Shown here: positions 1 to 64,000 of the stretch, one piece after another
Numbering within the stretch: the first letter of the stretch is position 1
Layout of the letters: every line of letters starts with the position of its first letter
Assembly: GCF_001937445.1 (NCBI RefSeq)
Contig: NZ_MSKS01000006.1
Location: forward strand, 1 to 64,000
Reading direction: 5' to 3'
DNA length: 64,000 bases
Origin: Actinomyces oris
GTDB lineage: Bacteria > Actinomycetota > Actinomycetes > Actinomycetales > Actinomycetaceae
Program-made: the position numbers and the translations under genes
The notes under the pieces: generated by a model
Told to the model about the DNA's origin: nothing
What the model saw: the letters and a program-made list of their open reading frames with translations, nothing else
Database searches by the model: none

Positions 1-1847
1 GGCGTGGGCTCCTCGGTGGGAGTGGGCGTCGGCGTGGGCTTCGGGACCTCCGTGTAGGTGTTGGTCACCGTGACAAGGGTGGCGCTGGAAGCACCCTCCT
101 TGATCGTGAAGGTTCCGTTGTCGATCTTGGTGTCGACTGTGTAACCCTCGCGCTCAGCGCCGCCGTCAGCCTGCTTTTCCTTCTCGGTGACGTCGCATGT
201 GGTACCCACCGGTACCGACGGGCCATCGACAGGCGTGCCGTCGCCCTTCACGTCAAGGGTCCCCTTGGAGCCGTTCTCACACGCGTAGGTGATCTGGAAC
301 GTCTCTTTGGAGAAAGCGCCCTTGTTGCTTCCCTCGACCTTCTTCACGACGGAGAAGGAACCGGTCTTCTGAATGACCTCGTTGTACAGGCCCACAGCCT
401 GCACGGAGGAATCGACCGAGAACGTCGCGGTGTCCGGCGTCTCACTACCGTTGACGGAGAAGGTCTTGCCTCCCCAGCCAAGGGCCTCAGGAAGGGCCGC
501 GGCGGATGTGTCCTCTGTCAGCGTGATCTTGGTGCCCTTGGGGAACTCGCGCAGGGTGTCCCCAGCCTGCTGCTGGCCCGCGGCCACCTCGACGGTGTAG
601 GGGTTCGACGCCGGCTTCTTGGACCAGGTCGGGTAGTCCGCCTCAGTCGTACCGTTGGGGAGCTCGTAGGCGACGTTCACACGGATCTTGATGTCCGCAG
701 GGACGTCGTTCTGGTGAGCGCCGGTGACGTACTTCTTGACCCCGAAGGATCCGAAGCCCTGAGTCAGCTGCACGTCGTAGGAGATCGGGTCCTTGTAGGC
801 CATCTGTGCGGACACCGTGGTGTTCTTACCGCCGTTCAGGGTGGCGCTGTTGGTGTAGACCTTGCCCGGGACGATCTTGCCGCTCTCGGCCAGGGACTGG
901 TAGACGATCTCGTAGTTCGCGTTCTTGGCGAAGTTGCCGTCCGTACGGGACAGGGTGATGGACGCAGTGGTCCCGTCGGCGCCGATGGTCGGCTTCAGGG
1001 TGAACTTCCCGTGGTCGGTGTTCATGGCTGTGCCATCGGCCTTGGCGACGTCGAAGTAGCCGTCGGCGCCACCGCCGAACTCCTCGGGGTTGACCCGCAC
1101 GTACCAGGAGCCGAGATCCGAGTTGAGCTTCTGCCCGCCCCCGGAGACGTCGTTGAAGGTGACGGTGTTGACGCTACCCTCCTCCGCATTCAGGTGCTTG
1201 GCGATGGTTGCACCACTGAACTGGATGTGCCAGGTCAGACTGTTGGACTCGCGCTTGAGGGAGTTGGCGTACTTGCCAAGGTCCTTCTCAACCCAGGCGA
1301 TCGGTAGAATCCGCTCGTTGTTGGGGTGGAAGACCTCGACCTCGGTGCCGTTGGCGTCGAAGGTGGTCTTGTTGTCCTGGGTCACCTTCTGGGCCACGAT
1401 CATCTGGTTGCCCGATCCCTTGAGCTCGGAGGCTGCGCTGATCGCGGCGTTGAAGGTGCAGGTGAGGGTCTCGGTGGTCGTGACGCAGTCGCCCACCTTG
1501 GTGCCGTTCCCGAGAACAAGATCGTCGTGTCGACCGATCTCACGGAACCGGTACTCCGCCGGAAGGCCGATGCTGAAGGACTCGTCCGGCTGCGGATTCG
1601 CGTCAGAGGCGTCCCAGGCGAACTTCATGCGAACCGGGTCCTCGAGATGCGCAGGCTTGCCCGGAAATTCCGTTCCATCCTTGTCTGCGAGGATGAGAGG
1701 ACTGAAGGAGACCTTCACTCCGGTATTCTGGTTCGCGCTCGCATGAGGTGCTAATAGCGCGACAAAGCTACCCAGTGCGACCAGCAGTACGCCGGCGAGC
1801 AGAGTCGCCACGTACTTGCGATGCACAGAGAGGTGCTGTAGGTGCAT
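1..1847 (-). CDS. Secreted fimbria-like/DUF5979-type surface protein, C-terminus beyond window
   Basis: The frame is open on the minus strand from an ATG at 1847 to the window edge, so about 615 N-terminal codons are visible. A typical signal peptide occupies roughly residues 1-38: basic start (HRKY), long hydrophobic core, then an Ala-Ser-Ala cleavage site. A large adhesin-like N-terminal region follows, then two similar modules of about 100 residues. The first starts near GSFGVKKYV and the second near GSFSVVKKVEG and ends VTNTYTEV, as in DUF5979/Cna-B-like Ig-fold modules of Actinomyces surface proteins. The last visible residues are a Pro-Thr/Glu stalk, so more modules or a sortase signal probably lie off the window. 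GGAGATAAC just upstream of the ATG serves as the ribosome site. Adhesion is the family role; the specific ligand is unknown. Confidence 0.8.
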   Translation of the reverse strand, partial: MHLQHLSVHRKYVATLLAGVLLVALGSFVALLAPHASANQNTGVKVSFSPLILADKDGTEFPGKPAHLEDPVRMKFAWDASDANPQPDESFSIGLPAEYRFREIGRHDDLVLGNGTKVGDCVTTTETLTCTFNAAISAASELKGSGNQMIVAQKVTQDNKTTFDANGTEVEVFHPNNERILPIAWVEKDLGKYANSLKRESNSLTWHIQFSGATIAKHLNAEEGSVNTVTFNDVSGGGQKLNSDLGSWYVRVNPEEFGGGADGYFDVAKADGTAMNTDHGKFTLKPTIGADGTTASITLSRTDGNFAKNANYEIVYQSLAESGKIVPGKVYTNSATLNGGKNTTVSAQMAYKDPISYDVQLTQGFGSFGVKKYVTGAHQNDVPADIKIRVNVAYELPNGTTEADYPTWSKKPASNPYTVEVAAGQQQAGDTLREFPKGTKITLTEDTSAAALPEALGWGGKTFSVNGSETPDTATFSVDSSVQAVGLYNEVIQKTGSFSVVKKVEGSNKGAFSKETFQITYACENGSKGTLDVKGDGTPVDGPSVPVGTTCDVTEKEKQADGGAEREGYTVDTKIDNGTFTIKEGASSATLVTVTNTYTEVPKPTPTPTPTEEPT

Positions 1848-2277
1848 TCGTTATCTCCATCTTCATGGGGTGAAAATCCTGCGTTTTGGGGAATTACAGG
1901 AATCCGTGGAGATACTATGGTGCTACCTCTAATAATGAGAGCGTAGTTTGCGTTTTGTAACCTTTATGTTGCTGTATTGGTATATTTGGCGATTGGATGC
2001 TCGGGTGTGCGCAGCCTCCTTGGTTCCGTGCGTCCGACGACGGCCTCCGTCCCCCTTGTGTGCGTCAGGCCTTGCCTAATTGCTGTGTCGGTATCCACGT
2101 CGGCCTTCGAGTTTGGCCAGCCTTCCCTACGTATTGACAACGGATGACACGCCGTGGACTACGGTCCACACCGGAGCATCCGCGCAGCCCTCCGCCTGGC
2201 TGTCGCCACGCGTCCGCGTGACAGGCCTGAGGCGGTGCAGGAGGCCGGAACGGTACGACAACTGGAAGTGAGCCCCG
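1848..2277. promoter_or_regulatory. Divergent intergenic region between surface gene and acnA
   Basis: No gene is visible in these 430 bases. The half next to the surface gene (about 1860-2000) is AT-rich and carries a possible minus-strand -10, TAGTAT (complement of 1912-1917), so the surface gene would have a leader of about 60 nt. On the acnA side, TTGACA at 2134-2139 could be a -35. A perfect short inverted repeat, TGGAC-TACG-GTCCA, lies at 2156-2169 where the -10 would fall, and could be an operator. Both are by-eye assignments. Confidence 0.35.
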
Positions 2278-4950
<2,673 letters not shown>

Positions 4951-4966
4951 GACCTCATGCGTTGAC

Positions 4967-5004
4967 AAGGCGGGGCGATCGCAGATCAGCGATCGCCCCG
5001 CCTT
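4967..5004 (+). terminator. Strong hairpin terminator after acnA
   Basis: A perfect 16-bp stem (4967-4982 with 4989-5004) encloses a 6-base loop AGATCA. The stem begins with AA and ends in TT, so it could act on both strands. It lies directly after the acnA stop. Confidence 0.85.
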
Positions 5005-5066
5005 GCTGTTGATGGGCGCGATGGCGAGAGCCTCCTTGGCCTGAGAGCAGGTCTGGAAGGGGCTGC

Positions 5067-5095
5067 TTGCCCCCAGAGATTATAGACACTAACTT
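5067..5095 (+). promoter_or_regulatory. Probable leaderless promoter of the hydrolase/TetR operon
   Basis: TTGCCC at 5067-5072 and TAACTT at 5090-5095 are separated by 17 bases. The -10 ends 7 bases before the ATG at 5103, and no Shine-Dalgarno is visible, so transcription probably starts at the start codon. The AT-rich patch 5078-5105 stands out from its surroundings and may also hold the operator of the TetR protein encoded next in the operon. Confidence 0.45.
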
Positions 5096-5102
5096 GATAG
5101 CT

Positions 5103-6014
5103 ATGAGTATTAACCAACTTGAGGTGTCGGGCGGAACCATCGCTTACGAGGTGCACGAGCCTGTCGGTACAAGTGCCGGATCGGATGCAACGAGCCGGCC
5201 GCTTGTCGTCTGCTCGCCGGCCATGGGGGACGTGCGGGACGTCTACGTGCCGTTGGCGCAGTCCCTGAATGAGGCGGGGTTTCGTGTCGTCACCGCGGAT
5301 CTGCGCGGTCACGGGGATAGCTCGGCGACCTTCACTGCCTATGGCGACGAGGCCACCGCAGTCGATCTCATTGCCCTGATCGAGGCCATCGACGCCGGTC
5401 CCGCCATCCTTGTGGGGGCCTCCATGTCCGGAGCCGCTGCGGTGATCGCCGCTGGGCGTCGCCCTGACCTGGTGTGCGGGCTTGTCCTCGTCTGTCCCTT
5501 CCTACGTGGGCCGCAGAGTCGAGTCAGGACACTCGTGCAGCGCGCCGTGCTTGGGGCTGCGCTGATGCGCCCTTGGGGGCCTGCTGTGTGGAACAGCTAC
5601 TCCGCCAGATTGTGGCCCGGTCTGCCTGATTCCCAGCAGCGGGCCGCGCGTCTGACGGGCCTGCTGCGCCGTCCGGGGCGCTGGCGCGCCTTCTGGGCGA
5701 CGACTCGTACCGATCACCGCGTTGTTTCCCCGTGGCTGGACAAGGTGGACTGTCCCGCCCTCGTGGTCATGGGGAAGGAGGATCCAGATTGGAAGGAGCC
5801 TGCGGCTGAGGCCGCCTGGGTAGCAGGCGCTGTTGGTGGAGGTGGGGGAGAGGTTGTCATCGTTCCCGGTGCGGGGCACGCCCCGATGCTGGAACGCCCC
5901 GGCCTCGTTGGGCCACAGGTGGTCGACTTCGCCCGGCGTATGATCGCCGGCAATGCTGAGGCAAGGCCGGCGGGGGGAGAGGTGAGGAGTGCACGATGCC
6001 ACGAGCAGGACTGA
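5103..6014 (+). CDS. Alpha/beta hydrolase
   Basis: A 303-residue alpha/beta-hydrolase fold protein. The nucleophile elbow GASMSG (G-x-S-x-G), an oxyanion/early loop with RGHGDSS, the acid in GKEDPDW and the catalytic His in GAGHAPMLERP are all in the expected order. The substrate is not evident. The ATG at 5103 was chosen over an in-frame ATG 12 codons upstream because a -10 element ends 7 bases before 5103 and the upstream residues are not hydrolase-like. The TetR gene follows with a 19-base overlap, so the two are one transcript and the regulator probably controls both. Confidence 0.85.
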   Translation: MSINQLEVSGGTIAYEVHEPVGTSAGSDATSRPLVVCSPAMGDVRDVYVPLAQSLNEAGFRVVTADLRGHGDSSATFTAYGDEATAVDLIALIEAIDAGPAILVGASMSGAAAVIAAGRRPDLVCGLVLVCPFLRGPQSRVRTLVQRAVLGAALMRPWGPAVWNSYSARLWPGLPDSQQRAARLTGLLRRPGRWRAFWATTRTDHRVVSPWLDKVDCPALVVMGKEDPDWKEPAAEAAWVAGAVGGGGGEVVIVPGAGHAPMLERPGLVGPQVVDFARRMIAGNAEARPAGGEVRSARCHEQD

Positions 6015-6610
6015 GCGCCGAACGTGTGGTGGAACGGGCCGCGCAGTTCGTTGACGAGCACGGCCTTGAGGAACTGTCCCTGAGCCGGCTGGCTGCCGAT
6101 CTGGGAGTCGCGCCGCCGAGCCTGTACAAGCATGTCTCCGGTATGAGCGACCTGGTCCGAGGAGTCTCCGTGCGGGCGGTGGATGAGCTCGCCGACCGTC
6201 TGGCGGCCTCCGTCATGGGGTTGGCCGGGCCTGATGCCCTGCGAGCCCTTGCCGACGCTTACCGAGGCTTCGCCCACGCGCACCCCGGGCTCTATCCGAT
6301 GACCCAGGTCCCTGCCGAGGCCTCGGACAGGAGTCTGAGTCCGCTACGGTCATCCGCTGCGCAACGCACGGTTGCCATCGTCACCGCGGCGCTGGCCGGC
6401 TACCGCATCCCCGAGGATCGGATCATCGACGCTGTGCGAATGACCCGGGCGTCACTCCACGGCTTCGTGGATATCGAGGTCCACGGTGGCTTCGCCATGG
6501 ATGCGCCCATTGACGTGAGTTTCGCCACGCTCGTCGACTCCCTGGACTCCGCCCTGGTCGCTCTCGGCGAGCAGGAGGGCGACCAGGTATCAGTGAGGAC
6601 GAAAGGATAA
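5996..6610 (+). CDS. TetR/AcrR-family transcriptional regulator (WHG-type C-terminal domain)
   Basis: A 204-residue regulator. The N-terminal TetR helix-turn-helix spans about residues 10-50, with LSRLAADLGVAPPSLYKHVSG as the recognition region. The C-terminal part (DALRALADAYRGFAHAHPGLYPM and LHGFVDIEVHGGF) resembles the TetR_C_33/WHG ligand-binding domain common in actinobacteria. GAGG precedes the ATG. The overlap with the hydrolase gene implies translational coupling; autoregulation of the pair is inferred, and the ligand is unknown. Confidence 0.88.
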   Translation: MPRAGLSAERVVERAAQFVDEHGLEELSLSRLAADLGVAPPSLYKHVSGMSDLVRGVSVRAVDELADRLAASVMGLAGPDALRALADAYRGFAHAHPGLYPMTQVPAEASDRSLSPLRSSAAQRTVAIVTAALAGYRIPEDRIIDAVRMTRASLHGFVDIEVHGGFAMDAPIDVSFATLVDSLDSALVALGEQEGDQVSVRTKG

Positions 6611-6641
6611 GTCGCCTCAATGGTCGGTTGGGAGAGGCGAC
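6611..6641 (+). terminator. Stem-loop after the TetR gene
   Basis: GTCGCCTC (6611-6618) pairs perfectly with GAGGCGAC (6634-6641) across a 15-base loop immediately after the TetR stop codon. No T-tract follows, so termination strength is uncertain. Confidence 0.45.
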
Positions 6642-6781
6642 AGCTGCGTGAGGCTCCCCCGGGTGCTGTCGGCGATCCGCCGAGGACGCCTGCCATCGCC
6701 CCGGAATAGCGGCCTTGCGCTTCCCGTTGCCCTGGCGTTCAGATCACGCCGAGCGGCAACCGCCGAAGGAGATGCGCACCC

Positions 6782-8233
6782 ATGACCCAGTCCACCGTCA
6801 ACAGCGACGCCACCAACCAGACAGACGTCCCGGTCGAGGAGGTCGACCTTCTCGTCGTCGGAGGCGGCAAGGCCGGCAAGTCCCTGGCGATGCTGCGCGC
6901 CAAGGCCGGCGACAAGGTCGTCATGGTGGAGCGGGACAAGGTGGGCGGCACCTGCATCAACGTCGCCTGCATCCCCACCAAGACCCTCATCTCCGCCGCC
7001 CGCGTCCTCCATGAGGTCCAGGGCTCGCAGGCCTACGGCGTCATCCTGCCCGAGCAGGACGGCGGCGCCGACGCCCTGGCCCAGGCCCGCATCGAGCTGG
7101 CCGCCTTCCGCGCCCGCAAGGAGACCGTCGTGGGTGGCATGGTGGCCGCCCACGAGAAGATGTTCCCCGCCTCCGGCATGGACTTCGTCAAGGGCACCGC
7201 CCGCTTCGTGGGGGAGCGCACCGTCGAGATCGCCCTGAATGACGGCGGCCTGCGGCGCGTCCGCGGCGCCAAGGTCCTCATCAACACCGGCACCACGCCG
7301 TCGGTCCCCCCGATCGAGGGCCTGGCCGACGTGCGCTACTGGACCAGTGAGGACCTGCTCACCCTGCCCGAGCTGCCCAGTAGCCTCATCGTCCTGGGCG
7401 GCGGGGTCATCGGCGTCGAGATGGCCTCCCTCATGGGGCTCCTCGGTGTCCCGGTCACCATCGTCCACGCCGGGGAGCACATCCTGGACCGCGAGGACGA
7501 GGACGTCGCCGCTGAGGTGACCGCAGGCCTGGAGGCCCTGGGAGTCACGGTCCTGACCGGTGCGCGCGCCTCGAAGGTCGCCGCCGCGGCCGACGGGAAG
7601 GGCGTCGTCGTCACCACCGCCGACGGGCACGAGGTGAGCGGCTCCCACCTGCTCGTCGCCCTGGGACGCACCCCCGTCACCGCCGGCCTCGGCCTGGAGG
7701 CCGTGGGCGTGGAGCTGACCGAGCGCGGCTTCGTGCGCGTCGACGACCACCTGCGCACCACCGCCGAGAACGTCTACGCCGCCGGTGACGTGGCCGGAAC
7801 GCCCCAGTTCACCCACGCCTCCTGGAACGACTTCCGCGTCCTGCGCGACCTCTTCGCCGGCAAGGAGGCCTCCACCACCGGGCGCCTCATCCCGTGGGCC
7901 GTCTTCACCACGCCCGAGCTCGGGCACGTGGGTTTGAGCGAGGCCGAGGCCCGCGAGGCCGGCTACGAGGTGCGCGTCGCCAAGACCCCGGCGGCGGCCG
8001 TCCCGCGCGCCAAGACCCTGGGCCGCACCGAGGGATTCTTCAAGGTCATCATCGACGCCCGCACCGACCTCATCCTGGGGGCCGCCATCATCGGCGCCGA
8101 GGCCAGCGAGGTCGTCACCAGCATCCAGATGGCGATGCTGGGTGACCTGACGTGGCAGCAGGTGCGCGACGCCGTCATCACCCACCCCACCATGAGCGAG
8201 GGACTCAACATCGTCCTGGACTCCCTGGGCTGA
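6782..8233 (+). CDS. Class I pyridine nucleotide-disulfide oxidoreductase, RclA/mercuric-reductase-like
   Basis: A 483-residue flavoprotein. It has an FAD-binding VVGGGKAGKS near residue 24, the redox-active pair Cys58/Cys63 in GGTCINVACIPTK, an NAD(P)H-binding LGGGVIGVEMAS, a second FAD motif NVYAAGDVAG, and the C-terminal interface motif THPTMSE that supplies His-Glu. The CINVACIPTK form is closer to RclA and mercuric-reductase-like proteins than to dihydrolipoamide dehydrogenase (CLNVGCIPSK). No lipoyl or 2-oxoacid dehydrogenase gene is near, and there is no mer-type N-terminal metal-binding domain. A role in thiol, copper or hypochlorite stress is inferred. GAAGGAG lies before the ATG. 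Could also be a mycothione or other disulfide reductase. Confidence 0.8.
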   Translation: MTQSTVNSDATNQTDVPVEEVDLLVVGGGKAGKSLAMLRAKAGDKVVMVERDKVGGTCINVACIPTKTLISAARVLHEVQGSQAYGVILPEQDGGADALAQARIELAAFRARKETVVGGMVAAHEKMFPASGMDFVKGTARFVGERTVEIALNDGGLRRVRGAKVLINTGTTPSVPPIEGLADVRYWTSEDLLTLPELPSSLIVLGGGVIGVEMASLMGLLGVPVTIVHAGEHILDREDEDVAAEVTAGLEALGVTVLTGARASKVAAAADGKGVVVTTADGHEVSGSHLLVALGRTPVTAGLGLEAVGVELTERGFVRVDDHLRTTAENVYAAGDVAGTPQFTHASWNDFRVLRDLFAGKEASTTGRLIPWAVFTTPELGHVGLSEAEAREAGYEVRVAKTPAAAVPRAKTLGRTEGFFKVIIDARTDLILGAAIIGAEASEVVTSIQMAMLGDLTWQQVRDAVITHPTMSEGLNIVLDSLG

Positions 8234-8247
8234 GGGCCTGAGGACTG

Positions 8248-8287
8248 GCCCCGCCTGAACGGTGAGACAGACCCGCTCAGGCGGGGC
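8248..8287. terminator. Bidirectional terminator between convergent genes
   Basis: An 11-bp perfect stem (8248-8258 with 8277-8287, GCCCCGCCTGA type) surrounds an 18-base loop. Its right arm includes the stop codon of the minus-strand ybaK-like gene, so it can serve both converging transcripts. Confidence 0.7.
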
Positions 8288-8870
8288 GTACCCCCAGGTT
8301 CTCGACGCGCTCGGCCCCCGGCAGCGCCACCAGCAGCGCCCCGGGCACCAGGAGCTTGGAGTGGCGCACGCCCGAGCCGATGAGCACCGTGGCTCGGTCC
8401 GCCACGGCGCCGTCGATGAAGAGGCGCCAGTCCTCGGGCAGGCCGACCGGGGTGATCCCGCCGTACTCCATGCCGCTCATCTCCACGGCCCGCTCCACCG
8501 GCAGGAACGAGGCCTTGCGCACGTCAATGCGCTTCTTGACGACGTGGTTGACGTCGGCGAAGTCGGTGGCACGCACGACGCAGGCGGCGATGCGCTCCTG
8601 GCCGGTGCGCTTACCGGCCACGAGTACGCAGTTCCCGGTCGCCTCAGGATCCAGGGAGTAGTGCGCGTTGAGGGCGTCGGTGTCGGAGTGGGACGGGTTA
8701 ATGGGCACCACCTGTGCCTGACGCGCCAGGCCCGCGCCCTCGGGCGAGGCCGCCTCCAGCGCCCGCAGCGCGGCGGCCACGGGCTCAGCGAGCAGGTCGG
8801 TACGCTCCAGCGCCGGCTGCCAGCCGATCTCCGCGGCGAAGACCTCAGCCGGGTCACGCAGCTCAGTCAT
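8277..8870 (-). CDS. YbaK/EbsC-type aminoacyl-tRNA deacylase
   Basis: A 197-residue protein of the prolyl-tRNA-editing-like superfamily, which hydrolyses mischarged tRNA in trans. Visible family features are the GTALNAHYS-like strand, the central VKKRIDVRKASFLPVERAVEMSGMEYGGITPVGLP block with the conserved Lys and GGITP(V)GLP loop, and the late IGSGVRHSKLLVPG segment. The substrate (Cys-, Ala- or Ser-charged tRNA) cannot be assigned. AAGGA precedes the ATG. The GNAT gene upstream on the same strand is 6 bases away, so they form a two-gene operon. Confidence 0.88.
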   Translation of the reverse strand: MTELRDPAEVFAAEIGWQPALERTDLLAEPVAAALRALEAASPEGAGLARQAQVVPINPSHSDTDALNAHYSLDPEATGNCVLVAGKRTGQERIAACVVRATDFADVNHVVKKRIDVRKASFLPVERAVEMSGMEYGGITPVGLPEDWRLFIDGAVADRATVLIGSGVRHSKLLVPGALLVALPGAERVENLGVRPA

Positions 8871-8876
8871 TCCTTC

Positions 8877-9530
8877 TCATCCTTTCGACGACGTCGAGCG
8901 CCTCTCGATGCGTTCCACCAGACGGGTCCTGACCCCGGGCCATTGCTGCGGGGTGATGGAGAACATGGCCGTGTCGCGTGGGCGCCCCTCCTCGCCGGGT
9001 GCCAGGGAGGGCTGCCAGGCGTGCAGGACCCCCTCGAAGGTCGCCCCCAGGGCCGCGATCGCGCCGCGAGCCACCTGGTTACGCGCGTCGGTCTTGATGT
9101 CCACGCGGTCCACGCCCCACTCCTCAAAAGCCTGCGTGAACAGCAGGAGCTTGGCGGCCGGGTTGATGGCGGTGCCGCGAACAGTGGGGGAGAGCCAGGA
9201 GGAGCCGACCTCGACGGCGAAGAGCCTCCCGTCCGGCATCCACCGGGGCGTCAAGTAGGCGGTATGCCCGACGACGCGGCCGGTAGCGAGCTCCACCTGG
9301 GCGAACGGTGCGTAGGTGCCCGTGTCCCGACGGGCCAGGCTACGAGCCACGTAGTCCCCGACCGTCCCCGGTGTCGGCACCGTGGCGAAGGGGCTGGTCG
9401 CGGCACCCTCGGCGGCCAGCTGCAGTCCCGGCACGTGCTCGGGTGTCAGCGGCTCCAGATGCACGATGCCACCGGCCAGTACGCCACAGGTGAGGACGGG
9501 GGAAGGGGCATGCGACTCGGTAGTACTCAT
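8877..9530 (-). CDS. GNAT-family N-acetyltransferase (RimJ/RimL type)
   Basis: A 217-residue acetyl-CoA-dependent transferase. The fold shows HLEPLTPEHVPGL (beta-1/alpha-1), the central VVGHTAYLTPR strand, the VEVGSSWLSPTVRGTAINPAAKLLL region that replaces the acetyl-CoA loop, and a final DTAMFSITPQQWPGVRTRL as in RimL-like N-terminal or small-molecule acetyltransferases. Its substrate is unknown. It is first in a two-gene operon with the ybaK-like gene. A small perfect inverted repeat CATGC-CTCAA-GCATG overlaps the start codon (9528-9542). Confidence 0.82.
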   Translation of the reverse strand: MSTTESHAPSPVLTCGVLAGGIVHLEPLTPEHVPGLQLAAEGAATSPFATVPTPGTVGDYVARSLARRDTGTYAPFAQVELATGRVVGHTAYLTPRWMPDGRLFAVEVGSSWLSPTVRGTAINPAAKLLLFTQAFEEWGVDRVDIKTDARNQVARGAIAALGATFEGVLHAWQPSLAPGEEGRPRDTAMFSITPQQWPGVRTRLVERIERRSTSSKG

Positions 9531-9571
9531 GCCTCAAGCATGGCAGCCGGAGCACGGACGTCGTCGGGATG

Positions 9572-9615
9572 CCTCAGCATGTGGTCTCATTGTCCTCGTG
9601 CTGTACGTCATCTTC
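9572..9615 (+). repeat. Left copy of 44-bp direct repeat (trmL 5' end)
   Basis: This stretch matches 13668-13711 at 42 of 44 positions; the two differences are T/C changes. It comprises 26 bases upstream of a GTG plus the first 18 coding bases of trmL. Together the two copies bracket a 4.1-kb block with foreign-looking base composition at its left end. Confidence 0.9.
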
Positions 9616-9624
9616 GAATCTTGA
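9598..9624 (+). pseudogene. Truncated 5' fragment of trmL
   Basis: From the GTG at 9598 the frame reads M-L-Y-V-I-F-E-S and stops. The intact trmL at 13694 begins M-L-H-V-I-F-F-E-P. The similarity ends at the border of the repeat, as expected if DNA entered inside the start of trmL and the gene was rebuilt at the other end. Confidence 0.7.
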
Positions 9625-9806
9625 CTACACGTCAAGTGTTGAGAATCGTACTTTTGATACGTAAAGTATATCATATGGTGGGATAAATTACTGTGTTACG
9701 ATACTTTTCACTATAGTCGACGTCGTCACTTGGGTTGCATATGGCGTGATCTTGACCTATCTCCGAGTGGCTTCGTTTGCGTGAGGGGAAGGGGGTGAAT
9801 TTACGT
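9616..9806 (+). promoter_or_regulatory. AT-rich control region with several inverted repeats
   Basis: No gene is supported here. CTTGAC-TACAC-GTCAAG (9620-9636) is a perfect inverted repeat just past the repeat border, overlapping ACAC-GTCAA-GTGT. Further on, TACTTT/AAAGTA half-sites occur at 9649-9654, 9663-9668 and 9702-9707, in alternating orientation. They look like operator half-sites for a dimeric regulator controlling the small ORF and TPR gene. Candidate -10 elements in this AT-rich DNA are too many to choose one. Confidence 0.45.
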
Positions 9807-9911
9807 ATGAGGAAGGCTGAAGAAATCGTCAACAAGCTCGAGGATGACAAGGCGCGAGTGTTTGCTGGCATGATGATGGGATGGAATCACTGCGCGCAGT
9901 CGCCGCAGTGA
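9807..9911 (+). CDS. Small peptide (34 aa), possible signal or exported peptide
   Basis: The ORF starts at an ATG preceded by a purine-rich GAAGGGGGTG about 9 bases upstream, a better ribosome site than most in this region. The first 19 residues are charged and helical in character (MRKAEEIVNKLEDDKARVF). The last 13 follow Ala-Gly and are uncharged, containing three Met, one Trp and a single Cys (GWNHCAQ). Leader-then-core organisation, position 67 bases before a TPR-protein gene and linkage to an ABC exporter suggest a precursor peptide. No modifying enzyme or peptidase is present. It could alternatively be a chance ORF; the codon bias is not informative at this length. Confidence 0.45.
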   Translation: MRKAEEIVNKLEDDKARVFAGMMMGWNHCAQSPQ

Positions 9912-9978
9912 TGTTGGATGACGCACGCCTTCATGCACATGAATGACCGCCGAAAACGTCGGAGATGCGGGGTAGAGT

Positions 9979-11130
9979 ATGAGAATTTCGAACATTCACG
10001 ATCATTTAAATGAGTTAAATTCTTGTTTGAGTGGTCGTCCCGTATCTCCGGCGTTCCCTGAGAGGTTACGCGTGCTATGGAGCGTACTCGACAATAAAGC
10101 AGTCCAGTTGGAGAGGTCTGTAGGCGCCCCCTATTATGTGACAGATATGGGTGTCAGACTATTTAGTGACCCAAGTGTGTTTTACGGCGCACACCTAAAT
10201 CATGCAAACATCGAACCGATTTCGAGATCTGCTCTTGAAGAATTTGTGTATCGATCTGATATTGCTGATTTAAAGCATAAAATTGATGCAGTCATTCTAT
10301 TCTTTGGCGACTATGAGGCTGTATGTTGTGTGCTCAGTAAACGCTCCGCGGAGATACTTCGATCTGATGACTATGAATTGTTGATATACTGTGGGGTGGT
10401 TTATGGTGCATGTGGTTACGGAGAAGCGATAACATATTTTGATGCGGCTGAACGCGTCGCACATACTCCAACAAGAGCTTACGCTGCGGCGCACCGTTCG
10501 GCTGCGTTTGAGGTAAAGAAACTTTCGACGCCCGATAAGGGGCTACAACGTTTGAGTGTTGCTGGTGAACGGTATGTGTGTTCGAATAATTTTCGACGAA
10601 AATTAGATCAGGCGTTGATGTATAATCTTATGGCTCTTGGGTATCTTAAACTGAAGGATCCTCAATCTGTGAAGTTCATGGAAAAAGCGCGCGAGTGCGT
10701 GGATTCATCATGCGTAAGTCGCGAGCATTTTGATGCAGACACATGGTCAATGGCGGGAAGATATCGAAGTCAGATAGCAATCAATCAAGCGCAACTACGA
10801 GTGGCATCAGGTAGACCTCGCGACGCTTTGGAGATTCTGAAGAAAAATATTGAATTCATTTACAAAGAATCGTACGACTATTTTCCTGAAGCATTGGCTG
10901 AATGTTGCTATGTTATGTACCTAAATGGGGAGTATGATGCTGCGCTTGAGGTTGGGCAAGATGCATTTTGGCGATTTCAACAAATTGGGTCTTTAAGTGC
11001 CATGAAGTCGGTTCGTGAAATTATAGTCTCATGTTATTTTAAACTAGGGTCAAAATATAAGGCTGAGAGAGTGGCTGAAATTATTGATCGTGATCCTTTG
11101 GGAGTGGAAGGGCTCCATGGTATTACTTAA
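9979..11130 (+). CDS. TPR-repeat protein, possible RRNPP-like regulator
   Basis: A 383-residue protein built largely of helical hairpins of TPR character. Examples are LLIYCGVVYGACGYGEAITYF, ALMYNLMALGYLKLKDPQSV, AINQAQLRVASGRPRDALEIL and CYVMYLNGEYDAALEVG, spread over about residues 120-370. The first 110 residues (FPERLRVLWSVLDN and a following helical stretch to ISRSALEEFVYRS) could be a degenerate version of the XRE-type helix-turn-helix that precedes TPRs in actinobacterial regulators, but no confident HTH is seen. Base composition is clearly AT-rich, unlike every neighbour, which indicates transfer. Its 3' end overlaps the ABC ATPase start by 14 bases, so expression is coupled. Confidence 0.7.
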   Translation: MRISNIHDHLNELNSCLSGRPVSPAFPERLRVLWSVLDNKAVQLERSVGAPYYVTDMGVRLFSDPSVFYGAHLNHANIEPISRSALEEFVYRSDIADLKHKIDAVILFFGDYEAVCCVLSKRSAEILRSDDYELLIYCGVVYGACGYGEAITYFDAAERVAHTPTRAYAAAHRSAAFEVKKLSTPDKGLQRLSVAGERYVCSNNFRRKLDQALMYNLMALGYLKLKDPQSVKFMEKARECVDSSCVSREHFDADTWSMAGRYRSQIAINQAQLRVASGRPRDALEILKKNIEFIYKESYDYFPEALAECCYVMYLNGEYDAALEVGQDAFWRFQQIGSLSAMKSVREIIVSCYFKLGSKYKAERVAEIIDRDPLGVEGLHGIT

Positions 11131-12112
11131 TGAGGATTTGCTGCTGCGCGCCTCCCACCTGGTTCGCTCCTTCGGGAGAAAGGATAAAACCTTCGTCGCC
11201 GTGGAGGATGTGTCCCTGGACGTCGGGGCGGGGCAGGTCCATGGTCTGCTGGGGCCCAACGGTGCCGGTAAGACGACGACGGTGCGGATGTGCGCCACGC
11301 TGCTGGCTCCGACGTCGGGTGAGGTCTGGGTCGATGGCATCGACGCGGTGCGCCATCCGGAGCGGGCCAGGTCCCGGCTGGGCCTGGTCCTGGGTGGTGA
11401 GCTGGGGTTCTACCCGCGGGCTACGGCACGCGACAACCTGCTGTTCTTCGCAGACATTCAGGGCCTTGACGCCCGACGGCGACACAGCGCGGTCATGGAC
11501 GCCCTGGAGCGTGTGGGGCTGGCCGAGGCGGCGTCCCGCAAGACGGGCGAGCTGTCTCGAGGGATGCGGCAGCGTCTGCACCTGGCCCGGGCGCTGCTCG
11601 GGTCGCCGGCTCTCCTGCTGCTGGATGAGCCCACCACCGGCTTGGACCCGGACGTGGCGCTGCAGGTACGCGATCTGGTGCGTGAGCTGGCGCAGCGGGG
11701 AACGGGAGTGCTATTGACCTCGCACTCGATGCCGGAGGTCGAGGAGCTGGCCGACATCATCTCGGTGATCGGGGCGGGCCGGATCGTCGTGCGCGGCGGC
11801 GTGGGGGACGTGTCCGCCTTGGCCGGGGTGAGTGCCACCACGACTTTCACGTTACCGGCCCGCCACGGGGGCGCCGTCGAGGCGCTTCGCAGCGGTCTGG
11901 GTTCGCCGGCGACGGTGAAACAGCGCGCCTCCTCGGCCCGGTGGGCCGTGACGGTCTACTGGGCTACCGAGGCTGCCGGCACTACCGACGCCGACGAGCG
12001 GGTTCGCCAGGTCCTAGGCAAGGCCGGTGCGGGTGCGCCGTCGGACCTGCTGACGCGGCCGGCGTCCCTGGAGGAGGCCTATCTGGCCCTGGCCGACAGG
12101 CTCGCCCGATGA
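11117..12112 (+). CDS. ABC transporter ATP-binding protein (drug/peptide export type)
   Basis: A 331-residue ATPase with Walker A GPNGAGKTTT, the Q-loop region (here LGLVLGGELGFYPRATARDNL), signature LSRGMRQR (a variant of LSGGQ), Walker B LLLLDEPTTGLD and the switch His in LTSHS. The domain after residue 220 is the DrrA/CcmA-type C-terminal extension ending LEEAYLAL. The ATG at 11117 has GGAAGG just upstream. An ATG 11 codons earlier is possible but would extend the overlap. The gene heads a translationally coupled ATPase-permease-permease cassette (4-base then 1-base overlaps). High GC contrasts with the AT-rich gene before it. Confidence 0.9.
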   Translation: MVLLNEDLLLRASHLVRSFGRKDKTFVAVEDVSLDVGAGQVHGLLGPNGAGKTTTVRMCATLLAPTSGEVWVDGIDAVRHPERARSRLGLVLGGELGFYPRATARDNLLFFADIQGLDARRRHSAVMDALERVGLAEAASRKTGELSRGMRQRLHLARALLGSPALLLLDEPTTGLDPDVALQVRDLVRELAQRGTGVLLTSHSMPEVEELADIISVIGAGRIVVRGGVGDVSALAGVSATTTFTLPARHGGAVEALRSGLGSPATVKQRASSARWAVTVYWATEAAGTTDADERVRQVLGKAGAGAPSDLLTRPASLEEAYLALADRLAR

Positions 12113-12867
12113 GGCGTCAGCTGAGGATGACGGCTTTTCACGTCCGCCAGTTCGTGTCGGTTCCCTACTTCATCCAGCTCATGGTCATGACCACGACTGC
12201 CACCACGCTGGTGCAGTTCTTGGCGGCCTCGGCCTGGGGTGGGATCACCCCGACGCAGGGCTGGGTGCGCGGGGGCGTCGTCGGGATGTGGACGACGACG
12301 ACCTGCGCGGCGGGGATCATCGGTTTTGAACGGCACAAGGGCACGCTCGTCCATCTGGTCATGGCTCCGGTGGGGGCGCTTAGGTCGTTGGCGGCCGTGG
12401 TGTGCGCGGCGGCGTCCTTCGGGCTGGCGGCCTTCCCTGTGGCGTGGTGCACGTGGGCACTGCTGTCGGCGTCGGTGTCCTTCACAGGCCCGGAGTGGGG
12501 GATCTGGGTGCGCCTGGCTCTGGGCGCCGTCATGCTGCTGGCTGGGTGCCTGGCCCTCAGCTTGGTCATCGCGGCGCTGTTCGTGCTCACCCCCAACGCG
12601 ATTCAGTACGAGGGGCTGCTGCTGGTACCGGTATTCGTCGCCTCTGGCATCGTGTTCACCTCGACGACGCCGCCCGTCTGGCTGGCTGTGGCGAGTCGGT
12701 TCCTGCCGTTGTCGGTGCCCTTCGAGCTGCTGCTGGGCCGGGCGACGTCGGCAGTGGTGCTGGGCGCTTGGCTGGTGTGCACAGCCGCGTGGCTGGGGCT
12801 TGCCGCCTTCCTCGGCCGGCGGGCGCTGCGGCTGGCGACACGGACCGGCACCCTGGAGGTGGTCTGA
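12109..12867 (+). CDS. ABC-2 type transporter permease
   Basis: A 252-residue integral membrane protein with about six hydrophobic segments and a short N-terminal amphipathic helix (MRRQLRMTAFHVRQF), as in ABC-2 export permeases of the DrrB type. The start overlaps the ATPase stop as ATGA. The motif region GFERHKGTLVHLVMAPVG corresponds to the conserved E-R-G-T/L-P cytoplasmic loop of ABC-2 proteins. It probably pairs with the next permease as a heterodimeric channel. Confidence 0.85.
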   Translation: MRRQLRMTAFHVRQFVSVPYFIQLMVMTTTATTLVQFLAASAWGGITPTQGWVRGGVVGMWTTTTCAAGIIGFERHKGTLVHLVMAPVGALRSLAAVVCAAASFGLAAFPVAWCTWALLSASVSFTGPEWGIWVRLALGAVMLLAGCLALSLVIAALFVLTPNAIQYEGLLLVPVFVASGIVFTSTTPPVWLAVASRFLPLSVPFELLLGRATSAVVLGAWLVCTAAWLGLAAFLGRRALRLATRTGTLEVV

Positions 12868-13649
12868 TGCGCGCCCGGGCTCTGGCCTTCGCCCACCGGT
12901 TCTCCTCAGGGGTGCGTGTCTCGTGGGCCTCGTCGACGGCCTTCGCGACCCTGGGCACGGCCGTGGTCACGCTGCTGGTGCTGCCGCTGCTGGACGTACT
13001 CTTCGATGTCCTCATGGGCTCGGACCTCTCCGCGCCAGACCTGGTGCGCACCGGATACGCAGCGGCCCTGGTGGCACTGGCTGTCTCGGTGGCCTCCGGA
13101 GTGGTGGGCACCGTGGCCACGGACCGGATGCTGGGCGTCTTCCAGGAGGTCCATACCCGCAGGCGCCTCGACGTCGCCTACTGGCTGTCCGTCGCCGTCG
13201 TGCCGGCGCTCCTGGCCGCCTCGACCGCCATCGTCGCGATCGGCGTCGTCTTCGCGCTCTCACCGCTGCACGACGTTGGAGCGCTGGGGCGTGTCATCAC
13301 ACTGGCAGCACCGACCATCGTGTGCGGGCTGCTCATGGGGATCATGGCCGCCGGTGTCGGAGTCAACCTGCCCGATCCCTATCTGGGTGCCACGATCATC
13401 GCCACGTTCCTGCCGCTGCTGACCGGCGTCATCGTACCGCTCGAGCAGTGCCCTACCTGGTTGCAGGCTCTGGCCCACCTGGTTCCGCTCAGCGGCACCG
13501 TGACGGTCCTAGACGCACCGGCAGCCGCCGTTCCGGCCCTGCTGGGCCGCGACCTCGCGGTCGCCGCCGTATGGGCCGGGATCGGGCTGGCCGTCACCCG
13601 TCGTGCCGTCACCCGACTCCGTCAGGGCCAACGCACCGACATCATCTGA
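12867..13649 (+). CDS. Second ABC-2 type transporter permease
   Basis: A 260-residue membrane protein with about six hydrophobic segments. VATDRMLGVFQEVHTRRRLDVAYW corresponds to the conserved ABC-2 loop and LSGTVTVLDA to the C-terminal loop. The start ATG shares one base with the previous stop (TGATG). It completes the export cassette of the island. The substrate is unknown; the linked small ORF makes peptide export or peptide resistance worth considering. Confidence 0.85.
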   Translation: MRARALAFAHRFSSGVRVSWASSTAFATLGTAVVTLLVLPLLDVLFDVLMGSDLSAPDLVRTGYAAALVALAVSVASGVVGTVATDRMLGVFQEVHTRRRLDVAYWLSVAVVPALLAASTAIVAIGVVFALSPLHDVGALGRVITLAAPTIVCGLLMGIMAAGVGVNLPDPYLGATIIATFLPLLTGVIVPLEQCPTWLQALAHLVPLSGTVTVLDAPAAAVPALLGRDLAVAAVWAGIGLAVTRRAVTRLRQGQRTDII

Positions 13650-13667
13650 GTCTGAGGAGGAGGTCTC

Positions 13668-13711
13668 CCTCAGCATGTGGTCTCATTGTCCCCGTGCTGC
13701 ACGTCATCTTC
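13668..13711 (+). repeat. Right copy of 44-bp direct repeat (trmL 5' end)
   Basis: Matches 9572-9615 at 42 of 44 positions. It begins 18 bases after the last permease gene and runs 18 bases into intact trmL. Confidence 0.9.
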
Positions 13712-14152
13712 TTTGAGCCGCGCATCCCGGGCAACACCGGGGCGGCGATCCGCCTGAGCGCCAACACCGGCTCCATGCTCCACCTCGTGGCCCCCCTGTT
13801 CGACATGGACGACGCCAAGCTGCGTCGCGCCGGCCTGGACTACCACGACCTGGCCAACACGCGCGTCCACGCCACCTGGCAGGAGTGCCTGGATCAGATC
13901 CCCGGGCGTATCTTCGCCTTCACCTCCCACACCGAGCGCCTCTACACTCAGGTCGACTGGAGCGGCGACGACGCCCTCCTCTTCGGCCCCGAGCCCACCG
14001 GTCTGCCCCAGGAGATCCTCGACCACCCGCGGGTGAGTGCCCACCTGCGCATCCCCATGGTAGAGGGCAACCGCTCCCTCAACCTGGCCAACTCCGCCGC
14101 CATCGGCCTGTACGAGGCCTGGCGGTCCCTGGGCTTCGTCGGCGGAGCCTGA
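13694..14152 (+). CDS. trmL: tRNA (cytidine/uridine-2'-O-)-methyltransferase, SpoU/TrmH (TrmL) family
   Basis: This 152-residue minimal SPOUT enzyme methylates the wobble ribose of tRNA(Leu) isoacceptors in its family. It shows motif 1 EPRIPGNTGAAIR, motif 2 ALLFGPEPTGLP and motif 3 LRIPMVEGNRSLNLANSAAIGLYEAWR, which form the SAM-binding trefoil knot. Length agrees with TrmL. The GTG start at 13694 lies inside the 44-bp repeat, and no close Shine-Dalgarno is present. The gene now sits 44 bases behind the island permease, so its original promoter has probably been separated from it. A trmL fragment remains at 9598-9624. Confidence 0.92.
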   Translation: MLHVIFFEPRIPGNTGAAIRLSANTGSMLHLVAPLFDMDDAKLRRAGLDYHDLANTRVHATWQECLDQIPGRIFAFTSHTERLYTQVDWSGDDALLFGPEPTGLPQEILDHPRVSAHLRIPMVEGNRSLNLANSAAIGLYEAWRSLGFVGGA

Positions 14153-14176
14153 GATCCTGTCCCAGGCCCCGCCGCT

Positions 14177-15040
14177 TCAGAGCATCCCGGCGGGGCGGAT
14201 CGCCAGGTCCTCCACGACCGCGTCCATCGGGGTGTTGACGGCCAGGCGCACGGCCGCGGCCACCGACTGCGGCGCCATATGGTCCGCAGCCCGGTATGCG
14301 GGGGTGGCCATGATCCCCTCGGTGCGCAGGCGCGCTGCATTGAAGGCGTGCAGACGCTCCTGCATGGGGGTGTCCACCCGACCCGGGTAGATCGAGGTGA
14401 CCCGCACCTTGCCCGCCTCCTCCTGGCGCAGCGTGTCAGCCAGGGACTTCAGCCCCGCCTTGGAGGCGGAGTAGAGGGCATTGCCCGAACGTGGGTTCAC
14501 TCCGGCACCGGAGTTGATGAACACCGTCAACCCACGCGCCTCCCGCAGCGCCGGCAGCAGCAGGCTTGTCAGGTACGCCGTCGCCACCAGGTTGAGGTTC
14601 AGAACCGCCCGCCAGCGCGTGGGCGTGATCTTGTCAACGGTGCCGGGTGCCTCCATGCCGGCGCTGTGCACCAGCACGTCGAGGCTCTCGATATCGATCC
14701 GGCTGACCAGCCTGGCCAGGGCCGTGTCGTCGGTCAGGTCGACCGGGCAGATGAGAACGGCCGTCTGGGACTCCTCCTCCAGTGCGAGCGCCAGCTCCTC
14801 CAGGTCATTGACGGAGCGGGCCAGGAGGATGAGGTTGTGGTCCCGGGCCAGGTCCCTGGCCACAGCCAGTCCGATCCCGGAGGTCGCCCCGGTGATCAGG
14901 GCGATGGGGCGGCGCTGGTGACGGCCGGAACCGGCGCGCGTGAAACCATGGGCGGGGGTGAAGGGGACGGACTCCCCCTGACGGCGACGCCGGCCCGCCT
15001 TGGAGGACGAGGCGTCGACCTGGGCGATCTGTGGGCTCAC
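14177..15040 (-). CDS. Short-chain dehydrogenase/reductase
   Basis: A 287-residue SDR with an NAD(P)-binding TGATSGIG at about residue 50, NSGAG, and the catalytic YSASK. The active-site Ser lies in the strand before the Tyr. An N-terminal extension of about 45 basic residues precedes the Rossmann fold and could be spurious. The GTG start at 15040 overlaps the stop of the upstream PEBP gene (GTGA), which supports this start through coupling. The substrate is unknown. Confidence 0.85.
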   Translation of the reverse strand: MSPQIAQVDASSSKAGRRRRQGESVPFTPAHGFTRAGSGRHQRRPIALITGATSGIGLAVARDLARDHNLILLARSVNDLEELALALEEESQTAVLICPVDLTDDTALARLVSRIDIESLDVLVHSAGMEAPGTVDKITPTRWRAVLNLNLVATAYLTSLLLPALREARGLTVFINSGAGVNPRSGNALYSASKAGLKSLADTLRQEEAGKVRVTSIYPGRVDTPMQERLHAFNAARLRTEGIMATPAYRAADHMAPQSVAAAVRLAVNTPMDAVVEDLAIRPAGML

Positions 15041-15612
15041 TGGCCGTCCCTGAGGAAGGCGGCGGCCCCGGGCTCCCCGGGCACGGAGTAGGTGGCGGTG
15101 AGCGTGGCCCGAGCGATGCAGTGCGGCACCAGGGTGAAGGCCGCCATGGCGGGACTTGCCTCGTCATCCAGTCCCAGAGTGTCCACGTCCAGGGCGGAGA
15201 CGGTGAAGACGTAGCGGTGGTCGCCGTCGCCCGCCGGCGGGTAGGGGCCGAACCAGGCATGGTCGCCCGAGTCCCCGGCCAGGTGGAAGGCGGCGCCGTC
15301 GAGCTGAAGGTCGCTGGCCCCCGCACCCCGCTCCAGCGAGGTGACCGAGGCGTCCAGATCCACGATGGTCCAGTGCCACCAGCCCGACATGGTCGGAGCA
15401 TCCGGGTCGAAGCAGGACACGACGAAGGACTGTGTCTGCTCGGGAAAACCCGACCAGCTCAAGGCGGGGGAGATGTTGTCATGGATGCCGGTGAAGATGT
15501 CCGGGATCCGCCCCTGCTCGGTCAGGTCCGCAGAGGTCAGCGTGAAGGAGGGAACCGAGGGCAGGAGGCCGGTAGGGGCCGGCGGGCGAGGGCGAGTGAG
15601 GTCGGCTGTCAT
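15037..15612 (-). CDS. YbhB/YbcL family PEBP-like protein
   Basis: A 191-residue phosphatidylethanolamine-binding-protein-like fold. Conserved elements are SPALSWSGFPEQTQSFVVSCFDPDAP, GWWHWTIVDLDA and the GPYPPAGDGDHRYVFTVSALD ligand-pocket segment. The ATG at 15612 was chosen because GGAGG lies 8 bases upstream; an in-frame ATG 18 codons earlier lacks one. First gene of a two-gene operon with the SDR. Biochemical function in bacteria of this family is poorly defined. Confidence 0.88.
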   Translation of the reverse strand: MTADLTRPRPPAPTGLLPSVPSFTLTSADLTEQGRIPDIFTGIHDNISPALSWSGFPEQTQSFVVSCFDPDAPTMSGWWHWTIVDLDASVTSLERGAGASDLQLDGAAFHLAGDSGDHAWFGPYPPAGDGDHRYVFTVSALDVDTLGLDDEASPAMAAFTLVPHCIARATLTATYSVPGEPGAAAFLRDGQ

Positions 15613-15817
15613 AGGTGTACCTCCAGGCAGGTGATGGATAGGGAAGGTGGCCTTCCATGAGGGCACAGCCCCAACTGTAGACGCCCCTGCACAGACCCGT
15701 CCCTGTGGAAATCCTGTGGGGGAGCTCCGTGGGCTCGTCGCGCAGGACCCTGAGACCCTCTTGTTGCCTACGCCCCCGATTGATGTCGCAGCGCAGCGCT
15801 ATCCTGAAACCCGCCCA

Positions 15818-15833
15818 TCGAACATACGTACAG
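15818..15833 (+). promoter_or_regulatory. SOS (LexA) box upstream of imuA'
   Basis: TCGAACATACGTACAG fits the actinobacterial LexA box TCGAAC-N4-GTTCGA with an intact left half and GTaC in the right half. It lies 12 bases before the imuA' start. Its reverse complement differs at only one of 16 positions from the box at 22008-22023. Confidence 0.75.
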
Positions 15834-15845
15834 AGAGGGGGTGTC

Positions 15846-16742
15846 ATGGGAACCTCGACCACGCGCGCGCCAGCGGAGGCCCAGAACCGCCTCAACCGGG
15901 CCCGCCTCGCCCTGAGACTGGCCGAGGAACGTACCGGACTGCGCGACTCGGCAGCCCTGACGGTGCAGCGCGCCCTGTCCTCGGCGTCAACCAGCGCCCT
16001 GCTGAGCGCATCAGCCGATTCGCCTCCAGCCGCATCCCCCGCATTCCCCACGGCGCTCTCGGCCTGGCAGGACTCCGGCGTCCTCACCCTCCACGGATCC
16101 ACTACCCTCCTCCTGGCCGCCCTCGCCCTGCGCCAGGGCGCCACCGGCTGGTGCGGCATCATCGGGGGAGACGAGCTGGGCTGGTGCGCAGCCACCGAGA
16201 TCGGCCTCGACCTCAACCGGGTCCTCACCGTTCCAGCGCCCCTCCTCGACGACACCTCCATCCTGACGGTCACCTCCACCCTGCTCGACGGCGTCGACAC
16301 CCTCCTCATCGGCGCCACCGTCGCCGAAGGGCTGCGCCCCCAGCACCGCAGACGCCTGCTGTCCCGAGCGCGCGAACGCGGCCACCTCATCCTGACCCCC
16401 GCCCGCTGGGAAGACGCCCGCATCCTCCAAGCCGCCCCCTTGGCCCCTGACGCCGGAACCAAGGACACGCCTCCCGCCCAGGACCCGGTGGAGGCCCCCG
16501 CAGAGCCCTCCACCGACGGCGTCGTCATCCCCATCGGGCGAGGTACCTCACCCGCCCCAGTGCGAGCCATCGAGATGCCGGCAGGCTACCTGCGACGCCT
16601 CACCTGGACCCTGACCGACCCGCAGCGCCCACAGCTCGCCGCTACCGAAGACCTCACGCTCTCACTGTCCGCCGAAGGACTGCGCACAGGCTCCCACAAC
16701 GCCGTCGACTCGGCCCCCACCCCACAGGAGGCAGCCGGATGA
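15846..16742 (+). CDS. imuA': ImuA'-like SOS mutasome accessory protein
   Basis: A 298-residue protein related weakly to RecA-like folds, as actinobacterial ImuA' proteins are. It has the short TLHGSTTLLLAALALRQGATGWCGIIG segment in place of a functional P-loop region and DTLLIGATVAEGLRPQHRRRLLSRARERG after it. It connects ImuB with translesion polymerase DnaE2 in damage-induced mutagenesis. The ATG at 15846 has GAGAGGGGG upstream. A longer frame from 15705 would read through the SOS box and is rejected. The gene overlaps imuB by 4 bases (ATGA). Confidence 0.82.
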   Translation: MGTSTTRAPAEAQNRLNRARLALRLAEERTGLRDSAALTVQRALSSASTSALLSASADSPPAASPAFPTALSAWQDSGVLTLHGSTTLLLAALALRQGATGWCGIIGGDELGWCAATEIGLDLNRVLTVPAPLLDDTSILTVTSTLLDGVDTLLIGATVAEGLRPQHRRRLLSRARERGHLILTPARWEDARILQAAPLAPDAGTKDTPPAQDPVEAPAEPSTDGVVIPIGRGTSPAPVRAIEMPAGYLRRLTWTLTDPQRPQLAATEDLTLSLSAEGLRTGSHNAVDSAPTPQEAAG

Positions 16743-18439
16743 ACCCGCCACCACCGACCCCGCCGCCCGGCCCGCCCGCCTCCAGGCTCGTGGCCATCTG
16801 GGTCCCCGACTGGCCCGTCGTCGCCCTCACCATGGAGGCCCGCCAGCAGCGCCGACACCCCCGAGCGCGCCAAGGAGCCCCTCATCTGCCGGACCCGGCC
16901 ACCGAGCCCGTCGCCGTCGTCGGCGCTCGCGGAGTTCTCGCCGCCTCAGCCCCGGCCCGACGCGCCGGCATCACCGCCGGCATGCGACTGCGCACCGCCC
17001 GCTCCCTGTGCCCCGAGCTCACCGTCCTGCCTCCCCAGGAGGAGCGCCAGGCCCGAGCCTTCGAAACCGTCATGGAGGCCCTCACCTCCCTCCTGGCGGA
17101 CCCCATGGTGGCCCGCCCCGGACTGGCCCTGTCCGGCGTCAGAGGACCCGCCGCCTGGATCGGCGGAGAAGAACCCCTCGCCTCAGCCCTCGTGGAGACC
17201 GTCACCCAGGAGGCCGACGTCGAGTGCCAGGTCGGCATCGCCGACTCCCTGTCCGGAGCCGTCCTGGCCGCCCGCCAAGGAATCATCGTCGAACCTGGCC
17301 GGACCCCGGAGTTCCTCGCCCCCTGGCCCCTGGGGGCACTCCTGACCTGCCTGCCCCTCAGCCGCCTGAGGCGCGACGCGCGCCCCCTGCTGGAGACCTT
17401 CGCCCGACTCGGCCTACGCACCTTGGCGGACCTGGCGGCCCTGCCACGAAAAGACGTCACCGTCCGCTTCGGCCCCCTGGGGGGCAGGCTCCACCACCTG
17501 GCCGCAGGCACCCACCACGAGGCCCCCGCCATGCCCCGGCCGGCCCAGGACATCACCGTCGCCTCCGAGCTCGACCCTCCCGTCGAGCGCGCGGACACCG
17601 CGGCCTTCGCCGCCCGGCACCTCGCCGAGAACCTGGCGGCCCGCCTCCTGTCCGCAGGACTCTCCGCCGGACGCCTCTGCGTTGCCGCCCGCTGCGAGGA
17701 CGGCACTGACCTGTCCCGGACTTGGATGCTGGAGGCCACCCCCACCCCCACCGAGCTCACCGACCGCGTGCGCTGGCAGCTCGAGGGATGGCTCTCCGGA
17801 CGCTCCGGGCGCCCACCCTCCTCCGGCCTGACCCACCTGAGCCTGACAGCCCTCGAGCCGAGCCCGGCCGCGACCTCCCAGGCAGGACTGTGGCAAGCGC
17901 CGGGCCACCAGGCCCAGGCGCGCGCACGCCGTGCCGCCGAGCGCGTGGAGTCCCTCCTCGGAGCCGGAAGCATCCAGGTTCCCCGAGTTGTTCCCGGGCG
18001 CGACCCGCGCTCGCGGGTGCGCCTGATCCCCTGGGGGGAGAGCGAAGGTGTTGGTGAGTCCACGGGTGATGAACCGGCGCCCTGGAGCGGCTCTCTGCCC
18101 GAGCCCTCACCCTCCGTCGTCCTGCTCCGGCCGGTCCCCGCGCGCCTCACCGATCTTCAGGGGAGAGAGCTCGGCGTCGACATCCACGGTCAGCTCGACG
18201 GCGTCCCCGGCTTCCTCAGCGTCGGTGACGGCTCAGGTGGTGTTGATGAGGGTGCTGTGGGGACTTCCTCCCAGATGGAGTCCGTGCTCCTGTGGGCCGG
18301 GCCCTGGCCGGTCGACGAGGGCTGGTGGACCGCGTGCGGGCCTTCGCGTCGCGCCTACCTCCAGGTGGTCACCGACGTCGGGCCGCCCCGCCTGCTGGTG
18401 CGATCAGGTAGGTGGTGGCTCGATGCCCTCTACTCCTGA
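16739..18439 (+). CDS. imuB: ImuB, inactive Y-family polymerase-like mutasome subunit
   Basis: A 566-residue Y-family-like protein. The palm begins LVAIWVPDWPVVAL instead of the acidic metal-binding motif of active DinB, consistent with the catalytically dead ImuB family. A finger/palm region with AGITAGMRLRTARSLCPEL and a helix-hairpin-helix-like FARLGLRTLADLAALPRKDVTVRFG follow. The C-terminal RSGRWWLDALYS block is typical of ImuB. ImuB binds the beta clamp and recruits ImuA' and DnaE2. Its last 36 bases overlap the 3' end of the convergent PAP2 gene. dnaE2 is not adjacent but 6 kb downstream. Confidence 0.88.
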   Translation: MNPPPPTPPPGPPASRLVAIWVPDWPVVALTMEARQQRRHPRARQGAPHLPDPATEPVAVVGARGVLAASAPARRAGITAGMRLRTARSLCPELTVLPPQEERQARAFETVMEALTSLLADPMVARPGLALSGVRGPAAWIGGEEPLASALVETVTQEADVECQVGIADSLSGAVLAARQGIIVEPGRTPEFLAPWPLGALLTCLPLSRLRRDARPLLETFARLGLRTLADLAALPRKDVTVRFGPLGGRLHHLAAGTHHEAPAMPRPAQDITVASELDPPVERADTAAFAARHLAENLAARLLSAGLSAGRLCVAARCEDGTDLSRTWMLEATPTPTELTDRVRWQLEGWLSGRSGRPPSSGLTHLSLTALEPSPAATSQAGLWQAPGHQAQARARRAAERVESLLGAGSIQVPRVVPGRDPRSRVRLIPWGESEGVGESTGDEPAPWSGSLPEPSPSVVLLRPVPARLTDLQGRELGVDIHGQLDGVPGFLSVGDGSGGVDEGAVGTSSQMESVLLWAGPWPVDEGWWTACGPSRRAYLQVVTDVGPPRLLVRSGRWWLDALYS

Positions 18440-19147
18440 GGAGCTGTCCGATGGCGTGGCCGCAAGGGATGGGGGCTGGCGCTGTCGTCCCTTCAGCCAC
18501 AGGAGCGCCAGCGTCACCAGGCACAGCCAGGCCAGCCCCAGGGACCAGCCGGCCAGTACATCGGTCATCCAGTGGTAGCCCAGGTAGACGCGGGATGCCC
18601 CCACCAGCAGGGTCGCCCCCGCTGCCGCCATGATCGCCAAGGTCCGGTACAGGGTCACCGCAGTGGATGTCAGAACCATTCCTGCCAGCAGGCCGGCGAA
18701 GACGGCCGTGTTGAAGGAGTGCCCCGAGGGGAAGGAGGTAGTCGAGGCGGGGGTGCCTAGAAGGGTGTCGGTCGAGGGGCGTGCACGCCTGAAGATCTCT
18801 TTGAGCGCCACCGTCAGCAGGCTGGAGCCGATCATCGTGAGGCTCAGGACCAGTGCGCGCACGTGGTGGCCCCTCATGAAGAGGAGGACGGCACAGATCG
18901 TGGTCAGGATCGTCAGCCCCACGGTGGAACCCAGGGCGGTGAACACCTGCATGATGACGGTCAAGGCGGGGTGACGCTCATCCACGGCCCAGGTGGTGAC
19001 GCTCTGGTCATGAGGCGCCAGCCCCGTCCCGGAGCTCGTGGTCAGAGCCAGCCAGGTGAACAGCGACAGCGTGATGACGGCGGTCGCGGCCAACGTGCCG
19101 GCCTGCCTGGTGCGCCAGGTGTGAGGCAGGTGGTCGAGTGAGAGCAT
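18404..19147 (-). CDS. PAP2-family membrane phosphatase
   Basis: A 247-residue membrane protein with five to six hydrophobic segments and all three PAP2 motifs: KEIFRRARP, FPSGHSF and SRVYLGYHWMTD. These form the histidine phosphatase site facing the outside, acting on lipid phosphates such as undecaprenyl pyrophosphate or phosphatidic acid. The C-terminal tail (residues 225-247) is hydrophilic and encoded opposite the end of imuB. The start ATG at 19147 is followed directly by HLPHTWRTRQAG then the first membrane helix. Confidence 0.88.
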   Translation of the reverse strand: MLSLDHLPHTWRTRQAGTLAATAVITLSLFTWLALTTSSGTGLAPHDQSVTTWAVDERHPALTVIMQVFTALGSTVGLTILTTICAVLLFMRGHHVRALVLSLTMIGSSLLTVALKEIFRRARPSTDTLLGTPASTTSFPSGHSFNTAVFAGLLAGMVLTSTAVTLYRTLAIMAAAGATLLVGASRVYLGYHWMTDVLAGWSLGLAWLCLVTLALLWLKGRQRQPPSLAATPSDSSSGVEGIEPPPT

Positions 19148-19294
19148 GAGGGGGAGGTTATCCGGGCTGGTCTGGATGAGGCTATGCGTGCGCCATGGAG
19201 TGGCTGAGCGGCGTCGTCACGTCTTGCCCGTGCCCGGGGCGCTCGGCGGGTAGCATCCGGCCCGAGTGATTCGATCCGGCTCAGGAGGACCCGC

Positions 19295-19942
19295 GTGGCC
19301 AAGCTCTACTTCCGCTACGGCGCCATGAACTCCGGTAAGTCCACGGGGCTGCTCCAGACCGCCTACAACTACGAGGAGCGCGATCAGCGCGTCCTGCTCC
19401 TCAAGGCGGTGGTCGACACCAAGGGTGAGGACTCAGTGGTCTCCCGGCTCGGGGTGTCGCGCCGCGTCGACCTCCTCGTCGACGCCGATGACGACCTGCG
19501 CGCCCTGGTGCACCGGCGGGCCCTGAGCGGTGCGCGGCCCGTCCGCGACGAGGACGGCGTCCCGCGAGAGGCGGCGACCTTGCGTGAGGTTCTTGACTGT
19601 GTGCTCATCGACGAGGCTCAGTTCCTCACGGCCCTTCAGGTGGACCAGCTCATGGAGATCGCGCTGATCGACGACGTGCCCGTCCTGGCCTACGGGATCC
19701 GCACCGACTTCCGCACAGTCAGCTTTCCCGGGTCGCGCAGGCTGCTGGAGATCGCCCACTCCTTGGAGGAGCTCAAGACCATCTGCCGCTGCGGGCGCAA
19801 GGCCATCTTCAATGCCCGCAAGGTGGGGGAGTCCTTCGTCTTCGACGGCGATCAGGTGGCCATCGACTCCGGGGACGTCACGTACGAGTCGCTGTGTGGC
19901 CAGTGCTACCTCGCCGCCGGTGGGAGGCTTCCCGGCCGGTGA
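19295..19942 (+). CDS. tdk: Thymidine kinase
   Basis: A 215-residue type II thymidine kinase of the pyrimidine salvage pathway. P-loop GAMNSGKST at residues 10-18, the catalytic DEAQFL, the lasso and substrate segment YGIRTDFRTVSFPGSRRLLEIA, and a zinc site CRCG...CGQC are all present. AGGAGG lies 7 bases before the GTG start. Complete and of usual length. It stands alone between PAP2 and the satD region. Confidence 0.94.
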   Translation: MAKLYFRYGAMNSGKSTGLLQTAYNYEERDQRVLLLKAVVDTKGEDSVVSRLGVSRRVDLLVDADDDLRALVHRRALSGARPVRDEDGVPREAATLREVLDCVLIDEAQFLTALQVDQLMEIALIDDVPVLAYGIRTDFRTVSFPGSRRLLEIAHSLEELKTICRCGRKAIFNARKVGESFVFDGDQVAIDSGDVTYESLCGQCYLAAGGRLPGR

Positions 19943-19961
19943 GTCGTGCTCCGGGACTGAG

Positions 19962-19983
19962 CTTGTGTCGGCGGGAGTACAAG
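19962..19983 (+). promoter_or_regulatory. Upstream operator copy 1 (CTTGT-N12-ACAAG)
   Basis: CTTGT (19962-19966) and ACAAG (19979-19983) form an inverted repeat with a 12-base spacer. The same half-sites with the same spacing recur at 20038-20059, 76 bases downstream, while the spacers are unrelated, as expected for a dimeric repressor site. Confidence 0.6.
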
Positions 19984-20037
19984 GCTGACCGAGGGGGACG
20001 GTTGGAGCGAGGGGTCAGCCCCTGCTCCGAGATGTTC

Positions 20038-20068
20038 CTTGTATTTTGGGTATTACAAGCATTATCGT
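20038..20068 (+). promoter_or_regulatory. satD promoter with operator copy 2 across the -35/spacer
   Basis: A -35 TTGTAT (20039-20044) and -10 TATCGT (20063-20068) are 18 bases apart. The -10 ends 6 bases before the GTG start, so the transcript is probably leaderless. The inverted repeat CTTGT-N12-ACAAG (20038-20059) covers exactly the -35 and most of the spacer, a classic repressor position. Confidence 0.6.
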
Positions 20069-20074
20069 GAAACT

Positions 20075-20773
20075 GTGAATGTCTCCTACGCACTTATCGC
20101 AGACATCATCCGCTCGCGCGAGCTCCCTGATCGCAGGCGTGCTCAGCGCGTCATCCACGAGACTCTGGACCGAGCCGCTGAAGGGCTAGCGCTGACGCAA
20201 CGCCCGTACGCCACGGTCGGCGATGAGCTGCAGGCGGTCTCGGCGACCCTCTCCGACGCACTCGCCCTCACTTTGCGCACGCACCTCCTCCTGCCTGAAG
20301 GCTTGGGCTTGCGCTTCGGTATCGGCGCCGGAACGATCTCCGAGATTGAGGGCGCGGCGGGAAGTAGTGCGGACGGCGCGTCGGTGCGTCTGATCCAGGA
20401 CGGCTCGGCATGGTGGGCCGCACGCGAGGCCATTGAAAGGGCGCACCATCTCCAGGACGAGGGGAGGTCCTTCATTCACACCTGGCTGCGCATCCATCCG
20501 GATGCGGTTAGCGGATCCGGGGGGGAGCGGGGCGAGCATGAGAGGTTCGTCAACTCCATCCTCATCCTGCGTGACCAGGCGATATTCCGCTTTCAGCCCC
20601 GTCAGCGCCGCATTATGGCCGGACTCCTCATGGGAGTGACCCAGATTGAGATCGCCCGTCAGGAGAAGGTGAGTCAGCAAGCCGTCTCTGAATTCGCTCG
20701 TAGTGCCGGTTCCTCCTTGCTGGAGGTTCAAAAGCTTCTCGACGGGTTGGGTGGGGGAGGTGAAGGAGAGTGA
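20075..20773 (+). CDS. SatD-family protein with C-terminal HTH
   Basis: A 232-residue protein matching the SatD family: an N-terminal YALIADIIRSRELPDR segment, the YATVGDELQAV motif and the RFGIGAGTI strand, ending in a helix-turn-helix-like region (QIEIARQEKVSQQAVSEFARSAGSSLL). The GTG at 20075 is chosen because a -10 lies 6 bases upstream; a TTG 12 codons earlier falls within the operator. A membrane protein gene follows with a 4-base overlap, as in satD-membrane protein pairs. It may autoregulate through the two CTTGT-N12-ACAAG sites. Confidence 0.8.
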   Translation: MNVSYALIADIIRSRELPDRRRAQRVIHETLDRAAEGLALTQRPYATVGDELQAVSATLSDALALTLRTHLLLPEGLGLRFGIGAGTISEIEGAAGSSADGASVRLIQDGSAWWAAREAIERAHHLQDEGRSFIHTWLRIHPDAVSGSGGERGEHERFVNSILILRDQAIFRFQPRQRRIMAGLLMGVTQIEIARQEKVSQQAVSEFARSAGSSLLEVQKLLDGLGGGGEGE

Positions 20774-21576
20774 CGGCCCTACTCCTTCTTCTGCTTGCCT
20801 CCGCCTCCGTGGTTGATGGCTCCGGCCGGGTGGGTGGGAGGTTGTCCCGGATGCCCGTCAGGGTGAGGTTGCTGGTGGGAGTATCTGCAGTCGTTGCTCT
20901 TGGTGTCCTGGTCGGGTGGCCCGTTCTTCATCTTGGGGCGGGAGGCATCGTCGTCAGCGTCCTGGTAGCCACTGCGTGGCTGTGCTGCGATCTGGTTTCA
21001 CGGGCCTGGTGGGAGAAGTCGTTGAGAGTCCGCCAGCGGGAGCGGGTGGGACAGGGAGCCTCCGAGGCCGGTGCGGATCAGCTGGAACCGCTTATCCGTC
21101 TTGCCTGCGCGGGGCTGTTGCTCCTCGCCGTGGTGCTCTGCGTCGTCGCGTCGCAGCCGCTTGGGTCTCGGGCTGCCAAGATGAGCGCCGTCGTCGGAGT
21201 TGTTGTCCTCCTGACTGTTCCCGCTAATCGAGTCGTCGCCGACATTCTTGCTGTTGCGCGCCACTCCACGCAGGGGAATGGGGAAGTTGTTGCTGCAGGT
21301 TGCGAGCCTTCACAGGAGAGCGGGAAGCAGGATGAGGCGGGGATCTCGATGCGCGGCGGTCGCTGGATCGGTCCGCTTGAGCGAATCCTCATTCTCCTGC
21401 TCGCCTCCGTTGAGGCGCCCGCTGCTATCGCCGCAATTGTTGCCGCCAAGGGTGTGATCCGATTTCCTGAGATCAGTCAGGACAAAGCGGGGCAGAAGGC
21501 TGAGGAGTTCCTCATCGGCTCCTTCGCCTCCTGGATCCTGGCGGTCTTGGGTGCTGTGGTCATTCACCTAGCCTGA
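20770..21576 (+). CDS. Integral membrane protein linked to SatD
   Basis: A 268-residue protein with about five or six hydrophobic segments. The C-terminal block GPLERILILLLASVEAPAAIAAIVAAKGVIRFPEI followed by AEEFLIGSFASWILAVLGA is a recognisable feature of the conserved membrane partner of SatD in actinobacteria and firmicutes. The GTG start overlaps the satD stop (GTGA). The molecular function is not known. It is followed by a long non-coding repeat region. Confidence 0.75.
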   Translation: MTALLLLLLASASVVDGSGRVGGRLSRMPVRVRLLVGVSAVVALGVLVGWPVLHLGAGGIVVSVLVATAWLCCDLVSRAWWEKSLRVRQRERVGQGASEAGADQLEPLIRLACAGLLLLAVVLCVVASQPLGSRAAKMSAVVGVVVLLTVPANRVVADILAVARHSTQGNGEVVAAGCEPSQESGKQDEAGISMRGGRWIGPLERILILLLASVEAPAAIAAIVAAKGVIRFPEISQDKAGQKAEEFLIGSFASWILAVLGAVVIHLA

Positions 21577-21595
21577 GTCACGTCGGGGAGGGGGT

Positions 21596-21885
21596 GGGGT
21601 TGGGTGAGCGGGTTCGGGTAGGTGGGGTCGGGTCGACCTGAGCCGGCCCGCTCGGACCGAGCACCCTAAACCGGATCGCCCGAGCCGAGCGCCTCGAACC
21701 CGCATCCCTGAACTGGTCCGCCCGCACCTGCTCACCCGAACCAGCTCTCCCGACCCCATATCCCCGCACCCAACCCTCCCGATCAGTACAACTAGGCCGC
21801 CCGGACCCGAGTTCCCGGACCGGCTTACCCAAACCGGTTGGCTGGTTCGGGTGGGCTGGTTTGGGGTGTGGGTGTGAGTCCTGGC
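21596..21885. repeat. Degenerate 14-bp tandem repeat array with inverted flanks
   Basis: Between the SatD partner and the HNH gene, 439 bases lack a gene. Within it, 21656-21782 reads as nine head-to-tail units of 14 bases (the last is 15), consensus ACC-N6-CCCGA, for example ACCGGATCGCCCGA (21670), ACCTGCTCACCCGA (21726) and ACCAGCTCTCCCGA (21740). After a 22-base interruption two more units follow (21805-21832). Units in the opposite orientation flank the array on both sides (21600-21613 and around 21840-21870, complement ACCAGCCCACCCGA). A 14-base period excludes coding sequence. Confidence 0.75.
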
Positions 21886-22003
21886 TGCGAGGACTGTCCC
21901 GTCTTCGCGAACCCTCGGCCAGGCAGGTCGGCGTCCTGGTTTTCGTTGCTGTGTCGGTGATTCTGGGTGGCTGCTTCAGCGTGCGGGGAGCGGAGGATCG
22001 GAC

Positions 22004-22023
22004 TATACTGTACATATGTTCGA
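22004..22023 (+). promoter_or_regulatory. Leaderless promoter overlapped by an SOS box for the HNH-dnaE2 operon
   Basis: TATACT (22004-22009) ends 6 bases before the ATG at 22016. The 16-mer CTGTACATATGTTCGA (22008-22023) overlaps the -10 and the start codon and differs at one position from the reverse complement of the imuA' box. LexA bound here would cover the transcription start. Confidence 0.7.
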
Positions 22024-24415
22024 AGGTGGTGTGCTTCCTCGTGTCCCGGCCGGTGGTCCGGCCGGGGCGCTGGGCGCGCCCGTCGAGGACGTGGCGTCGG
22101 AGCCTTCGATCTCGTCGGAGGACGTGGCGGGCCTGCTGGGGTCCTTGACCGCCGGTGCCGAGCTGGCCGGTGTGGTGGAGGGGCTGCTGGCCCGCCTGCT
22201 GGTGTCCGCCCAGAACCACAACCACGACGACAGCGACGGTGGCGGCGATGGAAGTGGTGACGGTGAGGACTCCGCCGCTGATGGTGATGCGGTGCCGGCC
22301 CTGCTCACCAGCGAGTCCGGCGGTGATGCGAGTGGTGAGGATGCCTTGGTGGCTGGTGCTGAGGGACACAGGGTCGTGTCTCTGGAGGAGGTCGGCGGCA
22401 CTGGGTTGCTTGGTCTGGGGGCGCGGGGTCTGGGGGAGCTGGCGGCGGCCTGTCACCGGCTGGCGGCCTGGGCTACGTGGGGCGAGTCCCTGGCGGCGGC
22501 GTGCCTGACCGGGTGCGCCGAGTTGTCGACCCATCCCGGCCAGTGGGGGCCAGACGGTCAGGTCTCGGAGGTGGTGGGCTATGAGGAGCGCAGGTTCAAC
22601 GCCACCTGCCTGCTCTCGGCCCGCCTGGGCGTCTCGCGGAGCCGGGCCGAGCAGATCATCGATCACGGCAGCGCCCTGATGAACATGGGTTTCGGTCCCA
22701 CTGAGGCCATGGAGCGGTGCGGGGTGCTGGATGCAGCCAAGGCGTCGCTGGTGACTCGCCGCCTGGGAGACGTGCCGGCCCCGGTGGCGCTGGCCGTTCA
22801 GGAGCGGGTGCTGCCTCAGGCGCCCAGGCGCAGCGTGTCCCAGGTAGGGCGCGACATTGAGCGGGCCCTGATGGAGACAGACCCCACTGGGCATGCCGAG
22901 CGCGTCCGGGTCAACCAGGAGCGGCGGTGCGTGTCGCGCCCCCGGCCCGCCGGTGAAGGCATGTCCCAGGTCCGCCTGCTGCTGCCGACCATGGACGCCC
23001 TGCTGCTGGACGCCACCTTGGACGCGATCGCCGCATCAGCCCGGGCAGCCGGCGAGCAGCGCACCCCGGCCCAGCTGCGCGCCGACGCGCTGGGCGCGAT
23101 GACCCTGTCCACACTACGCACCAGCCAACAGACCGCCTTCGCCCAGCCTTCCCCGAAGAAAGCCGAGCATGGTGGCCAGGCCCAGGCTGAGGTTAATGGT
23201 TCCGGAGCGGCTGTCCCGGCACGGTTGCTGCCTGACGGGGTGCCTCTGGAAGGGCTCTTGGGGGCCTTGAGCTCCCTGGTGGGGTCCGCCAGCCCGTGGT
23301 GGACACCCTCAGGAACCGGCCACCTCCCCCTCCCCAAGAACATCCATGTCGACGTCCAGGTCACCGTCCCCCTAAGCAGCCTGGTTGGTCTGGCTCCACC
23401 CGACGACGGCCCCACCGGCAGCGACGATCCAGGAGACGGAGGCCCCGGCAAGAGCGCCGCCGCCACGCCTGATCCTCTCAGCGGTGCAGCATCCCCAGGC
23501 GGCAGGAGAAGCCTGCCCACCACCGGCGCCAGGAGTCTGCCCAGTTCCAGTGGGAGGAGTCTGCCTGGTTCTAGCGGGGGAAGTCTGCCTGAACCCGCCC
23601 CAGCTGCTCCCGCCACCTTGTTCTCCGCTGCTCACGCTTCCCAGCCCGCCGCGTCGTGCTCCGCTGCTTCCGTCTCCCAGTCCGCTGCCTCGCTCCCCGC
23701 CTCGTTGTCCGCCACGCCGGCTGAGGTCGCGGAGGTGCGCATCGGGGCGCGCAGCGCGGCGGTGCCGGCCCTGACTGCCTGGGCCCTGGCCACCGGCGGG
23801 ACCTGGAGGCGCCTGGTCACCGACCCGGTGGGCGGCACCGTCGTGGACGTGGGCCGCACCAGGTACCGTCCCCCTGCCGGCCTGGCCGACCTGGTACGCG
23901 CCCGCGACCGGGCCTGCGTCTTCCCCACCTGCCAGACCCCCGCCGAACGGTGCGACATCGACCACCTCACCGCCTGGAGCCAGGGCGGGACCACCAGCCT
24001 GGACAACCTCGTGGTCCTGTGCGAGGCCCACCACCGCCTCAAGCAAACCCCCGGATGGGCACTCACCAAAGACCAGACCACCGGGACCCTGTCCTGGCAC
24101 ACCCCCGACAAGACCGTCTACCAGCGCCACCCAGACGGCACCATCAACCGCCTGCCCCGCAAGACCGGCCCCCACCAGCACCACGTCCCCGGCGCCGTCG
24201 TCCCAGCCGACCTGAGCAAGCAGATCGGCCCCGACCTCATCGACCGACTCAACACCGCCCTCAACCACACCCAGCCCAGCAACGGCGGTGCCCGCCTCGT
24301 GACCCGCGGCCCCCAACCCGGCCACAAACCCGGAGCCTACGAGACCACCCCCTACCCCCAGGCCGCCCACACCCTCCAACTCGCACCCCTCATCGACCAA
24401 GTCCCGCCCTTCTAA
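22016..24415 (+). CDS. DUF222/HNH endonuclease-domain protein (13E12-repeat type)
   Basis: A 799-residue protein. The DUF222 region spans about residues 130-370 (YEERRFNATCLLSARLGVSRSRAEQII ... LLPTMDALLLDATLDAIA). The C-terminal HNH domain reads RDRACVFPTCQTPAERCDIDHLTAWSQGGTTSLDNLVVLCEAHHRLK, with metal-binding Cys pairs and the D-H/N/H residues. Between them lies a Ser/Pro/Ala-rich linker containing four imperfect RSLP repeats. An acidic His/Asp/Gly stretch occurs near residue 70. The family is LexA-controlled in mycobacteria, and an SOS box overlaps this start. dnaE2 begins 23 bases downstream, implying one transcript. Target and activity are unknown. Confidence 0.85.
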   Translation: MFEGGVLPRVPAGGPAGALGAPVEDVASEPSISSEDVAGLLGSLTAGAELAGVVEGLLARLLVSAQNHNHDDSDGGGDGSGDGEDSAADGDAVPALLTSESGGDASGEDALVAGAEGHRVVSLEEVGGTGLLGLGARGLGELAAACHRLAAWATWGESLAAACLTGCAELSTHPGQWGPDGQVSEVVGYEERRFNATCLLSARLGVSRSRAEQIIDHGSALMNMGFGPTEAMERCGVLDAAKASLVTRRLGDVPAPVALAVQERVLPQAPRRSVSQVGRDIERALMETDPTGHAERVRVNQERRCVSRPRPAGEGMSQVRLLLPTMDALLLDATLDAIAASARAAGEQRTPAQLRADALGAMTLSTLRTSQQTAFAQPSPKKAEHGGQAQAEVNGSGAAVPARLLPDGVPLEGLLGALSSLVGSASPWWTPSGTGHLPLPKNIHVDVQVTVPLSSLVGLAPPDDGPTGSDDPGDGGPGKSAAATPDPLSGAASPGGRRSLPTTGARSLPSSSGRSLPGSSGGSLPEPAPAAPATLFSAAHASQPAASCSAASVSQSAASLPASLSATPAEVAEVRIGARSAAVPALTAWALATGGTWRRLVTDPVGGTVVDVGRTRYRPPAGLADLVRARDRACVFPTCQTPAERCDIDHLTAWSQGGTTSLDNLVVLCEAHHRLKQTPGWALTKDQTTGTLSWHTPDKTVYQRHPDGTINRLPRKTGPHQHHVPGAVVPADLSKQIGPDLIDRLNTALNHTQPSNGGARLVTRGPQPGHKPGAYETTPYPQAAHTLQLAPLIDQVPPF
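23501..23599 (+). repeat. Short in-frame tandem repeat in the HNH-protein linker
   Basis: Four units of 27, 24, 24 and 24 bases begin near 23501, 23528, 23552 and 23576. Each encodes an R/G-S-L-P plus four small residues. The repeat is in frame, so copy number can change without breaking the protein. Confidence 0.7.
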
Positions 24416-24438
24416 CGCTCCAGGTGCCACTGATAGTC

Positions 24439-27400
24439 ATGACCAGCCGACATCGCTATGCCGAGCTGCACGCCCACTCCGCATACTCCTTCCTCGACGG
24501 AGCCAACGAACCCGATGACCTGGCATCGGCTGCCGTTGAGCTCGGTCTGGAGGCCCTCGCCCTCACCGATCACGATGGTGTTCCCGGCATCGTCAAGCAT
24601 GCTCAGGCGGGTCGTGCCCACGGCCTGCCTACTGTTCACGGCACCGAGCTCACCCTTGCCGACGGCTCCCACCTGCCCGTCCTGGCCCGCAGCCCCGTCG
24701 GCTACCACCGACTGGTCTCGGCCATCTCACAGCACAACCTGGATGCCGGAGAACGCCGAGAACCCGCCCATGACCTGCCCACTCTCGCCTCGGCCCTTCG
24801 CGCCGCCCCCACCAGCCATACCGGGGGAGCCTGCGGAACCTGCCTCGTCCTCACTGGCACCTCCAACGGTCCTCTGCGCCGAGCCCTGGGAGACCCCCAC
24901 CGGCCCGGAACCTGGGACCTGGCGGCGGCAGATGCCTGCCTGGGTCGCCTTACCGAGCTCTTCGCCGCTCCCGACCGTGGCCGCCCAACCAGCACCACCA
25001 CCGGTGACACACAGGTGGAGGGAGACGCCGCTGTGGGGCTGGCCGTCGAGATCACCCTGGATGGGGGCCCCACCGACGCCGCCCTCACCGAGACCCTGAC
25101 CCGACTGGCTCACGCTCACCGGCTTCCCCTCGTGGCTACCGGCGCGGTGCGCTGCGCCCGCCCCACCGACGCCCGCCTCGCCGACGTCCTCACCGCCACC
25201 CGGCTGGTCACCGACCTGGAAGGAGCACGCGGTCACCTGCCCGCCATCGGCCGCTGGCTACGAGGGGCCCAGGACATGGCGCTGCTCCACCGGCGCAGTC
25301 CCGGAGCCGTCGACCTGGCCGCCGAGCTCGCCGCAGACCTCGCCTTCGACCTGTCCCTCATCGCCCCCGACCTCCCCGACGCCGATGTCCCGGAGGGCCA
25401 CACACCTGCCAGCTGGTTGCGTGAGCTCACCCGCCAAGGCGCCACCCGCCGCTACGGCACCCCGCAGGAGCACCCCCGGGCCTGGGAGGTGCTCAACCAC
25501 GAGCTCGAGGTCATCGAGTCCCTGGGATTCCCCGGCTACTTCCTCATCGTGCACGCCATCGTCGAGTTCTGCGCACAGTCGGGAATCCTGTGCCAGGGGA
25601 GAGGCTCGGCGGCCAACTCCGCAGTCTGCTACGCCCTGGGCATCACAGCCGTCGACGCCGTCAGGCACCAGATGCTCTTCGAGCGCTTCCTGTCCCCAGG
25701 GCGAGCCGGCTACCCAGACATCGACCTCGACATCGAGGCCTGCCGCCGCGAAGAGGTCATCCAGCACGTCTACTCCCGATACGGCAGAGAACGTGCCGCC
25801 CAGGTCGCCAACGTCATCTCCTACCGCCCCCGATCCGCAGTCCGCGACGCCGCCCGAGCCCTCGGCCACCCCGCCGGCGTGCAGGACGCCTGGGCCAAAC
25901 AGATGGAGCGGTGGACCTCGGTGCGCCCCGGAGGACTGACCGGGCAGAGCGACGAGGTCCCCGAGCCAGTCCTCGACATCGCGGAGAAGCTGCTGCGACT
26001 GCCCCGCCACCTGGGGGTCCACCCCGGAGGCATGGTCCTGTGCGGCCGCCCTGTCACCGAGGTCTGCCCGGTGCGCTGGGCCGCCATGGACAACCGCTCG
26101 GTCCTCCAGTGGGACAAGGACGACTGCGCCGAGGCCGGCCTGGTCAAGTTCGACCTCCTGGGCCTGGGGGCGCTCACCGCACTGCGACTGGCCTTCACCA
26201 CACTGGCACAGCGGGGACAGACCGTTCCCGACTCCGTGACGGAAGGAGAGCTGCGCACCTCCCAGTCCGGCCGTCCCTGGGGGCTGCACACCCTGCCCGA
26301 GGAGGACCCGGCCGTCTACCGGCTGCTCACGGCCGCGGACACGGTCGGGGTCTTCCAGGTCGAGTCGCGTGCCCAGATGGCCACCCTGCCCCGACTCCGC
26401 CCCCAGACCTTCTACGACATCGTCGTCGAGGTCGCCCTCATCCGCCCCGGCCCCATCCAGGGCGACGCCGTCAGCCCCTACATCCGCCGCCGGCTGAAGC
26501 GCGAGGAGGTCACCTACCTGCATGAGTCCCTCAAGCCCGCCCTGACCAAGACTCTGGGAGTGCCGCTCTTCCAGGAGCAGCTCATGCAGATCGCCGTCGA
26601 CGCTGCGGGGTTCAGCCCCGCCGAGGCCGACACCCTGCGTCAGGCCATGGGAGCCAAACGATCCATCGAGCGCATGGACGCCCTCCGCGACAAGCTCGTG
26701 GCCGGAATGAGGTCCCGGGGCATCGACGCACCCACCGCGGAGACGATCTACAGCAAGCTGAGGTCTTTCGCCGAGTTCGGCTTCCCAGAGTCCCACGCCT
26801 TCTCCTTCGCCTACCTGGTCTACGCCTCGGCCTGGCTCAAGGCACGCAAGCCTGAGGACTTCTATGCCGGGGTCCTGGCCGCCCAGCCCATGGGCTTCTG
26901 GTCCCCGCAGTCCCTGGTTGCCGACGCTCGCCGTCACGGTGTGCGCGTCCTGCCTGCGGACGTCAACCGCTCACTGGCTCAGGCCACCGTCGAGCGGAGG
27001 GAGGACCACCGGGATACCGGCGGATCAGACCAGTGGGAGCCGTTGAGGCCCCATCCTGCTGCCCCGTCTGCTCTGGACGTCCACGACGACCTCGCAGTGA
27101 GCCTGGGCCTGGCCCCGATCAAGGGGCTGGGGGAGCGGGCCGCGCAGGCCATCGTCACCGAGCGCTGTGCTCACGGCCCCTACCGGGACCTGGCTGATCT
27201 TGCGCGACGCGTGAGTCTGAGCCGCTCCCGCCTTGAGTCACTGGCCGTCTCAGGAGCCCTGGACAGTCTAGGTGTGGAGCGCCGTCAGGCCCTGTGGGCC
27301 GCCGGAGTCCTCTCCGATGAGCACGGCCGACGTCGTGGCGCCTCCCGACAGGGGCGGGGCGCGTGGTGCCAGCCCACGCTTCCGGGAACTGCTGTCGGCG

Positions 27401-27837
27401 CCCAGGCCCCAACCTTGCCGACCATGACTGACCGCGAGCGCCAGGCCGCCGACCTGAGCCTGACCGGAGTGTCCACGCAGGGCTCGCCCCTGAGGCTGCT
27501 GCGCCCCTCACTGGCCGCCGACGGCGTGCTCAGCGCAGCCGACCTGGCGGATCAGGAGCATGGGAGCCGGGTGCGCGTCGCCGGCATCGTCACCCACCGG
27601 CAGCGCCCCCACACTGCTTCCGGCATGATCTTCCTCAACCTGGAGGACGAGACTGGTCTGCTCAACGTCGCCTGCCGAGCCGGTATGTGGCGCCGCTACC
27701 GCAGCATCGGCAGACGCGCCGTCGCTCTCATCGTGCGCGGCACCGTTGAGAAGGGTGACGGAGTCATCGCACTCATGGCCGATCGTCTCCAGGTCCTTCC
27801 CGGGGTCCCGGGTACCGGCAGCCGGGACTGGTGCTGA
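24439..27837 (+). CDS. dnaE2: Error-prone DNA polymerase DnaE2
   Basis: A 1132-residue C-family polymerase. The N-terminal PHP domain starts AELHAHSAYSFLDGA and contains LTDHDGVPG. The polymerase core includes CQGRGSAANSAVCYALGIT and the catalytic PDIDLDIE, then FKFDLLGLGAL-type and FPESHAFSFAYLVYASAWLK segments. An OB-fold domain (RVRVAGIVTHRQRP) lies near the C-terminus. Its length and sequence fit DnaE2, the translesion polymerase that works with ImuA'/ImuB, rather than replicative DnaE1. No promoter or SOS box is seen in the 23-base gap after the HNH gene, so it probably depends on the promoter at 22004. An in-frame GTG at 24424 is an alternative start. Confidence 0.93.
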   Translation: MTSRHRYAELHAHSAYSFLDGANEPDDLASAAVELGLEALALTDHDGVPGIVKHAQAGRAHGLPTVHGTELTLADGSHLPVLARSPVGYHRLVSAISQHNLDAGERREPAHDLPTLASALRAAPTSHTGGACGTCLVLTGTSNGPLRRALGDPHRPGTWDLAAADACLGRLTELFAAPDRGRPTSTTTGDTQVEGDAAVGLAVEITLDGGPTDAALTETLTRLAHAHRLPLVATGAVRCARPTDARLADVLTATRLVTDLEGARGHLPAIGRWLRGAQDMALLHRRSPGAVDLAAELAADLAFDLSLIAPDLPDADVPEGHTPASWLRELTRQGATRRYGTPQEHPRAWEVLNHELEVIESLGFPGYFLIVHAIVEFCAQSGILCQGRGSAANSAVCYALGITAVDAVRHQMLFERFLSPGRAGYPDIDLDIEACRREEVIQHVYSRYGRERAAQVANVISYRPRSAVRDAARALGHPAGVQDAWAKQMERWTSVRPGGLTGQSDEVPEPVLDIAEKLLRLPRHLGVHPGGMVLCGRPVTEVCPVRWAAMDNRSVLQWDKDDCAEAGLVKFDLLGLGALTALRLAFTTLAQRGQTVPDSVTEGELRTSQSGRPWGLHTLPEEDPAVYRLLTAADTVGVFQVESRAQMATLPRLRPQTFYDIVVEVALIRPGPIQGDAVSPYIRRRLKREEVTYLHESLKPALTKTLGVPLFQEQLMQIAVDAAGFSPAEADTLRQAMGAKRSIERMDALRDKLVAGMRSRGIDAPTAETIYSKLRSFAEFGFPESHAFSFAYLVYASAWLKARKPEDFYAGVLAAQPMGFWSPQSLVADARRHGVRVLPADVNRSLAQATVERREDHRDTGGSDQWEPLRPHPAAPSALDVHDDLAVSLGLAPIKGLGERAAQAIVTERCAHGPYRDLADLARRVSLSRSRLESLAVSGALDSLGVERRQALWAAGVLSDEHGRRRGASRQGRGAWCQPTLPGTAVGAQAPTLPTMTDRERQAADLSLTGVSTQGSPLRLLRPSLAADGVLSAADLADQEHGSRVRVAGIVTHRQRPHTASGMIFLNLEDETGLLNVACRAGMWRRYRSIGRRAVALIVRGTVEKGDGVIALMADRLQVLPGVPGTGSRDWC

Positions 27838-27849
27838 GAGCGGCGCCCC

Positions 27850-29307
27850 TCACTCCTTGCGGGAGGAGTAGGCGGGCAGCTCACCCGTGACCGGGGCGTC
27901 CTTGGTGTGCAGCTCGGAGTAGACGGACCAGAGCACACTGATCAGCGGGACCGCGACGATCGCGCCGAGCAGGCCGGCGGCGTAGGTCCCCAGGGCGACG
28001 CCGATGATCACCACCACAGGGTGCAGAGAGACCTGACGTCCCATGATGAGGGGCTGGAGGATGTGCCCCTCGATCTGGCCGATCCCGGCCACTCCCACGC
28101 CGACAACAATCATGGTGACGAAGCCCCCGGAGGCCAGGGCCACCACCATGGCCACAAGCATCGCCAGAGGTGCACCGATGATCGGGATGAAAGCACCGAT
28201 GAACACAAGCACCGCCAGGGGGGCCGCCAACGGGATCCCTACCAGCTGGAGGAAGATCCCGGCCATGATGGCGTCGGTGAGCGCCACCAGCACGGTGCCG
28301 CGGGCGTAACCGGCGAAGGTGTACCAGCCGGCGCCCGCGGCCCGGTGGGTCGACTCCCGCATCGTGGCAGGCAGCTCGTTGAGGAACCAGCGCCACATCC
28401 TGCCCCCGGAGGCCAGGAAGAAGATCGTGACGAACAGTGCCAGGGCCAGGACCGTGAGCACATCAACGACCGCACTGGCGTTGGACAGCAGCTCCGAGGC
28501 CAGGGACGGGGCGTTGGACTGCAGATAGTGCTGCCCCTGGCGCAGCCAGAGCTGGAGCTGGTGATAGATCTGCTGCTGCGTCAGGTGCAACGGCCCCTTC
28601 TCCAGGAAGTCCATGATGGTGTTGAGGCCATCACCGAACTGGGATGCCAAGGAGCTCCACTGGCTGGTGACCGAGGTGACCACGTACGTGACCAGCCCGG
28701 CGATCGCACCGATGGTGGCGAGCAGCGCCAGGAAGGTCGCCGGGTATCGGGGCATGATCCTGGCGAAGAGGTTGACCATCGGCTGGAGGATCGAAGTGAA
28801 CACCAGTGCCATGAACAGGCCGATGAAGACCGGGATCACCTGCGAGGTGGCATAGAAGACAAGGCCGATGACAATGATGATGCCCAGTCCCAGCCAGGCC
28901 CCCATGCCGCCTCGCACCAGCCAGGAGGGCAGGGAGTCCATGACTGAGGAACGGGTCGTGACCGTCTCGGGGAAGGAGACCGAGGGGGCCACGCGCACAT
29001 GGGTGGTGGATACCGGGGGAGAGACCGGCCTGGTCGCCTCCTCCTCCGGGTCCGACTCCCAGTGCAACTGGTAGTCGCGGTCAGCCTGCCTGCGTCTCTC
29101 CGCCCAGTCGATCCCCCGGTCCAGCGCCGTACGGGCGCCCTTGAGCCGACTCAGCAGGCCACTGCTGCTGAGGATCTCTCGGGTGGACCTCTTCTCCGAG
29201 TCACGTTCTTGAGCCGTCTGGAGGGAGTCGGGGTTCTGGGAGGACTTGGGGACTTCGGCCGACGCGTCCTGAGTCGGTTCTTGTGACGGAGAGCTGTTTG
29301 TTGCCAT
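27850..29307 (-). CDS. AI-2E family membrane transporter
   Basis: A 485-residue protein of the AI-2 exporter/UPF0118 family. A hydrophilic N-terminal extension of about 130 residues (acidic, Ser-rich, then Arg-rich) precedes the family domain. This shows paired N-terminal helices, a central segment ending in a re-entrant region and the late GVGVAGIGQIEGHILQPLIMGRQVSLHPVVVIIGVALG motif. The ATG at 29307 starts MATNSSPSQE; a longer frame from 29409 overlaps the divergent mutarotase start and is less likely. Reported substrates vary (signals, ions); none can be assigned. Convergent with dnaE2, 12 bases apart. Confidence 0.87.
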   Translation of the reverse strand: MATNSSPSQEPTQDASAEVPKSSQNPDSLQTAQERDSEKRSTREILSSSGLLSRLKGARTALDRGIDWAERRRQADRDYQLHWESDPEEEATRPVSPPVSTTHVRVAPSVSFPETVTTRSSVMDSLPSWLVRGGMGAWLGLGIIIVIGLVFYATSQVIPVFIGLFMALVFTSILQPMVNLFARIMPRYPATFLALLATIGAIAGLVTYVVTSVTSQWSSLASQFGDGLNTIMDFLEKGPLHLTQQQIYHQLQLWLRQGQHYLQSNAPSLASELLSNASAVVDVLTVLALALFVTIFFLASGGRMWRWFLNELPATMRESTHRAAGAGWYTFAGYARGTVLVALTDAIMAGIFLQLVGIPLAAPLAVLVFIGAFIPIIGAPLAMLVAMVVALASGGFVTMIVVGVGVAGIGQIEGHILQPLIMGRQVSLHPVVVIIGVALGTYAAGLLGAIVAVPLISVLWSVYSELHTKDAPVTGELPAYSSRKE

Positions 29308-29364
29308 GGGGTGAACGATCAGTCCTTCGCTGGATAACGGGCTGACGAAACACGTCCAGCCTAC

Positions 29365-29370
29365 TAGCGT
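29365..29370 (+). promoter_or_regulatory. -10 element of a probable leaderless promoter
   Basis: TAGCGT ends 6 bases before the mutarotase ATG at 29377, and no Shine-Dalgarno is present. Confidence 0.4.
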
Positions 29371-29376
29371 GGCCCC

Positions 29377-30288
29377 ATGACCGCCCCGAATGTCGGCAAT
29401 CCGACGCACCCCGCCGTGATGAACCAGATGCGTCTGCCCCGCTCCGCTGCGTTAGGGCCAGGACGGGGAGGGCAGCAGAGGCTTCTTATTGACGCCCCGG
29501 CCGGAGCGGCGGAGATCTACCTTCACGGCGCTACCGTGACCTCCTGGGTCCCGCGCGGCGCCTCAGAGATCATTTTCACCTCACGGCAGGCGGTCTTCGA
29601 CGGCGCCACCGCCATCCGTGGAGGAATCCCCCTGTGCCTACCGGAGTTCGGCGTCGGCATCAACGGCGACGCCGTACCGAAGCACGGGTGGGCCCGCATC
29701 GCCCCCTGGCGGCTGCTAACGGTGACCGCCACCGACGGCGGCGGTGTCCGAGCTCTTCTCAGTGTCAGTCGTGACCGCCTGACAGCGCTCTACGAGGTCG
29801 AGGTCGGTGAGACTCTGCGCCTGGGACTTAGCCTGCGCAACGAGGGGACCGAGCCTCGCACGGTGGAGGCGGCCGCCCACACCTATCTCTCGGTCCACGA
29901 CGTCACCGCCAGCCGCATCAGCGGGCTCGCAGGCGCCCCCTACAGTGACAACCTGGCTCGCAGTCCCCAGGAGGCCCGCCACGTCCAGGAAGGCGATGTG
30001 ACGATCGGCGGCCCCGTGGACCGCATCTATGACTCCGCCGAGCCGATCACCGTCACTGATCCTGGGCATCAGCGCACCATCGGCATCGACAAGCGCAACG
30101 CGCCCTCAACGATCGTGTGGAACCCCTGGTCCACGTACAGCGCCCCGCTGCCGGACATGGCCGACGACGAGTTCCCTGCCATGGTGTGCGTCGAAAGCGG
30201 GGCGGTGCGAGAGCACGCACCCACCATCGAGCCCGGGGCGAGCTGGTCCATGCAGGTGACCTTGAGCGTCGAGAGCACCGCAGTGTGA
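29377..30288 (+). CDS. D-hexose-6-phosphate mutarotase (YeaD-like aldose epimerase)
   Basis: A 303-residue protein interconverting alpha and beta anomers of hexose 6-phosphates. Family features are AEIYLHGATVTSWVP, the phosphate-site IRGGIPLCLPEFG, KHGWARIAPW, the catalytic His in EAAAHTYLSV and VWNPWSTYSAPLPDMADDEFPAMVCVESG with the catalytic Glu. Complete. It probably has a leaderless transcript starting at the ATG. Divergent from the AI-2E gene; the tRNA gene follows. Confidence 0.9.
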   Translation: MTAPNVGNPTHPAVMNQMRLPRSAALGPGRGGQQRLLIDAPAGAAEIYLHGATVTSWVPRGASEIIFTSRQAVFDGATAIRGGIPLCLPEFGVGINGDAVPKHGWARIAPWRLLTVTATDGGGVRALLSVSRDRLTALYEVEVGETLRLGLSLRNEGTEPRTVEAAAHTYLSVHDVTASRISGLAGAPYSDNLARSPQEARHVQEGDVTIGGPVDRIYDSAEPITVTDPGHQRTIGIDKRNAPSTIVWNPWSTYSAPLPDMADDEFPAMVCVESGAVREHAPTIEPGASWSMQVTLSVESTAV

Positions 30289-30309
30289 TGGGAAGCACTT
30301 GAACGTGGC

Positions 30310-30340
30310 TTGGTGGCCTCGGTGGCCGTCATGCTAAGTT
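30310..30340 (+). promoter_or_regulatory. Probable tRNA-Leu promoter
   Basis: TTGGTG (30310-30315) and TAAGTT (30335-30340) are 19 bases apart, about 60 bases before the mature tRNA. The -10 is preceded by TGC (extended -10). Confidence 0.35.
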
Positions 30341-30401
30341 TCTCTGCGTCGCCAGGGCGAGCTCCTGGCCAAGCCGCTGAAAGGCGGAGGAGACAGCACA
30401 A

Positions 30402-30489
30402 GTCCGAGTGGCGGAATAGGTAGACGCGCTAGCTTGAGGTGCTAGTGCCTTATTAAACGGGCGTGGGGGTTCAAGTCCCCCCTCGGACA
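30402..30489 (+). tRNA. tRNA-Leu (anticodon GAG)
   Basis: Acceptor arms GTCCGAG (30402-30408) and CTCGGAC (30482-30488) pair fully, with discriminator A at 30489 and an encoded CCA at 30490-30492. The anticodon arm CTAGC/GCTAG encloses a 7-base loop with GAG at 30436-30438. A long variable arm, typical of tRNA-Leu, and a T-arm GGGGG-TTCAAGT-CCCCC are present. Confidence 0.95.
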
Positions 30490-30499
30490 CCACCAATAG

Positions 30500-30533
30500 A
30501 TGATCCCCGGAACCAGAAGGTTCCGGGGATCAT
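30500..30533 (+). terminator. Hairpin terminator after tRNA-Leu
   Basis: A perfect 15-bp stem (30500-30514 with 30519-30533) closes on the tetraloop AGAA, eight bases after the CCA end. No T-tract is seen. It also lies 25 bases beyond the stop of the convergent DUF805 gene and may serve both. Confidence 0.8.
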
Positions 30534-30557
30534 GCGTTGTCCCTCAGGGAGCTTCGC

Positions 30558-31121
30558 CTAACTCCACTCAGGGCGGTAGAGGTCGGGGCGGGACTCCAAG
30601 CAGAAGAAGACCAGGAGCACTATTGAGCCGCCAGGAACGAAAGCGATGAGCAACCAGAGCCCCGACTTTCCATTGTCGTGCAGGCGCCGTACCGCGATGG
30701 CCAGGCTCGGGATGAATATAGCTATCGCATAGGCAAAGTAGAGAAGCATGACGACGATCATCCCGATACCGGTACCAGTCCCGACATCGTCTGAGGAACC
30801 ACCCAACGCCCCACCAAGGCCAATGACCATGAACAGCAGGACGTAGAGGCCAAGTCCGATGAGACCGTTGAAGAGTACAACCCACCAGTACTCGGAGCGG
30901 GACGCATAGCCGCGGAACTGGGCGTAGCGCTGGAAGTAGCGCTTGACGGCCTCACCGAAGCTCGCGCCAGGCAGTGGGGCGATGTCGGGTGTCAGAGGCG
31001 GGGGCCCGAACTGTCCGAACTGGTTGGGTGCGCCGTAGGGGGCGGGGCCGCCGGGATAGGGCGTGGGACCGCCGTATGGTGCCTGGCCGCCGTAGGGTGC
31101 GGGGCCGGTTCCGTAGGACAT
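30558..31121 (-). CDS. DUF805 family membrane protein
   Basis: A 187-residue protein. A Gly/Pro/Tyr-rich N-terminal tail with repeated APYGG/TPYPGG units (residues 1-50) precedes the DUF805 domain: YFQRYAQFRGYASRSEYWWVVLFN, several membrane helices and the signature AVRRLHDNGKSGLWLLIAFVPGGSIVLL. The ATG at 31121 has GGAGGATTC directly upstream; a start 19 codons earlier lacks such a site. Function of DUF805 proteins is unknown. Confidence 0.87.
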   Translation of the reverse strand: MSYGTGPAPYGGQAPYGGPTPYPGGPAPYGAPNQFGQFGPPPLTPDIAPLPGASFGEAVKRYFQRYAQFRGYASRSEYWWVVLFNGLIGLGLYVLLFMVIGLGGALGGSSDDVGTGTGIGMIVVMLLYFAYAIAIFIPSLAIAVRRLHDNGKSGLWLLIAFVPGGSIVLLVFFCLESRPDLYRPEWS

Positions 31122-31330
31122 GAATCCTCCATGTAAGACGGGGCAGGGAGTGACGGGCGCGGTCATGGCTGAGAGCACCCGGGCTGATGCGCTTTCTGGT
31201 GTCAGATCGGCATACGAGTCACAGCCTAAGGGCAGAGGGGAGGGCTCGTCACGTTGGCCCCTTCCAGGTGCGGTGGGAAGTACTCCCTATGTCGGGTCAC
31301 AGGACACCCTCCTCGGTAGAGTGGGCCGTC

Positions 31331-32596
31331 ATGCATTCCGCCACCCCACTGAGCAGTCCTCCTGATGCGCGGCGCAGTCCCGAGCTGTTACGTGCGCGCG
31401 CCGGGGTCTGTCTAGTGTTTCTGGCCAATGGCCTGGGATTCGCCAATTTGGTGCCGCGTTTCCCACAGATCGTGGCGACGCTGGGGCTGAGCAAGAGCGC
31501 CTTCGGGCAGGCGGTGGCCGCAGCCAGCGTCGGCGCTCTCGTGGCGGGGCTGGCCGCGTCATGGCTCATCTCCCGCCTGACCTCGGCCAAGGTCGCCAGC
31601 CTGGGCATGCTCGTGGTGGCCCTGGCTCTCCTTGGAGCGGGCCTGGCCCGTTCGTGGATCGTCCTGGCGGTCTGCCTGCTGGTCGTGGGCGGGACGGACT
31701 CCATTGTCGATGTCGCGCAGAACGCACACGGGCTGCGGGTTCAGCGCCGTTGGGGCACCTCCATCGTGACGAGCTTCCATGCCTCGTGGTCACTGGGGGC
31801 GGTCCTGGGAGCCGCCATGGGGCAGGCCATGGCGGGAGCCGGAGTGGGGTTGGGAACTCACATGGTGCTGACGGCGGTGGTGCTGCTCGTCCTCTCGATA
31901 GGCCCCCTGCTCGCCGGCTGGTTCCTGCCCGGCCACGACCGCGCTGATCGCGCCCCCGACCAGAACAAGGCGCTCGACGCTGGTGCCGAGGCGGGGCCGG
32001 TGGCCTCGGCTCGTCGCACCCGGCCGGTCACGGTACTCGTGCTCCTCGTCGTCGGGCTGCTGTGCGCCGCCTCGATGTTCCCTGAGGACGTCGCCATGAA
32101 CTGGTCCTCCCTGCTCCTGTCGGAACAGGGCGCCGGCGCCGGTCGCGTCGGGCTGGGGCTGGTTGCCCTTCAAGGAACGATGATCGTGGGGCGTCTGGTG
32201 GGCGACCGCATCATCGACGCTGTCGGCCAGCGAGCCGTGATCGCCTCGGGCGGAGCGCTGGTCACCCTCGGAATGAGTGTCGCCCTCCTGGTCTCCTCCG
32301 TTCCCAGGACGCTGCTGGGGATGGCGATCTCCGGTGCGGGATGCGCCGTCGCCGTCCCCGTGACCTACTCCGCCGCCGACGACGTTGACGGGCTTCCTCC
32401 TGGACTGGGACTGACCATCGTGTCCTGGCTGGCCCGCCTGGCGGGCCTCCTGGCACCACCGGTCGTCGGCCGGCTGGCTGACGTTCACGGACTGTGGGTG
32501 GCTCTGGCCTACGGCCTACTGGGTGGCCTCATCATGGTCACCTGCTGGCCGGTCCTGCACCGTAGGCCCGCGAGGACTCAGAGCAGTCCTGCCTGA
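31331..32596 (+). CDS. MFS transporter (FucP/YfkF-like 12-TM type)
   Basis: A 421-residue major facilitator with about 12 hydrophobic segments. FANGLGFANLVPRFPQI at the first helix and ADVHGLWVALAYG near the end resemble the sugar/drug MFS subgroup seen in actinobacteria. The ATG at 31331 follows TAGAGT (31316-31321) after 9 bases, consistent with an almost leaderless mRNA; a longer frame from 31187 has no support. The substrate is unknown. Its last 19 bases overlap the end of the convergent membrane-protein gene. Confidence 0.82.
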   Translation: MHSATPLSSPPDARRSPELLRARAGVCLVFLANGLGFANLVPRFPQIVATLGLSKSAFGQAVAAASVGALVAGLAASWLISRLTSAKVASLGMLVVALALLGAGLARSWIVLAVCLLVVGGTDSIVDVAQNAHGLRVQRRWGTSIVTSFHASWSLGAVLGAAMGQAMAGAGVGLGTHMVLTAVVLLVLSIGPLLAGWFLPGHDRADRAPDQNKALDAGAEAGPVASARRTRPVTVLVLLVVGLLCAASMFPEDVAMNWSSLLLSEQGAGAGRVGLGLVALQGTMIVGRLVGDRIIDAVGQRAVIASGGALVTLGMSVALLVSSVPRTLLGMAISGAGCAVAVPVTYSAADDVDGLPPGLGLTIVSWLARLAGLLAPPVVGRLADVHGLWVALAYGLLGGLIMVTCWPVLHRRPARTQSSPA

Positions 32597-33927
32597 TGGC
32601 GCAGCTCGCTGTCCTTCTTCTGAATCCACTGCCTGCCAATCACAACGGTGGCGAGTGCCGCAGCGATGACAACCAGTGCAAGGACCGAGTTCCATATCAG
32701 TGCGTGGGTGTGGGCCTCCTGCGAGGAGGAGCCGGTCGAGAACGTAGTCTGATTCAGCATCACAGAGGCGAATATGGCGAGAACAGCCACGACGAACTCA
32801 ACCAGGAACACGATCGCAGCAAGGTTCCAGTAGCGCTCGCGCCGGCGCGCATCGCACCACGCGGGCAAGGAGGCGGTGTCGACATCCTCCCAGCCGATCT
32901 CTCGCGGCTCCTCCCCTCCGGGCATCGTGCTGGGATAAGACACGAGGAGACGGTCGCACCGCTTGGAGGTGTGGGAGACGATCGCGCCGAAGACGCTGAC
33001 GCCGAAGAGCAGGGGAATGAGTGTGAGCTGCCCGGCCGCGATGAACAGTAGGAAGATCAAAAGCCCTACGAGCAGGAAGACTGAGGCGAAGACGGTCATG
33101 CCGGCCAGGGCGCGCCGCCCCTGCCTGACGCGCTTGGCGACGTCGTAGGCATCCGGCCATGGGGGACCCATGCGCCCGTCACGGGTGACGCTACGCGTGA
33201 GGGAGACTCCGTTCGGGTGAGTGATGAGATCCCGGCGCTGGCCCGCCTCAATGTCCAGGGGGCGTGATGAGCCGGGCTCCTGCCCCGCCAGCTGGGTCAG
33301 GGTCTGACGCAACAGCCCCCACTGCTCCTCGGCCACGAACCTCGGAGTGCGCAGGGCCCATGCGCCGCGAGCGCAGGTGACCGCGATGGCGAGTGTCACG
33401 AGGGCGAAGATGCTGGGAAGAACTGTGAAGACCTTCTGGATACCGGCGAAAGGATCGCCCGGGGGTGCGATGGAGGGGCTTCGGTGGAAGGAGATGGCGA
33501 GGTACAGGCCGATTCCCGCCAGTCCCAGTGAGGCGGCGGTCTGCAGCAGTCGCAGCAGCATGCCCCCACTGAGCTGAACGGACAGCGCCGCCGTGCCCGG
33601 GTCGTAGGCGGCGATGGCGTGGTCTACGGCTTGCCGCACCTGCTGCTCACTTGCGGCACTAGCCGGAATGGACAAACGTTCCTTGACGAGCGCAAGGCCG
33701 GTCGGAGACCCTAGGCCAGACTCGAAGCTCGGAATGTCATGGTGCTCCACGTAGCCGCGATGAGCTGAGTCGAAGGTGCTTCTCGTGTGCATGCTCTCCA
33801 CACGGGCGGGGACCCGCTGCTCGACCGTGATGACATCGCCGCGTCTGCGTACTCGCACCGAGGGCAGCATCCAGCGGGGAACAGCGGGACCATGGCGGCG
33901 GCTCTCAGGCGTGGGGGCGGTAGTCAC
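32578..33927 (-). CDS. Uncharacterised multi-pass membrane protein
   Basis: A 449-residue protein that I do not recognise as a named family. The first 130 residues are hydrophilic. Paired hydrophobic segments then occur near residues 135-150 and 170-200, another pair near 275-325 and a final pair near 375-430, giving about six helices. Loops contain SYPSTMPGGEEPREIGWEDVDTASLPAWCDARRRERYW. It starts at a GTG (33927). The convergent overlap with the MFS gene is 19 bases. No domain or motif indicates a function. Confidence 0.65.
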   Translation of the reverse strand: MTTAPTPESRRHGPAVPRWMLPSVRVRRRGDVITVEQRVPARVESMHTRSTFDSAHRGYVEHHDIPSFESGLGSPTGLALVKERLSIPASAASEQQVRQAVDHAIAAYDPGTAALSVQLSGGMLLRLLQTAASLGLAGIGLYLAISFHRSPSIAPPGDPFAGIQKVFTVLPSIFALVTLAIAVTCARGAWALRTPRFVAEEQWGLLRQTLTQLAGQEPGSSRPLDIEAGQRRDLITHPNGVSLTRSVTRDGRMGPPWPDAYDVAKRVRQGRRALAGMTVFASVFLLVGLLIFLLFIAAGQLTLIPLLFGVSVFGAIVSHTSKRCDRLLVSYPSTMPGGEEPREIGWEDVDTASLPAWCDARRRERYWNLAAIVFLVEFVVAVLAIFASVMLNQTTFSTGSSSQEAHTHALIWNSVLALVVIAAALATVVIGRQWIQKKDSELRHQAGLL

Positions 33928-34046
33928 TCAGGCTCTTCTCGTTGGGGGACATCATCCTCGAGCATAGGCCCATGAAATGACCCGGGAGAGGAATTCGGGC
34001 GGCTCCTCACGAGTGAGGCGAGGCAGAGGCGTTAGCATCGGCCTCC

Positions 34047-35186
34047 ATGGACTCCTTTGAGATGACCGTTGCTGCTGACGGCGACCTGCCCGCACTGGTC
34101 CTGTCGGTCCCGACCGGCGACGACCTCGACCGCATCACCGAGATCTGCCAGGACGCGGACATTCAGGAGTGGACCTTCGTCCCTCGCAACTATCAGCGCA
34201 GTGACGCGCAGTTCTTCGTCGAGCAGGTCGTGGCCAAGGGCTGGAGCGAGGGACGCGAGTTCACCTGGGCGATCCGCGAGGCCGATGCCGGTGCCTCTCC
34301 GGACCTAGTGGGCATGCTTGGCATCACCCTGAGTGGCCCTGAGAACGCTCGGACCGGCGAGGTCGGCTACTGGCTCGCTGCTGCGGCGCGCGGGCGCGGC
34401 ACCATGACCCGTGCCGTCGCTGCCCTCATCGATACGGCCTTCGACCTGAACGGCCCCCTGGCCCTGTCCGCGCTGAGGTGGCGCTGCAACATCCACGAGA
34501 CGAGCCACGGGCTGGTACCCAACTGGGCCTCCTGGAAGGTGGTCTGGTCCCTCGGCTTCCAGCGGGAAGGGCGAGTGCGCCGCTTCCTGCCCAATGACGG
34601 CCGGCTCCATGATGGCTGGATCGCCACCCTGCTGCCTGAGGACCCGCGTGAGCCGCGAGCTCCCTGGGACGGCCCCGTTGAGACAGACGACGTCCTTCCC
34701 CTGGTGGCTCACGACGGCGTCGGAGAGCGGGAGGGCGACGACCCCGAGGCCCTGGTGCGGCGCTTCCACCACGTCTACGGACTTCCCATCCAGACCGACG
34801 GCGCCAGTCTCGAGCGCGAGAGCCTCGACATGCGCATGAGTCTCATCGCCGAGGAGTTCTCCGAGCTCGTCGGCGCCGTCTACGGGCAGGCCGCACGCGC
34901 CGAGATCGAGTCGAGCTACCGCCGCGCCGTGGCCGCCGACGACGGCGCTCGCGACACCGTCGAGACCGCCGACGCCCTGGCGGACCTCATCTACGTCATC
35001 TATGGCATGGCCCTGGAGACCGGGATCGACCTGGCATCCGTGCTCGCTGAGGTGCAGCGCTCCAACATGTCCAAGCTGGGTGCCGACGGCAAGCCGGTCT
35101 ACCGCGAGGACGGCAAAGTCCTCAAGGGGCCGGACTACTTCCCTCCGAACGTGGAGGCTGTGCTGCGCAGTCGCCGCCTGCGCTGA
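34047..35186 (+). CDS. GNAT acetyltransferase fused to a MazG/PRA-PH-like pyrophosphohydrolase
   Basis: A 379-residue two-domain protein. Residues 1-195 form a RimJ-type GNAT (VGMLGITLSG, EVGYWLAAAARGRGTMTRAVAALIDTAF, and WASWKVVWSLGFQREGRVRRFL). After an acidic linker, residues about 230-375 form an all-alpha NTP/phosphoribosyl-ATP pyrophosphohydrolase-like domain with the acidic metal motif MSLIAEEFSELVGA and ADALADLIYVIYG, ending in NMSKLGADGKPVYREDGKVLKGPDYFPP. Such domains hydrolyse nucleotides such as dNTP analogues. A -10 TAGCAT ends 8 bases before the ATG. The physiological substrates of either half are unknown. Confidence 0.82.
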   Translation: MDSFEMTVAADGDLPALVLSVPTGDDLDRITEICQDADIQEWTFVPRNYQRSDAQFFVEQVVAKGWSEGREFTWAIREADAGASPDLVGMLGITLSGPENARTGEVGYWLAAAARGRGTMTRAVAALIDTAFDLNGPLALSALRWRCNIHETSHGLVPNWASWKVVWSLGFQREGRVRRFLPNDGRLHDGWIATLLPEDPREPRAPWDGPVETDDVLPLVAHDGVGEREGDDPEALVRRFHHVYGLPIQTDGASLERESLDMRMSLIAEEFSELVGAVYGQAARAEIESSYRRAVAADDGARDTVETADALADLIYVIYGMALETGIDLASVLAEVQRSNMSKLGADGKPVYREDGKVLKGPDYFPPNVEAVLRSRRLR

Positions 35187-35212
35187 GAAGAGACCGCCGA
35201 CACAACTATAAC

Positions 35213-35234
35213 TATACTGTACGTAAAGTACAGT
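35213..35234 (+). promoter_or_regulatory. Promoter -10 and TetR-type operator for the MFS/TetR pair
   Basis: TATACT (35213-35218) is a consensus-like -10. It overlaps a perfect inverted repeat ACTGTAC-GTAAA-GTACAGT (35216-35234, 7-base arms), which also covers the transcription start. This is the position of a TetR repressor site; the regulator gene lies at the end of the same operon. Confidence 0.7.
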
Positions 35235-35241
35235 TCTGGGT

Positions 35242-36747
35242 GTGACTCGTACTCCTGGACTTCGCGCCTGGGCGGCCCTGGGCGTCCTGACCCTGGCCGT
35301 GACCCTGCTGGCCATCGACTCCACGGTGCTGGCCCTGGCCATCCCCTCGCTGAGTGCGGACCTGAGCCCAACGGCCAGCCAGTTGCTGTGGATCGGTGAC
35401 ATCTACTCCTTCACCCTGGCCGGTTTGCTGGCCACCATGGGCAATGTCGCCGACCGCATCGGTCGGCGCCGCCTCCTGCTCATCGGGACGCTCGGCTTCG
35501 GAGCGGCCAGTATCATGGCGGCCTTCGCGCCCAGCGCGGGAGCCCTCATCGCCGCTCGAGCCCTTCTGGGCGTCGGAGGCGCCACGATCATGCCCTCCAC
35601 CCTGTCCCTCATCCGCAACATCTTCCCCGACGCCCGCCACCGCACCACCGCCATCGCCATCTGGTCGGCTGGCAGCTCGGGTGGCACTGCCCTGGGACCC
35701 CTGGTCGGTGGAGTCCTGCTCGAACGCTTCTGGTGGGGCAGCGTCTTCCTCATTAACGTTCCCGTCATGGCGGCCGTCATCGTCACGGGCCTGTGGGTCC
35801 TACCGGAGTCCAAGAACGACCAGGGAGCTCCGGTGGACCTGGTCTCCGCGGTCCTGTCGGTCCTGGCCATTGTGCCGATCACCTACGCCGTCAAGTCCTT
35901 CGCGCACGACGGCCTCACCGTCATTGCAGTGGCAGCACTGGCGGGCGGCCTGGCCGCCGGATGGCTGTTCATCAGGCGTCAGCGCACGCTGGCCACGCCG
36001 CTGATCGACGTCGAGCTCTTCAGACGACCCGCATTCACCTGGGCGATTGCGGCCACAGTCCTGGCGATCTTTGCGTTGGCCGGCCTGCTGTACTTCTTCT
36101 CCCAGTACCTCCAGCTCGTTCGGGGCTACTCCACGCTCCGAGCGGGCCTGACCGAGCTGCCCACATCGCTGGCCTCCCTCGTCGTCGTCGTGGTCGTCAC
36201 CGCGGTGGTGCGCCGGCTCGGCAATGGCCGGGCGCTCGGAAGCGGCCTGCTCATGGCCGCGGTGGGACTGATTGTGGTCGCGCTGGGGGAGTCCTACGGT
36301 GGAATCGTCGTGATCTGCGCCGGCCTGCTCATCATCGGCGCAGGCATCGGCCTGGCCTTCACGGTCTCCACCGGAGCAGTCCTGGGGGCGGTGCCGGCGG
36401 ACCGGGCAGGAGCGGCCTCGGCCATCTCCGAAACCGGTCTTGAGCTGGGCGTCGCCCTGGGCATCGCGATGCTCGGTACGATTCAGGATGTCGGCTACCG
36501 GCTGCTGCTCGGGCGGGTTCCCTCGGGACTTCCGGGGCGCGTGGCCGAGGCCGCCGAGCAGTCCCTGGCCACCCTGGCGGGTGCCATCGACCCGGGCGAC
36601 CCCGGGCAGGCCGAGCTGATGGTTCAGGCCCGAGAGGCGTTCACTCACGCCATGCAGGCCACGGCGATCATCGCCGCCGTCATCCTCCTGGGCGCGGGCG
36701 TCATGGCCGCACGTCATGTTCCGGCGACGAGTGAGGAGACTTCATGA
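35242..36747 (+). CDS. DHA2-family (14-TM) MFS multidrug efflux transporter
   Basis: A 501-residue transporter of the QacA/SmvA-like group. About 14 hydrophobic segments are visible. The first helix has the DHA2-type LLAIDSTVLALAIPSLSADL, the loop 2-3 motif is GNVADRIGRRRLLLIG, and motif C reads GTALGPLVGGVLL. It starts at GTG 35242, 7 bases after the operator. It probably exports cationic drugs or biocides and is controlled by the TetR gene that overlaps its stop. Confidence 0.88.
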   Translation: MTRTPGLRAWAALGVLTLAVTLLAIDSTVLALAIPSLSADLSPTASQLLWIGDIYSFTLAGLLATMGNVADRIGRRRLLLIGTLGFGAASIMAAFAPSAGALIAARALLGVGGATIMPSTLSLIRNIFPDARHRTTAIAIWSAGSSGGTALGPLVGGVLLERFWWGSVFLINVPVMAAVIVTGLWVLPESKNDQGAPVDLVSAVLSVLAIVPITYAVKSFAHDGLTVIAVAALAGGLAAGWLFIRRQRTLATPLIDVELFRRPAFTWAIAATVLAIFALAGLLYFFSQYLQLVRGYSTLRAGLTELPTSLASLVVVVVVTAVVRRLGNGRALGSGLLMAAVGLIVVALGESYGGIVVICAGLLIIGAGIGLAFTVSTGAVLGAVPADRAGAASAISETGLELGVALGIAMLGTIQDVGYRLLLGRVPSGLPGRVAEAAEQSLATLAGAIDPGDPGQAELMVQAREAFTHAMQATAIIAAVILLGAGVMAARHVPATSEETS

Positions 36748-37292
36748 GAACCTCGAAACGCGACCGCATCATCACTGGGGCGCTCGAGTTGGCCCACCGT
36801 GACGGCTTCGATGCCCTCACCTTCGACGCCCTGGCCGAGCACGTCGGACTGACCCGAGGCGGAGTGATCTACCACTTCCGCACCAAGACCGAGCTCTTGG
36901 AGGGTATCGCTGCGGCCTTCCAGGAGCGGTGGCGGGCTGCGGCGCTGGAAGCACTGGGCAAGCCGCTGGAGGAGGCGAGCCGGGCCGAGCGCATCGAGGC
37001 CCTGACGCGCTCCGTCCTCGACGGCGAGATCCTCCCTGGAGAGGTCAGTTTCATGCTCTCGGCCACGCCGGAGGCGGAGATGCTCAAGGAGACCTGGAAC
37101 ACGCTGCGCCGGGAGTGGCTGGGTGAGATCCGTGAGCTCAGTGCCATGCAACGCGTGGCGCTGCTGGCCGTGGACGGATGGTGGGCCAACCGCGCCTTCG
37201 ACACTGACAGGCAGGGCCCCGATGAGCCCGCCATCGCCGACCTCATCGTGTCCCTGGCTCGCGGTGAGGCCGGCGATGGCGGACGGCAGTGA
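36744..37292 (+). CDS. TetR-family repressor of the adjacent MFS gene
   Basis: A 182-residue TetR protein. The DNA-binding domain occupies residues 1-50 (LTFDALAEHVGLTRGGVIYHFRTKTELLEGI), and the C-terminal half is a TetR ligand domain ending VDGWWANRAFD. The ATG overlaps the MFS stop as ATGA. The inverted repeat at 35216-35234 is the likely binding site, giving negative feedback on the operon. Confidence 0.88.
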   Translation: MRTSKRDRIITGALELAHRDGFDALTFDALAEHVGLTRGGVIYHFRTKTELLEGIAAAFQERWRAAALEALGKPLEEASRAERIEALTRSVLDGEILPGEVSFMLSATPEAEMLKETWNTLRREWLGEIRELSAMQRVALLAVDGWWANRAFDTDRQGPDEPAIADLIVSLARGEAGDGGRQ

Positions 37293-37301
37293 CAGGCTCC
37301 T

Positions 37302-39044
37302 CTAGAAGCGGGGAATGTTACGCATGTTCGATGTCGCCATGCTCACGGCCTCACCCGCACCTCGATTAAGGACGATCTTGCTCATTGCTGTGGCGAAACC
37401 GATCAGCTGCTCACCCGTGATCTCTGGAGGAAGCGACAGAGCGTTGGGGTCGGTGATGACCTCGACCAGTGCTGGGCCATTGAAGTCGAAGGCCTTCTGA
37501 AAAGCTTTGCGCAAGTCTCGTGGATCGTCAACGCGTTCGGCATGGAAACCGATCGACTGTGCTACTCCGGCGTAGTTGACGTCGTGGACATCAGTGCCGA
37601 AGTCGGGCAGACCATTAACCAGCATCTCGAGCTTCACCATACCCAGGGTCGAGTTGTTGAAGACCACGACCTTGATCGGCAGGTTGTGCATACGGACGGT
37701 CACGAGTTCTCCCATGAGCATGGACAGGCCGCCGTCGCCGGACACGGATATCACCTGGCGATGGGGGTGGGAGACCTGTGCGCCGATGGCATGGGGGAGG
37801 GCGTTTGCCATGGATCCGTGCAGGAAGGAGCCGATGAGGCGGCGCGTACCCAGCGGGTCGATGTAGCGTGCGGTCCACACGTTGCACATTCCGGTGTCCG
37901 CAGTGAAGATCGCGTCCCTGGCGGCGACCTCGTTGAGCACGTGTGCGGCATACTCGGGGTGAATGGGTTTGATCCTGTCCGCCTTGCGCGTATAGGCGCC
38001 AATGGGTGCCTTCATGATCTTGGCATGCTTCTTGAGCTGAGCCTTGAGAAAAGCGTCGGAGCGGCGTTTCTTAATATGCGGAATGAGAGCCTCGATGAAC
38101 GGGATGACGTCTGAGTGAATCGGGTGAGAGACGTCGGTGCGCCGCCCCAGCTTCTCAGCGTGATTGTCCACCTGGACCGTCACGGTGTCCGGTAGGAACT
38201 GATCGTAAGGGAAGTCGGTTCCCAGTAGGAGCAGTACGTCGGCATCCTTCATGCCCTCGGCGGCGGCCCCGTATCCCAGGAGGCCCGTCATACCGACGTC
38301 GTAGGGATTGTCATACTGGATGAAGTCCTTGCCGCGCAGCGAATGACCGATTGGTGCTTTGAGCAGGTCGGCCAGTGCGATGACTTCGTCATGAGCGCCC
38401 TTGACGCCGGCACCGGCGAAGATCGCCACCTTCCGGGATTTGTTGAGTAAGGCGGACACCTCGGCCACGTCAGCAGGGTTGGGCGACAGGGTGGCTGGTC
38501 TGGCCTTGGAATACTCAGGGATGGCGGCAGTGGCCTTCTCATCGGAGACATCTCCCGGCAATGAGATCACGCTCACGCCGCTCAGGCTGACAGCGTGGCG
38601 GATTGCGGCGTTGACGACACGAGGGGCCTGCTTGGGGGTGGAGATGAGCTCCGAGTAGACCGAGCACTCGTTGAACAGGCGATCCGGGTGGGTCTCCTGG
38701 AAGTAGGACTGGCCAATCTGAACGCTGGGGATATGCGAGGCGATCGCCAGCACCGGGGCACCCGAGCGCTGTGCGTCGTACAGGCCGTTAATCAGGTGAA
38801 GGTTGCCCGGACCGCAGGAGCCGGCGCACACGGAGAGCTCGCCGGTCAGCTGCGCCTCTGCTGCAGCAGCGAAGGCAGCGGCCTCCTCATGGCGTACATG
38901 GACCCAGTCGATCCCACCCTTGGCGGAACCGCCAGTCTTACGGACGGCGTTGACGATCGGATTGAGGGAGTCCCCTACGATGCCGTATATCCTGTGGACA
39001 CCGGCATCGACAAGCTGGGCCACGAGCTGTTCTGCGACATTCAT
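37302..39044 (-). CDS. poxB: Pyruvate oxidase / pyruvate:quinone oxidoreductase (PoxB type)
   Basis: A 580-residue ThDP- and FAD-dependent enzyme converting pyruvate to acetate and CO2 with electrons to quinone (or to O2 with acetyl phosphate in the SpxB branch). The N-terminal ThDP half has the catalytic Glu in HVRHEEAAAFAAAA and GSCGPGNLHLINGLYDA, the middle domain binds FAD, and the C-terminal half carries SVSGDGGLSMLMGELVTVRMHNLPIKVVVFNN. Length and sequence favour the quinone-linked PoxB/Pqo group. The ATG at 39044 begins MNVAEQLVAQLV; a start 13 codons upstream adds a basic tail without support. Confidence 0.9.
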   Translation of the reverse strand: MNVAEQLVAQLVDAGVHRIYGIVGDSLNPIVNAVRKTGGSAKGGIDWVHVRHEEAAAFAAAAEAQLTGELSVCAGSCGPGNLHLINGLYDAQRSGAPVLAIASHIPSVQIGQSYFQETHPDRLFNECSVYSELISTPKQAPRVVNAAIRHAVSLSGVSVISLPGDVSDEKATAAIPEYSKARPATLSPNPADVAEVSALLNKSRKVAIFAGAGVKGAHDEVIALADLLKAPIGHSLRGKDFIQYDNPYDVGMTGLLGYGAAAEGMKDADVLLLLGTDFPYDQFLPDTVTVQVDNHAEKLGRRTDVSHPIHSDVIPFIEALIPHIKKRRSDAFLKAQLKKHAKIMKAPIGAYTRKADRIKPIHPEYAAHVLNEVAARDAIFTADTGMCNVWTARYIDPLGTRRLIGSFLHGSMANALPHAIGAQVSHPHRQVISVSGDGGLSMLMGELVTVRMHNLPIKVVVFNNSTLGMVKLEMLVNGLPDFGTDVHDVNYAGVAQSIGFHAERVDDPRDLRKAFQKAFDFNGPALVEVITDPNALSLPPEITGEQLIGFATAMSKIVLNRGAGEAVSMATSNMRNIPRF

Positions 39045-39168
39045 GCGTCTCTTCCTGGAGATCCTGGATTCGAGTGACCCCATCAGGCTACGCCCAGTGC
39101 GACCATAGTCCTAGAATTGATGGCCTGTTGTGAACGAGAAGACCATCAGTGCATGGCACGATGGGCCC

Positions 39169-41220
39169 ATGAGCGAGACCACTGACGGCACTGACCTTCC
39201 GGAGTCGAACGTCTTCGCCAAGCCGTGGCCGCTCGACCTCGGCCTGCCCGGCTTCACGGCCGTGGACCACGCCGACATCGAACCGGCCATCCGTGCCGGG
39301 ATGGCTGCTGAGCGCCGGGAGTGGGAGGCGATCGCCACCAACGAGGACCAGCCCACGATCGCCAACACCGTCGATGCTTTGGAGCGATCCGGTGAGCTGC
39401 TGGAGCGGGCGCTGACGGTGCTGGACGCTCTGACCTCCGCCACCGACTGCCCGGACCTCGACGAGCTCGAGGAGGCCCTGGCCCCTGAGCAGGCGGCCCA
39501 CTCCGACGCCTATCACCTCGACTCCCGTCTTTACCGTCGCTTCAAGGTCCTCGATGAGATGGTGACCCAAGCCCCTGAGGGGCAGGCCGCGCGCGACGCC
39601 GACGGCACCGTCATCGACGCCGAGGCCGCCCGCCTCATCCGCCTGACCGTCGAGGAGTTCGAACGCAACGGCGTCGGCCTGGACGAGGCGGACACGCACA
39701 GGCTCAAGGAGATCAACGCCCGCGTCAACGCGCTCAAGACGCGCTTCTCCGTCCTGGTCACCGAGGCCATGCACGCCGCCGGGGTCACTAACGTCACGGT
39801 GCCGCCGGCCCTGGCCACCACCCGGCCCCACGGCGCCAGGCTCGCTCTGCTGGAGACGTCCGTGAGCCGAGGACTGGGGAAGCAGGACGCCCTCGGTGAC
39901 ACCCGCGGCATCGTTCTGGAGCTCGCCCGGCTGCGCGCCGAACGGGCCGCCCTCCTGGGCTTCCCGCACCACGCCGCCCTCGTGGCCGCGGAGTCGGCCG
40001 CTCGCACCACCGAGGCGGTCTCAGAGCTGCTCGGCCGACTCACTCCGCCGGCCATGGCCAACGCCCGCGCAGACGCGCGAGTCTATGCCGCCCGCATGGA
40101 CCTCGACCCGCAGACCCAGGCCGGTGAGACCTTCGGGCCCGCCGACTGGCCCCTCTACGAGGCCGCTGAGCGCAAGGAGCGCTTCGGCGTCGACGACGAG
40201 GTCCTGGCCCCCTACCTGGAGCTGTGGAACGTGGTCACCAAGGGCGTCTTCTACGCCGCCAACCGCCTCTACGGCATCACCTTCCACGAGCGCGAGGACC
40301 TGGCAGAGCACATGTACGCCCCGGGCGTGAAGGTCTGGGAGGTGCGCGACGGCGAGGACTCCCAGGCGCCGGTCCTGGGCCTGTTCGTCGGCGACTACTA
40401 CGCCCGGGCGGGCAAGTCCGGCGGTGCCTGGATGGACAGTCTCGTCACCGGCTCAACACTCACCGGCCGCAAACCAGTCGTCATTAACTGCTGCAATATC
40501 GAGCAGCCCACCTCCGGCCCGGCCCTGCTGACCTGGGACGAGGTCATCACCTGCTTCCATGAGTTCGGGCACGCTCTGCACGCCCTGCTCTCCCAGGCCC
40601 GTTACCCCTCGGCCTCCGGAACAGCCGTGCCCCGCGACGTCGTCGAGTTCCCCAGCCAACTCAACGAGAAGTGGGCGCTTCACCCCGAGGTGCTGGCCTC
40701 CTACGCGCGCCACGTGGACACTGGCGAGCCTCTCCCGCCTGAGCTCGCCGAGCAGCTGCGAGGCCAGGGCGCCTTCGGTCAGGGCTACGCCACCACCGAG
40801 TACCTGGGGGCGGCCCTGCTCGACCAGGCCTGGCACACCCTGCCCTCCGGCGAGGTCCCGACGCGCATTGATGAGGTGGAGGACTTCGAGCACCGGGCCC
40901 TGGCCCGGGCCGGAGTCGATGACGCGCTCGTGCCTCCCCGCTACCGCACCACCTACTTCTCCCACGTCTTCGCCGGGGGCTATAGCGCCGCCTACTACGC
41001 CTATATCTGGAGCGAGGTCATGGACGCCGATGCCGTCGAGTGGTTCACCACCGATGGTGCGATCGACGGCGACCTCGGCCTGAACCGCCAGGCCGGAGAG
41101 ATCTTCCGCCGCGAGTTCCTCTCCCGCGGCGACTGTCGAGACCCTCTGGTCTCCTACCGCGCCTTCACCGGACGCGACCCCGGCATCCTGCCTCTTCTTC
41201 GACGTCGCGGACTGGCCTGA
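39169..41220 (+). CDS. M3-family oligopeptidase (Dcp/OpdA-like)
   Basis: A 683-residue zinc metallopeptidase. The zinc motif HEFGHALH lies near residue 464, the third ligand Glu follows in the EFPSQLNEKWALHPEVL helix, and YSAAYYAYIWSEVMDADAV is the substrate-side block typical of peptidyl-dipeptidase Dcp. No signal peptide, so cytoplasmic degradation of oligopeptides is expected. The ATG at 39169 is used; an in-frame GTG at 39130, 12 bases beyond a TAGAAT -10 (39112-39117), is a real alternative that would add 13 residues. Confidence 0.92.
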   Translation: MSETTDGTDLPESNVFAKPWPLDLGLPGFTAVDHADIEPAIRAGMAAERREWEAIATNEDQPTIANTVDALERSGELLERALTVLDALTSATDCPDLDELEEALAPEQAAHSDAYHLDSRLYRRFKVLDEMVTQAPEGQAARDADGTVIDAEAARLIRLTVEEFERNGVGLDEADTHRLKEINARVNALKTRFSVLVTEAMHAAGVTNVTVPPALATTRPHGARLALLETSVSRGLGKQDALGDTRGIVLELARLRAERAALLGFPHHAALVAAESAARTTEAVSELLGRLTPPAMANARADARVYAARMDLDPQTQAGETFGPADWPLYEAAERKERFGVDDEVLAPYLELWNVVTKGVFYAANRLYGITFHEREDLAEHMYAPGVKVWEVRDGEDSQAPVLGLFVGDYYARAGKSGGAWMDSLVTGSTLTGRKPVVINCCNIEQPTSGPALLTWDEVITCFHEFGHALHALLSQARYPSASGTAVPRDVVEFPSQLNEKWALHPEVLASYARHVDTGEPLPPELAEQLRGQGAFGQGYATTEYLGAALLDQAWHTLPSGEVPTRIDEVEDFEHRALARAGVDDALVPPRYRTTYFSHVFAGGYSAAYYAYIWSEVMDADAVEWFTTDGAIDGDLGLNRQAGEIFRREFLSRGDCRDPLVSYRAFTGRDPGILPLLRRRGLA

Positions 41221-41269
41221 TGGACGCAGTTCGCATCTTCACCCTCTCATCACCGGAAGGAACATAAAT

Positions 41270-42370
41270 ATGGCTCGCGTCACCATCGTCGGCGGTGGAT
41301 ACGGTGGTATCACTGCTGCCAAAGCCCTCGACGACGTCGCCGAGGTCACCCTCGTGGAGCAGAAGGACACCTTCGTCAGCCACGCCGCGGCGCTGCGCGC
41401 GGCGGTCGACCGTGACTGGGCGGAGAAGATCTTCCTGCCCTATGACCGGCTCCTCACCAACGGGCGCGTCGTTCACGGAACGGTGCTGACGGTGCGAGGC
41501 ACCACCGTTGAGGTCTCCGGTCACGGACCGATCGAGGCCGACTACCTGGTGCTGGCCACCGGGACCGCCTACCCCTTCCCCGCCAAGCACATGGAGTCCT
41601 CCTCCGTCATCGCCAAGGCCCGTATTGAGCGCGTTCACGCCAACCTCGAGCAGTCCTCACGAGTGCTCATCGTGGGTGCCGGCGCCGTCGGTATCGAGCT
41701 GGCCGGTGAGATCACCTCGGCTTTCCCGAAGGTCAAGGTGACCATGCTGGAGGCCGCCGACAGGATCCTGCCCGCCGGCGACTACAAGCCGGAGATTCGT
41801 GAGGCCATCTCCGACCAGCTCGCCCAGCGCGGGGTGGAGATCCTCACCGGTGACTCCCTCAGCTTCCTGCCCCCGGTCGATGTCGGCGTGCTCTCGCCCT
41901 TCCGGGTCACCACCCAGGGCGGGCGCCAGCTTGAGGCCGACATGTGGTTCCGCGCTTACGGCTCAGCGGCCGCCACCGGATTCCTCGGTGAGGACTACGA
42001 CGAGGTGCGCCACTACGACGGCACGATCCGCGTCGACGAGTACCTGCGCGTGGTGGACCACCCCGGTGTCTGGGCCATCGGAGACATCACCGACGTGCGT
42101 GAGTCCAAGCGTGCCGACGCCGCCCGTGCCCATGCCCGAGTCGTCGCCAGCAACATCGCCGACATCATCGCGGGCCGTGAGCCCTCCGCGACCTACACGC
42201 CCGGAACCGAGCGGATCATCCTGCCCCTGGGGCCCGACGGCGGTGCCTCCCAGATCCTGCATGACGGCGTGCGCGTGGTCGTCGGCCCTGAGGAGACCAG
42301 CAAGCTCAAGGGGGAGGACCTCTTCCTGGGCTTCATCCGTCAGGAGCTGGGAGTCGAGTCGGAGGCCTGA
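41270..42370 (+). CDS. NAD(P)/FAD-dependent oxidoreductase (AIF/NDH-2-like)
   Basis: A 366-residue two-Rossmann flavoprotein. FAD site TIVGGGYGGITAAKAL starts at residue 4, the NAD(P)H site VLIVGAGAVGIELAGEI is near residue 128, and the second FAD motif is VWAIGDITDV. The sequence resembles the AIF/FSP1-like branch of quinone-reducing type II NADH dehydrogenases more than disulfide reductases; there is no redox Cys pair. No long C-terminal membrane helix is seen. AAGGAAC precedes the ATG. Confidence 0.85.
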   Translation: MARVTIVGGGYGGITAAKALDDVAEVTLVEQKDTFVSHAAALRAAVDRDWAEKIFLPYDRLLTNGRVVHGTVLTVRGTTVEVSGHGPIEADYLVLATGTAYPFPAKHMESSSVIAKARIERVHANLEQSSRVLIVGAGAVGIELAGEITSAFPKVKVTMLEAADRILPAGDYKPEIREAISDQLAQRGVEILTGDSLSFLPPVDVGVLSPFRVTTQGGRQLEADMWFRAYGSAAATGFLGEDYDEVRHYDGTIRVDEYLRVVDHPGVWAIGDITDVRESKRADAARAHARVVASNIADIIAGREPSATYTPGTERIILPLGPDGGASQILHDGVRVVVGPEETSKLKGEDLFLGFIRQELGVESEA

Positions 42371-42439
42371 TCGGGTACGACTGGGCGCGACGCTGCTGGG
42401 CAACGCCGTCCGCCTGTGCGCTGCGCAGGGGATAGCCGG

Positions 42440-42445
42440 TAGTGT
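42440..42445 (+). promoter_or_regulatory. -10 of a probable leaderless promoter
   Basis: TAGTGT ends 7 bases before the ATG at 42453 with no Shine-Dalgarno between. Confidence 0.35.
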
Positions 42446-42452
42446 GTCCCAC

Positions 42453-42776
42453 ATGACGAACGATCCGCGGTCCGCGCTCAACCGACTCATTGCCGCCTTC
42501 GAGGCGCACCTGGATGCTGCCGCGACCGGTGACGAGCTCTCCCCGGCCGTGGTCGCGGCCGAGAACGCCCTCCAGGACGCCTTCTTCACCTACGACGACT
42601 CGCTGTTCACCGCTTACGGCATCGAGCTGCCCTTCGAGGCCTTCGACTCCGATGGCGACGATGAGGACGACGATGACGATGATGAGGACTACGACGACGG
42701 CGAGTACGACGAGGATGACGACGACTACGACGACAGCGATGATGACGATGATGAGGACTACGACGACGAGGACTGA
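42453..42776 (+). CDS. Small protein with extreme Asp/Glu-rich tail
   Basis: A 107-residue protein. Residues 1-65 form a helical domain (NRLIAAFEAHLDAAA ... ENALQDAFFTYDDSLFTAYGIELPFEAF). The last 40 residues are almost only Asp, Glu and Tyr. It resembles a small actinobacterial family often labelled primosomal protein without experimental basis. The start at ATG 42453 is supported by a -10 seven bases upstream and by the domain start. The tail may mimic nucleic acid or bind metal or basic proteins; that is inference. Followed by a strong terminator. Confidence 0.75.
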   Translation: MTNDPRSALNRLIAAFEAHLDAAATGDELSPAVVAAENALQDAFFTYDDSLFTAYGIELPFEAFDSDGDDEDDDDDDEDYDDGEYDEDDDDYDDSDDDDDEDYDDED

Positions 42777-42822
42777 CTGAGGTCCCTGACTGGACGGACG
42801 ACGTTCCTCAGCCCATCTCTCG

Positions 42823-42863
42823 GCGGTGGGGCCCACGCGAACTGCGTGGGTCCCACCGCTTTA
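42823..42863 (+). terminator. Hairpin terminator
   Basis: A 16-bp stem with one G-T pair (42823-42838 with 42844-42859) and a GAACT loop is followed by TTTA. It separates the acidic-protein gene from the siderophore operon. Confidence 0.85.
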
Positions 42864-42870
42864 GCATAGG

Positions 42871-42908
42871 TATGATACGCTTAAATACTGTAGGTAAGCC
42901 TTCCCTTA
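42871..42908 (+). promoter_or_regulatory. Siderophore-operon promoter with DtxR/IdeR-type iron box
   Basis: TATGAT (42871-42876) can serve as -10. The 19-mer GTAGGTAAGCCTTCCCTTA (42890-42908) matches the iron-box consensus TTAGGTAAGGCTTACCTAA at 15 of 19 positions and lies just downstream of the start of transcription. Iron-loaded repressor would block the uptake operon. Confidence 0.72.
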
Positions 42909-42964
42909 GTAATCGTGTGCTTGCGACCCGTACTCGGTTGTCGCCCACGAAGATAGGAATCCTG

Positions 42965-44056
42965 ATGCCCATGTCTCCGTCCCGCCGTCAGCTGCTCTCC
43001 GCGACCGCGGCCACAGCCGGTCTGCTGGCTCTGTCCGCCTGTGGTTCGAAGTCCTCGAGCTCGTCAGGCACCGGGGCCGGCGCCGCCTCTGCCGGATCGA
43101 GCGCAGAGGCGGTGACGTACCCGGTCACCGTGAAGCATGCCCAGGGGGAGACCACGATCAAGGCGGCGCCCCAGCGCGTTGTCGTTCTCGACTACGGTGT
43201 CCTGGACTCTATGGCTGCACTGGGGCTGGCCGACCTCGTCGTCGGCATCCCCAAGACCGGTGGCAACCTGCCCAAGTCCCTGTCCCAGTTCCAGGACGAT
43301 AAGTACAAGGATATGGGCGGCCTCAAGGAGCCCAAGCAGGAGGCCATCGCCGAGGTCGGGCCGGACCTGGTGATTGTGGCGAACCGGACCGCCAAGTCCT
43401 ATGAGGACTTCTCAAGCAAGTTCACCACCATCGACATGACTGTCAAGCCGCAGGGTGCGAGTGCGACGGCGGCCGCGAGCCCCGATCAGGGTGGCCAGGG
43501 CGGCAACGGAGACAAGGGCAAGAAGAACGAGCCCTCCGCGTCGATGACGGAGATCCTCACCAGCCACTCCACGATCCTCGGCTCGATCTTCGGCAAGAAG
43601 AGCGCGGCGCAGGCCAAGGTCAAGGAGTTCACCGATGCTGCCGCTCAGGTGGCCACGGAGGCCAAGAACGCAGGCAAGGGCCTGTGTCTTCTGACCACTG
43701 GCGGCAAAGTGAGTGCCTTCGGCAAGGGCTCCCGTTTTGACGTCATCTTTGACGAGTTCGGTGTCGCCCCTGCTGTTGAGAACATTGAGGCGGCGACCCA
43801 CGGCGAGGCCGTCTCCTTCGAGTTCATCGGGCAGGCCAACCCGGACGTCCTCTTCGTCCTGGACCGCGACGCCACCATCGGGCAGGAGGGTTCCTCGGCC
43901 AAGGAGATTCTCGACAACGAGCTGGTCACCGCCACCAATGCCTGGAAGAACAACAAGGTCTACTACCTTAACGGCCCCGACTGGTACCTCCTGGGCGCCG
44001 GTTTCGGAGTCAGTCTGCGCATGGCCAAGGAGATCAAGGGCGATTTGTCCGCATGA
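42965..44056 (+). CDS. Siderophore-binding lipoprotein of an ABC importer (YclQ/CeuE-like)
   Basis: A 363-residue secreted lipoprotein. The signal peptide has an N-terminal RRQ and a lipobox LALSAC at about residues 18-23, so it is anchored outside the membrane. The class III periplasmic-binding fold shows PQRVVVLDYGVLDSMAALGLADLVVGI, AEVGPDLVIVANR and NPDVLFVLDRD. A Gly/Gln/Lys-rich insert of about 35 residues (GQGGNGDKGKKNE) interrupts the first lobe near residue 170 and is not usual for the family. AGGAAT precedes ATG 42965; the frame extends upstream through the iron box and is rejected there. Confidence 0.9.
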   Translation: MPMSPSRRQLLSATAATAGLLALSACGSKSSSSSGTGAGAASAGSSAEAVTYPVTVKHAQGETTIKAAPQRVVVLDYGVLDSMAALGLADLVVGIPKTGGNLPKSLSQFQDDKYKDMGGLKEPKQEAIAEVGPDLVIVANRTAKSYEDFSSKFTTIDMTVKPQGASATAAASPDQGGQGGNGDKGKKNEPSASMTEILTSHSTILGSIFGKKSAAQAKVKEFTDAAAQVATEAKNAGKGLCLLTTGGKVSAFGKGSRFDVIFDEFGVAPAVENIEAATHGEAVSFEFIGQANPDVLFVLDRDATIGQEGSSAKEILDNELVTATNAWKNNKVYYLNGPDWYLLGAGFGVSLRMAKEIKGDLSA

Positions 44057-45075
44057 GCCCCAGGAACCCCGTTGCGGCCTGGGGGTGCAGGTCGCAACGG
44101 TCAGGCCTGTCGCTCCTGGTCGGTGGCCTTCTGCTTCTGCTCGTCCTGGGACTGGTGTCGGTGTGTATAGGAGTGGCGGACTTCGATCCGGTGGATCTGG
44201 TTCGCGCCGGTTCGCAGGGCCGCTCCATGCGCCTCTTCATGGTCTCGAGAGTGCCGCGCACCCTGGCAGCCGTCCTCGCCGGTTCGGGCATCGCTGTGGC
44301 GGGCGCCGTCATGCAGATGAGTGTGCGCAACCGTTTCGTGTCCCCGACCACGGCAGGCACGACTCAGTTCGCCGTCGTCGGGCTGCTGCTTGTGGCTCTC
44401 TTCGCACCGGGCACCAGTGTTCTGGTGAAGATGCTGGTGGCCTCGGCATGCGCGGTAGCGGGCTCGGCCGTCTTCCTGTGGCTCCTGCGACTGCTGCCCC
44501 ACCGGCGCACGTCCGATGACGTCACGGTCCCCCTGATCGGCCTCATGCTCGGTGGCGTGGTCGGAGCGGGTACCACCTTCGTGGCCTGGCGCTACGACCT
44601 GCTGCAGTCACTAGGTTCCTGGACGGCCGGCGACCTGTCCCGGGTGCTGGCCGGCCGCTATGAGCTGCTCTGGCTGGTGGCGCTCGTCGTCCTGCTGCTC
44701 TATCTCGCCGCCGACCGCCTCACTGTGGCGAGCCTTGGGGCGGAGACGGCCACCGGGCTCGGGCTGAGCTATCACCGCACCATCAACCTGACGATCATGG
44801 CCGCGGCCGTCATGACGGCGGTCAGCGTCGTCGTGGTCGGGAGCCTGCCGTTCCTCGGGCTCGTGGTACCCAACATCGTCTCCCGGCTCATGGGGGACAA
44901 TCTGCGCCGGAGTCTTCCGGTCATTGCCGTCGGTGGTGCCGTGCTCACGCTGGGGTGCGACGTCGTCGGACGCGTGGTCCGCTACCCCTACGAGGTTCCG
45001 CTGTCCGTCATCATGGGGGTCGTCGGCGCCGGCGTCTTCACGGTGCTCATCCTGCGAGGAGTGGAACGTGGTTGA
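44053..45075 (+). CDS. FecCD-family siderophore ABC permease (first)
   Basis: A 340-residue membrane protein with about nine to ten hydrophobic segments. RVPRTLAAVLAGSGIAVAGAVMQMSVRNRFVSPTTAGTTQFA is the FecCD signature and GSLPFLGLVVPNIVSRLMGDNLRRSLP the ATPase-coupling loop. It overlaps the lipoprotein stop by 4 bases (ATGA). Pairs with the next permease. Confidence 0.92.
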   Translation: MSPRNPVAAWGCRSQRSGLSLLVGGLLLLLVLGLVSVCIGVADFDPVDLVRAGSQGRSMRLFMVSRVPRTLAAVLAGSGIAVAGAVMQMSVRNRFVSPTTAGTTQFAVVGLLLVALFAPGTSVLVKMLVASACAVAGSAVFLWLLRLLPHRRTSDDVTVPLIGLMLGGVVGAGTTFVAWRYDLLQSLGSWTAGDLSRVLAGRYELLWLVALVVLLLYLAADRLTVASLGAETATGLGLSYHRTINLTIMAAAVMTAVSVVVVGSLPFLGLVVPNIVSRLMGDNLRRSLPVIAVGGAVLTLGCDVVGRVVRYPYEVPLSVIMGVVGAGVFTVLILRGVERG

Positions 45076-46051
45076 CGCGCTGTCCAGACGTCGTCGCCGG
45101 GAGAACCTGCGTTCCGTCCTCCGCCTGGTGGTCGTCCTGCTCCTGGTGCTGGTGGCCAGCGGCGTCTTCCTGGTCATCAACGCCTTCGACCCGCTTCTGG
45201 TCCTGCCCTACCGGCTGCCCTCCCTCGGGGCGATGCTGTGTGTGGGATGGGCCAGTGGCGTGTCCACCGTCATGTTCCAGACGGTCACCGGCAACCGGAT
45301 CCTCACGCCCTCCGTTCTCGGTCTGGATGCGCTCTACGCCCTGCTGCAGGTGGTTCTTCTTCTCGTGCTGGGGGCGGCGGGACTCTCCTCGCTGCCGGAC
45401 CTGGGTGCGTTCGTCCTGACACTTCTGGTGATGATCGGTGTGTCTGTGGCGCTCATGGGTGCCGTGCTCGGTGCCAGGCGCTCGGTGACCACATTGGTGC
45501 TGCTGGGCATCGTGCTGGGAACCTTCCTGCGCTCAGGGACCACCTTCATCCAGCGGCTTCTGGATCCCAATGACTTCCTCATCCTTCAGGACCGGCTCTT
45601 CGCCTCCTTCGGCTCGATCAACCCCGATCTGCTGGTGCTCTCGCTGGTCCTGACCGCCGCCGTGTCGATTCTGGCGATCCGGGAGCTGCGGGCGCTCGAT
45701 GTCGTGGCTCTCGGGCCCGATGTCGCCACCGCACTCGGAGTCGATCACCGTCGTATCAGCCGGCGCGTGATGGTCATGGTGGCCGTGCTGGTATCCGTGT
45801 CCACGGCCCTGGTCGGGCCGATCATGTTCCTGGGCCTCCTCGTTGCCCACCTGGCCTACTGGGCCGCCGGTACCAACCGCCATGTGGTCACCGTGCCCAT
45901 GGCGGCACTCGTCGCCATGCTCGTCCTGGTGACCGGACAGACAGTGCTGGCTCATGTCCTGGACGCCGACAACGTCCTGTCCGTCATCATCGAGTTCCTC
46001 GGCGGGCTCACCCTCATCGCCCTGATCATCAGCTCCAGGAGACGTTCATGA
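45068..46051 (+). CDS. FecCD-family siderophore ABC permease (second)
   Basis: A 327-residue partner permease. The start is GTG 45068, overlapping the previous gene by 8 bases, with GAGGAGTGG just upstream. YRLPSLGAMLCVGWASGVSTVMFQTVTGNRILTPSVLGLDALYALLQ is the FecCD signature; GPIMFLGLLVAHLAYWAAGTNRH is the coupling loop. A basic SRRRRRENLR tail precedes the first helix. Confidence 0.92.
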   Translation: MVDALSRRRRRENLRSVLRLVVVLLLVLVASGVFLVINAFDPLLVLPYRLPSLGAMLCVGWASGVSTVMFQTVTGNRILTPSVLGLDALYALLQVVLLLVLGAAGLSSLPDLGAFVLTLLVMIGVSVALMGAVLGARRSVTTLVLLGIVLGTFLRSGTTFIQRLLDPNDFLILQDRLFASFGSINPDLLVLSLVLTAAVSILAIRELRALDVVALGPDVATALGVDHRRISRRVMVMVAVLVSVSTALVGPIMFLGLLVAHLAYWAAGTNRHVVTVPMAALVAMLVLVTGQTVLAHVLDADNVLSVIIEFLGGLTLIALIISSRRRS

Positions 46052-46806
46052 TCGCAGTTCGTAGCCTTGCCAAGTCCTACGGTGAGCGTCAGGTGCTCTC
46101 CGACGTCAACCTCGACCTGCCGGCCGGCGGAGTCATCGGGCTGGTTGGTGCCAACGGGGCTGGTAAGTCCACGCTGTTGTCCGTGATCGCCAGACTCCTA
46201 GGAGCTGACGCCGGCACGGTGGAAGTCGGTGGTCTGAACGTCGCCACCGCCCCGGGACGCCAGCTCGCCACCGTTCTGTCCGTCCTCAAGCAGGACAACC
46301 ACCTCGCCGTGCGACTGACTGTGCGTGACCTCGTGGGATTCGGCCGCTATCCGCACAACCGGGGACGTCCCACCGAGCACGATGAGACGATCGTCGATCA
46401 GGCCCTGGAGTGGATGGACCTGACGGAGCTGGCCGACCGCTACCTCGACGAGATGTCCGGTGGGCAGCGCCAGCGGGCCTTCGTTGCCATGGTGCTGGCC
46501 CAGGAGACTCCCTATATGCTCCTGGACGAGCCCCTCAACAACCTGGACATGGTCCACTCGGTGGCCATGATGCGTCGTCTACGCGCTGCCGCCCACGAGC
46601 TCGAGCGCACGGTCGTGGTTGTCATGCATGACATCAATATGGCCGCCGCATGGTCGGACCGGATCGTCGCCATGCGTGAGGGCCGGGTCGTCCTTCAAGG
46701 AACCCCCGAGGAGACCATGACCCGAGAGTGTCTGAGCGAGGTCTTCGGCATGGATGTGCCGGTCCATGAGATCGACGGCAGGCGCATCGCCTTCGTCTGG
46801 GGCTGA
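46048..46806 (+). CDS. Siderophore ABC transporter ATPase (FepC/YclP-like)
   Basis: A 252-residue ATPase. Walker A GANGAGKST, Q-loop LKQDNH, signature MSGGQRQRAF, Walker B YMLLDEPLNNLD and switch His VMHDIN are all present. Overlaps the second permease by 4 bases and completes the iron uptake operon of lipoprotein, two permeases and ATPase. Iron control through the box at 42890 is inferred. Confidence 0.93.
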   Translation: MIAVRSLAKSYGERQVLSDVNLDLPAGGVIGLVGANGAGKSTLLSVIARLLGADAGTVEVGGLNVATAPGRQLATVLSVLKQDNHLAVRLTVRDLVGFGRYPHNRGRPTEHDETIVDQALEWMDLTELADRYLDEMSGGQRQRAFVAMVLAQETPYMLLDEPLNNLDMVHSVAMMRRLRAAAHELERTVVVVMHDINMAAAWSDRIVAMREGRVVLQGTPEETMTRECLSEVFGMDVPVHEIDGRRIAFVWG

Positions 46807-46844
46807 TACTCGCCAGCGGCCGCTTCACAGCAGCGCCGGGAGTC

Positions 46845-47825
46845 TTAGAAGCGCTCGGGGTAGCCGAGCTGGACGGAGGTGACCTCGTCCAGGGCGTGGC
46901 GGATCTGAACCGGAAGCTCCAGGTCGTCGGCCGCCAGGACTCCCTGGAGCTGAGCCGGAGTGCGGGCACCCACAATGGTTGAGCTGATCCCGGGGGCGTC
47001 GCGGGCCCAGGCGAGCGCGACCTCGGCCGGCTTACGGTCCAGGCCCGAGGCGGCAGTGGCTACAGCCTCAACCACACCCCGGTGCGCCTCGCCCAGGTAG
47101 GGGGACACGTAGGAGCGCAGGTGCGGGGAGGCGGCCCGCGAGTCCGGTGGAATCGTCGCCCGGTACTTGCCGGTGAGCACGCCCCGACCCAGGGGGGCGT
47201 AGCCGAGGATGCCGAAGCCCAGGGCCTGCGAGGCGGGCCGCAGCTCGCGCTCGATACCTCGGGAGAGCAGCGAGTGCTCCACCTCGACGGCCGCCAGCCC
47301 CGGGCCCCGGCCGTACTCGCTGAGCAGATCATGCATGCGCACCGAAGCCCAGGCGGGGTGGTTGGCGATGCCCACGTACCGGGTGCGCCCGGAGGAGACG
47401 GCCAGGCTCAGTGCGTGGGCCGTCTCCTCCAGGGAGGTGCTGGAATCGGGCACCTGGACCAGCAGGAGGTCCAGGTGATCGGTGCCCAGGCGGGCCAGGC
47501 TGGTGTCGAGCGTGTCCAGCAGCGAGCCGCGGGAGGCGTCAGCCACCGAGGACCGCTCCCCGGTTCGCCAGGTGCGCACTCCGGCCTTGGAGACCAGGAC
47601 GAGGTCCTGGCGATCCACGTGCTCGCGCAGGAGCGCCCCGATCACCTCCTCGCTGACGCCCTCGCCGTAGGAGGCGGCGGTGTCCACAAGCGTGCCCCCG
47701 GCATCGAGGAAGATGTCGAGCTGTTCCTTGGCCTCGAGCTCATCGGTGTCCCGGCCCCAGGTCATCGTGCCCAGGCCCACGGAGGACACACGCAGGCCGG
47801 TCCGGCCGAGTCTCCTGTGCTCCAT
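46845..47825 (-). CDS. Aldo/keto reductase
   Basis: A 326-residue NADPH-dependent (beta/alpha)8 oxidoreductase. It shows LGRTGLRVSSVGLGTMTWG, the catalytic Asp-Tyr in DTAASYGEGVSEE, the catalytic Lys in LVSKAGV, the HLDLLLVQVPD strand (usual His replaced by Val-Gln) and STIVGARTPAQLQ near the cofactor site. The loss of the conserved active-site His is notable. The start is ATG 47825; the open frame extends upstream over tusA but without coding sense. It lies 23 bases behind tusA and is probably the last gene of the sulfur operon. Confidence 0.87.
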   Translation of the reverse strand: MEHRRLGRTGLRVSSVGLGTMTWGRDTDELEAKEQLDIFLDAGGTLVDTAASYGEGVSEEVIGALLREHVDRQDLVLVSKAGVRTWRTGERSSVADASRGSLLDTLDTSLARLGTDHLDLLLVQVPDSSTSLEETAHALSLAVSSGRTRYVGIANHPAWASVRMHDLLSEYGRGPGLAAVEVEHSLLSRGIERELRPASQALGFGILGYAPLGRGVLTGKYRATIPPDSRAASPHLRSYVSPYLGEAHRGVVEAVATAASGLDRKPAEVALAWARDAPGISSTIVGARTPAQLQGVLAADDLELPVQIRHALDEVTSVQLGYPERF

Positions 47826-47848
47826 AGGCCTAACCGTAGCGGCTCGAC

Positions 47849-48070
47849 CTACTTGCGTACGGTGATGGTCCAGGTCGCGTCGCCGGTGCGCTCGAACTCG
47901 GTGACGGTGTAGCCGTTGTCGGCGGCCCAGGCGGGCAGCGTCTGAGTCCCTTGAGTGCAGTCGAAGCCGATGACGAGCTCGTCGCCGACGCTGAGCTCCT
48001 CCATGGCCTCTTCGGCCTCGATGACGGGGAAGGGGCAGACCTGACCGGTGGTCTCCAGAACAGTGCGCAT
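47849..48070 (-). CDS. tusA: TusA-like sulfur carrier protein
   Basis: A 73-residue protein with the TusA/SirA CPxP motif in TTGQVCPFPVIEAEEAM (Cys at residue 12), the persulfide-carrying cysteine. The rest (VGDELVIGFDCTQGTQTLPAWAADNGYTV) follows the two-layer alpha/beta family fold. AAGGAGTC precedes the ATG. It follows the YeeE transporter gene by 80 bases; YeeE-TusA pairs import thiosulfate and pass on its sulfur in other bacteria. Here it is tied to a Cys-containing leader upstream. Confidence 0.92.
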   Translation of the reverse strand: MRTVLETTGQVCPFPVIEAEEAMEELSVGDELVIGFDCTQGTQTLPAWAADNGYTVTEFERTGDATWTITVRK

Positions 48071-48150
48071 GAGTGACTCCTTGAAGCGATGTGATGAGGG
48101 TTCGGGGGCGGTTGGGGCAGCGAGATGGTTGCGGGGGTTCTGGCGAGGCC

Positions 48151-49236
48151 TCAGACGGTGGCGGGCACGCGTGAGGCCGCCCGCTCGGCGCGACGACGCT
48201 GCCGGGGACGGATGAGGAGGAACCAGGCGGCCACCCCGACCCCCAGCACCTGGAAGACCAGTGCGATCCAGCCCTGCCATGACAGGAGCGAGGTCTGCAC
48301 CAGAGCGTTGCCGATGGAGCAGCCACCGGCCCAGGCGGCGCCGATCCCCATGAGGACACCGCCGGCGATGGAGCGCTGGATGACCTGGGCGCTGGGCACG
48401 CGGACGCGGAACTCGCCAGAGGCCTTGGCAGCGAGGTAGGAGCCGAGCAGGATGCCCAGGACCAGGAGCACGCCCCAGTCAAGTCGCTTGACGTCCCCGG
48501 TGACGATGAGGTTCACCAGGTTCGACGACGGCGTCGTGATCCCTAGCCCGTCTGGGCGCCCCGAGGCCCAGGATGTGGGCCAGGCGATGACGGCGACGAC
48601 GCCCACGAGGAATCCGGTGGCCAGAGGGTTCCACTGCTTCTCCAGCAGCAGGTGAGCCAGGCCCGTGCGCTGGGCAGGCAGCTGGATCTGAGCGGGACGG
48701 CTGCGCTCCAGAACGATGAAGCGGTGCACAACGAGCCCGGTGATGGCGGCCAGGATGACGACGCCGCCCCAGCTCGGCAGACCGATGGTGGCCGGGATGG
48801 TGGTCAGGTTGGTGACCCACAGTCCTTTGACCCAGCTCGTCACCCCCGACAGGAGTCCCGTCTTCGACGCGGCCGCCGTGGTGGCATAGGCCACGAGCGC
48901 GAACCAGGAACCGACCAGGCCCTCGCCGGCGCGGTAGTAGGTCCCGGTGGCGCAGCCGCCGGCCAGGACGATCCCGACTCCGAACAGGAAAGAACCGACA
49001 ACGGTGGCAACCACCGACAGCTTGGGGATCTCAGGGGTGATGGAGCCTGTTGAGGTCAGGACGGCGACTCCGACCGCCTGAACGGCGATGGCCAGCAGGA
49101 AGGCTGTGAACCAGCGCCAGGAGCGGGAGACCCACAGGTCCCGGAAGGCACCGGTGATGCAGAAACGGCCCCGTTGGAGGATGAAACCGAGGACGGCTCC
49201 AACGATGAGCCCAGTGAGGATGGTGGGTGACGGCAT
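48151..49236 (-). CDS. YeeE/YedE-type thiosulfate transporter (TsuA-like)
   Basis: A 361-residue membrane protein with about nine to ten hydrophobic segments. The three conserved Cys motifs of thiosulfate channels are visible: QRGRFCITGAFRD near the N-terminus, LAGGCATGTYYRAGEG in the first half, and AGGCSIGNALVQTSLLS in the second. A basic tail (RPRQRRRAERAASR) ends it. First structural gene of the operon yeeE-tusA-aldo/keto reductase. The 197 bases between its start and the leader-peptide stop hold the alternative hairpins described below. Confidence 0.9.
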   Translation of the reverse strand: MPSPTILTGLIVGAVLGFILQRGRFCITGAFRDLWVSRSWRWFTAFLLAIAVQAVGVAVLTSTGSITPEIPKLSVVATVVGSFLFGVGIVLAGGCATGTYYRAGEGLVGSWFALVAYATTAAASKTGLLSGVTSWVKGLWVTNLTTIPATIGLPSWGGVVILAAITGLVVHRFIVLERSRPAQIQLPAQRTGLAHLLLEKQWNPLATGFLVGVVAVIAWPTSWASGRPDGLGITTPSSNLVNLIVTGDVKRLDWGVLLVLGILLGSYLAAKASGEFRVRVPSAQVIQRSIAGGVLMGIGAAWAGGCSIGNALVQTSLLSWQGWIALVFQVLGVGVAAWFLLIRPRQRRRAERAASRVPATV

Positions 49237-49385
49237 GGTGCGGTCCTTGTCCGGCTGCTGCTGTCAGGTGCAAGCAGCCTGCGTGGGGACCGGTGACGCA
49301 GCACAGGTGGAAAGACAGAGACAGGCCACGTCATCCGGTGGGGGAGTGAGGTGGAGGCCTGGCTGGACGTGGCTGATGGGACGCC

Positions 49386-49437
49386 GTCTCAGGGGCGCCG
49401 GGAGCCGGGGAGAACGATCTGTCTGAGACCACCTCAG
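49386..49437 (-). promoter_or_regulatory. Alternative hairpins after the Cys leader peptide
   Basis: In the minus-strand transcript CTGAG (49437-49433, containing the leader stop codon) can pair with CTCAG (49427-49423) over a 5-base loop. The same CTCAG, as part of GTCTCAG (49429-49423), can instead pair with CTGAGAC (49392-49386), enclosing a GC-rich 30-base stretch. The two pairings exclude each other. No U-tract follows the second hairpin, so it may act through Rho or on translation. Confidence 0.55.
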
Positions 49438-49517
49438 AACGCCCGAACCAGGCAGCGCATACACATGCCGGCTCCGCGCGAGGCGGTGCGGGCTGCGTTG
49501 GCCTGGACGACGTTCAT
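49434..49517 (-). CDS. 27-residue leader peptide with two Cys codons
   Basis: The ATG at 49517 has GGAGAAG starting 10 bases upstream. The peptide is basic and ends with a GMCMRCLVRAF segment; Cys19 and Cys22 are 6 to 9 codons before the stop. It lies between a good promoter and a thiosulfate-transport operon, and its stop codon is inside one arm of a hairpin. Small Cys-containing leader peptides upstream of sulfur genes are known in mycobacteria and streptomycetes. Regulatory translation, not the product, is the likely role. An in-frame ATG 4 codons upstream also exists. Confidence 0.65.
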   Translation of the reverse strand: MNVVQANAARTASRGAGMCMRCLVRAF

Positions 49518-49572
49518 GTGCTTCTCCATGAGGATCTGGGAAGTGCGTGGCGACGGTTGTCAGCCGTCACGG

Positions 49573-49602
49573 ACTGTAATCGACGGCCTCTGGCCGTGGC
49601 AA
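49573..49602 (-). promoter_or_regulatory. Promoter of the sulfur operon with an inverted repeat in its spacer
   Basis: On the minus strand TTGCCA (49602-49597) and TACAGT (49578-49573) are 18 bases apart. A perfect inverted repeat ACGGCC-TCT-GGCCGT (49583-49597) fills the spacer and may be an operator. Transcription would start about 50 bases before the leader ATG. The remaining bases of 49237-49622 not listed separately show no gene. Confidence 0.6.
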
Positions 49603-49622
49603 TTCCTGAACAATGGCCGAGA

Positions 49623-50552
49623 TCAGGCAGCCGTGCGGCGGGCGCTCAGGAGGCGGGCGATCCCGTCATCGGGCACCTGCGGCGTGGTGCCGCCGAAGAG
49701 CGGGCACTGGGCCTGGAAGGCGCACCAGTCGCACAGCCGGGAGCGGTGGGGGCGGAAGGAGCCGCTGCGAGCGCAGTCCTCGACCTCGTCCCACAGGCGC
49801 GCCAGGCGCGTCTCGGTGCGTTCCAGCTCGGCCAGGCGAGGGTCATGAGTCAGGACCCGCCCGTCCTTGAGGTAGACCAGCTGGAGACGGGCCGGCGCCC
49901 GCCCGCGCAGGCGCCACAGCACCAGCGCGTAGAAGCGCATCTGAAACAGCGCCTCCTCCATGAAACGTGTGCCGGGGCTGCGCCCGGTCTTGTAGTCGAC
50001 CACTCGCATGGCGCCGTCGGGCGCCACGTCCAGACGGTCCACGAAGCCCCGCAGGAGCAGGCCGCCACCGGTCTCGGTCTGGACGAACAGCTCGCGCTCG
50101 GCCGGCTCCAGGCGCTGGGGGTTCTCCAGGGTGAAGTAGGTGCGAATGAGTCCGCGGGCCTCCTCCAACCAGGTCTCCACGTGGTCGGCGTCCTCGAACA
50201 GGTCCATGACCTCCGGGTTCTTGTCCCGGTGGGAGGCCCACTGGCCGGGCAGGAGCTCGAGGGCCGCCTGTGGGAGGCGTTCCGAGGGCGGAAGATCGTA
50301 AAGCCGCTCCAGCACGCCGTGGACCACGGTGCCCTTGTGCGTCGCCAGCGAACCGGGCTCGGGGAGGCGGTCGACCGTGCGCAGACGGAACATGAGCGGG
50401 CACTGCATGAAGTCCTTGGCCCGGGAGGGGGACAGGGCCGCGCGGCGTCCGCCGCCCGAGCCTCCCCCCGGACGACCACTGGCACCCGGACCGGTGGGCC
50501 TGACGCCGGTCTGGGGCGATGAGCTGGATGCGGTGAGCGGCTCGTGGGACAT
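49623..50552 (-). CDS. RecB-like PD-(D/E)XK nuclease with Fe-S cluster motif
   Basis: A 309-residue nuclease-domain protein. SPSRAKDFMQCPLMFRLRTVDRLPEP opens the domain with the first Cys. The conserved His is in GTVVHGVLERLYDL, and the active-site Asp and D-Y-K residues are in GFVDRLDVAPDGAMRVVDYKTG. A C-terminal CDWCAFQAQCP supplies three further Cys, as in Cas4/AddB iron-staple nucleases. The start at 50552 is chosen because TAGCGT (complement of 50560-50565) ends 7 bases upstream, typical of leaderless genes. It is divergent from the M50 gene. In actinobacteria this pair commonly lies next to trmI and the pup locus. Confidence 0.88.
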   Translation of the reverse strand: MSHEPLTASSSSPQTGVRPTGPGASGRPGGGSGGGRRAALSPSRAKDFMQCPLMFRLRTVDRLPEPGSLATHKGTVVHGVLERLYDLPPSERLPQAALELLPGQWASHRDKNPEVMDLFEDADHVETWLEEARGLIRTYFTLENPQRLEPAERELFVQTETGGGLLLRGFVDRLDVAPDGAMRVVDYKTGRSPGTRFMEEALFQMRFYALVLWRLRGRAPARLQLVYLKDGRVLTHDPRLAELERTETRLARLWDEVEDCARSGSFRPHRSRLCDWCAFQAQCPLFGGTTPQVPDDGIARLLSARRTAA

Positions 50553-50694
50553 GGGCATGACGCTACCGTGAGGAGGTGAGGCGGCGTCGGAGCTGGACGG
50601 AGGGAGCGGCCTTCCTCCACAGGCTGCGTCCGTGGGGAGAGACATCCGCGGCTGTGGCCGCCGAGTGGATGCGGTGCCCCGCTGCCGACGGCGT

Positions 50695-50700
50695 TAGGCT
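50695..50700 (+). promoter_or_regulatory. -10 of a probable leaderless promoter (M50 gene)
   Basis: TAGGCT ends 7 bases before the ATG at 50708; no Shine-Dalgarno is seen. Confidence 0.4.
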
Positions 50701-50707
50701 CGTGCCC

Positions 50708-51829
50708 ATGCCTGCCTCCACATCCACCGGCGAGTGGGTCATCGCCCGCGTCGGCGGCGCCCCTGTCGTCATCTCGCCGACCTCTCTCCTGCTCGGCCTG
50801 CTCATCGCCGGCAGCTGGTACCCGCTGGTCTCCTCAGCCCTGGGCGCCTTCGGGACCACGACGGTGCTGCTGGTGGTGGTCTCCACGGTCCTGGGCGTTG
50901 CGGCCTCGGTTCTGCTGCACGAGCTGGCCCACGGACTGTCCGGAACTCTCATGGGCAGGCGCCCCACCCGTTACGAGCTCTACCTGTGGGGCGGGCGCAC
51001 CTCCTTCGGGCCGGCACGCGAGTGGACCGCGTGGAAGGACCTGGTCACCTCCCTGTCAGGACCGGCCACCAACCTGCTCCTGTGGCTGATCGGAACCGTG
51101 GTGCAGGACTTCGTGAGTCTGTCGGTTCCCGTCGCCTTCACCATATGGGCCGTGACCCTGGTCAACCTGGCCCTGGCCGTCTTCAACGCCCTGCCGGGTC
51201 TTCCCCTCGACGGCGGCTACGCCCTGGCCGCGCTCGTGGTCCAGGTGACCGGTAATCGTCGGCTCGGTCTCAAAGTGGCCGGCTGGGGCGGGCTGGCGGT
51301 GGTCGGCGGTGTCGTGTGGTGGTGGATCCTGCGCCCCCTCGTGCTTGACGGCCGCCAGCCCGACGCCTTCAGCCTCATCCTGGTTGTCATGGTGGGCTGG
51401 TCGATCGTGGCCTCCAGCTGGCAGGTCCTCGAGCTCGGGGGAGGAGCCCGGGCCGCCTCGAAGCTGGACCTGCGCGAGCTGTCCAGACCCCTGCGCGTCG
51501 TCGGCCCCGACACACCTGTGTCCCAGGTGCGTGAAGCGCTGGCCCAGGGAGCCGTACTCGTCCTCGTCACTGACGGGCCCGAGCTGGTGGGCACGATCGA
51601 TGAGGCATCCCTCAAGGAGCTCGGGCTGTCGGACGCAGCGAGCCCGGCCCCCGTGAACGGGGTGAGCGCCAGGCAGGTCTGCACGGTGCTGCCGGCCGCG
51701 GCGGTGACCACCGACCTGACCGGCCAGGCGGCCGCCGATGCCATGAAACGAGCCCGGGAGGTCTCACGCTGGCTGGTGCTCGTGGAAGCGGGGAGCCTGG
51801 CCGGCGCGGTCCCCACCGGCGCGCGCTGA
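50708..51829 (+). CDS. M50-family site-2 metalloprotease with C-terminal CBS-like region
   Basis: A 373-residue membrane protein. The zinc motif HELAHGL lies in the third hydrophobic segment near residue 71, and the second metal site is in NALPGLPLDGGYALAAL near residue 168. Six or so membrane segments are followed by a cytoplasmic region of about 130 residues with two weak CBS-type repeats (RPLRVVGPDTPVSQVREALAQGAVLVLVTDGPELVGTIDEASL). This fits the Rv2625c-like/SpoIVFB-type M50B proteases. Substrate unknown. Confidence 0.88.
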   Translation: MPASTSTGEWVIARVGGAPVVISPTSLLLGLLIAGSWYPLVSSALGAFGTTTVLLVVVSTVLGVAASVLLHELAHGLSGTLMGRRPTRYELYLWGGRTSFGPAREWTAWKDLVTSLSGPATNLLLWLIGTVVQDFVSLSVPVAFTIWAVTLVNLALAVFNALPGLPLDGGYALAALVVQVTGNRRLGLKVAGWGGLAVVGGVVWWWILRPLVLDGRQPDAFSLILVVMVGWSIVASSWQVLELGGGARAASKLDLRELSRPLRVVGPDTPVSQVREALAQGAVLVLVTDGPELVGTIDEASLKELGLSDAASPAPVNGVSARQVCTVLPAAAVTTDLTGQAAADAMKRAREVSRWLVLVEAGSLAGAVPTGAR

Positions 51830-51864
51830 GCAGTCGCGGGGGCCACAGCGATCAACTGCCCGGC

Positions 51865-51870
51865 TAGGCT
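51865..51870 (+). promoter_or_regulatory. -10 of a probable leaderless promoter (methyltransferase gene)
   Basis: TAGGCT ends 6 bases before the ATG at 51877; no ribosome site is present. Confidence 0.4.
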
Positions 51871-51876
51871 AACGTC

Positions 51877-52779
51877 ATGATAGAGCCGAATCATCTGGAC
51901 CCCAGTGCCGCGCACCGCTCCCACTTCGCCGACAACCGCGCCAACTGGGACGACCGCGCTACCCTTCACGAGGCCTCTGGCTACGGCATCGCCGAGCTCC
52001 TCGCCTCGCCCACAGCGCTCACGAAAGACGTCACCGATGACCTGGGACGTCTGGGGGATATAAGCGGCCTCGACGTCATCCATCTCCAGTGCCACCTGGG
52101 GCTCGATACCATCAGCTTGGCCCGGCTGGGAGCGCGACGCGTCGTCGGCCTCGACATGTCCCCGCGCTCGTTGAAGCGGGCCCGGGAGCTGGCACGTCGG
52201 GCCGAGGCCCGCATCGAGCTGGTCGAGGCCAACGTCTATGCGGCCCGTGAGGTTGTGACCGGTGACTTCGACCTGGTCTACACCACGCTGGGCGTCCTGT
52301 GCTGGTTGCCTGACATCGACGCCTGGGCGCGTGTTGTGGCCTGCCTGCTGCGCCCCGGCGGACGCCTTATTCTGCGTGACGACCACCCCGCCTTCATGGC
52401 TGTGGGAGACGACACCTCCCACGGGCTCACCCTCCATGAGCCCTACTTTCAGAGGCACGAGCCCATGACCTGGGAGAATGAAGGCTCCTACGTGGAGACG
52501 CCCGAAGGCGCAGCGCCGATCGCCCACACCCGCAGCCACCAGTGGAACCACGCGGTGGGGGAGATCCTTACCGCGCTGCTGGGGGCGGGCCTCGTCCTGG
52601 AGGAGGTGAGCGAGACCCGTGTGAGTGCCTGGCGCCGCTGGCCCGACCTCATGGGGCCCTGCGAGGAGGGCTACCGCTTCACCGACCCGGCGATGCGCGA
52701 CATGCTGCCTCTCCAGCTGGTCGTTGTCGCCCGCCGGCCGGCCATGACCAGCTCGTCGAGCTCATCGAAGATGCCTTGA
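51877..52779 (+). CDS. Class I SAM-dependent methyltransferase
   Basis: A 300-residue methyltransferase. Motif I is unusual, HLQCHLGLDTISLARLGA, followed by VVGLDMSPRSLKRARELA (motif II) and VYTTLGVLCWLPDIDAWARVVACLLRPGGRLILRD. This matches a bacterial small-molecule methyltransferase family. The natural end appears to be LQLVVVARRP; the last 12 residues (a Ser run) are translated from DNA that is, on the other strand, the end of a truncated RHH antitoxin reading frame. The 3' end has therefore probably been changed by a recombination near 52740. The substrate is unknown. Confidence 0.82.
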   Translation: MIEPNHLDPSAAHRSHFADNRANWDDRATLHEASGYGIAELLASPTALTKDVTDDLGRLGDISGLDVIHLQCHLGLDTISLARLGARRVVGLDMSPRSLKRARELARRAEARIELVEANVYAAREVVTGDFDLVYTTLGVLCWLPDIDAWARVVACLLRPGGRLILRDDHPAFMAVGDDTSHGLTLHEPYFQRHEPMTWENEGSYVETPEGAAPIAHTRSHQWNHAVGEILTALLGAGLVLEEVSETRVSAWRRWPDLMGPCEEGYRFTDPAMRDMLPLQLVVVARRPAMTSSSSSSKMP

Positions 52780-52943
52780 CGCTCCAGGACTCCCGCGCCG
52801 TTGACGGCTGCCTGCCGGTGCATTTCTCTTTCAGGTGCCTGAGTCACGAGCGCGGCGCGGCTCAAAACCCGTCCATCGGAGACGGCCTCGTCGAGAAAAG
52901 AGACCAAGTCGCCGGGAAGCCTGACGGTGATCTGCGCAGACAC
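52671..52943 (-). pseudogene. Truncated ribbon-helix-helix (CopG/ParD-type) antitoxin remnant
   Basis: From the GTG at 52943 the frame encodes SAQITVRLPGDLVSFLDEAVSDG, then SRAALVTQAPEREMHRQ, which is the RHH DNA-binding domain of actinobacterial antitoxins, and LDELV near residue 67. It then runs into the antisense of the methyltransferase 3' end from about 52740 and stops at 52671. No toxin gene (MazF/PemK or other) follows. The family normally ends soon after the LDELV helix, so the C-terminus is foreign. It is likely a decayed toxin-antitoxin remnant. The rest of 52780-53129 shows nothing further. Confidence 0.6.
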
Positions 52944-53129
52944 ACGATCATGGTGACGAAGGAGGCGTATCCCATATCGGGATGTTGCGAGGGGGCAGCG
53001 GTTGGCAGGAGAAAACGCTGGATATCTGTCAGGCACTCATCGGTTCCGGACGGGCTGTGGATGATAACCTTCGCATCGGATCAAGTGCCTCCGGGCATCC
53101 GTATCAGCGTCATCTTTGAAGGTGAAACC

Positions 53130-54269
53130 ATGAGCGACGTCAACTCTCAGGACCTCTCTCAAGAGATTCTGGCTTCGCCGGCCAAGGCATCGATCTTCCT
53201 CACGGTGACCGTACGGAGTGGGGGCGAGTCCCCGGTCATCGCTCTGCTGACCGATGTGTCCGGGCTGACCCGGGCCGTTGGTTTCCGCTACCCCGAGACG
53301 ATGCTCAGCTGCGTCGTCGGTATTGGGGCAGGCATGTGGGACCGTCTCTTCGACGTGCCTCGGCCTGAGTATCTGCACGACTTCGAGGCACTTCAGGGAG
53401 GAAAGCACAGTGCCCCCTCGACGCTGGGAGACCTGTTCTTCCACCTGCGTGCCTCAACTCTCGACATGTGCTTCGAGCTGGCGCGCCAGATCATGCGCCG
53501 ACTGGGCTCTGCGGTCAGTACCTACGATGAGGTTCACGCCTTCCGCTACCTCGATAATCGAGACCCTCTGGGCTTCGTCGACGGTACTGAGAGCCCGCGG
53601 GGCCAGGCGGCCGTTGCCGCCGCGCTCATCAACGAGGGTGCTTGGGCGGGCGGCAGCTACATCATTGAGCAGAAGTACGTCCACAACCTCACCGCCTGGG
53701 ACTCATTGAGCGTCGAGGAGCAGGAACACGTCATCGGCCGCACCAAGCTCGATGACACCCAGCTCCCTGACGACGAGCAGCCCACCAACAGCCACGTCAC
53801 CATGAACACCATTGAGGACGCCGACGGCAACGAGCTCCAGATCGTGCGTGACAATCTCGCCTTCGGTGAGGCCTCCGGGGAGCAGGGCACGTTCTTCATG
53901 AGCTACGCCGCAGACCCACGCGTCACCGAGCTCATGCTCCGGCGCATGTTCCTGGGAGAGCCCGAGGGCAACTACGACCGCATCCTCGACTTCTCCACGC
54001 CTCTGACAGGATGTCTCTTCTTCGCTCCGCCGGCCGCCTTCCTCGACGACGCCGACCAGTACGCGAAGCCTTCTGTCCGACCTGAGGCCGGACCGCAGGA
54101 CCCGACCCAGCCTGCCACTGAGCTGAGCGCCGCCAAGGACCTAGGGCTCAACGCATCGTCTGAGGCGCCGCGTGACCAGACACCAGATGACCACAGCAAC
54201 GGTGCGGGTTCCACTGCCGCACCGTCCGACGGATCCCTTGGGATCGGAAACCTGAAAGGCCGAGTATGA
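53130..54269 (+). CDS. Dye-decolorizing peroxidase, encapsulin cargo
   Basis: A 379-residue DyP-type haem peroxidase. The GxxDG motif GFVDG is at about residues 148-152 (distal Asp151), the proximal haem His is in NSHVTMN near residue 222, and the distal Arg is in the LMLRRMF segment. The core ends near residue 315. A 60-residue flexible Pro/Ala/Asp-rich linker then leads to the terminal DGSLGIGNLKG, which matches the encapsulin cargo-loading peptide. GAAGGTG precedes the ATG. The shell gene overlaps by 4 bases, so the enzyme is packaged in the compartment made by its neighbour. Confidence 0.93.
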   Translation: MSDVNSQDLSQEILASPAKASIFLTVTVRSGGESPVIALLTDVSGLTRAVGFRYPETMLSCVVGIGAGMWDRLFDVPRPEYLHDFEALQGGKHSAPSTLGDLFFHLRASTLDMCFELARQIMRRLGSAVSTYDEVHAFRYLDNRDPLGFVDGTESPRGQAAVAAALINEGAWAGGSYIIEQKYVHNLTAWDSLSVEEQEHVIGRTKLDDTQLPDDEQPTNSHVTMNTIEDADGNELQIVRDNLAFGEASGEQGTFFMSYAADPRVTELMLRRMFLGEPEGNYDRILDFSTPLTGCLFFAPPAAFLDDADQYAKPSVRPEAGPQDPTQPATELSAAKDLGLNASSEAPRDQTPDDHSNGAGSTAAPSDGSLGIGNLKGRV

Positions 54270-55060
54270 ACAATCTGCATCGACAGCTCGCCCCCATCTC
54301 CGAGGCCGCCTGGAGTGAGATCGACCAAGAGGCGCGACGCACCTTCATCCGCTGGATCGCTGGACGACGCGTCGTCGACGTGGTCGGACCCGACGGAGAG
54401 GACCTTGCGGCAGTACGCACCGGTCACCAGGTACGCGTGGACACCCCCTTCGAAGGTGTCCAGGCCCACCAGCGTCAGGTCCGCCAGATCGTCGAGCTGA
54501 GGGTTCCCTTCCGGGTCAGTCGCGAGGCCGTCGACGCCGTCGACCGGGGAGCCCAGGACTCCGACTGGCAACCCGTGAAGGACGCTGTTGCTCAGATCGC
54601 CAGAGCCGAGGACGGCATTGTCTTCGACGGGCTGGCGAGCGCGGGCATTGAGGGGCTGGTTCCCTCAAGCTCCAACCCTGCCGTATCGCTCCCACAGCCG
54701 AAGGACCTTCCTGACGCCGTTGCTGCTGCCCTCAAGGAGCTCCGCCTCGCCGGAGTCGAAGGCCCCTACGCCCTCCTGCTCTCCGCCGAGCTGTGGACCG
54801 CCGTCGCGGAGACCACTGACGACGGTTACCCCATCCGCAAGCACATCGATCGTCTCCTGGATGGTGAGGTCCTGTGGGCTCCCGCCATTCAGGACGCTGT
54901 CCTGCTGAGCACGCGGGGCGGCGACTACGAGCTGCACCTCGGTCAGGACCTCTCCATCGGATATCTCTCACACGATGCCGAGTCGATTGAGCTCTATCTC
55001 CAAGAGACGCTCACTTTCCTCCCTTACACCTCTGAGGCGAGTGTCGTGCTGACGCACTGA
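54266..55060 (+). CDS. Family 1 encapsulin shell protein
   Basis: A 264-residue HK97-fold shell protein (linocin M18-like). Characteristic blocks are NNLHRQLAPISEAAWSEIDQEA at the N-terminus, GRRVVDVVGP, the E-loop region RVDTPFEGVQAHQRQVRQIVELRVPFRVSREAVDAVDRG, EDGIVFDG, and the C-terminal QDLSIGYLSHDAESIELYLQETLTFLPYTSEASVVL. Sixty copies would form a small capsule around the DyP peroxidase. The start ATG overlaps the DyP stop (ATGA), a fixed arrangement for this module. Complete and standard in length. Confidence 0.95.
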   Translation: MNNLHRQLAPISEAAWSEIDQEARRTFIRWIAGRRVVDVVGPDGEDLAAVRTGHQVRVDTPFEGVQAHQRQVRQIVELRVPFRVSREAVDAVDRGAQDSDWQPVKDAVAQIARAEDGIVFDGLASAGIEGLVPSSSNPAVSLPQPKDLPDAVAAALKELRLAGVEGPYALLLSAELWTAVAETTDDGYPIRKHIDRLLDGEVLWAPAIQDAVLLSTRGGDYELHLGQDLSIGYLSHDAESIELYLQETLTFLPYTSEASVVLTH

Positions 55061-55077
55061 GGTCGCCCACTGGGTCC

Positions 55078-55083
55078 TACACT
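55078..55083 (+). promoter_or_regulatory. -10 of a probable leaderless promoter for the trmI-pup operon
   Basis: TACACT ends 7 bases before the trmI ATG at 55091, and no Shine-Dalgarno is visible. It would drive the operon from trmI to hisF. Confidence 0.4.
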
Positions 55084-55090
55084 CGCCCTG

Positions 55091-56182
55091 ATGAGCGAGC
55101 AGACTGAGCACACGGTGAACTCACCCACGGAGTCCTCCCAGCGCCCCGCTCCCCAGGAGATCCTGGGGCAGGCCGGTCGCCGTGGCCCCTTCCGCTACGG
55201 CGAACGCATCCAGGTCACCGACACCAAGGGCCGCAAGAACACCTTTCTGCTCGACCCCCACGGCTACTTCCAGTCCGTGCGCGGCTCCTTCCACCACCGA
55301 GACGTCGTCGGCATGGACGAGGGCAGCGTCATCGAGACCGACACCGGCCACGAGCTGCTCCTGCTGCGCCCGCTCCTGGCCGACTACGTCCTGTCCATGC
55401 CCCGCGGCGCGCAGGTGGTCTACCCCAAGGACTCCGGTCAGGTCATCGCCCTGGGCGACATCTTCCCCGGCGCCCGCGTCCTGGAGGCCGGCGTCGGCTC
55501 GGGGGCCCTCACCATGAACCTGCTCTCCGCCATCGGGGAGGGCGGCCACCTGCTGTCCATCGAGCGTCGTGAGGACTTCGCCCGGATCGCCGCCTCCAAC
55601 GTCGACGCCTGGTTCGGCCGCCACCATCCCGCCTGGGAGCTGCGCACCGGGGACTTCGCCGACGTCGTCGCCGCCCGGGTGGAACCCGGCAGCATCGACC
55701 GGGTGGTCCTGGACATGCTCGCCCCCTGGGAGAACGTCGAGGCCGCTTCCCAAGCCCTGGCCCCGGGCGGACTCTTCCTGGCCTACGTGGCCACCGTCAC
55801 CCAGCTCTCCCGCACCGTGGAGGCCCTGCGCCACAGCGGCCTGTTCACCGAGCCCGAGTCCTGGGAGTCCATGGTGCGCACCTGGAACGTCGACGGACTC
55901 GCCGTGCGCCCCGACCACCGCATGGTGGCGCACACCGGCTTCCTGCTGACCGCCCGTCGCATGGCCGCAGGCTCCCGGCCCCTGACCCGCAAGCGCCCGC
56001 CCGCCCGCGGCGCCTACGACGAGGGCGGCTACTGGCTGCCCGACGACGTCAAGGAGCGCACCAGCACCGACAAGAAGGTCCGCCGCGTTCTGCGTGACTG
56101 CCAGGCCAAGCAGCCCTCCGACGCCACACCCGTTCTCAGCGGGAGCGCGGACGACGACCAGGACGGCACTGACCATGTCTGA
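55091..56182 (+). CDS. trmI: tRNA (adenine-N1)-methyltransferase TrmI
   Basis: A 363-residue m1A58 tRNA methyltransferase. An N-terminal beta domain (YGERIQVTDTKGRKNTFLLDPHGYFQSVRG ... HHRDVVGMDEGSVIET) precedes the Rossmann domain with GARVLEAGVGSGALTMNLLSAIGEGG (SAM motif I), LSIERREDFARIA and VVLDMLAPWENVEAASQALAPGGLFLAY. A charged C-terminal extension of about 70 residues follows. In actinobacteria trmI lies just upstream of arc, as here (8-base overlap). Confidence 0.93.
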   Translation: MSEQTEHTVNSPTESSQRPAPQEILGQAGRRGPFRYGERIQVTDTKGRKNTFLLDPHGYFQSVRGSFHHRDVVGMDEGSVIETDTGHELLLLRPLLADYVLSMPRGAQVVYPKDSGQVIALGDIFPGARVLEAGVGSGALTMNLLSAIGEGGHLLSIERREDFARIAASNVDAWFGRHHPAWELRTGDFADVVAARVEPGSIDRVVLDMLAPWENVEAASQALAPGGLFLAYVATVTQLSRTVEALRHSGLFTEPESWESMVRTWNVDGLAVRPDHRMVAHTGFLLTARRMAAGSRPLTRKRPPARGAYDEGGYWLPDDVKERTSTDKKVRRVLRDCQAKQPSDATPVLSGSADDDQDGTDHV

Positions 56183-57869
56183 GACGACTGCCGCCGACGC
56201 CGGTACACCCCAGCCACTGGGGATGCCTGCTGCGGACTTCACCAGCCACCAGCTGCGTGAGGCCCGCGCCCAGGCCGTCAGCCTGGCGGCCAAGAACGAG
56301 CGCCTGGTGGCCGCTCTGGGCACCGCCCGCGAGCGCATCACCGAGCTCGGACAACAGCTCGACGCTGTCACTCACCCCCCGGTCACGCTGGGACTGCTCA
56401 CCGGCCGTCCCCGCACAAGGGGCACCGTAGGTGACACTGACGACGCCGCCCGGCCCCGCGAGGTCGCCGTGAGCCTGTCCGGCCGCCAGATGCTCCTGCA
56501 CGTCCACCCCGGCGTCGATGACACCGAGCTGCAGGTCGGGCGGCTCGTGGCCGTCAACGACCAGATGCTCGTCGTCGCCACCCTCCCCGAGCCGTGCACC
56601 GGTGAGGCCGTCACCCTGGAGGAGAGGCTCGATGACGCCCGGGTCCTGGTGACCACCGGCGCAGGAGGCACCCGGATCCTCACCCTGTCCTCGGCTCTTC
56701 GTCGCATCTCCGAGGCCGGCGAGGGGCTCAAACCCGGCGACACCCTGGCCGCCGACCTGCGCGCCGACGTCGCCACGACTCTCATCGAGCGCACCAGTGT
56801 CGAGCAGCTGGTCGTCGCCGAAACGCCCGACGTCTCCTGGTCGGACATCGGGGGTCTGGGCCCGCAGATCGAGCAGATCCGCGATGCTCTCGAGCTGCCC
56901 TTCACCCACCCCGAGCTGTTCCACGCCTACGGCCTGCGCGCCCCCAAGGGGCTGTTGCTCTACGGCCCGCCCGGCTGCGGCAAGACCCTCATCGCCAAGG
57001 CCGTGGCCACCTCGCTGGCCGGCTCTCCCAGCGCCTGCGGCGTCACAGGGCGCTCGGCGGCGTTCCTCAACATCAAGGGTCCTGAGCTGCTGAGCAAGTT
57101 CGTCGGTGAGACCGAGCGCCAGATCCGCGCCATCTTCGACCAGGCCCGCAAGGCCGCTGCCGAGGACCGGCCGGTGGTCATCTTCTTCGACGAGATGGAG
57201 GCCCTCTTCCGTACCCGCGGCACCGGCGTGTCCTCCGACGTCGAGACCATGATCGTGCCCCAGGTCCTGGCGGAGATCGACGGCGTGGAGTCCCTGCGCA
57301 ACGTCGTCATCATCGGGGCCTCCAACCGGGAGGACATGATCGACCCCGCCATCCTGCGCCCCGGGCGCCTGGACGTGAAGATCCGCATCAACCGGCCCGA
57401 TGCGGCCGCTGCCGAGGAGATCCTCGCCCGGCACCTCACCGCCGACCTGCCCCTGGCCCCGGCCGAGGTCGCGGCCCACGGGGGAGACCACGAGGCCACC
57501 GCCGCCTCCTTGCGCCGCGTCGTCGTCGAGGCCCTCTACGCCCGCAACGACGCCACCGCCGTCCTGGAGATCACCGAGGCCCACGCGGCCGGCGGCACCT
57601 CCACCCGCGTCCTTCACCTGGCCGACCTCACCAGCGGCGCCATGCTGGCCGCCATCGTCTCGCGCGCCAAGACCGCCTCCATCAAGGATGAGCTCGCCGG
57701 GGGAGCGGGCGGGCTGAGCGCAGCCAGGCTCCGCTTGGCCGTCGAGAGCGAGGCGCGGCAGAACGAGGAGATCACTGGCGCCACCACCCCCGAGGGGTGG
57801 GCCCGGCTCATCGGCACCCGCACCTCGCAGATCCTCAGCGTGCGCAGACTCGGCAAGGAGAGCACATGA
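56175..57869 (+). CDS. arc: Proteasome-associated-type AAA+ ATPase (Arc/Mpa)
   Basis: A 564-residue AAA ATPase. An N-terminal coiled coil (about residues 22-65) is the Pup-binding element. Two OB-like domains follow, then the AAA module with Walker A GPPGCGKT at residues 264-271, Walker B VVIFFDEMEAL near 340, and FLNIKGPELLSKFVGETERQIRAIF. The protein ends RRLGKEST and lacks the Gln-Tyr-Leu tail by which Mpa docks on the 20S proteasome. With no proteasome genes near, it probably unfolds pupylated proteins without a peptidase. The ATG 56175 lies inside the end of trmI. Confidence 0.93.
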   Translation: MSETTAADAGTPQPLGMPAADFTSHQLREARAQAVSLAAKNERLVAALGTARERITELGQQLDAVTHPPVTLGLLTGRPRTRGTVGDTDDAARPREVAVSLSGRQMLLHVHPGVDDTELQVGRLVAVNDQMLVVATLPEPCTGEAVTLEERLDDARVLVTTGAGGTRILTLSSALRRISEAGEGLKPGDTLAADLRADVATTLIERTSVEQLVVAETPDVSWSDIGGLGPQIEQIRDALELPFTHPELFHAYGLRAPKGLLLYGPPGCGKTLIAKAVATSLAGSPSACGVTGRSAAFLNIKGPELLSKFVGETERQIRAIFDQARKAAAEDRPVVIFFDEMEALFRTRGTGVSSDVETMIVPQVLAEIDGVESLRNVVIIGASNREDMIDPAILRPGRLDVKIRINRPDAAAAEEILARHLTADLPLAPAEVAAHGGDHEATAASLRRVVVEALYARNDATAVLEITEAHAAGGTSTRVLHLADLTSGAMLAAIVSRAKTASIKDELAGGAGGLSAARLRLAVESEARQNEEITGATTPEGWARLIGTRTSQILSVRRLGKEST

Positions 57870-59506
57870 ACGACGTCGGCTTTCAGCCCGGCCCGGTGAC
57901 GCGACCCGTCGGCCTGGAGACCGAGTTCGGGGTCCTGCGTCCGGGCGACGCCTACGCCAACCCCGTGGTCCTGTCCACCCGGGCGGTGGAGGCCTACAGC
58001 GTCGGCGCCGGTGTGCCCACGGCGCGGTGGGACTACGAGGGCGAGGATCCTCTGGCCGATCTGCGTGGCGGCAGGCTTCGGCGTTCCGCCGCCCACCCCA
58101 GCCAGCTCACCGACGACCCCGCACGCCCGGCGCCGTCAGGTGACGTTCCGCCGGCTCCCTGGGGGTCGCGCGCCCGCCCCAGTGCCGCCGAGGCGGCCCT
58201 GCCCCGGGCCACGACGGCGGTCCTGGTCAACGGCGCCCGCTTCTACGTGGATCACGCCCACCCCGAGTACTCCTCACCCGAGGTCCTCACCCCTCGCGAC
58301 GCCCTGATCTGGGATCGTGCCGGTGAGGTGGTCGCCCGGCGCGCCATGAAGGCCCTGGATGAAGGTAGCGCCGATGCGCCGGCGCAGATCGTCCTGTACA
58401 AGAACAATGTGGACGGCAAGGGTGCGGCCTACGGTTCCCACGAGAACTACCTCGTGCGGCGCGACGTGCCCTTCGAGGCGCTGGCCGAGGTCCTCACCCC
58501 TTTCCTCGTCACCAGGCCCGTCCTCGTAGGCTCCGGCCGGGTCGGCATCGGACAGCGCAGTGAACGCCCCGGATTCCAGATCAGTCAGCGCGCCGACTAC
58601 GTCGAGTCCGAGATCGGCCTGCAGACCACCTTCAACCGCCCCATCATCAACACCCGCGACGAGCCGCACGCCGACAACGCCCGCTGGCGCCGTCTTCACG
58701 TCATCAACGGGGACGCCAACCGCTTCGACGTTCCCATCTACCTCAAGATCGCCACCACCGACCTGCTCCTGTGGTTCCTGGAGCAGGCGTACACCGAGGG
58801 CTCCGACCGGTTCACGGAGGCTCTGACCCGTCTCAGGCGCCTGACCATCATCGGTGACCCCGTCGAGGAGCACTGGGCACTCTCTCACGACCCCACCCTC
58901 TCCCACGAGCTGCGCACCCAGTCCGGGTCCATGACCGCCCTGGCGATTCAACGCGCCTTCCTCGATGCCATCAGCCCAGCCGTCACACGTGTGGAAAACG
59001 CTCAGGCCCATCGCGCCCTGGCTCTGTGGAGGCAGGTCCTCGACGCTCTGGAGCAGTGGCGCCACGACGGAGCCGGCCCGGCCGCCCAGATGGTGGAGTG
59101 GGTCGCCAAGTACGAGCTCTGTGAGGGACTGCGCCGCAGGTCGGGAACCGGCTGGGACGATCCTCGTCTGGCGGCTCTCGACATCCAGTGGGCCGATCTG
59201 CGCCCGGGGCGATCCGTCGTCGACAGGCTCGACGCCGCCGGCAGGATCCACCGGTTGGCCTCCGAGGCAGAGATCCAGCGCGCGGCCGACACACCACCCG
59301 AGGGCACACGTGCCGCCATCCGGGGAGCCGCCATCCGCCGCCACCCGCAGATCGTGGGTGCCTCCTGGACCTGCCTCCTCCTCGACGTTCCGGGCGCCCC
59401 CGAGCTGGCGCGTCTGCGCCTGCCCGACGACGTGGTCGTCGGCCCCGATGAGACGGCGACCATCCTGGAGGAAATTGGTCGCCGGGCAGAACCTGAGAGA
59501 CACTGA
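57866..59506 (+). CDS. dop: Pup deamidase/depupylase
   Basis: A 546-residue glutamine-synthetase-like enzyme that converts the C-terminal Gln of Pup to Glu and removes Pup from substrates. The active-site start is RPVGLETEFGV. The long insertion between about residues 60 and 110 (AAHPSQLTDDPARP ... RPSAAEAAL) is the Dop loop that separates Dop from PafA. YVDHAHPEYSSPE, YKNNVDGKGAAYGSHENYL and INTRDEPHADNARWRRLHVINGD are conserved blocks. Overlaps arc by 4 bases. Confidence 0.95.
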   Translation: MNDVGFQPGPVTRPVGLETEFGVLRPGDAYANPVVLSTRAVEAYSVGAGVPTARWDYEGEDPLADLRGGRLRRSAAHPSQLTDDPARPAPSGDVPPAPWGSRARPSAAEAALPRATTAVLVNGARFYVDHAHPEYSSPEVLTPRDALIWDRAGEVVARRAMKALDEGSADAPAQIVLYKNNVDGKGAAYGSHENYLVRRDVPFEALAEVLTPFLVTRPVLVGSGRVGIGQRSERPGFQISQRADYVESEIGLQTTFNRPIINTRDEPHADNARWRRLHVINGDANRFDVPIYLKIATTDLLLWFLEQAYTEGSDRFTEALTRLRRLTIIGDPVEEHWALSHDPTLSHELRTQSGSMTALAIQRAFLDAISPAVTRVENAQAHRALALWRQVLDALEQWRHDGAGPAAQMVEWVAKYELCEGLRRRSGTGWDDPRLAALDIQWADLRPGRSVVDRLDAAGRIHRLASEAEIQRAADTPPEGTRAAIRGAAIRRHPQIVGASWTCLLLDVPGAPELARLRLPDDVVVGPDETATILEEIGRRAEPERH

Positions 59507-59565
59507 GCCTTGCAGCACGCTCACCAGCGGTGCGCAGCTGGGCAGGACGAGTGAAGGAGCAGCAC

Positions 59566-59781
59566 ATGACGCCGCAGCACGCCAGTCAGTCCCATGGGCA
59601 GGTCCGTCACGGCGGTGTCGAGACCACCGCAGCGGACACTGACCAGGCGATCAGCGCCGGGACATCGGCGTCGGCCGGGCAGGCCAGTGACGTTGACAGC
59701 ATCCTCGATGAGATCGACTCGGTCATTGAGACCAACGCCGCAGCCTTCGTCCAGGGCTTCGTCCAGAAGGGCGGCCAGTGA
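59566..59781 (+). CDS. pup: Prokaryotic ubiquitin-like protein Pup
   Basis: A 71-residue disordered protein ending Phe-Val-Gln-Lys-Gly-Gly-Gln. The final Gln requires deamidation by Dop before ligation by PafA. The conserved C-terminal helix DVDSILDEIDSVIETNAAAFVQGFVQ binds the Arc coiled coil. GAAGGAG lies just before the ATG. It is 59 bases after dop and overlaps pafA by 4 bases, with no prcB/prcA between. Confidence 0.97.
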   Translation: MTPQHASQSHGQVRHGGVETTAADTDQAISAGTSASAGQASDVDSILDEIDSVIETNAAAFVQGFVQKGGQ

Positions 59782-61223
59782 GCATGAGTGGCTCACGGCC
59801 CTTGGCGCGGCGCATCATCGGGGTGGAGACCGAGTACGGCATCACCTGTGCCCCCACCACCGACGGCCCTCCTCCCATGGACGCCGACCACGCCGCTCGT
59901 GAGCTCTTCGATCCCGTGGTACAGCGCTCGCGCTCCTCGAACGTCTTCACTCGTGGGGGCGCTCGCCTCTACCTGGACGTGGGCTCCCACCCCGAGTTCG
60001 CCACCGCCGAGTGCGACCGCCTTGAGGACGTGCTCGCACAGGACCGCGCCGGTGAGCTCGTCATGGCCGATCTCGCCGAGCAGGCCAACACCCGCTTGGC
60101 CGCAACGGGCGTTGCCGGGCAGATCCACCTGCTGAAGAACAACCGCGATGCCGAGGGCAACGGCTTCGGGTGCCACGAGAACTACCTCGTGCGTCGTCGG
60201 GGAGACTTCTGGAACGATGCCCGCACTCTCGTACCCCACCTGGTGACCCGGCAGATCCTCGTCGGCGCCGGCCATATCGCGGCCGACGAGGACACCGGTC
60301 CAGCGGGTGACGGGATCAGGGGCTACGTCTTCTCCCAGCGGGCCGACCAGATGTGGGATGCCGTCTCCTCAGCCACGACCCGGGCCAGGCCGCTGATCAA
60401 CACCCGGGACGAACCACATGCCGATGCCGAGCGCTACCGGCGCATGCATGTCATCGTCGGGGACTCCAACATCGCTCAGGGATCCACCCTGCTCAAGGTG
60501 GCGGGCATGGACCTGCTCCTGGACTACCTGGAGCACGGGGGAGACCTTGGCGACCTGGCCCTGGCCGATCCCATGAGGGCCATTCGCGACACCTGCCATG
60601 ACATGAGTGGAGGGGTGCTGCTGGAGCGAGTCGACGGGCGGACCATCACGCCGTTGGAGATGCAGGCCGAGCACCTGGGACGTCTCCGCGATCACGTCGC
60701 ACGGGACATCGAGGTCACTGCTCTCCACACTGCCGCACTGGATCTGTGGGAACGAGGACTCCAGGCCCTGCGCCTGCAGCAGCCCGAGCTCGTGGACACG
60801 GAGCTGGACTGGGCGGTCAAGCAGCGGCTGCTGACCCGTTACTGCCAGCGGCACGACACTGATCTGACCGATCCCCGGGTGAGGCGCTTGGCCCTGGCCT
60901 ACCACGACGTCTCTGCCGGTGGGGGACTGCGACAGCGGCTGGAGGGTGCCGGGCTCCTGCGCCGATTCGTTGACGAAGAGACCTGCCGGAGGGCGGTGGA
61001 CACCCCACCGGCCACCACGCGTGCGCGCCTACGGGGCGCGGTCGTTGCCAGGGCTGAGGACCTGCGCCGCGATGTGAGTGTCGACTGGGTGGGGGTTCGA
61101 CTCGACGACGGCGTCTGCTCACCTGTTACGCTGAGTGATCCCTTCTGTGCCGTAGACGAGCGCATCGATGCACTCCTGGAGAGTATGGAGCGCCCGGCAA
61201 CCGACCTTCCCATCGGGGTGTGA
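59778..61223 (+). CDS. pafA: Pup-protein ligase
   Basis: A 481-residue ligase that joins the C-terminal Glu of Pup to substrate lysines using ATP. It begins RRIIGVETEYGITC. FTRGGARLYLDVGSHPEFATAEC, LLKNNRDAEGNGFGCHENYLVRRRGDFW and LINTRDEPHADAERYRRMHVIVGDSN are typical. It lacks the long Dop loop, which settles the PafA/Dop assignment. The GTG at 59778 overlaps the pup stop; an ATG two codons later is equally possible. Confidence 0.96.
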   Translation: MSMSGSRPLARRIIGVETEYGITCAPTTDGPPPMDADHAARELFDPVVQRSRSSNVFTRGGARLYLDVGSHPEFATAECDRLEDVLAQDRAGELVMADLAEQANTRLAATGVAGQIHLLKNNRDAEGNGFGCHENYLVRRRGDFWNDARTLVPHLVTRQILVGAGHIAADEDTGPAGDGIRGYVFSQRADQMWDAVSSATTRARPLINTRDEPHADAERYRRMHVIVGDSNIAQGSTLLKVAGMDLLLDYLEHGGDLGDLALADPMRAIRDTCHDMSGGVLLERVDGRTITPLEMQAEHLGRLRDHVARDIEVTALHTAALDLWERGLQALRLQQPELVDTELDWAVKQRLLTRYCQRHDTDLTDPRVRRLALAYHDVSAGGGLRQRLEGAGLLRRFVDEETCRRAVDTPPATTRARLRGAVVARAEDLRRDVSVDWVGVRLDDGVCSPVTLSDPFCAVDERIDALLESMERPATDLPIGV

Positions 61224-61270
61224 ACAGTGAGGTTCACGGCACTGGTAAGGCGACAGACGGAAGACGCAAC

Positions 61271-62707
61271 ATGAGTACTACCTCCTCCCCGGATCCCGAA
61301 GTGGGCACGCCCCTGACACGGCGTCAGCGCCGTGCGCTCGAACGTGCTCAGCAGGCCCAGCAGGAGGCGGCGACCCAGGACCTGCCGGCACTGTCCCATC
61401 CTGCTGTTCAGACCCGCCCCGCCGGTACTGCGTCCCCCGGCACCCGACCCGCAACCGGCACGCCGGCGCCGCGCACTGAACTGCAACCGCAGCCTCAGCC
61501 ACAGCCTCAGATACCGGGTAGCAGCCATGATCCTCGCGGCGCGCACATGCCGGCCGCACGAGCTGATCGACGCGATCTGCCTCATCAGCCTGGGCACCGG
61601 CACGACGAGGTGGTCACCGAAACCCAGGAGCCGGAACCGACGCAGCGGCGACGTACCCTGGGCGGCCCGCTGGGGCGCATGCCCAGGGGTCCTCTGGCGG
61701 TCGGCCTGATCGGTGTCGTCGTCCTTGCCATGATCCTGGTGCCGCTGGCCGTCAACAAGCTCGTCTCCGGAAGGAACGGTGCGGGCACCAGCACTGCGGC
61801 CCAGTCGACCGTGCTGGACGGCAACGCCCCCCTCAGCCAGCTGCTGAAGGTCAGCGGACGGGTCGGATCGGGGGTGGCGCCCTCCATCGAGCTGAACGGC
61901 GACGCCTCTCTGTCAGCTCCCGGCTCGGTACTGACCGACGTCGTCCAGACCGGGCAGGGGCGCGCTGTCTCCGAGGGAACGCCAGTGATCCTGCAGGTCT
62001 CGCAGTTCTCCGGTCTCAATGGGCGCAACACGACGGGTAACGAAGCGGGGTACAAGCTCTGGCAGGGCCTGCTCGGCCCCGACGTGGGCAACTACATCAA
62101 CACAGCAGTCTCCGGCCAGCGCGAAGGCGCCCGTGTCGTCCTGCGCGAACCGGCCGAGGAGGACAACGGCTCCCGGACGACGAAGATCACCGTTGTCGAC
62201 CTCCTGCCCACCACGGCAACGGGGGAGGCGAGGCAGCCGGCGGCAGGTACCCCCACCGTGACTGAGGGACCGGACGGCTCCATCACCGTCAGCAGCGCTG
62301 GACTACCTGCACCGACTCGAGTGTCCACAGAGATCCTCATCAAGGGCACCGGTCCCCAGATCGGTGCCCAGGACCGTCTGATCGCTCGGACCACGATGGT
62401 CAGCTGGGCCACGGGACAGCCCCTGGAGAAATCAACCTTTGGATACCAGGAGCGGCCCAAGCAGCTCGACATGAGCAACGCGCTGGTGGGAGTCTCCCAG
62501 AACCTGGTTGATATCACGGTCGGCTCCCGGGTGGTCCTCTCACTGCCCGCTGAGCAGGCGCAGGGCAAGGAACCAGTCGTCGTCGTGATCGACGTCCTGG
62601 CCAAGGACCCCGCCCAGGCTCCCAAAGCATCCGGGGCTCATGCGAGCAGTGAGTCGAGCGCCGCCCCTGACTCCTCCGCCGGCCCAACATCCAAGGACCA
62701 GTCATGA
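61271..62707 (+). CDS. FKBP-like peptidyl-prolyl isomerase, membrane-anchored
   Basis: A 478-residue protein. Residues 1-140 are a Gln/Pro/Arg-rich cytoplasmic part, and one membrane helix follows ([24 protein letters not shown]). The extracellular part holds two degenerate FKBP-type domains (residues about 185-315 and 335-450), each with the [12 protein letters not shown] or [22 protein letters not shown] strand. FKBP-like genes next to pafA are a recurring actinobacterial arrangement. The ATG 61271 has CGGAAG upstream; a GTG at 61220 overlapping the pafA stop would add 17 residues. Confidence 0.8.
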
Positions 62708-63474
62708 GCGTTGCCATCCGCATCATTCCCTGCCTGGACGTCAAGGACGGTCGTGTCGTCAAAGGCGTCAACTTCCAGGGTCTCAAGGACGCCGGAGACC
62801 CCGTGGAGCTGGCCTCCCGCTACGGCGCTCAGGGGGCCGATGAGATCACCTTCCTCGACGTCTCAGCCTCGCACGAGGGACGTTCCACCATGTTGGACGT
62901 GGTCCGCCGTACTGCCGAGCAGGTCTTCGTTCCACTGACCGTCGGCGGGGGAGTGCGCTCAGTCGATGACGTGGACCAGCTGCTGCGGGCCGGGGCGGAC
63001 AAAGTCGGTATCAACACCGCGGCCATCAACCGTCCCGAGCTGTTGACGGAGGTAGCACAGCGTTTCGGCAACCAGGTGGTCGTCCTGTCCGTGGATGCGC
63101 GTCGGTGCCCCTCCGGTGTCTCAACGGCCTCCGGCTTCGAGGTCACCACGCACGGAGGGCGGACCTCCACCGGCATCGACGCAGTCGCCTGGGCGGTTCA
63201 AGGAGCAGAGCTCGGCGCCGGTGAGATTCTCCTGAACTCCATGGACGCCGACGGAGTCACCAAAGGATTCGACACCGAGATGATCGACGCCGTTCGTCGA
63301 CGGGTCCGGGTGCCACTCATCGCCTCCGGCGGTGCCGGATGCCCACAGGACTTCGTCACAGCCGCCAACCACGGTGCCGACGCCGTTCTGGCAGCCTCAG
63401 TGTTCCACTACGGAGTGATGACCATCGCTGAGGCCAAGAATGCCCTGCGAGACGCAGACCACCCGGTTCGTTAA
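62704..63474 (+). CDS. hisF: Imidazole glycerol phosphate synthase cyclase subunit HisF
   Basis: A 256-residue (beta/alpha)8 enzyme of histidine biosynthesis that turns PRFAR plus ammonia into IGP and AICAR. The catalytic Asp residues are in [18 protein letters not shown] and [16 protein letters not shown]. Phosphate loops [11 protein letters not shown] and IASGGAG are clear. No other his gene is in the window, so it is separated from hisH/hisA. It overlaps the FKBP-like gene by 4 bases and so ends the pup transcript. Confidence 0.96.
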
Positions 63475-63561
63475 AAACTGTGGGAGACTGAGCGGTGGGT
63501 GAGGTGCCGGTGCGCTGCCCGTTCCTGAAGGTGCCTGTGTGGCTGAGTCCGAGGAGAGTGC

Positions 63562-63867
63562 GTGAGCCATTTCTATTACAACGAGCCCAGCTATCCCAGT
63601 TATCCAAGTGGCGGGAATGCTTGGAGGAACCCAGGCAGTGAGAGGAACTACTTGGGGAGCTGGTCTCTTGGTCTGGGGATTGCGAGTATTTTCTGCTGCG
63701 GAATCATTTTTGGGGTCATCGCGATCGTTTTGGGGCTGCAAGCCCAGGCGGCGGCAGATCGCGGTGAGGCCACTAATCGAGGCGCAGGAACCGCTGGAAT
63801 TGTCCTGGGGGTTATCGGGTTCTGTGCTACCTTGATTTATCTACTTGTGAGGGTGGGACTCAGGTGA
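63562..63867 (+). CDS. Small DUF4190-type membrane protein
   Basis: A 101-residue protein starting at GTG 63562. A Tyr/Ser/Pro-rich tail (YPSYPSGG) is followed by two hydrophobic segments (SLGLGIASIFCCGIIFGVIAIVLGL and TAGIVLGVIGFCATLIYLLVRVGL), the pattern of DUF4190 proteins. GGAG lies upstream of the GTG. Codon use is less GC-rich than in the preceding operon. Function unknown. Confidence 0.75.
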   Translation: MSHFYYNEPSYPSYPSGGNAWRNPGSERNYLGSWSLGLGIASIFCCGIIFGVIAIVLGLQAQAAADRGEATNRGAGTAGIVLGVIGFCATLIYLLVRVGLR

Positions 63868-63929
63868 GAGGTGGCGGCCCAGGCCGGATACCGGCGCTGC
63901 GCTGAGGTGGCGCCGCCAGGCGGCTCGAT

Positions 63930-63973
63930 TTGCGTGCTGCGTGAGTCCTGTTATACTTCAGCAACATACTGAA
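63930..63973 (+). promoter_or_regulatory. Promoter at the right window edge
   Basis: TTGCGT (63930-63935) and TATACT (63952-63957) are 16 bases apart. A perfect inverted repeat TTCAG-CAACATA-CTGAA (63957-63973) overlaps the -10 and the start point, as an operator would. The gene it controls is beyond the window. Confidence 0.5.
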
Positions 63974-64000
63974 CATCATCGAACCCTATCTACACGGAGA

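What the first reader, a model, noticed from the sequence alone, without database searches (positions are those of the whole stretch)
9572..13711. 4.1-kb island bracketed by a duplicated 5' end of trmL
The 44 bases at 9572-9615 recur at 13668-13711 with two T/C differences. Each copy includes 26 bases upstream and the first 18 coding bases of trmL. The left copy is a dead-end fragment (M-L-Y-V-I-F-E-S-stop); the right copy starts the intact gene. This is what remains when DNA enters within the start of a gene and rebuilds it. No recombinase is inside. Use of the 5' end of trmL as an integration site would be unusual; 3' ends of RNA genes are the common targets.
Basis: partly seen in the sequence, partly recalled or inferred. 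Interest (0 to 1): 0.78.

Follow-up and report, generated by a model that had tools for sequence, protein, structure and literature searches.

The report
Peptide-transporter cassette inserted at trmL start
In a few Actinomyces species a 4-kb block encoding a tiny peptide, its likely partner protein and a membrane pump sits at the very start of a tRNA-modifying gene, with a short copy of that start left on the far side, so the gene stays intact; the entry is real, and the peptide system it carries looks undescribed.

Summary
The 44-bp repeat (9572-9615, 13668-13711, 42/44 identical) is real. A conserved motif from it occurs in 18 of 213 family genomes, always at trmL: once in 13, twice in 5, and those five are exactly the island carriers. 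The empty arrangement also occurs in more distant species (G004, G032), so the island is the derived state; no host bases were lost. 'Hotspot' does not: all five carry the same cassette, those copies form one clade (100/100) and resemble each other at the right junction. On flank trees the carriers fall in at least three places among empty species, so transfer or loss followed. In one carrier the left copy is 258 bp of trmL plus 34 bp of the next gene, identical to the right side; this mildly favours homologous insertion-duplication over a lost integrase. Entry at a 5' end has a precedent (dusA islands, PMC4482086).

The cargo is the newer part: a missed 34-aa peptide gene (9807-9911), a TPR-fold protein and a DrrA-like ATPase with two permeases. 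In 49 genomes the peptide is found only beside this cassette. Function is inferred: a peptide signal or bacteriocin with its exporter or immunity pump.

The parts
8877..9530 (-). GNAT acetyltransferase, left neighbour of the insertion
   Evidence: Pfam PF13302 E 1.9e-7; adjacent to trmL in nine of the uninterrupted loci read
9572..9615 (+). left copy of the 44-bp repeat (copy of the trmL start region)
   Evidence: 42/44 to 13668-13711
9598..9624 (+). dead-end reading frame MLYVIFES left by the copied trmL start
   Evidence: read directly
9620..9636 (+). perfect inverted repeat CTTGAC-N5-GTCAAG just inside the left end; operator or chance, untested
   Evidence: read directly; the same string is in G019 and G020
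9639..9667 (+). promoter-like site TTGAGA-17-TAAAGT, possible promoter of the cassette
   Evidence: one of 4 sites found in 9500-13800 against 1.4 expected; weak
9807..9911 (+). 34-aa peptide MRKAEEIVNKLEDDKARVFAGMMMGWNHCAQSPQ, purine-rich ribosome-binding-like stretch in front
   Evidence: family of 7; leave-one-out profiles rank each left-out member above every untrained frame shown; only beside the cassette in 49 genomes
9979..11130 (+). 383-aa TPR-superhelix protein, 44% G+C against 69-72% for the neighbouring genes
   Evidence: no Pfam or NCBIfam family; AlphaFold2 pLDDT 80.4; TPR folds in PDB; G+C
11117..12112 (+). ABC ATPase, DrrA-like
   Evidence: PF00005 E 1.2e-30; TIGR01188 221.4 bits, below its cut-off of 312.45
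12109..12867 (+). ABC-2 permease 1
   Evidence: PF01061 E 8.8e-8
12867..13649 (+). ABC-2 permease 2
   Evidence: PF01061 E 3.5e-10
13668..13711 (+). right copy of the 44-bp repeat
13694..14152 (+). intact trmL
   Evidence: PF00588 E 4.1e-29; TIGR00185 139.5 bits, below its cut-off of 190.6; DNA match in 49 of 49 genus genomes

Best explanation
A five-gene cassette (short peptide, TPR protein, ABC ATPase, two ABC-2 permeases) came to lie between the divergent genes GNAT and trmL, exactly at the start of trmL, with a second copy of the trmL start. The right-hand copy belongs to an intact trmL and the left-hand copy stays beside GNAT, so no host base was lost (shown by comparison with empty sites). 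The trmL location most likely arose once (one cassette clade). Most likely the cassette arrived on DNA that already carried trmL sequence on its right side and entered by homologous single crossover (insertion-duplication); the redundant left trmL copy then eroded to the 44 bp seen here (inferred). Two direct copies can recombine and remove the island without a scar, which, with transfer between species, would explain the scattered distribution (inferred). The cargo probably works as a peptide system: the peptide is exported or tolerated through the ABC transporter, and the TPR protein binds peptide inside the cell as receptor or regulator (inferred from operon, fold and co-occurrence).
For: Motif in 18 of 213 family genomes, one copy in 13, two in 5, and the 5 are the island carriers. 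Empty sites read in 11 oriented loci plus 2 without GNAT; G004 and G032, which group outside on both flank trees, are empty. The flank trees put G030 with empty G039 and G045 with empty G035 (all starred), away from the window. The five trmL-located cassettes are one clade, 100/100, and have similar GAGGAGG-containing bases between perm2 and the right copy (by eye). In G045 the left copy is 258 bp of trmL and 34 bp of the SDR gene, both 100% identical to the right side (259 of 260 over a slightly longer stretch), longer than the repeat of the other four. Peptide: 6 whole and 2 truncated in 49 genomes, all at the cassette; 5 of 5 largely complete TPR genes in the genus have it upstream, and so does G507 of another family, whose TPR match has one stop. 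perm2 was found in 14 of 49 genomes, a largely complete TPR in 5, TPR remnants in 3, as expected if the pump is useful alone.
Against: G045 could be a later repair or template-switch event, not a relic: its two copies are too alike for an old duplication unless gene conversion kept them so. No circular form was seen or looked for. One gain followed by about six losses (my count on the left-flank tree) is not excluded: synonymous divergence of the three transporter genes between lineages (0.40-0.48) is like that of four flanking genes (0.19-0.58). The TPR gene is far more diverged (dS 1.0 window to G030, no value obtainable to G045), so it has either evolved faster or been replaced. The right-flank tree is poorly resolved (6 of 13 inner branches open) and does not hold window, G019 and G020 together. 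A site-by-site scan for donor/native switches gave a mosaic with no clear junction. Peptide secretion, binding and activity are untested; the TPR fold matches LGN better than Rap or NprR.
Confidence: 0.5

Rival explanations
1. Site-specific integration as in dusA islands: a tyrosine recombinase acting in trans, or since lost, recombined a short site in the trmL start with one on the element, which carried a replacement 5' end.
For: Insertion without loss and a 41-45 bp repeat in four genomes; a 19-bp core unchanged in both copies of all five carriers (exact-match search); published precedent at the 5' end of dusA with 21-bp semi-conserved attachment sequences and island-derived 5' ends (PMC4482086).
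Against: No recombinase in the window island, and the other four islands align to the same cassette; the duplicate in G045 is 258 bp plus 34 bp of the next gene; only one cargo type; the cassette occurs elsewhere in 9 genomes without a direct repeat of this kind within 3.5 kb.
Confidence: 0.3
2. One insertion in the common ancestor of the oris/naeslundii group, vertical inheritance, and repeated scarless loss by recombination between the two repeats (compatible with either mode of entry).
For: Transporter-gene synonymous divergence is close to that of the flanks; one cassette clade; direct repeats give a ready route of loss.
Against: Needs about six losses by my count on the left-flank tree, against three changes by parsimony. 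With only three carrier lineages the cassette tree cannot be tested well against the host tree.
Confidence: 0.4
3. The left copy is kept because it serves GNAT (or the cassette) as promoter; the repeat is then a functional duplicate rather than a scar.
For: The 19-bp core AGCATGTGGTCTCATTGTC is unchanged in all five left copies, while the changes in the left copies lie outside it; the distance to GNAT is about the same as in empty sites.
Against: Few changes, so weak statistics; the core was also the search string, which biases the count; it occurs where GNAT is absent (G011, G038), which ties it to trmL; a separate promoter-like site lies inside the island.
Confidence: 0.3
4. The cargo is an ordinary drug-efflux or bacteriocin-immunity transporter and the peptide-TPR pair is an unrelated passenger.
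For: DrrA-like ATPase and two permeases; the transporter genes persist without TPR or peptide in several genomes.
Against: Overlapping TPR, ABC and permease genes, constant order, and peptide and TPR found only at this cassette in the 49 genus genomes.
Confidence: 0.25

Closest known systems
dusA-specific genomic islands (PMC4482086; abstract, passages and one section seen)
   Same: Entry in the 5' end of a tRNA-modifying enzyme gene; direct repeats; the island side supplies a new 5' end and the old one is left as a remnant.
   Different: Those encode a dedicated integrase and were shown to excise; here no integrase, one 4-kb cargo, and in one genome a duplicate of nearly 300 bp.
RRNPP(A) peptide-receptor systems (Rap-Phr, NprR, PlcR, Rgg)
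LanFEG/BcrAB/DrrAB-type ABC-2 exporters (grouping recalled)
   Same: One ATPase with two ABC-2 permeases; the DrrA and lantibiotic-protection ATPase models match.
   Different: The matches listed are below their curated cut-offs.
Actifensin bacteriocin loci of Actinomyces (PMC6989792, passages seen)
   Same: Small peptide with ABC transporter genes in Actinomyces.
   Different: Actifensin has a 32-aa leader and defensin-like, cysteine-rich form, with other operon genes; these peptides share no conserved cysteine; the words TPR and tetratricopeptide do not occur in its main text.

Membership tests
dusA-type 5'-end genomic islands | insertion in the 5' end of a tRNA-modifying gene with a restored start | tested here: met
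   empty sites and two-copy sites compared; gene is trmL, not dusA
dusA-type 5'-end genomic islands | dusA-family integrase encoded in the island | tested here: not met
   no such gene among the frames of 9616-13667 that were examined; the other four carriers align to the same cassette
dusA-type 5'-end genomic islands | excision as a circle and reformed empty site | not testable with these tools
   needs PCR or reads
RRNPP(A) systems | TPR-superhelix receptor | tested here: met
   AlphaFold2 model, pLDDT 80.4; TPR matches; a shared fold alone shows no function
RRNPP(A) systems | adjacent small peptide gene | tested here: met
   that it is a propeptide is not shown
RRNPP(A) systems | N-terminal HTH DNA-binding domain or Rap-type effector bundle | tested here: inconclusive
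   no Pfam family; residues 43-63 modelled at pLDDT below 50
RRNPP(A) systems | secreted and re-imported mature peptide binding the TPR protein | not testable with these tools
   experiment needed
LanFEG lantibiotic-immunity transporters | ATPase above the TIGR03740 cut-off | tested here: not met
   152 bits against 309.75
DrrA drug-resistance ATPases | ATPase above the TIGR01188 cut-off | tested here: not met
   221.4 bits against 312.45

The most novel reading that the evidence does not exclude
A peptide-communication or peptide-weapon system of a new kind in Actinomycetota (33-37-aa peptide with an invariant W followed by N/A and H/R, a TPR partner without recognised HTH, and a dedicated ABC-2 exporter) that spreads between Actinomyces species without a recombinase, using a carried copy of the trmL start as a homology handle that also keeps the host gene intact.
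Probability: 0.22. Interest if true: 0.75.

Novelty: new variant of a known kind. Interest (0 to 1): 0.5.

Why it matters
It gives a clean two-state locus (empty or filled) in Actinomyces, several of them oral species, in which entry, erosion and loss of a small island without a recombinase can be studied. It also uncovers a conserved peptide gene with a TPR protein and transporter in a phylum where, as one paper puts it, communication signals are typically small molecules made by enzymes (PMC10075063, passage seen).

Tried and rejected
Hotspot with varied cargo at trmL: not supported, 5 of 5 carriers hold the same cassette. A different insert at the same junction in G012 and G016, where GNAT lies about 1.9 kb from trmL: rejected, the gap holds a gene whose translation resembles the one at 6782-8233 of the window (by eye), and there is no motif. 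The motif as a GNAT promoter only: rejected, G011 and G038 have it without GNAT. Repeats like this around the nine cassettes elsewhere: within 3.5 kb on each side, 8 of 9 gave no left-right match and one (G037) gave a 25-bp inverted match. An active insertion sequence behind the G045 arrangement: the transposase-like scrap has no second copy in G045 and none in the five other genomes searched, and no Pfam match; calling it a transposase is by eye. Plasmid or phage relatives of the TPR protein: none at E 1e-5 in either collection. Defence system: PADLOC matches only the ATPase, to many ATPase models. Donor/native switch points in the flanks: mosaic, inconclusive. The ABC frame was wrong in the scripts (start 11130 instead of 11117), so the ABC identities and the ABC dN/dS are void; one search replaces them. 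The flank trees carry warnings: long branches (G042 in both, G008 in the right one), and in the left tree G008 falls inside the group although I had named it outgroup. The cassette tree has three open forks, warns of long rows, and its named outgroup is not one group. Left out of the trees: G002, G003, G010, G025, G047, which were fetched but have no GNAT match beside trmL, and the genus members that I saw only in search tables. Literature: no paper in the held open-access library has trmL, genomic island and direct repeat together, or trmL, integrase and attachment site, or Actinomyces, tetratricopeptide, peptide pheromone and ABC transporter.
Full report
Observation. Against the whole own genome, 9500-9700 matches only itself and the right copy.

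Is it an insertion? trmL was found in 49 of 49 genus genomes searched. The same search showed a second copy of the trmL start in window, G019, G020 and G030, and a 272-bp piece in G045. With the motif AGCATGTGGTCTCATTGTCNC (one mismatch allowed), 18 of 213 family genomes match, all in this genus and all at trmL: 13 have one copy and 5 have two. The five are the genomes with the cassette between GNAT and trmL. I read the single-copy sites in 11 oriented loci (G021 and G035 keep only a GNAT remnant) and in G011 and G038, which lack GNAT. In eight of the nine empty loci with a whole GNAT, GNAT and trmL are 66-68 bp apart (82 in G004, where the match begins at residue 7). In the carriers both flanks are kept and the insert is added together with one repeat. 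G004 and G032, which group outside on both flank trees, are empty, so insertion is the derived state.

One event or several? Trees of up to 7 kb on the left and 1.4 kb on the right put G030 with empty G039 and G045 with empty G035 on starred branches. Window, G019 and G020 are one starred group on the left tree only; the right tree is poorly resolved. At least three changes are forced on both. The cassettes at trmL nevertheless form one clade with 100/100 support against nine cassettes located elsewhere, in the order G045, G030, then window with G019 and G020. All five have GAGGAGG-containing bases between the end of perm2 and the right copy (by eye). So the trmL location most likely arose once, and transfer between species, or about six losses, made the scattered pattern. 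Synonymous divergence between the three lineages is 0.40-0.48 for the three transporter genes and 0.19-0.58 for four flanking genes, which fits an old insertion and does not decide between the two. The TPR gene is much more diverged (dS 1.0 between window and G030; no value could be computed for G045). A scan for donor/native switch points was a mosaic.

How did it enter? No recombinase is present in the window's island, and the other four islands align to the same cassette. In G045, the first branch of the cassette tree, the left copy is 258 bp of trmL and then 34 bp of the downstream SDR gene, both 100% identical to the right side (259 of 260, 99.6% over 261 and 95% over 41 in the looser alignment), followed by a transposase-like scrap. 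This looks like a left-hand trmL-SDR block that has since been deleted down, as expected from insertion-duplication by homologous recombination. It could also be a later repair event, because the identity is higher than an old duplicate should show. The alternative is the published dusA mode: islands that enter the 5' end of a tRNA-modifying gene and supply a new 5' end, with two 21-bp semi-conserved attachment sequences in 94 islands (PMC4482086; abstract, passages and one section seen). That mode uses an integrase, which is missing here. So entry at a 5' end is, as far as I recall, less common than at tRNA 3' ends, but it is known.

The cassette is not bound to trmL. Nine of 49 genomes have its transporter genes elsewhere. 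G045 also has a second, partly deleted copy, inverted, about 5 kb upstream next to an aconitase-like gene (named by eye), 99.8% identical over 918 bp and 92-98% over two further pieces; its sister G035 keeps a scrap at the same place.

What is the cargo? In front of the TPR gene lies a 34-aa frame (9807-9911) with a ribosome-binding-like stretch. Similar peptides were found in six more loci: G030, G045, G028, G033, G008, and G507 of another family. Leave-one-out profile tests against 4131 small frames of 15 loci put every left-out peptide above all untrained frames, with E from 2e-17 to 0.026; the other frames had E of 0.89 or worse. In 49 whole genomes the profile finds 6 complete and 2 truncated peptides, all at the cassette (the six complete ones are in the profile, so this shows specificity, not discovery). 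The tryptophan is invariant in 7 of 7, followed by N or A and then H or R. A largely complete TPR gene occurs in 5 of 49 genomes and remnants in 3; all 5 have the peptide upstream, and so does G507, whose TPR match has one stop inside. G008 has peptide without TPR. In G019 and G020 the front of the peptide and most of the TPR gene are deleted while ABC, perm1 and perm2 align over their full length. That pattern fits a transporter that is useful alone, for example as immunity or efflux, and a peptide-TPR pair that is the costly part. This is inference. One elsewhere-located cassette, G033, has a stop inside the perm2 match.

Verdict. The hotspot is not supported. The mode of entry is open, with homologous insertion-duplication slightly favoured. 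The most interesting part is the conserved peptide-TPR-ABC operon, for which I found no description in the searches made (no papers, 10 of 24 listed and two opened for passages, 10 of 11 listed and one opened for passages).

Noticed in passing
L076 5263-6890: Second, inverted, partly deleted cassette copy in G045 next to an aconitase-like gene, ABC part 99.8% identical to the trmL copy; G035 keeps a scrap at the same place (L072 about 8840-8956).
   Followed up: partly
L074 10953-12805 (as fetched): At the same aconitase-hydrolase junction G030 carries about 1.85 kb where the window has about 0.15 kb: a second alpha/beta-hydrolase-like gene and a MarR-like regulator (by eye). Different cargo at this junction in G030 and G045 makes it a better hotspot candidate than trmL.
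   Followed up: partly
L066 4976-5228 and L067 4938-5271 (as fetched, minus strand): In G019 and G020 the front of the peptide and most of the TPR gene are deleted while the ABC genes stay.
   Followed up: partly
L121 579-2907, L124 820-3097: Distant TPR relatives in another family of the order are followed by an overlapping frame that looks like a LuxR-type response regulator.
   Followed up: no
L120 1198-3626: Peptide-TPR-ABC arrangement in a genome of another family (G507), with one stop inside the TPR match.
   Followed up: partly
9620-9636: Perfect inverted repeat CTTGAC-N5-GTCAAG just inside the left end of the island, possible operator.
   Followed up: no
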